Source: an uncultured Lentisphaerota bacterium (GTDB taxonomy: Bacteria; Verrucomicrobiota; Kiritimatiellia; CAIQIC01). Taken from it: 64,000 nucleotides of DNA. The notes under the pieces are model-generated. The model was not told where the DNA came from. It did not search any database and saw only the letters and a list, made by a program, of their open reading frames with translations. The stretch covers positions 1 to 64,000 of the forward strand of contig CAISWQ010000033.1 of the NCBI GenBank assembly GCA_903889245.1, in the 5' to 3' direction. Below, piece after piece: positions 1 to 64,000 of the stretch; within the stretch, counting starts at the first letter, position 1, and each line of letters begins with the position of its first letter. The translations under genes were made by a program, and so were the position numbers.

Positions 1-40
1 GGCGTTCTTTTTCAGTCAACTGCGTGTACTCTCGCTTCAT
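1..40 (-). CDS. 5' end of a probable IS30-family transposase (truncated by window edge)
   Basis: Reverse complement of 1-40 reads MKREYTQLTEKER, resembling the IS30 transposase N-terminus (YTQLTEEERYQI). RBS AAGGAG lies about 8 nt upstream. Confidence 0.55.
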   Translation of the reverse strand, partial: MKREYTQLTEKER

Positions 41-125
41 GGACGGGTCTCCTTGCGGGGGTTGTTAGGTCCAACAACCGTTAGGTGTACCCGTCCGCTT
101 TCGGTGGTGCACTTATTATGTGCAT
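1..125 (-). mobile_element. putative IS30-like insertion sequence, left part only
   Basis: Transposase-like start plus a structured leader (GGACGGGT...ACCCGTCC enclosing GGTTGTT...AACAACC). Exact end not determinable. Confidence 0.4.
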
Positions 126-130
126 GCGGG

Positions 131-172
131 GGCTTGGAAAATTCCGGCTGATTTTTTCCAAGCCTTGGAAAA
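131..172. repeat. TTTTCCAAGSCTTGGAAAA palindrome cluster
   Basis: ggcttggaaaattccggctgattttttccaagccttggaaaa. Confidence 0.85.
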
Positions 173-233
173 CCGCGCGGGCAACCGGGCGGAGCGCGAG
201 GATGCAGGCCCTGTCGGTCCTGCCATCGCTCCC

Positions 234-1289
234 TCACCTGACTGATTTGCCCAGCAGCTCGACCATCGCTTTGCCCATGGCTTCGCCGACGTCCATATAG
301 ACCTTGGCGTTGCCGCCGTAGTGGCTGTTGCCGCTGCCGCCGCGGGCCATGTCGTGAGTATAGACGGTGGCGACGTTGCCTTTGAATTCGGGATGCTTGC
401 CGGTCTTGCCATCCACGGCGAGGTGGGCGTTCAGCACGGTTTCGGTGTTGCCGCCGCAGCCCTTGCTGGCTTCGCCGAGTGTGGCGATGACAAACTTCGC
501 GTCGGGGGCGTTGAAATCTTTGCGGAGCGACTTGATGACGTTGACGAGGTTCTCCTCGTAGTGGACGGAATGGGCCTCGGTGCCGCAGTCGCGCTCGCCC
601 TGCCACCAGAAGAAGCCGGCGACTTCGTAGCCGTCAACGCCGGGCATGTACTTGGCGAGATCGGCGAGGACCGCTTTCGCGTTGGCCACGTCGTCGTCGT
701 ACTGCTTGCCGGCGTACCACGTGATGGGCTTGGGCTCGGTGCCTTTTTCCCAGCGTTCGGGCGAGCCTTTGTAGCCGGGGAAGGTGAACGTCACTTCCTT
801 ACCGGTCTTCTTGTCCTTGCTTGTGTAGTCGTAGCCCTTGGAGCCGGGTGGCAGCAGGTCCCAGCCGAGCGCGCGGTTGCCGATGCAGCTCTTGAGGAGC
901 ATCACCGGTTCGTCAATCGCGCTTCCCAGAACGTGGCCCGTGCCGAATTCGATCCCGATCTTGCCCTTGCCAACCTTGAGCCACTCATTGTGCAGTACGT
1001 TCATCCCGCCGCCGCGACCAACCATGACCTGCACGTTGCGGACGTCGTTCCGCTCCGCCCAGTTGCCGGCGGCGTCCACGAGGTAGGGATAGAGCTTCTC
1101 CGTCTTCACGGCCATCTCCAGCGTCTCGCCCTTCGTGCCGGTGACGTTGCCCATGCCAACCATGTTGGATTGGCCCATCAGCACGAACACCTTCGCCTTC
1201 TTCGCCTGCGCCTCCACCGTCGCGCCCGTGAGCGCGACAACCGCCGCGGCCAGCAGGCACGCGCGCGTGAGGTTTGTTTGCCCGTTCAT
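234..1289 (-). CDS. sialate O-acetylesterase-like (SGNH) secreted esterase
   Basis: Signal peptide then KVFVLMGQSNMVGMGNV (GQSN block), typical of the sialic-acid acetylesterase family. Confidence 0.8.
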   Translation of the reverse strand: MNGQTNLTRACLLAAAVVALTGATVEAQAKKAKVFVLMGQSNMVGMGNVTGTKGETLEMAVKTEKLYPYLVDAAGNWAERNDVRNVQVMVGRGGGMNVLHNEWLKVGKGKIGIEFGTGHVLGSAIDEPVMLLKSCIGNRALGWDLLPPGSKGYDYTSKDKKTGKEVTFTFPGYKGSPERWEKGTEPKPITWYAGKQYDDDVANAKAVLADLAKYMPGVDGYEVAGFFWWQGERDCGTEAHSVHYEENLVNVIKSLRKDFNAPDAKFVIATLGEASKGCGGNTETVLNAHLAVDGKTGKHPEFKGNVATVYTHDMARGGSGNSHYGGNAKVYMDVGEAMGKAMVELLGKSVR

Positions 1290-1339
1290 GGTTCCGCTTC
1301 CTTTCTTTGATTACTGATTACACGGCTGAAAATATGAAC

Positions 1340-3451
1340 CTAGCGCAGCGGTGTGAGGGTGAACTCCTTGATCGCCACGTTGCGGCTCCCTTCCCGGATC
1401 GAGAAGGTGAGCGTGTTCCGGCCCTTGAGCAACTGCAGCTCGGCCGGCTGGGTCTGTTGCCACAAGCCGATGGTGTAAGGGACCGCGACCTCAACCGACT
1501 GCTTGGCGTCGTTCGCCGCGAACAGAAATTTCTGTCCCTCTTGTAGTGTGGCGACCCGCGCGGTCAGCACATATCTGCCCGCTTGCGGCGCCTCAAAGGT
1601 GTACTGCGTTTTCAAGCCGCCGCCGCCCAGCAGTTGCATACCGCCGCCGAAGCTCTTCATGGCGGTCGCCGTTCCCGTGGCCTTGCCGTGGGCCACTGCG
1701 GGGATGGTGATTTTCCCATCCTGATGCACGCTCACCTGCTGGTCGTCCTTGGTGACAGCCGCCGCTTCCACCGTCTGTTGTTCCTGCGGCTCGTTGGCCT
1801 CGGCCAGCTCTTCGCCGAGCGGCCCCAACTTGACCGCCTGCGATGCGAGGAACAGCGCCTCGTAATGCGCGAGGCTGCTCCAGATGCCGCCCTCCACTTT
1901 CTTGCGGCTGTTGTAGGCCGGCTCGCCGAGGATGCGGCTGACCCACTGCGCGCGCAGCACCTTCAGATAGTCCTGCGTATGTTCCCGCGCCTGGGTCTCC
2001 AGCAGAAAATCCGCTCCGCCCAGCGGGGCTTCGTCCTTGTCCCACCAGCTATGCTCGAACCCGGCGCCGAGATTGACGACCCAGCCCTTCGGCGTCCAAT
2101 GGCTCAACGCGGCGTGCTTGTGCTGGGTCACGCCCCACACCGGAATGCCGAAGGCGCGCAGGATGAATCGCCCGAAGAACGCGCGCCGGCCGCACACGCC
2201 GCCGTCCTTGGGGATGTTCTGGTATTCGTTCAGCGTCGGCAGATCGTTCTGCACATTCTGGGAGCCATAGGGGACCTCGGTCTTGACGGCGGCGGAATAA
2301 CGCCAGCCGTAGTTCGAATTGCCGACGTGATCGGGCCGGTACGTCCGCAGCATCTCGCGGCCCCACGCCAGAATTTCGTCCGGCGCATTGCAATCGATGA
2401 CCATCCGATATTCCCACGTCGAAAAATTTTTGAACGCCGGATCCAGCTCGCCGTTGAGATAGGCCTTTTCATAATGCAGGTAGCGCCTGACCGGGTCCAC
2501 GATGGCGGGCGCGTTGGCCTGGGCTTGGGCGTTGTTCTGTTTGATCGGCACGGCGTGCTCCAGGCTGGTGGCCAAGGCCAACCGGTGCAAGACGCCTGCG
2601 TTGGCCTTCGGACTCGCCTGCTGGATCGCCGAATAAATGTCCATCGCCTGGCCATACTTGCCATACGGCGCGCCGCCGGCGATGAGCATCTCCTTCATCA
2701 ATTTGTCATCGGCCAGCAGTTTGGCCTGCAACGCCTCGCGCTGCGGCTGCCCCTGCGCAAACTCCGCCAACCCGCGCGGCGTCGCCGCAGTCAGCACTGT
2801 GCCCTTGACCAGCAACGCATCCAGCTTGTCGCCCGAGAGGAAGGGTTCCACCTCCGCCAGCAGCGCCCGGGCGGCGATGAGTTCGTTGGTGCGCGCCAGG
2901 ACCAGCGCCGCCTGGGCGGACTGATTTGCCTTGCCCTGCGCCGGTTCGCCGGTCTTCGCCTTGTCGAGTTCGGTCTGCGCCTGCTTGATCGCCTTCTCGC
3001 CATCCGCCTTGTTCGCCTGCCATTTCGCGAGGTCTTTTCTGGCTGCTTCGCGCTGCGCCTCCGTGGTCGCGGCCTTGAGGTCGGCCTCCGCCTTGGCGAT
3101 GCCCTGGTTGGCCTTCCCCAGCCAATACTTCTTCCAGTTGGCGATTTTCGCCTGAATATTCCCGGCCTCGCTCGCAGATTTCTGTGTGGCCTCCGCTTTT
3201 TGCTGCGCCGCCTTGAGTGTTGCGCGTGCTTGCTGGAGCGCGGCCTTCTTCTGCTCCGCCACAGCGGGCAAGGCCTTGGCAAGCTCCGCCTGCAAAGCCT
3301 TGAGTTGTTCCGCGTAGTGTGCCGCGAGCCGCTCGCCGTCTTGGGTGAGGACAACCGCGGGTTCCGGTTTCTTGGCCGCCGACACCGTGCCGAGCCCGAT
3401 GGCGGTCGCGGCCAGCAGGCAACCCAGCTTCATGGTTGTTGTGTTTGTCAT
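1340..3451 (-). CDS. secreted coiled-coil protein with transglutaminase-like domain
   Basis: MTNTTTMKLGCLLAATAIGLG signal; Ala/Lys-rich coiled coil; GGVCGRRAFFGRFILRAFGIPVWGVTQ...ALSHWTPKGWVVNLG resembles a Cys/His transglutaminase core. Confidence 0.65.
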   Translation of the reverse strand: MTNTTTMKLGCLLAATAIGLGTVSAAKKPEPAVVLTQDGERLAAHYAEQLKALQAELAKALPAVAEQKKAALQQARATLKAAQQKAEATQKSASEAGNIQAKIANWKKYWLGKANQGIAKAEADLKAATTEAQREAARKDLAKWQANKADGEKAIKQAQTELDKAKTGEPAQGKANQSAQAALVLARTNELIAARALLAEVEPFLSGDKLDALLVKGTVLTAATPRGLAEFAQGQPQREALQAKLLADDKLMKEMLIAGGAPYGKYGQAMDIYSAIQQASPKANAGVLHRLALATSLEHAVPIKQNNAQAQANAPAIVDPVRRYLHYEKAYLNGELDPAFKNFSTWEYRMVIDCNAPDEILAWGREMLRTYRPDHVGNSNYGWRYSAAVKTEVPYGSQNVQNDLPTLNEYQNIPKDGGVCGRRAFFGRFILRAFGIPVWGVTQHKHAALSHWTPKGWVVNLGAGFEHSWWDKDEAPLGGADFLLETQAREHTQDYLKVLRAQWVSRILGEPAYNSRKKVEGGIWSSLAHYEALFLASQAVKLGPLGEELAEANEPQEQQTVEAAAVTKDDQQVSVHQDGKITIPAVAHGKATGTATAMKSFGGGMQLLGGGGLKTQYTFEAPQAGRYVLTARVATLQEGQKFLFAANDAKQSVEVAVPYTIGLWQQTQPAELQLLKGRNTLTFSIREGSRNVAIKEFTLTPLR

Positions 3452-3459
3452 GGTTTGAC

Positions 3460-4734
3460 CTAGACGAGTTCTTCCTTTGCCGCATCCCAGCGCACCATAC
3501 GCTGCTCCTGCTGCGCCTTCAGCGACATCAGAAACGTGGCGGTCTCGATGAACGCCTCGTCGGTCGAGCATTTCGGCGTGCCGCGCGTGCGGATGCAGTT
3601 GATCCAGTCCTGCATGTGGTTGGGCTGCGGCGGCGTCTGGCCGCGCTGGTAGCCCTTGGGCAGGACCGCCTGCTCGTTGTAGCCGGCCGGGATGAGCTGG
3701 AACGTGGTGACGTTGTGCGCGATGTCGTCGAAGCGCAGCGTGGCCTCGCGCCCGCAGATGGTCACCGGCTGGCTGTCGGTGGTGTTCATGCTGCCGGTGA
3801 AGGTGACGGTGCGGCCGAGCTTCTCGAACTGATAGACCGCGCTCCACGTATCCGGCACCTCGCGGTCGTCGCGCAGCAGCGCAATCTGGCCGGCGCTGAC
3901 GCAGCTATCGGGGATGCCGTGGCCGAGCAGGTATTGGACGAAATCCATCTCGTGCGAGAGCAGGTCGCCCGCGTAGCCGGTGCCGTAGGCGTAGTAACAG
4001 CGCCAGTGCCAGAAGTGCCGCTCGTTCCACGGAATCTGCGGCGCCGGGCCGAGCCACTTCGTCCAGTCCACGTTCTTCGCCACCTGCGCCGGGTCGGGCC
4101 GCTGCCACTGGTCATAGTAGCCGTACCAGCGCCAGTTCGGATGCTCCGGCTCCAGCGACTTGAAGCGGCCCGTCCGTACCAGCGTGATCGGGCCGAGGAT
4201 TCCGCTGGCGATCACTTCCTTCGCCTGCGTCGCGCACGTCGCCTGCCGCGCGTGGTGGCCAAGCTGGAACACCGCCTTGCTCTGCTTGAGCGCCGCGCGC
4301 ATCAGCTTCGCCTCCGCGAGCGTTCGCGAGAAGCCCTTCTCGCAGTAGATATCTTTGCCCGCCTGCACCGCATCGAGCACCATCTGGCAGTGCCAATGGT
4401 CCGGCGTCGCGATCACCACCGCGTCCACGTTCTTGTCGGCCAGCAGCTCCCGGTAATCCACATAGGACTTCACGTCGGGATTCTGGCTGCGCTGGGCGGC
4501 CTTCTGCCGGTGCGCCGCATACACATCGCACACCGCGGTGACCTTCACGCCGTCGCAGTTCACGGCCACGTTGAGCAGGTCGCCGCCGCGCGTGCCGATG
4601 CCGATGCAGCCGATCCCGATCGTCTTCGCCGGGGACGCCGCCGTGAGTATTGCCGGGGCCAGCGCCGCGCCCGCCGCGACTTGACCGGTCGCCCGCAAAA
4701 ACTGACGCCGGTTCAACTCCGAGTTTTCCTTCAT
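3460..4734 (-). CDS. Gfo/Idh/MocA family oxidoreductase with Tat-type signal
   Basis: MKENSELNRRQFLRATGQ then IGIGCIGIGTRGGDLL (Rossmann), VVIATPDHWH, CEKGFSRTLAEA. Confidence 0.9.
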   Translation of the reverse strand: MKENSELNRRQFLRATGQVAAGAALAPAILTAASPAKTIGIGCIGIGTRGGDLLNVAVNCDGVKVTAVCDVYAAHRQKAAQRSQNPDVKSYVDYRELLADKNVDAVVIATPDHWHCQMVLDAVQAGKDIYCEKGFSRTLAEAKLMRAALKQSKAVFQLGHHARQATCATQAKEVIASGILGPITLVRTGRFKSLEPEHPNWRWYGYYDQWQRPDPAQVAKNVDWTKWLGPAPQIPWNERHFWHWRCYYAYGTGYAGDLLSHEMDFVQYLLGHGIPDSCVSAGQIALLRDDREVPDTWSAVYQFEKLGRTVTFTGSMNTTDSQPVTICGREATLRFDDIAHNVTTFQLIPAGYNEQAVLPKGYQRGQTPPQPNHMQDWINCIRTRGTPKCSTDEAFIETATFLMSLKAQQEQRMVRWDAAKEELV

Positions 4735-4980
4735 GATGCTGACCTTTCCCATGTGACGAGCTGGCTTCAGTGATACCGTCTGCTGCTTGAAACTGCACCA
4801 GGGTGGCCCGCACGCTCCGTCGCGCGGGCGCAAGCCGTACGCGAAGCGCCCGGCCCACCTTCACAAGCGCAAAAAGACACTGAAAATGTCATGCAAAAGC
4901 GTGGCCTCGCTCCGGCTGGTCCAAGGCACCTGGAAACCGAAGTTGGATGCGGGATACGGTTAACGGGTTTGAAATTCTGG

Positions 4981-5134
4981 CTGACTGGGAGCGGCGGTGT
5001 CTCACCGCCGCAAAACAAACCGAAGCCACCACCAAGCAACGTCGCGGGTGCGGGACATCTTCACAAACCTTGCGTGCAAAGGTCTGGCGTGAGGCTTGCC
5101 TTGCGGCGGCTGGCAAGCCGCCGCTCCCAGTTAG
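4981..5134. repeat. hairpin-ended intergenic repeat element
   Basis: ctgactgggagcggcgg (4981-4997) and ccgccgctcccagttag (5118-5134) are inverted with 1 mismatch; each end has an inner hairpin. Confidence 0.6.
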
Positions 5135-5235
5135 TCGGACGGCACAGCATCGTGCGTGTGACCTTGGCCGCACCTGCGAAGTTGCGCAGCGCGTACAGAC
5201 GGGGCAGAAGAGTGGGAAACTCGGTCGTACCTCGG

Positions 5236-5287
5236 TTTTCAGGAGCCTTGGAAAAACATCCGTAAAACTTTCCAAGGCCTGGAAAAA
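5236..5287. repeat. palindrome cluster, 2 degenerate units
   Basis: ttttcaggagccttggaaaaa...aactttccaaggcctggaaaaa. Confidence 0.75.
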
Positions 5288-5322
5288 CCCGCTGTTGTGC
5301 CGGAACGCGCGTGTTGTCATGG

Positions 5323-6282
5323 TTACTGCGGGCGCATCCCCTTCTTGAAGCCACCGAAACCGTACGGCAACGGCTGGTACTCACCGACGATCTCCACGTT
5401 GGCACGGGCAGCGATTTGATCCTCCAGCCCCAGCGCCCAATAGCAGGCGTTGATGATGAGCCGGCGCAGACCCTCGCTCTGGAGATCGGTGGAGGAACCC
5501 ATCGTCGTGGTGAAGATGCGGTTGGTCGTCGCGGCCTGCCGGAGCCACGCCACCGGCATCATCGGGTCGTTGATGCCCTGCGCTTGTTTGTCGGTCGCGC
5601 GCTTCTTCTGGTGATCGGCGGGCGGATCGGTGGGCTGCATCCCTTTCAGCACCTGACCGCGGACGAGAATCTGCGCGTCAGCCGGCGGATAGGCCTCGTA
5701 CACGTCCGTGTCGCCGAAGATGTCCCCCACCCCACGCAGGATCGGGTGCTGGCGTGACGCCGGCTCGCTGACGCCGCGCGTGGCCTCGAATTTGTGATGC
5801 CCCCAGTGGCTCACCCATTTCTCGCCGAGGACCTGTTTCCCGAAATCGTTATAGGCCTGGTAGGCGCTGTCCTTGCCGAGGGCGAACGCGTGCGTGCTCG
5901 TGCGCAGCGCGACGAACGGTTTGCCCGCGCGGTGATAGGCGACGAAGTGCTGCATCTGCTCATCCGGCCACGCGCGGTGCCGCAGCAGCATGAGGCAGAG
6001 ATCGGCGGAGTCGAGCGCCTTGAGGCCGGGCTCGTTGTCCTTGGCGTTGGGATCAATCTCGCCGGTCTGTTTGTTGATGGCGAACAGGACGGTGCAGCGG
6101 AAGCCGTGGCGCTCCGACAAAATCCGGGCCAGCATCGGCAGGCCTTCCTCGGAGCGGTACTCCTCGTCGCCGCTCAACAAAACGATGTGCTTCTCCGCGC
6201 CGCGTGCGCCGGCAACGATGGTGCCCGTCAGGAGCAGAGCGGCAATACTCATGAACAAACTCGCTATGGTTGGCCTAGGCAT
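5323..6282 (-). CDS. ThuA-like domain protein
   Basis: HIVLLSGDEEYRSEEGLPMLARIL...SWGHHKFEATRGV, ThuA family pattern. Confidence 0.8.
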   Translation of the reverse strand: MPRPTIASLFMSIAALLLTGTIVAGARGAEKHIVLLSGDEEYRSEEGLPMLARILSERHGFRCTVLFAINKQTGEIDPNAKDNEPGLKALDSADLCLMLLRHRAWPDEQMQHFVAYHRAGKPFVALRTSTHAFALGKDSAYQAYNDFGKQVLGEKWVSHWGHHKFEATRGVSEPASRQHPILRGVGDIFGDTDVYEAYPPADAQILVRGQVLKGMQPTDPPADHQKKRATDKQAQGINDPMMPVAWLRQAATTNRIFTTTMGSSTDLQSEGLRRLIINACYWALGLEDQIAARANVEIVGEYQPLPYGFGGFKKGMRPQ

Positions 6283-6363
6283 GGTCCGTCCGATTTGCGC
6301 GCGATGATGCACGGGCGCCCGAACCTTGTCCAGCCCCGACCAAGCCAGGGCGCGGGCCGCTAC

Positions 6364-6399
6364 TCGCCGATGATTTTCACGAGCACGCGCTTGCGGCGG
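6364..6399. repeat. 36-bp direct repeat (left copy), relict of a yjbQ 3' end
   Basis: tcgccgatgattttcacgagcacgcgcttgcggcgg, identical to 8427-8462; minus strand reads [12 protein letters not shown]. Confidence 0.85.
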
Positions 6400-6423
6400 C
6401 AGCCGCAGAACCAGCCACGGGTT

Positions 6424-8400
6424 TCAATTTTTCGGTTCGAGTTTGATCACACGTACGCCGGCTTCCGGCTTTGCGGCTGGAATGGCGACGCTCACGGTGC
6501 CGCCCACAACCGGCGTCGGCAGCAGGACAATTTCGGCGAGTTGGAACATGGACGCATTGTCGTGCACACGCAGGAATTCAAGGCGGTAGTGGGCGAACGC
6601 GGTGCTGTTCGTGATGGTGAAAACCCTGCGGCCATTGCGCTTCTCCCAAACCGGCTCTTCCTTGCGTTCGTCGAGCAGCGTCCACTTCGTGCCGTCGTTG
6701 GAACCGAGGAAGCGCCATGCGGCGGGATCGCGCTCGGGCCGGTCGTTGCCGGAAGTCAGCGCATAGGATGTGACCGGGGGACGTTTCCCGACCACCTCGG
6801 CCTGCCAGACGATCGGGAAACGCTGGCTGTGGCCGAGACACCATTTCGTCGCGGAGTTTTCGTCGTTCGAGGATTCGATGCCTTCCACGCCCGCTCCGGC
6901 GTGCCTGCTCGGGCTGCTGACTTTCAGGCCGCATTCCGCCGGCGCGGTGAAGTCGCCCGACGTCGTGACGGCCAGCTCCTGCGACTCACCCAGGAGGTGC
7001 GCGCGATAGGGGCCGCGTTGCAACGTACCGGAAAGCGCGACGGTGGCGGGACTCTGTTCGCCCTTCTTGCCGGGGATCAGATAGAGATAGCGGACCGCGC
7101 CCTTGGAACTGGCCGGCACAGTGGCGGTCTCGCGCCCTTGCAACGCCCGCGTGCCATAGATGGACTCGCTATTGACCCGCATCCACGCTTCCAGCTTCGC
7201 GAGATTCTCGTAGGCGGCCGGCTCCAGGTCGCCGCTGGCGGTCGGGCCGATGTCGAGCAGGTTGTTGATGCCCGAGGCGCGGCAGCGGACGAGCTCGCCG
7301 ACGACCTCGTTGAACGGGCGGTAAGGATGTTTGGTATACGACCAACTACCCGCCCAGCACGAGCAGAGTTCGCCCCACTCATCGGCCTTGAGGCGCAGAT
7401 CCTCGGGCAGATGGCCTTCCGGCGTGATGTAGTCGGCGCGGCCGTGGAAGCGCGGATTGATGACGATGCCAGGCTGGAGCGCGCGGATGCGCTCGATGGG
7501 GAAAATATCGCCGCGCTGCGGATGCGAAGGGCCGCCATCGAACCACATCACATCTATCTTGCCGTAGCGCGTCAGCAACTCCTCGATCTGGCCGCAGACC
7601 ATTTCCTTGACCGCCTGCTGATGCGCCGCAATCTCTTCCGGCGTGTGCTTCAGTTCGCGCACCTCGTGATCCGGCCCCAGCTCTGGCAGCTTGCCGCGAT
7701 AGCGCGCCGCGGTGCCGCCATACATGTAATTCATGAAGTCGCGCTCGAAGTGCCAGTCGGGGCCGGAGAAATAGAAGCCTACCTTCAGCCCCGCCGCGCG
7801 GCAGCCCGCGACGAATTCCTGCAGCAGGTCGCGCCCCTGCATCGGCGTGTCCTTTGTGTTGAAGCCGCCAAAGGCGGAGGGCCAGAGCGCGAAACCGTTG
7901 TGGTGTTTCGTCGTCAGCACGGCGTACTGGAAGCCCGCCGCCTTCGCCTGCTTCAGCCAGACCTCGGGGTGGAAATTCGTCGGGTTGAATTCCTTCGCCA
8001 GCGCCCAGTAGCCGTTCGGCGTGATCTGCGGCGGTTTGCCGGTCAGGTTATAATCCTTTTCGCGGATGATGCGCGCGAACTCGGCGGGATCATCCTTGAT
8101 GACCTTCGGCGGCTTGGACCACGAGAGCCCGGTGCCCGCGATCATCGGCCACGACGTTTCCAGGCAGCGCACCGACGCCTCGTCCCAGTGCAGGAACAAA
8201 CCCAGTCCCGCCTCCGGGAACCACTGCGCGTCCGGATGCTCCGTGTGCTTGCGGCTTTGCTTCGTTTCCACGACGCCAATCGCTGCGTGCTGCCCCTGCG
8301 CCACCGCGTCGGCGCGGACATTTTCCAAGCCTTGGAAAAACAGCACGGCCAGCGTTCCAATGATTGGAAACCGCGCCTGATTCACGAGGGTGCTTTTCAT
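6424..8400 (-). CDS. alpha-L-fucosidase (GH29)
   Basis: WFPEAGLGLFLHWDEAS, YAVLTTKHHNGFALW, VMWFDGGPS, NNLLDIGPTASGDL. Confidence 0.9.
   Translation of the reverse strand: MKSTLVNQARFPIIGTLAVLFFQGLENVRADAVAQGQHAAIGVVETKQSRKHTEHPDAQWFPEAGLGLFLHWDEASVRCLETSWPMIAGTGLSWSKPPKVIKDDPAEFARIIREKDYNLTGKPPQITPNGYWALAKEFNPTNFHPEVWLKQAKAAGFQYAVLTTKHHNGFALWPSAFGGFNTKDTPMQGRDLLQEFVAGCRAAGLKVGFYFSGPDWHFERDFMNYMYGGTAARYRGKLPELGPDHEVRELKHTPEEIAAHQQAVKEMVCGQIEELLTRYGKIDVMWFDGGPSHPQRGDIFPIERIRALQPGIVINPRFHGRADYITPEGHLPEDLRLKADEWGELCSCWAGSWSYTKHPYRPFNEVVGELVRCRASGINNLLDIGPTASGDLEPAAYENLAKLEAWMRVNSESIYGTRALQGRETATVPASSKGAVRYLYLIPGKKGEQSPATVALSGTLQRGPYRAHLLGESQELAVTTSGDFTAPAECGLKVSSPSRHAGAGVEGIESSNDENSATKWCLGHSQRFPIVWQAEVVGKRPPVTSYALTSGNDRPERDPAAWRFLGSNDGTKWTLLDERKEEPVWEKRNGRRVFTITNSTAFAHYRLEFLRVHDNASMFQLAEIVLLPTPVVGGTVSVAIPAAKPEAGVRVIKLEPKN
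8321..8371. repeat. two palindromic repeat units inside the fucosidase signal-peptide codons
   Basis: ttttccaagccttggaaaaa (8321-8340) and gttccaatgattggaaac (8354-8371). Confidence 0.8.
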
Positions 8401-8422
8401 GTTGTGTGTCTCCCAAACCCGT

Positions 8423-8839
8423 TTAGTCGCCGATGATTTTCACGAGCACGCGCTTGCGGCGGAGCCCATCGAACTCGCCGTAGAAAATCTGTTCCCACGG
8501 CCCGAAGTCGAGGCGGCCTTGCGTCACCGCGCAGACGACCTCGCGGCCCATGATGGTGCGCTTGAGATGTGCATCGCCGTTATCCTCCGCGCCGTTGTGC
8601 GCGTACTGGCTATGCGGCTTCTCCGGCGCGAGCCGCTCCAGCCAGCGCTCGAAGTCGGCGTGCAAGCCGGACTCGTCGTCGTTGATGAACACGCTCGCGG
8701 TGATGTGCATCGCGTTGACAAGGCACAGGCCCTCGCGCACGCCGCTCTCGCGCAGGCACGTCTCGACCTGCGGCGTGATATTGAGGAAGCCGCGCCGCGC
8801 GGGCACCTCGAACCAGAGTTCCTTGCGGTAGCTTTTCAT
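8423..8839 (-). CDS. YjbQ/UPF0047 family protein
   Basis: [39 protein letters not shown]...[18 protein letters not shown]. Confidence 0.85.
8427..8462. repeat. 36-bp direct repeat (right copy), native yjbQ 3' end
   Basis: Identical to 6364-6399. Confidence 0.85.
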
Positions 8840-9034
8840 GGCCGGGAGACTAGCCGCCGGCCGCGCGCAGGTAAAGCGATGAAGAGAGCCGCCCGTCAGT
8901 GGTCATTTGTCAGTGGTGCGTTGGTCCCCGGCGCAGTCGTCCGCCAGCAGCGAAACTTCCGTGTGGGCGGGGTTTCCAACCCCGCGACCCCTGCACGAAC
9001 GCAACAGCAAGGCGGGCTGGAAGCCCCACCCGCA

Positions 9035-9135
9035 GCGGAAAATTTTCCAGGGATTGGAAAGTTGAACCGGTGGTTTTTCCAAGCCTTGGATGGCGCGCGG
9101 CGCGCCACAGGAAAAATTTTCCGAGGCTTGGAACA
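9035..9135. repeat. 101-bp direct repeat, left copy (composite palindrome element)
   Basis: gcggaaaattttccagggattggaaagttgaacc...ccgaggcttggaaca, identical to 19375-19475. Confidence 0.95.
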
Positions 9136-9305
9136 ACGGCCTTCCCTCCGCGGAGACGGGGGCTGGGGGAGGTCAAGAATGGATAGGTGGAGGTCAAGAA
9201 TGGTCATTCCCGGCTCAACGCGGGGGGCTATAGTGCGCGCGGTTCGCGGCGGCAGTGGGATGGGGCGCCGGAACATTTGTGCGCCGAGATGGCAGGAGTA
9301 GCAAC

Positions 9306-9668
9306 ATGAGCAGACGTTTCTTCAGGCTGGTGCTCTCGGGACTAATCATGGCGGTCGCCGTCTGCGGAATGACGGGCGTGGCCCACGCCAAGGGCAAGCC
9401 GAAGCTTACGCAGTACACGGTGGCGGAGGTGGATGATGTGCTGGGTGTGATCACCATCGCCGAGCAGGACGGCGACCGCAAGGCCTACACGGTGACGCAG
9501 AGCACGAAGATCATGATCAACGGCTCGGCGGGCAAGCTGGCGGAGGTCAAGGCGGGGATGCGGGTTGCCAGTTTTGCGCCCACCGGTGTGGATAAGCTGG
9601 GCAGCATCACGCTCTCCGGTTCCGCGTCGGCTCCGGACAAGAAAACCGGCGGCAAAAAGAAGAAGTGA
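9306..9668 (+). CDS. small secreted protein of unknown function
   Basis: MSRRFFRLVLSGLIMAVAVCGMTGVAHA signal peptide, then about 90 aa with Lys-rich tail. Confidence 0.75.
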   Translation: MSRRFFRLVLSGLIMAVAVCGMTGVAHAKGKPKLTQYTVAEVDDVLGVITIAEQDGDRKAYTVTQSTKIMINGSAGKLAEVKAGMRVASFAPTGVDKLGSITLSGSASAPDKKTGGKKKK

Positions 9669-9722
9669 ACAACTCTCTCTCATGGGCGGCACCGGCCAGG
9701 GGTTGAAGCGGCGGCTACGGCG

Positions 9723-12611
9723 ATGAAGAAAGTTCTCCACGTTGGATGGGCCTTGTGGGCCTGTGCGGTGTTGGCGCGCGCGGCGCTGCCGGACTCGCTG
9801 GTGATCCAGTTGACCGAGACCTACACCACGGCGATGAAGGCCTTCGAGGCGGGCCGCTGGACGGAGGCCGCCGCCGGTTTGAGCAAGCTGGTGGCCAAGG
9901 TCACCGACCCGGCCGACCAGGCGAAGATCGGGCCGGTTTATTACACCGTGGGGGCGGCCCACTACAACGCGAAGCAGTACCCGCAGGCGGCCGCCGCGTT
10001 CCAGATTTTCCTGACCAAATTCCCGGATGATCCGCGCGCGCGGCAGGCGCGGCTGGCGCAGGCGCGCGCGACTTACCTCGCCAAGCAGTATGAAGCGGCC
10101 ATTCCGCTGTTCGCCGCCTATGAGGGCGTACCGGCCATGCGTTATCAGTCGCTGCTGGTGCAGGCCGAGTGTTTCAAGGCGCTCAAGAAGGACACGGAGC
10201 AGATGGCGGTGCTGGAGCGGCTGATGCTGCCGGACATCGGCGCCGCCCAGCAGGCCGAGGGCGCGCTGACGTTGATCGAACTCTATTTCCACAAGGACCA
10301 GACCGACAAGGCGCTGGAACTGCTCAACAAGCTGCACGCGCGCATCGCGGTGGTGGATAACGTGGTGGCGCTCAACCTGCTGACCGTGAAGCTCGGCGAC
10401 GAGCTGGCGGAGAAGAAAGCCTATGAGCAGGCGCTGCGCGCCTACCGCGAAGTGCGGACGCGCGAACAGGTGCTCGATTTCCAGACCAACCGCATCGCCG
10501 CCCTGGAGCAGCGCATCCAGGCCAATCAGCGTTATCTGCGCAGCGGGCGGCTCGATGCGGTGCAGGTGGCCAGCGCGAACCAGGAGCTGGAGGCGGCGGT
10601 GGAACACGCACGGAAACTGCTCGCGGTGCAGGAAAAAATGCCGGATCACCTGCCGGGCGTGGTGCTGCGGATGGGGCGCGTCTATTATGACTGGGGCCGG
10701 AAGTGGGAGGCGATCAGCGCCTTTGATTCGCTCCTAGCCGAGCATCCGAAAACGAAGGAGTGCGAGCCGGCGCTCTACGCGATGCTGGTCTGCTACGCCG
10801 ACCTCAACCGCGTCGCCCGCACGCAGGCCATGTGCGAGCGCTACCTCAAAGAATTTCCCAAGGGGCCGAATGCGGCCGGCGTGGGCTATTTGCTTGGCGC
10901 GGTTTCGTTGGAGGCGGGCGAGCCCAAACGTGCGGCGACGTTCTTCGGCCGCATCCTCGACGAGCAGCCGCAGAGCCCGCTGCGCGAGCAGTTGATTCTC
11001 GGGCTGGGCAATTCCTACGCGATGATGGGCCAGCACGTGGAGTCGCGCCGGGAATACCGGCGCTACCTGCGCGATTTCCCCAAGGGTCAGTTCCTCGAGG
11101 ACGCGCTCTATCGCGAGGCGCTGGCGACCGTCTTCCTGGGCGAGTATGAGGCCGCGCTGAAGTCGCTCAACGCCTACGTCCAGAAATATCCGCAGGGCGC
11201 CTACGCGGCCGATGCGGGCTACCGCCTTATGGTGTGCAAGTACGCCGGCTCGCTCTATGGCGAGGTGGTGGCCGATGCCCAACAGTGGCACAAGAAGTTT
11301 CCGAATCACCAGATTGCGGGTGAGATTTTTGCCGTCACCGCCGACGCCCATGCCGCGGAAAACAAACACGCCGAGGCGGCCGCGGCCTATCAGCAGGCGT
11401 TCAAGAGGGCCTCCACCGATGAGGTGCTGAACTACGCCCTGTTCGAGGCCGGCAAGCAACTGCAGAAGCTCGGCGACTGGCCGGCGGTCGCGAAGATGTT
11501 CGAGGATTTCGTGCGCGATAATCCGAACCATGCCTCGGTGGTGGCGGCGATGTACTGGATCAGCCGCGCGAAGCAGCGCGAGGGCAAGCCGGAGGAGGCC
11601 AAGGCGCTGATCATCACGCAGCTCAAGCGCGACCTGAACGAGCCGAAGCGCGAGGCGGTCGAGCAACTGCTCCAGCAGCTCGCGCAGCTCTGCGCGAAGC
11701 GGCCGCGTCCGCCAGCGCTGCCGGCCGCGGACACGAACGCCGTGGCCGCCGCTGCCGCCACGAATGCGCCGGCCGCCGCCGCCACCAACGCGGTCGCCGT
11801 CGCGCCGCCGCTCCCGCCGCCCTACGATCCCTTCCCGGAGCTGAAGCAGCAGTTGGAACCGCTGGCGGACCTGGCGAACGCGACCGGCCGGGCGCGCCTG
11901 CTCTACGCCGAGGCCGAACTGTGCAAACTGCGCCGGCAGAACGCCGACGTGCAAGACATCTATGACCGGCTGGCGAAGGACTTCACGCCGGAGCAGTTAA
12001 GCCCGGTGTTGCTCGCGCTCGTCGGCGATCACCTTCTGGAGAAGGGTGACCGCGTCAAGGCGGCGAAGTTCTTTGAGGACCTGCGCGAGGATTATCCGAA
12101 GAGCAACTACCTGGACTTCGCCTTCAACGGCCTCGGCGAAATCGCGCTGGCGGGCGGCCAGGCGCGCAAGGCGCTGGAGCTGTTCACCACGGCCGCCGAC
12201 GACCTCGCCGCGCTGAAGATCAAGGACGCGACGCTGGGCAAGGCGCGTGCGCTGCTGGAATTGGGGAAATATCCAGAGGCCAAGAAACTGTTCGCGCAGG
12301 TCGCCAGCACGCGCGAGTGGCGCGGCGAGTCCACGGCCGCGGCGGTCTTCTATCTCGGCGAGCTGGAGGCGAAGCAGGGGCGCTATCCCGAGGCGATCGC
12401 GCACTATCAGCGCGTGTTCGTGGCCTACCAGAAATTCCTGCCGTGGGCCGCGCGCGCCTATGTGCGCGGCGCGGACTGCTTCGACAAGCTCGGCAAGCGC
12501 GCCGAGGCCATCGGGCATCTGCGCGAGATGCTGCGCAACGCGAAGCTGAAGGATTTCCCCGAGACGGAACAGGCGCGCAAGCTGTTGGACACGTGGGGGG
12601 CCGCTTCGTGA
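9723..12611 (+). CDS. TPR-repeat protein with signal peptide
   Basis: Repeated TPR-like helices (YYTVGAAHYNAKQYPQAAAAFQIFL); disordered Ala/Pro linker about aa 655-700. Confidence 0.85.
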   Translation: MKKVLHVGWALWACAVLARAALPDSLVIQLTETYTTAMKAFEAGRWTEAAAGLSKLVAKVTDPADQAKIGPVYYTVGAAHYNAKQYPQAAAAFQIFLTKFPDDPRARQARLAQARATYLAKQYEAAIPLFAAYEGVPAMRYQSLLVQAECFKALKKDTEQMAVLERLMLPDIGAAQQAEGALTLIELYFHKDQTDKALELLNKLHARIAVVDNVVALNLLTVKLGDELAEKKAYEQALRAYREVRTREQVLDFQTNRIAALEQRIQANQRYLRSGRLDAVQVASANQELEAAVEHARKLLAVQEKMPDHLPGVVLRMGRVYYDWGRKWEAISAFDSLLAEHPKTKECEPALYAMLVCYADLNRVARTQAMCERYLKEFPKGPNAAGVGYLLGAVSLEAGEPKRAATFFGRILDEQPQSPLREQLILGLGNSYAMMGQHVESRREYRRYLRDFPKGQFLEDALYREALATVFLGEYEAALKSLNAYVQKYPQGAYAADAGYRLMVCKYAGSLYGEVVADAQQWHKKFPNHQIAGEIFAVTADAHAAENKHAEAAAAYQQAFKRASTDEVLNYALFEAGKQLQKLGDWPAVAKMFEDFVRDNPNHASVVAAMYWISRAKQREGKPEEAKALIITQLKRDLNEPKREAVEQLLQQLAQLCAKRPRPPALPAADTNAVAAAAATNAPAAAATNAVAVAPPLPPPYDPFPELKQQLEPLADLANATGRARLLYAEAELCKLRRQNADVQDIYDRLAKDFTPEQLSPVLLALVGDHLLEKGDRVKAAKFFEDLREDYPKSNYLDFAFNGLGEIALAGGQARKALELFTTAADDLAALKIKDATLGKARALLELGKYPEAKKLFAQVASTREWRGESTAAAVFYLGELEAKQGRYPEAIAHYQRVFVAYQKFLPWAARAYVRGADCFDKLGKRAEAIGHLREMLRNAKLKDFPETEQARKLLDTWGAAS

Positions 12612-13465
12612 GAAGCCTCGCCCTCCTGCTCACGCTCACGCTGGCGGCGCACGCGCAAAGCCTCGTCTTCAAGGATGGCAAGGTGCTCGCTGTCGGGAAG
12701 GATCTGCGGCGGCAAGGCGATATGCTCTTCACGCTGGTCGAGCTTTCCGGCGCCGCGCCGGGCCAGCCCGCGAGGACAGGCGAGGTCGGCTACGCGGTGG
12801 CGCAGATCGCGCGCCTGGAACTGCCGCCGCCCGCCCTGCTGAAAACGGCGCCCGAGCTGCTGGCGCAGGGCAAGGCCGCCGAAGCGCTCGCGCAACTGGA
12901 CCCCGCGCTGGCCAACCAGGTGACGTTCCGCGACCTGCCCGGCAGTTGGTGGGCGGAGACGGCGTTGCTCAAGCTGCGGGCGTTGAACCAACTTGGCCGC
13001 GAGGCTGAGGTCGAGCCGCTCGCCCAGCAGATCAGCACCTGCGCCGTCCATCCTGACCAGCCGCGCGCGGCGCAAGCCCAGGTGGCGCTGGCGCTGCTGC
13101 GCAAGGGCCAGACCGCCCGGGCGCTGCCGATTGCCGTCATTGTACTCAAGGAATCCAAGGAACCGGCGACGCGCGCGGTCGCCAGCGTGGTCAAGGGCGG
13201 CTGCCTCATGGAGAAGAAGGATTGGGAGGGCGCGCTGCTCGCCTACCTGAAGGTCCCGGTCTTCTTCCCTCAAGACAAGCTGCTGCTCGCGCAGGCCCTG
13301 CTGGGCGCGGGCCGTGCGCAGTTCGAGCTGTCCGACCTTGAGGCGGCCAAGGGCACGCTCAACGAATTGAAGAAAGTCTGCGCCGGCTCGCCCGAGGCGG
13401 AGCAGGTGGAAGCGGAATTGCAAAAAATCCAGCGCCGCGAGAAGGCGCTGGCGGAACCGAAATGA
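12608..13465 (+). CDS. TPR-like secreted protein, GTG start
   Basis: VRSLALLLTLTLAAHAQSLVFKDGK; overlaps the preceding stop (translational coupling). Confidence 0.75.
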   Translation: MRSLALLLTLTLAAHAQSLVFKDGKVLAVGKDLRRQGDMLFTLVELSGAAPGQPARTGEVGYAVAQIARLELPPPALLKTAPELLAQGKAAEALAQLDPALANQVTFRDLPGSWWAETALLKLRALNQLGREAEVEPLAQQISTCAVHPDQPRAAQAQVALALLRKGQTARALPIAVIVLKESKEPATRAVASVVKGGCLMEKKDWEGALLAYLKVPVFFPQDKLLLAQALLGAGRAQFELSDLEAAKGTLNELKKVCAGSPEAEQVEAELQKIQRREKALAEPK

Positions 13466-13472
13466 GGACACC

Positions 13473-14285
13473 ATGAAAATCAAAACCATGCTGCTGATCG
13501 GCCTCGCGGCCGGGGCGCTGTTGTGTACCGGGGTACAGGCGGCCGCCGAGAAACCCGCCGGCGAAAAGGCGGCGGTTTCCAAATCGCTGTGGGAACAGAT
13601 CAAGGAGGGCGGCTGGGTCATGGTCCCGATTGGCATACTCTCGATCCTGACCCTCTACCTGATCGGCGATGGCGTCGTGCGCACGGGCCGCAAGCGCGTG
13701 CTGCCGGAGCAGCACCTTGAGGCTGTGAAAGCCCATTTCAAGCAGGGCGACTATGTGGCGGCCTACAACTACTGCAAGGCGAACCCGTCGCCGTTCACCA
13801 ATGTCTGCCGCGTCGCCGTCAGTCTGCTGGGCGATGGCAAGGCGGCGGTGGAGGAAGGGCAGCTCGCGGAGCTTTCCAAGGAGAACGCGGCGATGCAGAC
13901 CTACATCTCCTATCTCTCGGTGATCGGCGTCTGCGCGCCGATGATCGGGCTGCTCGGCACGGTCACCGGCATGATCAAGGCCTTCCAGACGCTGGGCAGC
14001 GCCGGCATCGGCGATCCTTCCAGCCTCTCGGCGGCCATTGGCGAGGTGCTCGTGGCCACGGCCAGCGGCCTGTTCATCGCGATTCCCGCCTTTGGCGCGT
14101 TCTATTTCCTGCGCAACCGCGCGGGCAAGGCGCTGCACGACATTCAGGACGTGATGGCGTTGTTCTTCCGCAAGATTCCCTACGAGGATTTTGCCGGCGT
14201 CCATATTGGCGACGAGGAACTGATCGCCGCGCGGCCGAACTGGGTGGCGGAAGAGACGGCGGTCGCACCCGAGGCGGCCACATGA
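13473..14285 (+). CDS. ExbB/TolQ/MotA-type proton channel
   Basis: ISYLSVIGVCAPMIGLLGTVTGMIKAFQ and ALVATASGLFIAIPAF-like ExbB motifs. Confidence 0.92.
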   Translation: MKIKTMLLIGLAAGALLCTGVQAAAEKPAGEKAAVSKSLWEQIKEGGWVMVPIGILSILTLYLIGDGVVRTGRKRVLPEQHLEAVKAHFKQGDYVAAYNYCKANPSPFTNVCRVAVSLLGDGKAAVEEGQLAELSKENAAMQTYISYLSVIGVCAPMIGLLGTVTGMIKAFQTLGSAGIGDPSSLSAAIGEVLVATASGLFIAIPAFGAFYFLRNRAGKALHDIQDVMALFFRKIPYEDFAGVHIGDEELIAARPNWVAEETAVAPEAAT

Positions 14286-14316
14286 AAGCCGCGCCGCGCA
14301 ACAGGAGGGCCTGCTA

Positions 14317-14778
14317 ATGGCTGGCGGTGGTGGCGGTGGCGATAGCGGCGAACCTGAATTCCAGGTGGCACCGATGATTGATGTGCTGCTCGTGCTGCTC
14401 ATCTTCTTCATGAGCATCACCACGGCGCAGGTGTTGAAGGTGGACAAGAGCATCCAGCTCCCGCTCGCCCCCAACGCCATCAAGAAGGACAACCAGCGCG
14501 CCGAGGCGATCATCAATGTGCGCTGGAACGAGGGCACGAAGAAGGCCACGTTCGTCGTGGATGACAAGCTCTACGCCGACACCGCCGAACTCGTGAAGGT
14601 GCTGGTCGTCGCCAAGAAAACCGGCGAGGCCAAGGTGACCCACGGGCCGAACCTCGGCTTCCGTTGCGTCATCCGCGGCGACCGCCTGGCGCAGGCCGGG
14701 GCGATCTCACGCGCGATGGCCGCCGCCGCCGAGGCCGGCATCAGCGATATCTCGTTCTCCGCCGCCAACCGGGATTGA
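14317..14778 (+). CDS. ExbD/TolR family protein (1)
   Basis: EFQVAPMIDVLLVLLIFFMSIT with conserved TM Asp. Confidence 0.9.
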   Translation: MAGGGGGGDSGEPEFQVAPMIDVLLVLLIFFMSITTAQVLKVDKSIQLPLAPNAIKKDNQRAEAIINVRWNEGTKKATFVVDDKLYADTAELVKVLVVAKKTGEAKVTHGPNLGFRCVIRGDRLAQAGAISRAMAAAAEAGISDISFSAANRD

Positions 14779-14781
14779 ACC

Positions 14782-15231
14782 ATGCGCCGCCTTGAACCCT
14801 TTCCCGCAGGCGAAGCCAACTTCGGCTTCCAGATCGCGCCGATGATTGATGTCGTCTTCGTCATCATGCTCTTCTTCATGGTCATGGCCGGTGCCGTGAA
14901 GGTCGAGCGCGAACTGAACACCAAGTTGCCCGGGACCGCCGAGACCAGCGGGCCGATGGACTTCGTGGATGAGATCATCATCAACATCTCCATCGCCGGC
15001 GAGGTGACGCTCAACGATGAGCCGATGGACACGCCCGCGAGCAAGGACCTGCCCCAACTCCGCAACACGCTGCTGCGCCTCAAGCAGGGCAGCGATGCCG
15101 CCAAGACACCCGTCATGGTCACGATTGTCAGCGAGGGCGAGGCGCGCTATCACCGCACGGTGGATGTGCTCGACGCGCTCGCCGTCGCCCAGATCGAGAA
15201 CGTCACCTTCACCGTCAGCGAGGAAGAATGA
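14782..15231 (+). CDS. ExbD/TolR family protein (2)
   Basis: NFGFQIAPMIDVVFVIMLFFMVMAG. Confidence 0.9.
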   Translation: MRRLEPFPAGEANFGFQIAPMIDVVFVIMLFFMVMAGAVKVERELNTKLPGTAETSGPMDFVDEIIINISIAGEVTLNDEPMDTPASKDLPQLRNTLLRLKQGSDAAKTPVMVTIVSEGEARYHRTVDVLDALAVAQIENVTFTVSEEE

Positions 15232-16622
15232 GCAGCTCCGGTGACTTGAACGTGGCGGAGTGGCTGGCCGGTCTCGGCCTGGGCCAGTATGCGGAACTGT
15301 TCGCCGCGCACAACATCACCGGCGACCTGCTGGCGGGACTCACCGATGCCGACCTGAAAACGCTGGGCATCGCCTCGCTCGGCCACCGCAAGCGGCTGTT
15401 GCAGAAAATCCAGAAGCGGCCGGCGGGCGTCGTGGCGCCACCGGCGACCACGACTCCGAAAAAACCAGCGCCCGCCGCGCCACCTGCGCCGCCCGTTGCA
15501 GCGCAGAAGCCCGCGCCCACGGCACGCGCAAAAACTGCGCCGGCCGGTGTTGTGGCAGCGGCCGCTGATGCCGTGGCACAGGCGCCGGTAACGGCGGTGT
15601 CCGCCACGCGCGTCAAGCAACCCAGCCGCGGGCGCATCGCCGCCTTCATCGGCGGCCATTTTCTCCTCGTCAGCATCTGCGTGCATCTGCTTTTTGGCGT
15701 CGGCGCCACGCTCTACGTCGTGCAGATCATCCAGGCCAAGCGCAAGGTCACCTTCCAGAACGGGCCGCCCACGCTCAATCCGAGCACACGCGTACTCGAA
15801 CACAAGGTGGCGATGGCGCAGAAGAAGAAAGCCGGCGGCGCGCCGCCGCAGGCCAGGCGCATCGCCTCGACCGGCCTCGCGAAAGTATCGCTGCCGGATA
15901 TGCCCAGCATTCCCAGCGCGACGACCGTGGTGCCCGGCATGATGGCGGGCATGGGCGGCGCGGGCTTCGGCACGGGCCTCGGCTTCGGCAGTGGTATGGG
16001 CAGCGGGATGGGCGGCGGCGGCGGTGGCGGTGGCATCGGCTTCTTTGGCCTGCGGATGGCCGCACGCAACATCGTGCTGGTCATAGATATTTCCGGCAGC
16101 ATGATCCAGGGCAAGAAGGACCGGACCGCCTACGACCGGCTCGAGAAGGAGGCCGTCACCGCCATTCAAGGACTCGATCTGAACTCGCGCCTGAACATCA
16201 TCGCCTTCTCGGGCTCGCCCTTTGTCTTCAGCGAGAAGTCGGTGACGGCCGGGCCTGGCGACAAGAACCGCGCCATCGAATGGCTCAAAAGCTACAGCCC
16301 CTGCCACTGCCTGCCCTCCGGTGTGACCAAGGGCAATGGCAAAATCTGGCAGTCGGGCAAGGGCAAGCGCCACTCGGGCACCAGCAGCGAGAAGGCGCTG
16401 GAGCGCGCGTTTGAACTCAAGCCGGACACGATCCTGTTCGTCTCCGATGGCGAGCCGACGGACGCCAAGCCGAACGAAATCCTGAAGCACGTGGAGAGCT
16501 GGCAGCGACAGCAGCAGAAGAAGGTCATCATCAACACCATCGCCTATCACGCCGATAGCGGCGAAGATTTCATGGAGAACCTGGCCAAGCAAAACGGCGG
16601 CCAGTTCAAGAACATCCGGTAA
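15228..16622 (+). CDS. SAM domain, TonB-like TM, Gly-rich stalk, von Willebrand A domain
   Basis: SAM: VAEWLAGLGLGQYAELFAAHNITGDLLAGLTDADLKTLGI; TM LLVSICVHLLFGVGATLYVV (SxxxH); MIDAS DISGSM and SDGEPTD. Confidence 0.85.
   Translation: MSSSGDLNVAEWLAGLGLGQYAELFAAHNITGDLLAGLTDADLKTLGIASLGHRKRLLQKIQKRPAGVVAPPATTTPKKPAPAAPPAPPVAAQKPAPTARAKTAPAGVVAAAADAVAQAPVTAVSATRVKQPSRGRIAAFIGGHFLLVSICVHLLFGVGATLYVVQIIQAKRKVTFQNGPPTLNPSTRVLEHKVAMAQKKKAGGAPPQARRIASTGLAKVSLPDMPSIPSATTVVPGMMAGMGGAGFGTGLGFGSGMGSGMGGGGGGGGIGFFGLRMAARNIVLVIDISGSMIQGKKDRTAYDRLEKEAVTAIQGLDLNSRLNIIAFSGSPFVFSEKSVTAGPGDKNRAIEWLKSYSPCHCLPSGVTKGNGKIWQSGKGKRHSGTSSEKALERAFELKPDTILFVSDGEPTDAKPNEILKHVESWQRQQQKKVIINTIAYHADSGEDFMENLAKQNGGQFKNIR
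15656..16062. repeat. near-identical intragenic duplicated segment, copy 1
   Basis: TM plus stalk region, about 95% identical by eye to 17075-17469. Confidence 0.9.
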
Positions 16623-16641
16623 CGGGCGGCCGCGCAGCACC

Positions 16642-18240
16642 ATGAGCACACCCTCTTCAGCCAACAACCGGTCCTTCGACATAGGTGCCTGGCTGGAAGC
16701 CCTCGGCCTGGACCAGTACGCCGCGGTCTTTGCGAAGCAGGACATCCGCCCGGAACAGCTCGCGGACCTGACCGATGCCGATTTGAAAGAGCTGGGTGTG
16801 GCCGCGCTCGGCCACCGCAAGCGGCTGTTGTTGGAGATAAAAAAACTGGTGGAGGCGGACGCGCTGACCAGCGCGCCGCCTGCGCCGGTCCCGGTCGCCG
16901 TTGCTCCACCGCCGCCCACCGCGCCGGCGCCAGCGAAGAAACACATCCGTACGCCGCCCGCCACCATCGAACCACCGGCAGCCGCCGCAGCCGAGACGCC
17001 GGCGCCCGCACAGCCCGCGCGCGTTCCCACCCGCTTCCGCCAGAACTGCGTGGTGGCCTTTATCGGCAGCCACTTCCTGCTCGTCAGCATCTGCGTGCAT
17101 CTGCTTTTTGGCGTCGGCGCCACGCTCTACGTCGTGCAGATCATCCAGGCCAAGCGCAAGGTCACATTCCAGAACGGGCCGCCCACGCTCAATCCGAGCA
17201 CACGCGTGCTCGAACACAAGGTGGCGATGGCGCAGAAGAAAAAAGCCGGCGGCGCGCCGCCACAGGCCAGGCGCATTGCCTCGACCGGCCTCGCGAAAGT
17301 TTCGCTGCCGGACATGCCGAGCATTCCCAGCGCGACAACCGTGGTGCCCGGCATGATGGCGGGCATGGGCGGCGCGGGCTTCGGCACGGGCCTCGGCTTC
17401 GGCAGCGGCATGGGCAGCGGCATGGGCGGCGGCGGCGGGGGCGGCGGGTTCGGCTTCTTTGGGCTGCGCGGCACCGGCGATGGCTTGATCGGCACCTTCT
17501 ATGACTTCAAGCGCGACGAGCACGGCAAGCCGACCGGACTCAAGGCTTGGGGCGGTGGCAAGGGGGACGGCGGCCGCAAGACCTACACCGACATCCTCAA
17601 GGACTTTGTGAACAGCAGCGCGTGGAAAGTACCGTCCAGCCACAAGCATTTCACCTCGAAGGCGCGGCTGACCTCCAAGGCTTTTTTCTTTCCGGCCATC
17701 CACGATGACGAGGCCGGCAAGGCCTTCCAGACGCCCGAGGCCGGACCGGGTATGTGGGTCGCTCACTACGCCGGCATGGTCACGCCGCCGGTCACCGGCC
17801 GCTACCGGTTCGTCGGCTGGGGCGATAACGTCATGATCGTGGGCCTCAACGGCAAGGTGGTGCTCGACGCCTCCGACATCGGCTACGTGGATCGCTCGCG
17901 CGCCCACAAAGGCGCCGTCAGCTTCCCCAAGAAAGGCAGCACACCCATGTTCGAGGGCGACTGGTTCGCGCTCTCCGCCAACATGGCGGTCAAGATAGAC
18001 ATCCTGCTCGGCGACGAAGGCGGCATCTTCTGCGCGGGCCTGCATATCCAGAAGGAAGGCGAGAGCTACAGCAGCGGCAAGGGCGGGGTGCCCACGCTGC
18101 CGCTCTGGCTCGCCGGCGCGCTGGGCCCGGAGGAGAAAAAACTCTACGGCACCTACCTCGGCGGGCAGGCGTTCGGCGGACCGGTCTTCCGCTCCAAACC
18201 CACCACCACCGGCTCACTCATGGATACGATCCGACGCTGA
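16642..18240 (+). CDS. SAM domain, TonB-like TM, Gly-rich stalk, PA14-like domain
   Basis: IGAWLEALGLDQYAAVFAKQDIRPEQLADLTDADLKELGV; same TM/stalk; VTGRYRFVGWGDNVMIVGLNGKVVLDAS. Confidence 0.82.
   Translation: MSTPSSANNRSFDIGAWLEALGLDQYAAVFAKQDIRPEQLADLTDADLKELGVAALGHRKRLLLEIKKLVEADALTSAPPAPVPVAVAPPPPTAPAPAKKHIRTPPATIEPPAAAAAETPAPAQPARVPTRFRQNCVVAFIGSHFLLVSICVHLLFGVGATLYVVQIIQAKRKVTFQNGPPTLNPSTRVLEHKVAMAQKKKAGGAPPQARRIASTGLAKVSLPDMPSIPSATTVVPGMMAGMGGAGFGTGLGFGSGMGSGMGGGGGGGGFGFFGLRGTGDGLIGTFYDFKRDEHGKPTGLKAWGGGKGDGGRKTYTDILKDFVNSSAWKVPSSHKHFTSKARLTSKAFFFPAIHDDEAGKAFQTPEAGPGMWVAHYAGMVTPPVTGRYRFVGWGDNVMIVGLNGKVVLDASDIGYVDRSRAHKGAVSFPKKGSTPMFEGDWFALSANMAVKIDILLGDEGGIFCAGLHIQKEGESYSSGKGGVPTLPLWLAGALGPEEKKLYGTYLGGQAFGGPVFRSKPTTTGSLMDTIRR
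17075..17469. repeat. near-identical intragenic duplicated segment, copy 2
   Basis: See copy 1. Confidence 0.9.
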
Positions 18241-27428: not shown

Positions 27429-27937
27429 AGCCATGGCATCCCACCACCGGGTTGCGGCACGCCGCGCTGCTGGTCGGCGCGGTCCTGCTGCTGGCGACGC
27501 TGTTCGCCCAGCTCGAAATCCAGATCGAGGGCGCGCAGGGCTGGGCCGCGGGCCTGCCGACGTGGCGCGTGGAGGATGCGCCCATCCTCAAGCTGTTTTT
27601 CGGCGGCCGCGCGATCACCGGCTACCACGTCTTCGCGTTCAGCTTCATGTTCTGCATCTTCCACCTGCCGCTGGCGATGGTCGGCCATTTCTCGTGGCGC
27701 ATGGAGGCGCGCATCCTCGGCGCGCTGATGCTGTTCTGGATCGTCGAGGACTTTCTCTGGTTCGTGCTGAACCCCGCCTATGGTCTCGCGAAGCTGACGC
27801 CGGCCAACGTGCCGTGGCATCCGCACTGGCTGCTCGGTGTGCCCGTGGACTACCTCGTCTTTACGCTGCTGGCCGCGGCGCTGCTGTGGGCGGCCTATCG
27901 CCACCCGCGCGCGAGCGGTTCGGGAGGAACACCATGA
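27425..27937 (+). CDS. integral membrane protein of unknown function
   Basis: Several hydrophobic segments; ATGA overlap with the preceding gene. Confidence 0.75.
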   Translation: MKPWHPTTGLRHAALLVGAVLLLATLFAQLEIQIEGAQGWAAGLPTWRVEDAPILKLFFGGRAITGYHVFAFSFMFCIFHLPLAMVGHFSWRMEARILGALMLFWIVEDFLWFVLNPAYGLAKLTPANVPWHPHWLLGVPVDYLVFTLLAAALLWAAYRHPRASGSGGTP

Positions 27938-29046
27938 AGCTGCTGATCCTGCACGCCTCGGCCGGCAACGGCCACCGCCGCGCCGCCGAGGCGCTCGCTG
28001 CCGCCGCGCCCGCCGCGGGCCACACCGCCGTCGTGCGCGACATCCTCGACTTCGCGCCCGCGCTGTTCCGCAAGACCTACGCCGAGGGCTACCTCAACAT
28101 CGTCCGCAGCGCGCCGGAACTCTGGGGCTACTTCTACGCGCAGAGCGACCGCAAGGCGCAGCGGCCCGCCGACCGGCGTATCCGCACGGTCTTCAACAAA
28201 CTCAACGCGCACTCGTTCTTCGGCTTCCTGCGTGACGAACAACCCGACGCGGTGGTCTGCACGCACTTCATGCCGCTGGAGATGATCGCCAGCCTGCATC
28301 CGCACCGCCGTCACAACCTGCCGCTCTTCGGCGTCGTCACCGACTACGCCGCGCACGCGCTCTGGTACTGCGACAGCGTCAACGCCTACTACGTGGCCAC
28401 CGAGGACGCGTTGCGCCAGTTGCGCCGCAAGGGCCAGCCCGCCAGCGGCATCGTGCTCACCGGCATCCCGGTGATGCCGGAGTTTTCCACGCGCACCACA
28501 CCCGCGGCGGGCCGCAAGAAACTGGGCCTGCAGTCCAACCTGCCCGCGGTGCTCGTGTTGAGCGGCGGCTACGGCGTCGGCCCGACGGTCGAGATGCTGC
28601 GCGCCTGCGCCGCCGAGCCGCCGCCGTGCCAGTTGCTCGTCGTCGCCGGGAAAAACGCGGAGATGGAACAGGCGGCGAAGGACGCGCTCGCCGGCGCGCA
28701 ACTGCCGGCGCAGGTCTATGGCTTCGTCAACAACGTCCACGAACTGATGGACGCGTGCGAGCTGGTCATCAGCAAGCCCGGCGGCTTGAGCACGGCCGAG
28801 GCGCTGGCCAAGGGCCGGCCGATGATGATCGTCGAGCCGATCCCCGGCCAAGAGCAGCGCAACGCCGAGTGGCTGCTGGAAAACGGCGCGGCCGTCCGGC
28901 TGCATGAGGCCGTGGATACGGCGTGGAAACTCGGCGCGCTGCTCGCCGATCCCCAGCGCCTCGCCGCGCTCGGCGCGCGCGCCGCCGAACTCGGCCGCCC
29001 CGCCGCCGCCGCCGACATCCTCTCAGATCTCGCCCGCCGCGTGTGA
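27934..29046 (+). CDS. MGDG-synthase/processive diacylglycerol glucosyltransferase-like GT28
   Basis: MKLLILHASAGNGHRRAAEALAAA...VISKPGGLSTAEALAKGRPMMIVEPIPGQEQRNA. Confidence 0.85.
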   Translation: MKLLILHASAGNGHRRAAEALAAAAPAAGHTAVVRDILDFAPALFRKTYAEGYLNIVRSAPELWGYFYAQSDRKAQRPADRRIRTVFNKLNAHSFFGFLRDEQPDAVVCTHFMPLEMIASLHPHRRHNLPLFGVVTDYAAHALWYCDSVNAYYVATEDALRQLRRKGQPASGIVLTGIPVMPEFSTRTTPAAGRKKLGLQSNLPAVLVLSGGYGVGPTVEMLRACAAEPPPCQLLVVAGKNAEMEQAAKDALAGAQLPAQVYGFVNNVHELMDACELVISKPGGLSTAEALAKGRPMMIVEPIPGQEQRNAEWLLENGAAVRLHEAVDTAWKLGALLADPQRLAALGARAAELGRPAAAADILSDLARRV

Positions 29047-29070
29047 GCCGCCCCGCAAGCACCCCACCCG

Positions 29071-29724
29071 TCAATGCTGATGGCGGATGATGCGGCCCTC
29101 GACGAGATAGATCACATCCTCGGCGATGTTGGTGGCGTGGTCGGCGATGCGTTCGAGGTAGCGCGAGACAGAGAGCAGCGCGATCAGCGAATCCAGATGC
29201 TCCGTGCTCTGGCGGATGACGCCCTTGATGCGCTCGAACGACTGGCGGTTGAGGTTGTCCACCACGTCGTCGTTCGCGCCGACCTGCCGCGCGAGTTTCA
29301 GATCCAGGTTGATCAGCGCGTCGAGGCTCTGCCGCAACATGGACTGGGTCTGCTCGGCGATCTCGGCGAGGTTGAACGGAATGTCGCAGGGTAGTTGGCC
29401 GCACAGGAAGACGGCGCGCTGCGCGATGTTCACCGCCAGGTCGCCAATGCGTTCGAGGTCGTTGTTGAGCTTGAGCACGGCGATGATGAAGCGCAGGTCG
29501 TTGGCCACCGGCTGGTGCAGCGCGAGAATCTTCAGGCACTCCTCCTCGATGCCGACCTCGTTCTGGTCCACGACCGAGTCGCGGTCAATCACACTCTGTG
29601 CCAGCCGGATGTCGCGCTGGGCGACGGCGCGGACGGCCTGGCTCACATCGTCCTCGACCAGCGCGCCGAGGGCGAGGATCTGTTTCTTCAAGTCCGCGAT
29701 TTCGTGTTGGAGATGGACTGACAT
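29071..29724 (-). CDS. phoU: phosphate transport system regulator PhoU
   Basis: Two PhoU helical repeats (LEEDVSQAVRAV-like; NNDLERIGDLAVNIAQRAV; SRYLERIADHATNIAEDVIYLVEG). Confidence 0.93.
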   Translation of the reverse strand: MSVHLQHEIADLKKQILALGALVEDDVSQAVRAVAQRDIRLAQSVIDRDSVVDQNEVGIEEECLKILALHQPVANDLRFIIAVLKLNNDLERIGDLAVNIAQRAVFLCGQLPCDIPFNLAEIAEQTQSMLRQSLDALINLDLKLARQVGANDDVVDNLNRQSFERIKGVIRQSTEHLDSLIALLSVSRYLERIADHATNIAEDVIYLVEGRIIRHQH

Positions 29725-29749
29725 GGCTGGTTCCTTTCGGTGAAAGCTA

Positions 29750-31096
29750 TCATGTCCGCAGCTTCCTGGAAATGCGCGCGCGCACGATGATCGCGGCGAG
29801 GTTCAGCAGCAGCACGAGCAGGACGAGGCTGAAGACCATGCCGTACTGGACATGGCGGATTTCGTCCACGGCGACGTGCTCGCTGCACAGGTTGTAGATG
29901 TTCCAGGGCAGCGCGGGCGTCGGCTGCGTGAACGTTTGCAGCAGCGTCAGCGGTTTGCCGACGCTGACGGCGGCGGTGAAGATGATCGGCGCGGTCTCGC
30001 CCGCGGCGCGGCCCATGCTGATGATGACGCCGGTCAGGATGCCGGGCAGGGCGGCGGGCAGGATGACGGACCGGACGGCGTGCCACTGGCCGGCGCCCAG
30101 GCTCAAGGCGGCCTGCTTGTAGGTGGCGGGCACGGCGCGCAGCGCCTCCTCGCTCGCGCGGATGATCGTCGGCAGGATCAGCAGGCCGAGCGTCAGCGAG
30201 CCGGCGAGCACGCTCTTGTTCTCCGAGAGGTGCGCGGCGTTGATGAAGAAGGCCAGGCCGAAGAGGCCGAAGACGATGCTCGGCACGCCGGCGAGCGTGC
30301 TGATGCAGACGCGCAGCACGCGCACGAGCCGGTTTTCGCGGGCATACTCAACCAGGTAAATCGCGGCGATCACGCCCATCGGCACGGCGAACAGGATGGC
30401 GCCCAGCGTCAGGTAGAGCGTGCCGAGCACCTCCGGGCCGATGCCGCCGAAGAAATGCGCGTCGTGCGATGCATCGGTGAGGAACCGGCCGTAGAAGGTC
30501 CATTGCGGACGCAACATCTCGCTGGCGTTTTTTTCGATGGCCGCGAACAACGGCTCCAGCTTGGTGCCGCGGAATTTCTCGAGGCGCGGCTTAAGGACCT
30601 TGCGGCCCAGACCGCCGCCGGAGAAGTCATAGTCCTCGGCGAACAACACCTGCTGGATTTTGACCTGCGCGCGGTCCCAGCGCGTCTGGCCATATTGCGA
30701 GCGCATGAGCAGGGGCGCTTCCTCGCCGGGGAGCGGACCGAGCAGGTCCTTGACGGCGTCCTGCACGGCCGCGAAATCGGTTTTGTATTTTTTGCGCTCG
30801 GCGAACGGCATCGCGTCCAGGTCTTTTTTGAAGGCGGCGAGCGCCGCGAAGACCGGCTGCCGCGCGCGGGCGGCGGCCGCCTGCTCGCGCTTGAGTTCCT
30901 CGCGGTCGCCACGCTGGAATTTCTCCAGCGCGACGCGGCGGAATTCCACGGTGCCCTGGAAAACATAGGCGCTGATGCCGCGCAGGCAGATCGGCGCCAG
31001 CAGGATCAGCAGCGCCGCGGCCAGCAGCACGATGGAGAGGACGCCCATCCCCGTGAACGAGCGGTCGAGCAGCTTGCGGGTGCCGAGGCGGAGCAT
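29750..31096 (-). CDS. pstA: phosphate ABC transporter permease PstA with large inserted periplasmic region
   Basis: LGTLYLTLGAILFAVPMGVIAAIYLVEYA...ISMGRAAGETAPIIFTAA. Confidence 0.9.
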   Translation of the reverse strand: MLRLGTRKLLDRSFTGMGVLSIVLLAAALLILLAPICLRGISAYVFQGTVEFRRVALEKFQRGDREELKREQAAAARARQPVFAALAAFKKDLDAMPFAERKKYKTDFAAVQDAVKDLLGPLPGEEAPLLMRSQYGQTRWDRAQVKIQQVLFAEDYDFSGGGLGRKVLKPRLEKFRGTKLEPLFAAIEKNASEMLRPQWTFYGRFLTDASHDAHFFGGIGPEVLGTLYLTLGAILFAVPMGVIAAIYLVEYARENRLVRVLRVCISTLAGVPSIVFGLFGLAFFINAAHLSENKSVLAGSLTLGLLILPTIIRASEEALRAVPATYKQAALSLGAGQWHAVRSVILPAALPGILTGVIISMGRAAGETAPIIFTAAVSVGKPLTLLQTFTQPTPALPWNIYNLCSEHVAVDEIRHVQYGMVFSLVLLVLLLNLAAIIVRARISRKLRT

Positions 31097-32220
31097 CAGC
31101 GCAGCCTCCGGCGCGTGCGCGCAAGCATGTGCTCGCTGACCAGGTTGCAGACGAGGGAGAAGACCAGCAGGACCAGCGCCATCGCAAACAGCACGTGATA
31201 GTGCGCCGAGCCCGCGCTCTGATCGGCCTCGCCCATGTCGCCGGCGATCGTGGCGGTGAGGGTGCGGACGGGGTCGAGGAAATTGAACCACGGCTCCGGG
31301 ATGCGCGCGGCGTTGCCGGAGGCCATCCAGACGACCATGGTCTCGCCCACGGCGCGCATGATGGCGAGGATGCCCGCGGCGAGGATGCCGCTGCCCGCGG
31401 CCGGGATGACGACCTTGATGAGCGTCTCGGCGCGCGTCGCGCCCAGCGCGTAACTCGCCATACGCAGGTCGCGGCCCGTGGCCTGCAACGCGTCCTCGGC
31501 CACGCTGACCATCGTCGGCAGGGCCATCAGGCCGAGGATGAGCGCGGCGTTGAGCGCGTTCGTGCCGCTGGAGATTTCCAGGCCGTAGAGCAACCGGCCG
31601 GTCTTCCACAGCAGCCAGCCGGCCAGCGCCGCGAGCGCGGCAAACACCACGGCGCGCGCCACGGTGCGCACCTTCTCCGCCAGCCGCGCCGCGGCCAGGT
31701 CGCTGACGACCAGCACGGTCAGGAACACGATGGGCGTGAGGACGAGCCAGAAGGCCCACGCGAGCATCGGTCCGCCGCGCTCCTGTAGCGCGGGTGCAAA
31801 GACGACGAGCGCGAAAAAGCCGTAGGCGACCGAGGGGATCGCCGCGAGCATCTCGACCACGGGCTTCACATATTGCCGGATGTGGAACGGCAGCACGTCG
31901 CTCAAGCAGACCGCGGCGGCGAGGCCGAGCGGGATGGCGACGAGCGCCGCGCCGAGCGTGACCAGCGCGCTGCCGAAGAGGATCGAGAGCGCGCCGAACT
32001 CGGCGGGCTGCCGCGTGGGATACCAGGCCACGCTGCCGAAAAATTCCCGGACGCGTTCCCACGAGGTGAAGAAGGGGAAGGCATCGCGGGCGATGAAAAT
32101 CAGGATGAACACCACCGCCAGCATGGAGAGCGAGGTGACGAGGAGCAGGAAGCCCTCGCCCAACAAGCGCGCCAGCCGCTGGTTGCGGTTGGCCGCGCGG
32201 CTCAACATCAAGGACGACAT
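31096..32220 (-). CDS. pstC: phosphate ABC transporter permease PstC
   Basis: LFGSALVTLGAALVAIPLGLAAAVCLSDV...AIMRAVGETMVVWMASG. Confidence 0.9.
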   Translation of the reverse strand: MSSLMLSRAANRNQRLARLLGEGFLLLVTSLSMLAVVFILIFIARDAFPFFTSWERVREFFGSVAWYPTRQPAEFGALSILFGSALVTLGAALVAIPLGLAAAVCLSDVLPFHIRQYVKPVVEMLAAIPSVAYGFFALVVFAPALQERGGPMLAWAFWLVLTPIVFLTVLVVSDLAAARLAEKVRTVARAVVFAALAALAGWLLWKTGRLLYGLEISSGTNALNAALILGLMALPTMVSVAEDALQATGRDLRMASYALGATRAETLIKVVIPAAGSGILAAGILAIMRAVGETMVVWMASGNAARIPEPWFNFLDPVRTLTATIAGDMGEADQSAGSAHYHVLFAMALVLLVFSLVCNLVSEHMLARTRRRLR

Positions 32221-32221
32221 G

Positions 32222-32258
32222 GGAGGAGATGGTTAAGGGCTGATGGTTGATGGCGGAT
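32222..32258. repeat. GATGGTTGATGGCGGATGG-type repeat
   Basis: ggaggagatggttaagggctgatggttgatggcggatgg; related sequence at 49941-49978. Confidence 0.7.
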
Positions 32259-32298
32259 GGCACAAGCCGGCGGCCAGCGGCGGATCGCGCCGGGTATG

Positions 32299-32411
32299 GT
32301 TTCCAAGGATTGGAAAATAGTTTCACGGATTTTCCAGGGATTGGAAAAAGTCAGCGCGAAACGTTCCAAGGCTTGGAAAAATTCCGGCGCGGTTTTCCAA
32401 GCCTCGGAAAA
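32299..32411. repeat. palindrome cluster, 4 units
   Basis: ggtttccaaggattggaaaa...ttttccagggattggaaaaa...gttccaaggcttggaaaaa...ttttccaagcctcggaaaa. Confidence 0.9.
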
Positions 32412-32496
32412 TCTATCAGCGACTTGGCCTGTAACGTGTGCACTCATGCGCGGAAAAGCGGATGGCGGATGGTGGTCATCCGCCATCAGCCTTTTC

Positions 32497-33315
32497 TTAT
32501 TGGACCGGGACGAACCCTTGTTCGGCAACCAGCTTCTTGCCGTCGGCGGCCTTGTAGAGGTTGACGTAGTCGCCGAGGGCGGTGCCGGCGGCCGGCTCGC
32601 CAGCGGTGTACATGAACAGGCCGCGCGAGATCGGATATTTCTTCGCCAGGACATTTTCCGGCGTCGCCTCGATTCCGTTGATGGTCACGGGCTTGAGGCC
32701 CTCGGTGAAGGCGAGGCCGACGTAGCCGATCGCCGCCGGCGTGCTCTGCACGCGCTGGCGGACGGCGCCGTTGCTGCCGACGTACTCGGCGCGGTCGGTG
32801 ATGCGCCCGGCCTTGGTCACCTGCTCGTGGAAGGTCTCGTAGGTGCCGCTGTTGGTGTCGCGGCTGATGACCACGATCTTGAGATTGGGGCCGCCGACCT
32901 CCTGCCAGCTCTTGATCTCGCCGGTGAAGATATCGCGCAGTTGATCCTTGGAGAGGCTCTGCACCGGATTACTGGGGTGCACCACCACGGCGAGGCCATC
33001 GAAGGCGATGGTGTGCTGCACCGGGTTGCGCTTCTTGCCCTTGGCCGCCTCGAGTTCCTCGGTCTTCATGGCGCGCGACAGGGTGCCCACGTCGCAGGCG
33101 CCATTGATGATGCCCTTGGCGCCGTTGCCGCTGCCGGACTCGCTGACGGTGATGTTCACGTCGGGATGCGCCTTCATGTAGTACTCGGCGAACGCCTTGG
33201 CGATCGGGCCGACGGTGGTGGAGCCATCCACCACGATTTTCTTGGGATCGCCGGCCGCCTGCGCGGCGGTAAGCGAGAGGGCCATCAGGCCCGCGATCAG
33301 GATCTGCTTCTTCAT
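32497..33315 (-). CDS. pstS: phosphate-binding protein PstS
   Basis: KIVVDGSTTVGPIAKAFAEYYMKAHPDVNITVSESGSGNGAKGI. Confidence 0.92.
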   Translation of the reverse strand: MKKQILIAGLMALSLTAAQAAGDPKKIVVDGSTTVGPIAKAFAEYYMKAHPDVNITVSESGSGNGAKGIINGACDVGTLSRAMKTEELEAAKGKKRNPVQHTIAFDGLAVVVHPSNPVQSLSKDQLRDIFTGEIKSWQEVGGPNLKIVVISRDTNSGTYETFHEQVTKAGRITDRAEYVGSNGAVRQRVQSTPAAIGYVGLAFTEGLKPVTINGIEATPENVLAKKYPISRGLFMYTAGEPAAGTALGDYVNLYKAADGKKLVAEQGFVPVQ

Positions 33316-33346
33316 GTTCGTTTTCCTTTCGGGTTGTCTGTTCGGT

Positions 33347-34117
33347 TCAACCGAACCGGCCGGTGATGTAATCCTCGGTCCGCTTCTGGGCCGGCTTGGT
33401 GAAAATCTTGTCGGTCTGGTCATATTCCACGAGGTGGCCTTCGTAGAGGAAGGCCGTGTGGTCGGAGACGCGCGAGGCCTGCTGCATGTTATGGGTGACG
33501 ATGATGATCGTGTAGGTGTTGCGCAGTTCGTCTATCAGGTCCTCGATGCGGATGGTGGAGCGCGGGTCGAGCGCCGAGCAGGGTTCATCCATCAGGATGA
33601 TCTCCGGGTTCACGGCGATACAGCGCGCGATGCACAGCCGCTGCATCTGGCCGCCGGAGAGCTGCAGCGCGGAGGTGTGCAGGCGGTCCTTGACCTCGTC
33701 CCACAGCGCCGCGCTGGTCAGGCTTTTCTCGACGACCTCGTCGAGCAGACTCTTGTCCTTCACGCCCTGGATGCGCAGGCCGTAGATCACGTTTTCGTAG
33801 ATGGTTTTCGGGAACGGATTGGATTTCTGGAAGACCATGCCGACGCGTCGCCGGAGTTGGATCACGTCCACGCCCGGCTGGTTGAGGTTCTCGCCTTCCA
33901 GCTCGATCCGCCCGGTCGTGCGGACGCCGTCCACCAAGTCGTTCATCCGGTTGAGCGCGCGCAGCAGGGTGGACTTGCCGCAGCCGGAGGGGCCGATCAG
34001 GGCGATGACCTGCTGGCGCGGGAAGTCCATGGTCACCTCATGCACGGCCTGGACGCGGCCATAGAAGATGCTCACGTCGTGGAGCCTGACGATGGGTTGG
34101 GAAGGCGCCGTATTCAT
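33347..34117 (-). CDS. pstB: phosphate ABC transporter ATPase PstB
   Basis: Walker [54 protein letters not shown]. Confidence 0.95.
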
Positions 34118-34461
34118 CAGCACATTTCCATCAAGGCCGTGCGCAAATCGCGCGTGGAAAGGGCCCGCTGGCGGCGCAACTCGGCCTGCCAGCGATAGCG
34201 GCTGTCTTCCGCAGTGCGCCAGCGCCAGAAGTCGAGATCGGGCAAGGCGCCCGGCGCGCGGCCGACCGGCCGCAGCACCTCGACCACGCCGCCGGCTTCC
34301 AGGCGCGCGAGGCAGCAGCGGACCACCTGTTCCTCGACGCCCAGCCACTCGGCGATCTCGCCGGCGCGCACCGCGGCGCGTTGTTGCAGGAAATAGCTGA
34401 CGCGCGACTGCCAGTGCTCCGGCTGGAGCTGACTGCGACTGTCTGGCGTTTCCTGGATCAT
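34117..34461 (-). CDS. small winged-helix-like protein in the pst operon
   Basis: [33 protein letters not shown]; stop overlaps the pstB start. Confidence 0.65.
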
Positions 34462-34513
34462 GGTGCAGAGGGCGGGGCGTCCGCCGCCGGACGCCCCGGC
34501 CGTGGTGTGGGAT

Positions 34514-35656
34514 TTAGAACTTGGCGAGGATATCTATGATGAACTCCTTGTACTCCAGCGGAGTCTCGCCGGCAGCGATATTTTTCTCGGTGAGCCAGCA
34601 GGTGCCGCACAGTTGCAGGTTCTTCATGAGCTGATAGACGAAGGTGATCTTGTGACCCTTGCCATCGGTGCCGCCGCCCCAGGCGTCGTCATCGGGCAGG
34701 TTGCCGGGGAAGACGTCCTTGTCGAGGTGGCGGTAATCATAACCGACCTGGAACGTGCCGGGGTCGGAGGCCTTGCCGAGCAGCACGCCCACCGTCCAGC
34801 CCTGGTTGTTGCTGCTGGGGTCGGTGTTTTTGGAGTAAGCGCCGAAGGCCGTCACGGGGATGCCGATCTTGGTGCCGGCTTCAACAAAGCCTTCCAAAAC
34901 CTTGTACTCGTTCGCATAGACATTGTTGGTCGTCGTGCCGGAAATCTGCTTCGTGACCGTGTTGCCCCAGGCGTTGTTGTTGTGCTGCCAGTCCAGGACT
35001 TGGAAGCCCTGCATGTTCTGGAAGCCGTAGTAGCTGCCGCCCACCAGAATATGGTTGTCGGCGTTGGGCTTGAAGTTCACCGCCACCTGGCCGGCGTAGA
35101 GCCGCGTATCGTCGGAGGTCGAGCGCTCCTTCAGCCATTGATAGGACGCGTTGGCGAGCAACTGTACTTCATCGCCGACGCGATATTTCGCGGCCAGCCC
35201 TTCCGGCGCGATGTCGGGATCCCAGAGGTAGGTATTCACGAGGAAGAACGGATTCGCCATTTTGCCGCCGATCACATGGAGGCCGGGGATCGCGCCCGGG
35301 TGATAATCAAGGTAGCCCTGATCAAGATAGAGCGCCTTCTGCGTGTACTGGTCGGTCAGCGTCTGGTTCTCCGACACCGGATTGCCTTCGCCCGGCGCGC
35401 CGCTCACCGACATCGCTGTACCGAGCCGGAGGCCCACGGTCACATCCTCGTTGATGTCGGTCTTGGCGCCCAGCCGCGCGCGGATGCGTTCCCGCTCGCG
35501 GTTCGGCTGGCCTTCCAGTTGAATCACGTCGAAGCGATACCGCATGTCGCCCGACAGCTTCAGGCTGTCGTACCATTTCACTTCCTCGCCGTGCGCCAGT
35601 TGGAAGCTGCCCGCCGCCACCAGCGCCACCATCCACTTCGTGTACTGTGTGTTCAT
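34514..35656 (-). CDS. putative porin associated with phosphate uptake
   Basis: MNTQYTKWMVALVAAGSFQLAHG signal; SLKLSGDMRYRFDVIQ beta-barrel pattern, terminal Phe. Confidence 0.75.
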   Translation of the reverse strand: MNTQYTKWMVALVAAGSFQLAHGEEVKWYDSLKLSGDMRYRFDVIQLEGQPNRERERIRARLGAKTDINEDVTVGLRLGTAMSVSGAPGEGNPVSENQTLTDQYTQKALYLDQGYLDYHPGAIPGLHVIGGKMANPFFLVNTYLWDPDIAPEGLAAKYRVGDEVQLLANASYQWLKERSTSDDTRLYAGQVAVNFKPNADNHILVGGSYYGFQNMQGFQVLDWQHNNNAWGNTVTKQISGTTTNNVYANEYKVLEGFVEAGTKIGIPVTAFGAYSKNTDPSSNNQGWTVGVLLGKASDPGTFQVGYDYRHLDKDVFPGNLPDDDAWGGGTDGKGHKITFVYQLMKNLQLCGTCWLTEKNIAAGETPLEYKEFIIDILAKF

Positions 35657-35759
35657 ATTTTCCCTTTCCTTTGTTGCCATCGCCACGCGGCGTTTGCGCC
35701 GCCCGCTCATTGCTGGACCCAGTGCGTCCAAAAACCGGGGACAGTGTCGTCGGCGATCA

Positions 35760-35796
35760 TTAGCGCCGTGTGAGCGACCCGTGAGAAGTTGGTCAG
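35760..35796 (-). promoter_or_regulatory. Pho-box-like 11-bp direct-repeat array upstream of the porin-pst operon
   Basis: Minus strand: CTGACCAACTT CTCACGGGTCG CTCACACGGCG CTAA, exact 11-bp period. Confidence 0.7.
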
Positions 35797-35802
35797 CCGT
35801 TC

Positions 35803-35844
35803 CCGGCCTTGGAAAAACGCTGCTGAAATTTTCCAAGCCTTGGG
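35803..35844. repeat. palindrome cluster, 2 units
   Basis: cccggccttggaaaaa...aattttccaagccttggg. Confidence 0.75.
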
Positions 35845-35879
35845 CCAACCGGGAAGACACCGTTCCACTCCCGGGACCA

Positions 35880-36950
35880 TCAGGGGAACAACATCAGGAG
35901 GCGCTCGCACCAGTAGGCGAGGAGGGCGGTGATCGGGATGGTCAGCACCCAGGCCCAGACCATGCGGCCGACGATGCCCCACTTGACCGCGCTCAAGCGC
36001 TTGGTCGCGCCGACGCCCATGATGGAGCTGGAGATGACGTGCGTGGTTGAGAGCGGGATGCCCCAGTGACTCGCGCAGAGGATGATGGTGGCGGCGGTGG
36101 TCTCGCTGGCAAAACCATGGACCGGTTGCAGCCGCACCATCTTGTGGCCAAGCGTGCGGATGATGCGCCAGCCGCCGGCGGCCGTGCCCGCCGCCATCGT
36201 CAGGGCGCAGACGATCTTGACCCACATGGCGACCTTGAATTCGGGCGTGTACAGGAATTGCAGCCAGGTGGGCAAATCCTTGAACGCATCGGTCTTGCTC
36301 GCGCTGAACAGGATGAGCGCGATGATGCCCATCGTCTTTTGCGCATCGTTGGTCCCGTGGCTGAAGCCCATCACGCCGGCGCTGACGATCTGCAGCTTGC
36401 CGAAGATGGCATTGACGATACGCGGGCGCCACCGCTTGATGAGGATCATCAGCAGGGCCATGATGAAAAACCCAACGAGGATGCCGACGACCGGCGAGGT
36501 GAACATAGGCAGGAGCACCTTGGGCCACAGCCCGCCGGTCACCTTGTGCGTCACCGGCTCAAAGGTTTCCCAGTGAATCACCGCCCAGTTGCTGTGCGCG
36601 TTGGCCAGCGTGCTGCCGCACAGGCCCCCGACGAGCGCATGGCTGGAACTGGAGGGCAGGCCGAGCCACCACGTCAGCAGGTTCCAGATAATCGCGCCCA
36701 GCAGCGCGCTGAAGATCACCTGCGTATTGACGAAGCCGGTATCCACCAGCCCCTTGCCGATGGTCGTGGCCACAGCCGTACCCCAGAGCGCGCCGAGCAA
36801 ATTGAACCCGGCGGCCCACAGGATCGCCTGGCGCGGCGTCAGCACCTTGGTGGAGACGGTGGTGGCGATCGAGTTGGCGGTGTCGTGGAACCCGTTGATG
36901 TACTCGAACACCAGCGCGACGAGAATGACGGTGAGGATCAGGAGCAGCAT
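35880..36950 (-). CDS. inorganic phosphate transporter, Pit family
   Basis: FEYINGFHDTANSIATTVSTKVLTPRQAI; GLPSSSSHALVGGLCG; FSHGTNDAQKTMGII. Confidence 0.95.
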   Translation of the reverse strand: MLLLILTVILVALVFEYINGFHDTANSIATTVSTKVLTPRQAILWAAGFNLLGALWGTAVATTIGKGLVDTGFVNTQVIFSALLGAIIWNLLTWWLGLPSSSSHALVGGLCGSTLANAHSNWAVIHWETFEPVTHKVTGGLWPKVLLPMFTSPVVGILVGFFIMALLMILIKRWRPRIVNAIFGKLQIVSAGVMGFSHGTNDAQKTMGIIALILFSASKTDAFKDLPTWLQFLYTPEFKVAMWVKIVCALTMAAGTAAGGWRIIRTLGHKMVRLQPVHGFASETTAATIILCASHWGIPLSTTHVISSSIMGVGATKRLSAVKWGIVGRMVWAWVLTIPITALLAYWCERLLMLFP

Positions 36951-36961
36951 GGTGACCAGTT

Positions 36962-37591
36962 TCAGATGTATTTGAGGACGACGCGGAAGAGGACGCTGCC
37001 GGCATCACGGTGCCGGTCCATGATCTTTTCCAGCGTTTCATAGAGATCCAGCGCCATGATGACCTGTAGCGGCCCCAGTTGCCCGTTGTGCAGTTCACGG
37101 ATGTGCGCGAGCATGAGCTTATCGGCCTGGCCCTCGAGCGCCTGCAGCCGGGTGTGCTGCTCCTTGATGGCCGCGAGATTTTTCCGCAGCCGCAACTCGC
37201 GCACCATCTGCGGAATGATCTCCGCCGCCTGCTCCAACAGACCGAGTTGCGGCGCGAAATCAAGCGTCCCCAGCGCCGCCTTGCAACACATGAATTTCTC
37301 GCTGAATTTTTCCACGGTCTTGGGGATTTTATAGAGGGCCACCGACAACGCCTCGATATCTTCGCGCTCCAGCGGCGTGACGAACGTCTTGCATAACTCC
37401 TCCGTGATCTGCTCCGTGATGAGTTTGTCCTTGCGCCGCGCCTCCATGAAGTCGGCCACGGTCGGCCCATCCGGCTTCGCGCGCAACAGCGCCGCCAGCA
37501 TCTGGATGCTGCGCCGGGCGTCGTGGGCCCCGGTTTCGAGCAGGTCGAAGAACTTGTCGTCCTTCCCGATCAGTTTGTTGATGATGTTCAT
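36962..37591 (-). CDS. DUF47 family Pit-accessory protein
   Basis: KFFDLLETGAHDARRSIQML...FVTPLEREDIEALSVALYKI. Confidence 0.9.
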   Translation of the reverse strand: MNIINKLIGKDDKFFDLLETGAHDARRSIQMLAALLRAKPDGPTVADFMEARRKDKLITEQITEELCKTFVTPLEREDIEALSVALYKIPKTVEKFSEKFMCCKAALGTLDFAPQLGLLEQAAEIIPQMVRELRLRKNLAAIKEQHTRLQALEGQADKLMLAHIRELHNGQLGPLQVIMALDLYETLEKIMDRHRDAGSVLFRVVLKYI

Positions 37592-37631
37592 GGTTTGATC
37601 CCGCCGCGGATAGGCTCGCCCACCTTTGTTA

Positions 37632-37665
37632 GAATTGTGTGAGCGCCGCGTGAGAAGTCGGTCAG
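37632..37665 (-). promoter_or_regulatory. Pho-box-like 11-bp direct-repeat array upstream of the DUF47-pit operon
   Basis: Minus strand: CTGACCGACTT CTCACGCGGCG CTCACACAATT CTAA, aligns with 35760-35796. Confidence 0.7.
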
Positions 37666-37723
37666 GGGATCCGCCAGCTTTTTCCAACACAGGGATGTTC
37701 CGGCCGCCGTGGCTGGCTGCCCT

Positions 37724-39142
37724 TCAGAAGTCGTACTTGAGCTGCCAGCGGAGGGAATAGGCGGTGGGGTTGGCGTCGTAATAGTCGCCGGGCTTGAGCA
37801 GCGCGATCAGGAACGAGCCGGTCAGCTTGTCCTGCCGGCCGAGCCATCCCTGCGCAAGCGTCAGGTCGCCCGTCAACTGTCCCAGCCAGCCACGTTCATG
37901 GCCGCCGCCGGAGCCATCGGCTTCGGGCGCGACCAGATAGCTGCCGGTCAGCACGGTCGTCAGGCGCGGATGCGGCGAACAGACCAGGCCCAGGCTGGGC
38001 CGCAACAGGTTGGTCCAATCGAACATGCCGTCCAGGTCAAATGTGAGGCTGGTGAGACGGCTGTCCTGCCATTCCCGCGCCCAGGGCGGATGCCAGCCGG
38101 AAATCCGGCCGGAACCCGGCGCGCTGCCGGAGAGAAAATAGACGCTCGCGAAGACGGCGGACTGCATGGCGAGCAGTTCCGGCAACCGGTTGGTCACGCC
38201 GGCCTCCACCAGGCAGGCGAGGATGGCGGCCTCGCCTTTCTGGCCGAACTGCACCGCCGCCTCCAGCGTCCCGGTGAGCTGCTTTGAGAATTGCGGCGCC
38301 ATACGGAAACCGCAGGTGCCGCGGTCCAGTGAACCGTTCTCCAGGATACCGCGTTCCGCGTCCAAGGTCTGGCCGGCAGCGGCCGGCAGATAATGGCCCT
38401 GCTGGTCCTTGTGCGCCACCTGCGCCCACGCGGTCTGGTGCTGATAAAAACCGTAGAACTCCAGCGGACAGTCGGCCCGGTGCGTGAGTGTCAGGTACGC
38501 GCCGGCGCCGCTATCGGTGATCTCATCGTTGTTCGCCGACGAGGTGTAGCCCGTCAGGTCGCGGTCCACACTGTGGAGCGCCAGCTTGTCCACCGGCGGA
38601 TCATACAACCCGACGACCTCCAGTCTGGCGGCGGACCAGCCTTTCCACGTCGCCTTGAGCGCATTGAAATACGTCGTGCGGGAGCCATCCTTCGGCGTAC
38701 CGTCGGCGATGATACGCCCGTTGCCGTAGCGCAAATCCTGCCGGCCGAGACGCAGGTCCAGCCGCTCGCCGGCCAGGTCGCGCACATCCACATAGAGGTT
38801 GTCGAGAACGATCTCGTCGGGGAAACGATAGTTGGAACGTTGCGTGGCGGGTTTCGGGTCGGGGAACTCGTAGTAGCGGAATTCCTCCACGGCGCGCACG
38901 CGCAACGTCAGCTTCGCCGCGGGCTCGGCCTCCAGCCACACGCGGGTGCGGAAGCGGTCATAATTGTTCATCCCGCTGCGCGCCTCGCAGGGCGGATCCA
39001 GCCGCACCGGGATATGGTTGAACACATCCTGGCGGATGCGCTCATCGAAGCCCCAGCGCAAGCCCGGGGTGTCCTCCGCCCAAACCATGCCGGTCAGACA
39101 AATCGCCACCCAGAGCCACCGCTTTGTGAAACCTGTGCCCAT
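37724..39142 (-). CDS. alginate-export/porin-like outer membrane protein
   Basis: DTPGLRWGFDERIRQDVFNHIP...NNYDRFRTRVWLEAEPA...LRLGRQDLRYGNGRIIADGTPKDGSRT. Confidence 0.75.
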   Translation of the reverse strand: MGTGFTKRWLWVAICLTGMVWAEDTPGLRWGFDERIRQDVFNHIPVRLDPPCEARSGMNNYDRFRTRVWLEAEPAAKLTLRVRAVEEFRYYEFPDPKPATQRSNYRFPDEIVLDNLYVDVRDLAGERLDLRLGRQDLRYGNGRIIADGTPKDGSRTTYFNALKATWKGWSAARLEVVGLYDPPVDKLALHSVDRDLTGYTSSANNDEITDSGAGAYLTLTHRADCPLEFYGFYQHQTAWAQVAHKDQQGHYLPAAAGQTLDAERGILENGSLDRGTCGFRMAPQFSKQLTGTLEAAVQFGQKGEAAILACLVEAGVTNRLPELLAMQSAVFASVYFLSGSAPGSGRISGWHPPWAREWQDSRLTSLTFDLDGMFDWTNLLRPSLGLVCSPHPRLTTVLTGSYLVAPEADGSGGGHERGWLGQLTGDLTLAQGWLGRQDKLTGSFLIALLKPGDYYDANPTAYSLRWQLKYDF

Positions 39143-39186
39143 GCCGGGGCGGAAAGATAACGAGGGCTTGGGTTGCGGGGCAATGC

Positions 39187-39297
39187 TTTTCCAAACCCTG
39201 GGAAAAAACACCAGAAAACTTCCGGGGCCTGGAATCATTCCGGTGAAAATTTCCAAGCCTTGGAAAATCGGGCGTCACGTTTTCCAAGGCTTGGAAC
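39187..39297. repeat. palindrome cluster, 4 units
   Basis: cttttccaaaccctgggaaaa...acttccggggcctggaat...atttccaagccttggaaaa...ttttccaaggcttggaac. Confidence 0.9.
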
Positions 39298-39319
39298 GGG
39301 CGTCCGCCGCGCCACAGTT

Positions 39320-40660
39320 TCACGGTTGCGCGGCGAGGGCGCCGAGCGCGTGGCGCAAGGCGTATTGCGCCTGGTTGAACGCGGCGATGGCGGCGAGGTA
39401 GTCGCGGCGCGCGCGGGTCAGGTCCTGCCCGGCCTGGATGTTTTCCAGGACGTTGGCAATGGCAAACTGCCGGCGCTGCCGGCTCAAGTTCAGGCTCTCC
39501 TCCGCCGTCGCGAGCGCGCGCTGCGCGGTGGCGAGCTGGTCGCCCTGCGATTGCACGCGCGCCTGCGCCTCGACGACCTGCCGGCTGATGTCGTCGCGCA
39601 CTTTCTCGGCGAGAATTTGTGTGCCGCGCACTTGCGCCTCCGCCGCGCGCAGCCGGCCGGGATCGAACAGTCCGCCCGGTCCCAGCCGCCAGCTTACGCC
39701 GACGAAGTAATCCTCGGAGTTGCCGAAGTTGCCCCACGCGCCATCCACGCCGCCGCCGAGTCCGCCGGCGAAAACCTGCGCGTTGAGGGTGGGCACGAGT
39801 CCGCCATAGCGCGCGTTGTTCTGGCTGGTGCGCGCGGCCTCCACCAGCGCCGCGCCCTGCTTGAGCTCCGGCCGCGCGGCGAGCGCCTGCGCAACGAGCG
39901 CCTTCAGCGGTGTATTCGTTTCGACCAGCGCCAGCGGCGCAAGTTCACTTTCGTTCGCCAGCAAGTCCACCGTGGCGTCCAGCCGCAGCGTCTGCGCCAG
40001 CCGCGCGGCGGCCAGGCGTTGCTGCTCCTGCGCCTGGCGCAGCGCCAGGTGGTTGCGCTCGGTCTGCACGCGCACGCGCAATGCGTCGCCCTTGAGCGCG
40101 AGCCCGGCGGCGACCGCCTGCCCGACCTGTTCCTCGTAATCCTGCGAGATGCGGACCGCCTCGCGCGCGACGCCGACCGCCGCCTGCGCCTGGGCGAGCG
40201 CGAAATAGTTTTGCGCCGCCGCCAGCACCGCGTTCTGTTGCTGGACGGCCAGCGCGTGGTCGGCGGCCTTGACGAGCTGGCGCGCGGCCAGCGCTTTATA
40301 GAGCGCGTCGCCGAGGTCCACCTGCGCGGTCAGCCCCGCGCCGACGGTGTAGGACTGCTTGCTCACATCGAGGATTTCGCCGGTGACCGCCTGCGTGTTG
40401 CCATCGTGGCGGCGATAGCCGACGCCGGGCGCGAGCCACGGGAAAAATTGCGCGCGGGCGCTGGTCTGGTGGGCACGCGCTTCGGCCAGCTTCTCGCGCG
40501 CGAGCTGGATATCGAGGCTCTGCGCGCCGGCGAGCCGCAGCGCCGTCGCCAGATCAATCGGCTGCGGCGGGTCAGGCTTTTCCTGGGCCAAGCCCGCCCC
40601 CGCCAGAGCGATGGCCACCCAGCACTCCAACACTCCAAAACTCCAACTCCGCGGCTTCAT
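39320..40660 (-). CDS. TolC-family outer membrane efflux protein
   Basis: PIDLATALRLAGAQSLDIQLAREKLAEARA; coiled-coil OEP repeats. Confidence 0.88.
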   Translation of the reverse strand: MKPRSWSFGVLECWVAIALAGAGLAQEKPDPPQPIDLATALRLAGAQSLDIQLAREKLAEARAHQTSARAQFFPWLAPGVGYRRHDGNTQAVTGEILDVSKQSYTVGAGLTAQVDLGDALYKALAARQLVKAADHALAVQQQNAVLAAAQNYFALAQAQAAVGVAREAVRISQDYEEQVGQAVAAGLALKGDALRVRVQTERNHLALRQAQEQQRLAAARLAQTLRLDATVDLLANESELAPLALVETNTPLKALVAQALAARPELKQGAALVEAARTSQNNARYGGLVPTLNAQVFAGGLGGGVDGAWGNFGNSEDYFVGVSWRLGPGGLFDPGRLRAAEAQVRGTQILAEKVRDDISRQVVEAQARVQSQGDQLATAQRALATAEESLNLSRQRRQFAIANVLENIQAGQDLTRARRDYLAAIAAFNQAQYALRHALGALAAQP

Positions 40661-41667
40661 GGCGTCTCCACGACCTTGATGGCCGCGCCATCGGTCAGCG
40701 CTTGCTTGCCGACCAGAATGACGGTTTCGCTGCCCGTCAGGCCGGACAGCACCTCGACCTTCGCGCCATCGTTGAAGCCGGTCTTGAGCGGCAGCTTCTT
40801 CGCCTTGCCGTCGGCGGCGGCGAAGGCGAAGGCATTGGCCTTCTCCATCACAAGCGCCTCGACGGGGATCAGCAGCGCGTCGTTATGCCGCTCGACGCCG
40901 ACGCGGATGGTCGCGTACATGCCGGGCCGCAGCGCGAGATCGCTGTTCGGCAGATCAGCCTCGACCAGCATGGTGCGGGTCGCCTCATCCAGCGCGTAGG
41001 CGAGGCGGCTGACGCGGCCCTCGAACACCTTGCCGGCGAGCGCCTCGACGCTGACGCGGACCGGCTGGCCGGTCTGCGCCAGCGCGGACTCCAGCTCCGG
41101 CAGTGCGACCTGCGCGCGGATGGTGGCGAAGTCGGCGAGCGTGACCAGCGCGCCGCCCGCCGCGATGAACGCGCCGGCATCGGCCGCGCGCGCGGTGATG
41201 AGCCCGGCGAACGGCGCGGAAATTTTTGCGTAGCGCAGCAGCGTCTCGGCGCGCTCCAGGCTGGCCTTCGCCGTGTCCACGCGCCCCTGCGCCTCGTCCA
41301 CCGCGCTCGGCAGGATCAGGTCGGGCGCCTTTTTCTGCGCGGCCTGCAAGCGGCCGAGTTCGGTCGCGGCGACCTTCACGTCGGAGCGGAACTTCACGAT
41401 GTCAGCCTGTAGCTCCGGCACCTCGAGCCGCGCCAGTTCCTGGCCGGCGGCGACGCGGTCGCCCTTGTCCACGGCGATGGTGGTCAGGTAGCCGGCGATC
41501 TTCGCGCAGAGCACCGCCTGCTGGTTCGCCCGCAGCGTGCCGGGCACGGCCACATAGCGCACGATCTCGCCGCGCGCGGGTTTCGCAACCCGGACCTCCA
41601 GCGGGCCGGCGGCGTGCGCGGCGGCGACGAGCAAGCCAAGCATCAACATCGAGCGCAGCGTTTTCAT
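40657..41667 (-). CDS. RND efflux periplasmic adaptor (HlyD family)
   Basis: YVAVPGTLRANQQAVLCAKIAGYLTTIAVDKGDRVAAGQELARLEVPE. Confidence 0.9.
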   Translation of the reverse strand: MKTLRSMLMLGLLVAAAHAAGPLEVRVAKPARGEIVRYVAVPGTLRANQQAVLCAKIAGYLTTIAVDKGDRVAAGQELARLEVPELQADIVKFRSDVKVAATELGRLQAAQKKAPDLILPSAVDEAQGRVDTAKASLERAETLLRYAKISAPFAGLITARAADAGAFIAAGGALVTLADFATIRAQVALPELESALAQTGQPVRVSVEALAGKVFEGRVSRLAYALDEATRTMLVEADLPNSDLALRPGMYATIRVGVERHNDALLIPVEALVMEKANAFAFAAADGKAKKLPLKTGFNDGAKVEVLSGLTGSETVILVGKQALTDGAAIKVVETP

Positions 41668-41677
41668 GACGGATTCC

Positions 41678-44600
41678 TCATGCGGCTTTTTCGGGTGCGA
41701 CAAAGTGGTGGCTCTGCGGATCGGTCGGATCGAGCGAGCGCGAGCGTGCGGCCGACCGGCCGCGGACCAGCGTGTAGATGAACGGCAGCACGAACAACGT
41801 CGCCACGGTCGCCAGCGCGAGGCCGCCGATGACGGCACGGCCAAGCGGCGCAGTCTGGCTGCCGCTCTCGCCGAGGCCGAGCGCCATCGGCAACATACCC
41901 GCCATCATCGCCAGGCTGGTCATCAGGATCGGCCGCAGGCGCGAGCGCGCGCCCTCGATGGCGGCGGCGCCCGCGGCCAGCCCGGCGCCGTGGCTGCGCT
42001 CGGCAAAGGTGACGAGCAGGATGGCGTTCGCCACCGCCACGCCGATGGCCATGATCGCGCCCATGCCCGACTGGATGTTGAGCGTGGTGTGCGTCAGCCA
42101 GAGCAGGAGCACTACGCCCGCGATGACCGCCGGCGCGGTCGAGACCACCGCGAGCGAGAGGCGCAGCGACTGGAAGTTGGCGGCGAGCAACAGGAAGATG
42201 ACGAGCACGGCGGCAAGCAGGCCGCTGCGAAAGCCGCCGAGCACTTCCGCCATCGGCGCCGCCTGTCCGCGCAGCGCGACGGCGGTTTTCGGCGGCGGCG
42301 CGCCGGCCGCGGCCAGCGCCTGCTCCACCTGCCGGAGCACCGCGCCCAGATCGCTGCCATGGGTGTTCGCGGTGAGGCTGACCACGCGCGCCATGTTATA
42401 GCGCTCATATTGCCCGACCGCGGCGCCGGGCGCGACCTGCGCCACGTTACGCAGCAGCACAACCTTGCCGCCGCCCGCGGCGACGGGGATGTTCTTCACG
42501 TCGTCGAGCGTCGTGGTCTGCGCCTGCGGAATCTGGACCTGCAGATTATAGCTGATGCCGGAGTTCGGGTCGGCCCAATAGTTCGGGACGGTGAAGCGGC
42601 TCGACGTGGTGGCGGCGACGAGCGAGCGCGTGACGTCGCTCATCTTCACGCCGAGCAACCCGGCGCGCTCGCGGTTGACGTTCACGTCCACGGTCGGGAA
42701 GTCGAGCGCCTGCGCGAAGTGGACATCGCGGAGTTGGGGAATCTTTTTCAGTTCCGCGTAAATTTTTTCGGCATGGGCCTTGTTCACGGCCAGCGCCGGC
42801 CCGCTGATGGCGACCTCGATGGGCGTCGGCGAGCCAAAACTCATCACGCGGCTGACGATATCACTCGGCTCGAACGAGAACCGCACGTCGGGCAGCTCGG
42901 CGGCGAAGATGGCGCGCAGCTTCTCCTTCAGTTCCGGCACCTGGACCGGCGCGCCGGGCTGCAACTGGATCGAAAGGTGCGCCTCCTCCGGTCCGCCGTT
43001 CCATAGGTGGATCAGGTTGATCGGGTAGTTCGGTGCGTGGACGCCGACGAGGCCCAGCGTGAGCGCGATGTGCTCCGCGCCGGCCGCGCGGTTGATGAGG
43101 CCGAGCACGCGCTGCGCGAGCTGCTCGGTGACCTCGACGCGCGTGCCGGCGGGCGCGCGCAGGCGTAGCGCCAACTGGCCGGAGTCCACCGCCGGGAAAA
43201 TTTCCGTGCCCAGCCGCGCCCCGGCGAACCAGATGACAAGGCCGGTGAGGGCAAGGTAGAGGCCGGCCACCATCCAGCGCAGTGGCAGCAGCCTGCCGAG
43301 CAGCGCCGCATAGCCGGCCTGCATCCGGGCGAAGAGCGAGGCCTCGTGTACCGCGCCTTCGTGGCCGCGCAGGAACCAGATGCTCAAGATGGGGACGAGC
43401 GTGCTGGAGAGCAGGTAGGAGGCGACCATCGAGAAGCCGACCGCCAGCGTCAGCGGGACGAACAGCGCCTGCGCCGCGCCCTGCATGAAGAAGGCCGGGA
43501 TGAAGACCGCGAGCACGCACAGCATCGCGAGCAACCGCGCCGGCGCGGTCTCGACCGTCGCCTCGAGCGCGGCCTGCGCGAGTTTGCGGCCGCGGGTGAG
43601 GTGCGTGTGGACGTTTTCCACCGTCACGGTCGCCTCGTCCACGAGGATGCCGACCGCGAGCGCGAGGCCGCCGAGCGTCATCAGGTTTACGCTCTGGCCG
43701 CTGACCCAGAGCGCGCACAGCGCCGCCAGCAGCGCGAGCGGAATGTTGATGACCACGATGAACGCGCTGCGCCAGTCGCGCAGGAACAGCAGCACCATCA
43801 GGCCGGTCAGCAGCGCGCCCAGCGCGCCTTCCTTCACCAGGTCGCCCATCGCGCGGCGCACCACGGGCGACTGGTCGAACTCGTAGGTGACCTTGATATC
43901 GTCGGGCACCGCAGCCTGGAACTTCGGCAGATTCTGCTTCACCAGCTCGACCACGGCGAGCGTCGAGGCGTCGGCGCGCTTGGTCACCGGCAGATACACC
44001 GTGCGCCGGCCATTGACCAGCGCGAACGAGGTGACGAGGTCGGAGCCGTCCTCGACCGTCGCGACATCGCGCAGGAAGACCGCGCCCACCGCCCCGGTCC
44101 GCAGCGGCACGCCCTCGAGGTCCTTGATGTTCTTCACGACGGCGTTGACGGGGACCAGCGGATACTGGTCGCCGAGGTTCATGTTGCCGGAGGGGCTGAT
44201 CGTGTTTGCCTGCGCGAGCGCCTGCACGAGTTCATCGGGCGCGAGGCCGAGCGCCTTGAGGCGGTCGGGCTTGGCGTTCACGAGGATCGTGCGTGCGCTG
44301 CCGCCGAACGGCGGCGGGGCCGAGACGCCGGGCAGCGTCGCGAACAGCGGCCGCACCATGTTGAGCGCGGCGTCCTGCATCTGCCCGACCGTGCGCGTCG
44401 CGTTGGTCGTCGCAAACACGAGGTAACCCACCGGCACGCTGCCGGCGTCGAAGCGCATGACGAACGGGCCCGGCGTCCCCGGCGGCATGAAGGCGCGCGC
44501 GCGGTTGACGTAGGCGACGGTCTCCGACATCGCCGCCGACATGTCGGTACCCGGATGGAACTGGAGCTTCATCAGGCTCGCGCCCTGGATGGACTTGGAT

Positions 44601-44842
44601 TCCACGTGCTCGATGCCGGTGATGTAGAGGAAGTGATACTCGTAGTAATAGGTCAGGAAGCCTTCCATCTGCGCCGGGTCCATGCCGCCGAACGGCTGCG
44701 CGACGTAGATGGTGGGAATGCCGAGCGGCGGGAACACATCGCGCGCCATCTGCCGCAGCGCGAGCGCCGCGCCGAGCACGAGGGCGAGCACCGCCACCAG
44801 CATCGTGAACGGCCGCCGCAGCGCTAGACGGATCAGGTTCAT
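41678..44842 (-). CDS. RND efflux permease (AcrB/HAE1 family)
   Basis: MNLIRLALRRPFTMLVAVLALVLGAALAL...LGGLALAVGILVDEATVTVENV. Confidence 0.93.
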   Translation of the reverse strand: MNLIRLALRRPFTMLVAVLALVLGAALALRQMARDVFPPLGIPTIYVAQPFGGMDPAQMEGFLTYYYEYHFLYITGIEHVESKSIQGASLMKLQFHPGTDMSAAMSETVAYVNRARAFMPPGTPGPFVMRFDAGSVPVGYLVFATTNATRTVGQMQDAALNMVRPLFATLPGVSAPPPFGGSARTILVNAKPDRLKALGLAPDELVQALAQANTISPSGNMNLGDQYPLVPVNAVVKNIKDLEGVPLRTGAVGAVFLRDVATVEDGSDLVTSFALVNGRRTVYLPVTKRADASTLAVVELVKQNLPKFQAAVPDDIKVTYEFDQSPVVRRAMGDLVKEGALGALLTGLMVLLFLRDWRSAFIVVINIPLALLAALCALWVSGQSVNLMTLGGLALAVGILVDEATVTVENVHTHLTRGRKLAQAALEATVETAPARLLAMLCVLAVFIPAFFMQGAAQALFVPLTLAVGFSMVASYLLSSTLVPILSIWFLRGHEGAVHEASLFARMQAGYAALLGRLLPLRWMVAGLYLALTGLVIWFAGARLGTEIFPAVDSGQLALRLRAPAGTRVEVTEQLAQRVLGLINRAAGAEHIALTLGLVGVHAPNYPINLIHLWNGGPEEAHLSIQLQPGAPVQVPELKEKLRAIFAAELPDVRFSFEPSDIVSRVMSFGSPTPIEVAISGPALAVNKAHAEKIYAELKKIPQLRDVHFAQALDFPTVDVNVNRERAGLLGVKMSDVTRSLVAATTSSRFTVPNYWADPNSGISYNLQVQIPQAQTTTLDDVKNIPVAAGGGKVVLLRNVAQVAPGAAVGQYERYNMARVVSLTANTHGSDLGAVLRQVEQALAAAGAPPPKTAVALRGQAAPMAEVLGGFRSGLLAAVLVIFLLLAANFQSLRLSLAVVSTAPAVIAGVVLLLWLTHTTLNIQSGMGAIMAIGVAVANAILLVTFAERSHGAGLAAGAAAIEGARSRLRPILMTSLAMMAGMLPMALGLGESGSQTAPLGRAVIGGLALATVATLFVLPFIYTLVRGRSAARSRSLDPTDPQSHHFVAPEKAA

Positions 44843-44948
44843 GAAAGTGGCGCGAACCTAACACAGCACCCTGCGATTGCAACCGACCCCGCAAGGCGCT
44901 GTTTGTGTAACCGCAAGAAATGGGGCGGCTCCTTCATGGTGGCCACCT

Positions 44949-46391
44949 TCAACCGCTCGCCCAGCCGGCGATGATGCCGGCGCAGAGCAGGCCCAGCACC
45001 AGGACCGGCAGCGCGGCGCGGAGGCGGAAAGGTTCATCGGGATGCGCCAGCCGGTGTTCGCGCACCGCGCAGGCGATGAACAGCGTCATCAACAGCAGGC
45101 ACAGCACCGACACGGTCGCGGGCGTCAGCAGCGCCGCTGGCATGGCCAACTGCTTGGCCGTCAGGGCCTGCGCGGTAGCGACGCCGTCGGGCTCGCGCCA
45201 CGCGCCGGGCAGGAACGGCAGCCACGCTACAAATTTCGCCAGGCCCTTGCTCATATGGCCGGCGGCGACCACGACCGCCAACGGCAGCGCCAACCGGCGC
45301 AATTGGTCCGCCAGCGCATGGCGCTCGCCACAGAGCCGGAGCAGGCCGGCCAAACCCAGCCAGACGCCGGCCGGCACGAGCAACAAGGTCCACACCCACT
45401 TCACCACGCCGGCCCAGAAGCCCGTCGCGCCCGTCTGGGCAGAGAGCCAGGTGGGCACCGCCAGAAAAACCGCCTCAGCTTGTTTCCACTCCGTACACAG
45501 TTCCAGCATGACGAAGCCGGAGGCGAGCATCACGAACAACGTCACCGGCCAACTGGCCAGTGGCTCCCGCGCGTCGGCGCGCGCGAACGGCGGGCGCAGC
45601 AGCAGGCGCATATTGTCCGGTGCGCAGGCCTTGAGGCACTGGCCGCAGACGAGGCAGTCGCGGTTGCTGTTCAGCTTGGGCGGATTGAGCAGGCTCGGAC
45701 AACTGCGCGCGTCGGGCCGGAAGCGCCGCTCTCCGGCCAGGCACTCCTTGCCCGCGCAAGCCGCGCAGGCCGAGGCCGGACCCGCGCGCACGGCCAGCAT
45801 GCCGCTGCGGCCATAGGTGGCCAGCAGCAAACCCGCCGGACAGAAGCCGCGGCAGAACGCGCGGTCTTTCCAAAGCAGGCTGCTCACCACCGCGAGTAGC
45901 AGCAGGCCAAGCAGCATCCACGAGGTATAGGCCGGCGTGCGGTGCAGTTGCGCGGCGGCGACGAACAGTTGCAGCGCCGCGAAGAGCGCCACGATCGCCG
46001 CGCCGCCGGCCAGCCAAGGACCGAGTACCCGCTGCCGCAGGCCGAGCCGCCGTGCCAGCCGTTCCGCAACGTTGCTGACCAGTTCCAGCGGGCAGACCAT
46101 GCACCACGCGCGTCCCAGCCAGACCGCGCCCCAGACCATCAGCGGCCACCAGAGGCCCCAGACCAGCAGCGTGACCAGATTGCTTTTGGCGAACAGCTTC
46201 GCCGGCACGCCCGCCGGCGCATAGTGTCCCCAGCCGAGCACGGCGAGCGCGAGGAAGACCGCGAGCAGCGCCAGTTGAAAAATATACGGGAAGCCCCACC
46301 ACAGGATCAGTCCTCGCACCGGCCGCCACGCCAACAGATTGAAACCCGCCGCCGGTTCCGTCCGCGTCGTCGCACCATGTTGTTCCGGCAT
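44949..46391 (-). CDS. polyferredoxin-like membrane 4Fe-4S protein (NapH/NosR-type)
   Basis: GRAWCMVCPLELVSN, CRGFCPAGLLL, CLVCGQCLKACAPDNMRL, multiple TMs. Confidence 0.82.
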   Translation of the reverse strand: MPEQHGATTRTEPAAGFNLLAWRPVRGLILWWGFPYIFQLALLAVFLALAVLGWGHYAPAGVPAKLFAKSNLVTLLVWGLWWPLMVWGAVWLGRAWCMVCPLELVSNVAERLARRLGLRQRVLGPWLAGGAAIVALFAALQLFVAAAQLHRTPAYTSWMLLGLLLLAVVSSLLWKDRAFCRGFCPAGLLLATYGRSGMLAVRAGPASACAACAGKECLAGERRFRPDARSCPSLLNPPKLNSNRDCLVCGQCLKACAPDNMRLLLRPPFARADAREPLASWPVTLFVMLASGFVMLELCTEWKQAEAVFLAVPTWLSAQTGATGFWAGVVKWVWTLLLVPAGVWLGLAGLLRLCGERHALADQLRRLALPLAVVVAAGHMSKGLAKFVAWLPFLPGAWREPDGVATAQALTAKQLAMPAALLTPATVSVLCLLLMTLFIACAVREHRLAHPDEPFRLRAALPVLVLGLLCAGIIAGWASG

Positions 46392-46455
46392 ATGGCTCTG
46401 TCTCCTGCTGCGCGGCCACAAGTACCCCAAGCGTTCCGCCGACGCAAGGGTGGGT

Positions 46456-46502
46456 TCCAAGGCTTGGAAAAATTCCCCGGATTTTTTCCAAGGCTTGGAA
46501 AA
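46456..46502. repeat. palindrome cluster, 2 units
   Basis: ttccaaggcttggaaaaattccccggattttttccaaggcttggaaaa. Confidence 0.9.
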
Positions 46503-46552
46503 TCGCGCGCGGGCAGGTAGGAAGACGGCGTGCAAAGAAAGGACGAGGGCCT

Positions 46553-64000: not shown

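Follow-up and report, generated by a model that had tools for sequence, protein, structure and literature searches.

A motor operon with two transducer genes

The window, a stretch of 64,000 nucleotides of DNA from an uncultured Lentisphaerota bacterium, carries an operon in which the genes for two TPR proteins and for an ExbB–ExbD–ExbD motor are followed by three genes with SAM domains, here termed A, B and C (Table 1).

Table 1. Position, strand and supporting evidence of the operon genes, their domains and the flanking repeats (window coordinates).
Feature	Coordinates	Strand	Evidence
115-bp direct repeat left of operon	9021..9135	+	sequence match to right copy
TPR protein (962 aa) that opens the motor operon	9723..12611	+	Pfam TPR_6 1e-31; NCBIfam YbgF/PorW-like TPR
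Second TPR protein (start codon provisional)	12629..13465	+	TPR_16 6e-8; neighbour conserved
ExbB/TolQ-like proton-channel subunit	13473..14285	+	PF01618 4e-24
ExbD/TolR-like subunit 1	14317..14778	+	PF02472 1e-15
ExbD/TolR-like subunit 2	14782..15231	+	PF02472 1e-18
Gene A, SAM–linker–TM–stalk–VWA transducer	15228..16622	+	ORF, Pfam, AlphaFold, Foldseek
SAM domain of A, cytoplasmic head	15249..15416	+	PF00536 2e-18
Homogenised TM/stalk tract in A	15642..16052	+	changepoint fit; dS 0.23, dN 0.007
SxxxH (SICVH) in TM of A, putative TonB/TolA-type motor-binding motif	15672..15686	+	sequence
RVLEHKV, conserved RKLE motif after TM in A	15789..15809	+	family alignment
VWA tip of A, MIDAS-type DxSxS (DISGS)	16056..16619	+	Pfam VWA_2 3e-6
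Gene B, SAM–linker–TM–stalk–PA14 transducer	16642..18240	+	ORF, Pfam
SAM domain of B	16663..16848	+	PF00536 4e-16
Homogenised TM/stalk tract in B	17056..17466	+	repeat at offset 1414; changepoint fit
SxxxH motif in TM of B	17086..17100	+	sequence
PA14-type tip of B	17470..18237	+	Pfam PA14 2e-5, residues 364-411
Gene C, SAM–TM (no SxxxH)–DUF5077-like domain; lacks this stalk	18240..19322	+	Pfam; sequence
115-bp direct repeat right of operon, 97% identical to left copy	19361..19475	+	sequence match to left copy

Only three SAM domains occur in the genome, one each in A, B and C, and that of gene C, which closes the operon, may link its product to those of A and B. The AlphaFold model of A, built on an alignment of 25 sequences, has a helical SAM region (residues 9–62), then a disordered linker and a confident transmembrane (TM) helix (134–175), a low-confidence helix that covers the RKLE region (185–202), a low-confidence stalk without regular structure (208–267), and the VWA domain at the C-terminus. 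The VWA fold of the tip was confirmed by Foldseek, and its residues D287, S289 and S291 are invariant in the family alignment. Among the VWA tips, the MIDAS motif DxSxS occurs in 4/47 of the set from families f32 and f20, versus 46/52 elsewhere. For the tip of B, the domain search gave a PA14-type match and no VWA match, and the PA14 fold is assigned by Pfam because a single-sequence structure prediction reached a pLDDT of 36 only; homologous tips are found on SxxxH stalks in relatives.

SxxxH is kept in 124/132 members of the stalk family; of the published SHLS motif, whose spacing is that in TonB, L and the second S are not kept in the family alignment. SxxxH corresponds to the Ser16/His20 arrangement of TonB as named in the reference list of PMC10907165. 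The segment KVTFQNGPP behind the TM helix resembles a motor box, with the F kept in 63/64 sequences and no strand at this position in the AlphaFold model. Judged from these motifs, the part that A and B have in common is predicted to couple a TonB/TolA-like transducer to its motor, and we infer its coupling to ExbBD from SxxxH, from the conserved operon and from a 2025 paper on vWA force transducers (PMC12204202).

The operon context recurs in relatives, where an equivalent of the 962-residue TPR protein is also encoded upstream. When only loci with more than 3.5 kb of upstream sequence are counted, an ExbB gene and two ExbD genes lie upstream at 40/46 loci outside family f32 and at 4/26 in the f32 group. 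In genome G103, two ExbD genes immediately precede two PA14 transducers, TPR genes lie upstream at a greater distance, and ExbB-family genes (PF01618) are present at the PA14 transducer sites; therefore, the PA14 type also occurs in motor operons. At two loci of one genome (L219:4314-6342 and L220:2538-4527), the ExbD proteins are alike in the stretches read, and the PA14 transducers are clearly different. In family f32 (loci such as L097–L127), a genome encodes many stalk proteins, and most of them have no recognised motor genes alongside.

The 115-bp repeats that flank the operon are the sole full-length pair, and about 40 shorter and weaker partial copies are dispersed across the genome. 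The stalk is absent from three genomes of the same genus. One of them (L216) has synteny over the two genes on the left side of the operon, and in the two others the gene at 8426-8839 is kept (L217, L218); in the matching stretches of all three, none of the operon genes was found, nor did the right flank turn up next to the left one. The flanking repeats together with the absence from these same-genus stretches suggest that the operon may be an accessory operon.

The shared TM and stalk tract

The first-pass annotation had described A and B as two paralogues that share a block ending at GFFGLR, and a two-changepoint fit agrees with its position and limits. The tract comprises 137 codons (codons 139–275 of A), the nucleotide identity of A and B being 94.6% within it and 36.7% outside, and its limits are sharp, with AFIG... 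at the start and GFFGL at the end. It contains the TM helix with SICVH, then KVTFQNGPP, RVLEHKV and a Gly-rich stretch that extends up to GFFGL. The divergence claimed for the SAM domains upstream and the effectors downstream was likewise recovered, with 33/57 matching residues in the SAM domain, 24/67 in the linker and unrelated C-termini. The near identity claimed for the block holds for the amino acids, of which 135/137 match, but not for the silent sites, as there are 21 synonymous differences. A codon-level comparison along both genes nevertheless came out in favour of the annotation, with a dS (NG86) of 0.23 in the stalk versus 0.79 in the SAM domain and 1.0 in the linker.

Local codon usage predicts that about 64 codons should differ if the two copies were independent, versus the 21 observed. 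Codon mismatch at identical residues amounts to 21/128 in the stalk versus 22/56 in SAM domain plus linker (Fisher p=0.0012), and the same contrast with the SAM domain alone gives p=0.045; at fourfold sites only, the values are p=0.014 against SAM plus linker and p=0.33 against SAM alone. By itself, the window thus gives a moderate silent-site signal. An orthologue of A and B close enough to date or polarise the event was not found. A contig scan with gene A as query gave no relative, and one with a closer alignment gave 35 loci, mostly titled as uncultured Lentisphaerae, Kiritimatiellae or Verrucomicrobia.

Stalks, tips and heads in other genomes

As NG86 dS is inflated in poorly aligned tips, the controls were based on the synonymous mismatch at identical residues, expressed as the ratio of stalk to rest, which is 0.42 for the window pair. 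Orthologues are not uniformly diverged along their length (median ratio 0.79, range 0.45–1.32, n=64), and no stalk-only identity was seen among them; the lowest of these ratios lies near that of the window, which counts against our reading. Paralogues that are not adjacent in the same genome have median ratios of 0.98 (VWA, n=48) and 0.92 (PA14, n=34), and since such copies do not look alike at silent sites, the stalk is not merely conserved.

Tandem pairs behave differently. A ratio below 0.6 was found in 10/17 tandem pairs of like type versus 4/82 non-adjacent pairs (p=9e-7), and the latter count becomes 2/80 once two pairs are removed that are really tandem genes appearing in two loci. Four tandem pairs are the clearest: in G171, the stalk dS is 0.02 and the tips are saturated; stalk versus tip values are 0.19 versus 2.1 in G057, 0.29 versus 2.1 in G168 and 0.35 versus 2.1 in G103. 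Further PA14/PA14 tandem pairs that speak for homogenisation are those in G170, G142, G132, G177 and G150. Homogenisation is absent in 7/17 tandem pairs, and L094 was not relied on because its ratio depends on filtering (0.94 with, 0.52 without). The 3' end of the mapped tracts coincides with the stalk/tip junction in 5/5 cases, and three tracts start at or inside the TM helix, whereas the 5' end of the two others is within the 5' leader (L092, L134). Low silent divergence that is bounded by diverged flanks on both sides is seen in the window, L061 and L096. Adjacent VWA/PA14 pairs in f32 show no homogenisation, and therefore the window has the only exchange seen between unlike tips. The recurrence pattern fits a proximity-dependent gene conversion that would act on a modular platform.

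The stalk is not tied to a single effector type: tips in relatives of the same class are mostly VWA, PA14 in others, and a squalene-cyclase-like alpha/alpha-toroid in six proteins. PA14 tips occur in families f20 and f32, and the window adds one in f1. A stalk tree, which is based on few columns, has at least three PA14 changes and at least two toroid changes on well-supported branches. The heads vary as well, with a short N-terminus in most members, SAM in the window and a protein kinase in L075. The L075 protein (L075:5046-7508) is a Ser/Thr kinase (Pkinase 1e-38) fused to a stalk and a VWA tip, its TM motif being AxxxH instead of SxxxH, and this fusion could possibly link signalling to the motor.

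Probable gene conversion, its alternatives and known systems

We consider it likely that A and B are TonB/TolA-like transducers of one motor, and that the stalk is copied between these neighbours by gene conversion. The ExbB–ExbD–ExbD motor just upstream would serve both proteins by way of a common part, which would consist of the TM helix with SxxxH, the motor-box-like segment, the RKLE motif and the Gly-rich stalk; separate modules would be the cytoplasmic SAM heads and, at the outer end, the VWA tip of A and the PA14 tip of B. Gene conversion between the neighbouring genes would keep the stalks near identical, and the unlikeness of the tips would confine it to the stalk; it is probably favoured by the need of both proteins to fit one motor, and an older exchange of heads and tips would lie beneath it. 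On this reading, recombination would have copied the tract, the motor would drive both proteins through SxxxH and selection for motor fit would keep the copies; the tips may attach to targets in the envelope or exert a pull on them, and the SAM domains may bring A, B and C together. The interpretation as gene conversion and module shuffling that the first-pass annotation had offered is supported, with one qualification: conversion between tandem neighbours is indicated in several lineages, but the word 'recent' has to be toned down for the window genome, because the stalk dS means that the last exchange there was not fresh. The module shuffling appears as a longer-term exchange, according to the stalk tree and the L075 kinase head.

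That the tract goes back to a one-off cassette capture, in which A's stalk copy was fused to PA14 to make B and the stalks later simply diverged without repeated conversion, is unlikely to us. Such a capture would agree with the long-term exchange of tips and heads around the stalk and with the situation in L092 and L134, where the shared tract takes in the 5' leader in a duplication-like manner, and partial duplication is therefore possible there. However, the SAM heads of A and B predate the stalk match (dS 0.79 versus 0.23), and PA14-tipped stalk proteins elsewhere form separate old groups in the stalk tree. Moreover, in L061 and L096 there is homology in both flanks, with much greater divergence there than in the stalk, and therefore copying into existing genes is needed. 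Purifying selection or codon constraint alone, without any exchange, would leave non-adjacent stalks with reduced silent divergence too, but in both the VWA and the PA14 set the silent divergence of these stalks roughly equals that of the remaining gene, and the 21 differing codons of the window pair stand against the number expected for independent copies. Although the stalk is conserved in orthologues, with a silent divergence that is mildly reduced by the median, we hold this explanation to be very improbable. The genome is a draft of 125 contigs, which might raise the suspicion of a collapsed or chimeric repeat; yet 21 silent and two amino-acid positions distinguish the tracts of A and B, both tracts have different intact flanks and open frames, and the pattern is also present in G103, a single contig of 3.9 Mb, so that an assembly artefact is hardly conceivable.

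TonB and TolA are the textbook carriers of inner-membrane energy to the outside, and either protein has a tip of its own. Should a single stalk serve many different tips and heads, it would suffice as a query for energised functions of the envelope other than uptake and outer-membrane stability. Recurrent homogenisation that is limited to a module would flag the protein part that must fit the motor, and the tandem genes would amount to a natural experiment on how conversion maintains a uniform common part next to diverging working ends. Going further, there may be a general proton-driven platform with interchangeable tips (VWA, PA14, toroid) and SAM or kinase heads on one TonB-like motor-coupling stalk, which gene conversion would hold uniform among neighbours. 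One motor would then drive several unlike effectors in the envelope, and A, B and C would be assembled into a single complex by their SAM domains, but this extension is tentative, and we doubt it slightly more than we believe it.

The closest known proteins are the vWA force transducers, which were published in 2025 in Mol Biol Evol with their function not known, and which are VWA-tipped and have the same plan and the same operon (PMC12204202). Likenesses are the TM helix with SHLS-type Ser/His, the VWA tip in the case of A, a domain II of about 100 residues and the TPR, tolQ-like and two tolR-like genes that come before; for their motor box, A and B have the segment KVTFQNGPP that resembles it; A differs in its extra SAM head, and B in carrying a PA14 tip (PMC12204202). 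B is thus a variant of these transducers that lies outside their definition by the VWA tip. The main text of PMC12204202 makes no mention of PA14, squalene (toroid), the SAM domain or gene conversion, and a search of one literature library for PA14 or gene conversion with ExbB/ExbD and TonB gave no relevant paper. On the basis of the predicted domains, what is new here is one stalk with three tip types and varied heads, and PA14 tips in other motor operons.

With TonB and TolA, A and B share an inner-membrane TM helix with SxxxH near an ExbB/ExbD motor, a D-box-like segment and an extended periplasmic linker. Unlike theirs, the linker of A and B is Gly-rich and not Pro-rich or helical, and a cytoplasmic SAM head is added; no model of a TonB or TolA C-terminal domain in Pfam or NCBIfam matched A or B. 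The homogenisation resembles known gene conversion of tandem paralogues in the local silent-site similarity of neighbours, which is limited to a tract with diverged flanks, but in contrast to the general case, the tract here corresponds to one functional module, the putative motor-coupling stalk, and it recurs in separate lineages.

Follow-up and report, generated by a model that had tools for sequence, protein, structure and literature searches.

Introduction

In Escherichia coli the PhoB box consists of several tandem 11-nt direct repeats of the CTGTCAT type before pst and other phosphate genes (PMC4415409, PMC1906773). About 10 bp separate the box from the downstream -10 element (PMC1906773), and in the PhoB-DNA complex Arg201 specifically hydrogen-bonds a guanine (PMC3973317). 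The PHO box of the Streptomyces coelicolor regulator PhoP is likewise made of 11-nt direct repeats, with a GTTCACC core (PMC4415409). In Streptomyces, the promoter of pitH2 has four repeat units for PhoP and depends on PhoP for its activity, and pitH1 is without PHO boxes (PMC7866108). The cyanobacterial SphR box has at least three tandem 8-bp units, CTTAACCT, with a 3-bp linker and hence an 11-bp period (PMC1906773). Mycobacterium tuberculosis PhoP, described as a virulence regulator and not as a phosphate-starvation regulator, recognises TCACAGC repeats with a strict 4-bp spacer, and its cooperative binding reaches three and four motifs (PMC4832192). A literature search of incomplete coverage found no paper describing a Pho box in the lineage studied here.

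Here we analyse two repeat arrays, A and B, in a 64,000-nt stretch of DNA from an uncultured Lentisphaerota bacterium (hereafter the window). They share the tandem 11-nt repeats and the phosphate genes downstream with the E. coli box, but the half-site consensus is (C/T)TnAC(a) rather than CTGTCAT and the candidate regulator, a PhoB encoded on contig C79, has Ser in place of Arg201. This half-site resembles those of the Streptomyces, Mycobacterium and cyanobacterial boxes: GTTCACC is near the TTCAC/CTCAC found here, and TCACA is common to the M. tuberculosis repeat and to unit 3. Unlike the box of the actinobacterial S. coelicolor PhoP, the arrays here consist mainly of CTCAC, CTGAC and CTAAC units and have a predicted -10 hexamer at a fixed 15 bp from the start of unit 4. 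The SphR box differs in its TTAAC core, and SphR reportedly keeps the DNA-contacting residues of E. coli PhoB whereas the C79 PhoB does not.

Two four-unit arrays upstream of phosphate operons

Array A reads CTGACCAACTT CTCACGGGTCG CTCACACGGCG CTAATGAT on the minus strand, from 35796 down to 35756, and array B reads CTGACCGACTT CTCACGCGGCG CTCACACAATT CTAACAAA on the same strand, from 37665 down to 37625. The original prediction had described two matching sites of exact 11-bp period with a half-site unlike E. coli CTGTCAT. Both of its sequences were found letter for letter on the minus strand, the period holds through four units in each array, and the difference from E. coli was borne out, the units being CTGAC, CTCAC and CTAAC. 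Across the aligned sites unit 4 is mostly CTAAC or CTAAT. As in known Pho boxes, both arrays are formed of 11-nt direct repeats (about 7 conserved positions plus 4 less conserved) in at least two units. CTGTCAT itself was not found in either, which excludes the E. coli subtype only, because Pho-box consensus sequences are known to differ from one species to another (PMC4415409). The arrays are identical at 30/38 bases, against background levels of 27/100 in the upstream flank and 34/102 in the downstream flank. Since the flanks are unrelated while the arrays match, A and B are not one duplicated segment. Short interspersed palindromes of TTTTCCAAG / CTTGGAAAA occur in intergenic DNA of the window at ~35810-35850 (adjoining array A), at 26530-26570 and in other stretches.

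Phosphate-acquisition genes lie downstream of the array at porin-pst-phoU and DUF47-pit (Table 1) and at phoB, and likewise in relatives. Pfam matches agree with the predicted gene order, with A before the porin and pst-phoU genes and B before DUF47-pit; the second gene, labelled wHTH in the original prediction, has a 114-aa product with no Pfam or NCBIfam match. This small protein is kept beside pstB or the porin in relatives, between porin and pstB in several, and may be an extra regulator of the porin-pst operon.

Adjoining phoU, the plus strand at 26559-29046 encodes an LpxH/PlcP-like metallophosphoesterase, a membrane protein and a diglucosyl-diacylglycerol-synthase-like glycosyltransferase, likely a phospholipid-replacement operon. 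Starvation is known to elicit the replacement of phospholipids by way of PlcP and glycosyltransferases (PMC4796936). No Pho-box array was found at this operon in the window, though its copies in the relatives G002 and G003 have one.

Table 1. Predicted regulatory elements and genes of the two phosphate loci in the window.
Feature	Position	Strand	Basis
Array A, predicted PhoB operator of porin-wHTH-pstBSCA-phoU	35753..35796	-	kept before porin, 6/6 family genomes
Array A units, 11 bp each	35796-35786, 35785-35775, 35774-35764, 35763-35753	-	
Predicted -10 hexamer GACACT, promoter A	35743..35748	-	nAnnnT offset, 15/17 sites
Porin (Porin_5), first gene after array A	34514..35656	-	Pfam PF16930, E 8.7e-36
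Small protein ('wHTH' of the original prediction), second gene	34117..34461	-	open reading frame
pstB	33347..34213	-	TIGR00972 above curated cut-off, 401 bits
pstS	32497..33321	-	PBP_like_2, E 1.1e-43
pstC	31096..32220	-	BPD_transp_1 and gene order
pstA	29750..31075	-	BPD_transp_1 and gene order
phoU	29071..29724	-	PF01895, E 2e-45
Array B, predicted PhoB operator of DUF47-pit	37622..37665	-	three-unit array at G004 orthologue
Array B units, 11 bp each	37665-37655, 37654-37644, 37643-37633, 37632-37622	-	
Possible -10 hexamer GAGCCT, promoter B	37612..37617	-	offset inferred; weak consensus match
DUF47 (PhoU_div) gene	36962..37591	-	PF01865, E 6.1e-07, above cut-off
pit, PHO4-family phosphate transporter	35880..36950	-	PF01384, E 9.4e-97

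Occurrence in the genome

In the 5.26-Mb genome, A and B are the only two exact matches to (CTSACN6)2CTSAC, and the reversed control has none; from base composition (66% GC), about 0.09 occurrences of this three-unit pattern are expected by chance. With up to two mismatches allowed, the three-unit pattern gave 24 matches genome-wide against 21 in the control, which is background beyond A and B. The signal thus sits in A and B and not in a broad set of near-matches. A degenerate four-unit pattern with one mismatch recovered A, B and the phoB promoter, plus one site with no apparent relation to them, against 4 hits in the control.

A sequence profile was built from 14 sites, all from other genomes, and run on the whole genome. 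At E values up to 10 it picked out A (E 4.2e-7), B (E 2.5e-7) and, individually weak in this leave-own-out search, the phoB promoter (E 0.14), and nothing else. The genome-wide profile search gave no further strong copies beyond porin-pst, DUF47-pit and phoBR. Moreover, A and B scored 45 bits with a matrix trained on other genomes, and the next-best position in the window reached 5. Because the sites used to train this matrix had initially been picked out for resembling A and B, the weight of the evidence falls on the reversed-sequence and whole-genome controls.

Conservation in relatives

The comparison took in five more genomes from the family and another 22 from the order; the DNA around pst and DUF47 genes was scanned for units at 11-bp spacing. 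Across 301 kb of pst and DUF47 loci, 48 positions scored above 14 bits compared with 0 in reversed sequence, and most of them lie ~150 bp or less upstream of a phosphate gene. Besides the porin promoter of all six family genomes, arrays precede phoB within the genus and pstS, pstB or phoB in other families; the exact pattern is also present in another genus, between phoR and pstB. The phoB promoters of G004 and G005 carry arrays followed by the same hexamer, and that of G003 carries a weaker array; none of these three contributed to the training set. In G002 the porin-pst gene cluster itself contains phoBR, flanked by two arrays.

The orthologue of the window's DUF47-pit in G004 (79% identical) has a three-unit array. 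A paralogous DUF47-pit (60-65% identical), found on contig C18 of the same genome and in G001-G005, has no array reading towards it; in G001 this paralogue stands back to back with an array-bearing pstS. The array-less paralogue is a within-genome control for the Pho-box reading, and the two kinds of copy parallel Streptomyces pitH2 and pitH1 (PMC7866108).

Arrays in relatives also precede the plcP-like metallophosphoesterase operon (G002, G003) and an acyltransferase-like gene. In three congeneric genomes (L076:2781, L078:10986, L080:9126) the acyltransferase-like gene lies just upstream of the porin and has its own partial Pho-type array, with CCAAT/ACAAC as unit 1, followed by TTAAC/CTAAC and CTCAC. 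This gene possibly belongs to ornithine-lipid or lysophospholipid metabolism.

Further afield, an exact four-unit match was found in 43 of 388 genomes of the phylum. Fourteen genomes of the same class match, and in nine the next gene, named partly by eye, is a porin, pstS, DUF47, phoU, plcP-like or phosphonatase-like gene. The reversed control matches in seven genomes of this class, so part of the remaining same-class matches is background. In other classes of the phylum, similar four-unit arrays precede a VWA-domain gene and then a membrane protein gene, and the geometry alone is therefore not specific for phosphate. These arrays (L138, L140, L141, L147, L150-L153) have CTGACA or TTTACA at 11-bp steps, before a VWA-domain secreted protein and a membrane sensor-like gene, and are probably the operator of a different OmpR-family system.

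An exact scan of GTDB with a stricter pattern gave 17 stretches. Among them were two relatives from the family (the uncultured Lentisphaerae MAGs Loclat_bin-07389 and AlinenSedimentsCore2_bin-2051), one Phycisphaerales pstS promoter and one porin-like Desulfatitalea gene. Every other stretch either was a simple tandem repeat of 11 bp (five of them from Niastella soli) or lay in an unrelated context, and was set aside. The N. soli repeats (L103, L107, L109, L110, L115) are of the form CT(A/C)ACAGGGAC, some then with an inverted copy; this repeat family resembles the pattern, with no sign of an association with phosphate genes.

The candidate PhoB regulator and predicted promoter layout

The genome encodes four Trans_reg_C (OmpR/PhoB) regulators. 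One of them, encoded on contig C79, has a sensor kinase gene after it, the two forming a phoB-phoR pair. The best NCBIfam match of the regulator is TIGR02154 PhoB (248 bits, below the curated cut-off of 296) and that of the kinase is PnpS, with PhoR also matching, both below curated cut-offs. The genome holds a pair of the PhoB-PhoR type, though one below the equivalog cut-offs.

We compared the C79 PhoB with the E. coli effector domain, using a reference sequence confirmed against PDB 1qqi/1gxp. Arg193, Val197 and Arg203 are kept, while His198 is replaced by Gln, Arg200 by Val and Arg201 by Ser; in the PhoB of relatives residue 201 is Asn or Gly. The altered recognition helix is consistent with the altered half-site, and the one may follow from the other.

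Of 17 aligned related sites, 15 have a hexamer nAnnnT whose first base lies 15 bp from the start of unit 4. At other offsets the hexamer occurs in at most three sites each, except for one offset, with seven, that overlaps unit 4 itself. The gap between unit 4 and the -10 is 8 bp when counted from the 7-mer as written, or 10 bp with the TCA core aligned to CTGTCAT, so that the arrays hold a fixed position ~10 bp upstream of the predicted -10. Transcription is predicted to begin near 35736 at promoter A and near 37605 at promoter B. Given the constant offset of nAnnnT and this E. coli-like gap, the final CTAA, which had been suggested as possibly part of the -10 element, is best read as the repeat unit nearest to it. 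That suggestion was rejected: CTAA is the fourth unit and the -10-like hexamer lies downstream.

Discussion

We conclude, with a probability of roughly 0.9, that arrays A and B are Pho boxes, operators of the C79-encoded PhoB, which under phosphate starvation would activate the porin-pst operon, phoBR and most likely DUF47-pit. Judged from sequence, the evidence for a Pho-box pair is strong, PhoB binding is very likely, and phosphate dependence is predicted. The original prediction of a Pho box is supported, binding itself being predicted. It had named two outcomes as refuting, a random-level frequency of the motif and its absence before other phosphate genes, and neither was seen: the motif is far above chance, and copies of it stand before other phosphate genes. 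The last point holds for phoB in this genome and for porin, pstS, pstB, phoB, DUF47 and phoU in relatives; it does not extend to further strong copies here. On these grounds the A/B pair is a real, lineage-specific version of the well-known Pho box.

In the proposed mechanism, phosphate starvation would cause PhoR to phosphorylate PhoB. Tandem head-to-tail PhoB effector domains would then fill the four 11-bp units on the same helix face, each reading a (C/T)TnAC(a) core. Unit 4 would occupy the -35 position, 8-10 bp upstream of a weak -10, where bound PhoB could recruit RNA polymerase. The recruited polymerase would switch on porin-wHTH-pstBSCA-phoU from array A, most likely DUF47-pit from array B, and phoBR itself. 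We infer both the co-transcription of these genes and activation instead of repression, the latter especially at DUF47-pit.

At DUF47-pit the sign of regulation may be either, given that pit is down under phosphate stress in Sinorhizobium meliloti (PMC8829014). PhoB at B could thus shut off a low-affinity transporter in starvation while activating at A, and the -10 of promoter B is weak. We consider this split unlikely: array B equals array A in layout, strand and distance to the predicted -10, and the four PhoP units of pitH2 serve a promoter that requires PhoP, in a genus whose pitH1 has none (PMC7866108). Much less probable still is binding by another OmpR/PhoB-family regulator instead of the C79 PhoB. 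Three other Trans_reg_C regulators are encoded in the genome, and OmpR-family regulators generally bind direct repeats with similar spacing (PMC4832192), yet the only other strong genomic site is the promoter of the C79 phoBR itself and the G002 phoBR sits between two arrays within the porin-pst cluster. Finally, a chance match or the recent copying of a single short segment, which the mere two copies 1.9 kb apart on one contig might suggest, has next to no probability, being at odds with the expected count and the flank identities given above and refuted by the arrays kept at matching promoters in other genera and families.

Taking A and B as Pho boxes of the C79 PhoB, we tentatively propose, at somewhat less than even odds, a further step. 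A PhoB without Arg201 may have co-evolved with the four-unit (C/T)TnAC(a) box and may directly control a very small core regulon (porin-pst, one of the two DUF47-pit copies and phoBR), in relatives extended to membrane-lipid genes.

The comparison yields a multi-genus consensus of four (C/T)TnACa units at 11-bp steps, followed by a predicted -10 whose first base lies fifteen bases downstream of the first base of unit 4. This consensus is usable to find the phosphate-starvation regulon in uncultured Lentisphaerae/Verrucomicrobiota-type bacteria. Moreover, the system would be a naturally occurring case in which a response regulator departs from the E. coli one both in the helix that reads the bases and in the DNA that it recognises. 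Within one genome, the array sets apart a Pit that is probably phosphate-controlled from a Pit that is probably uncontrolled.
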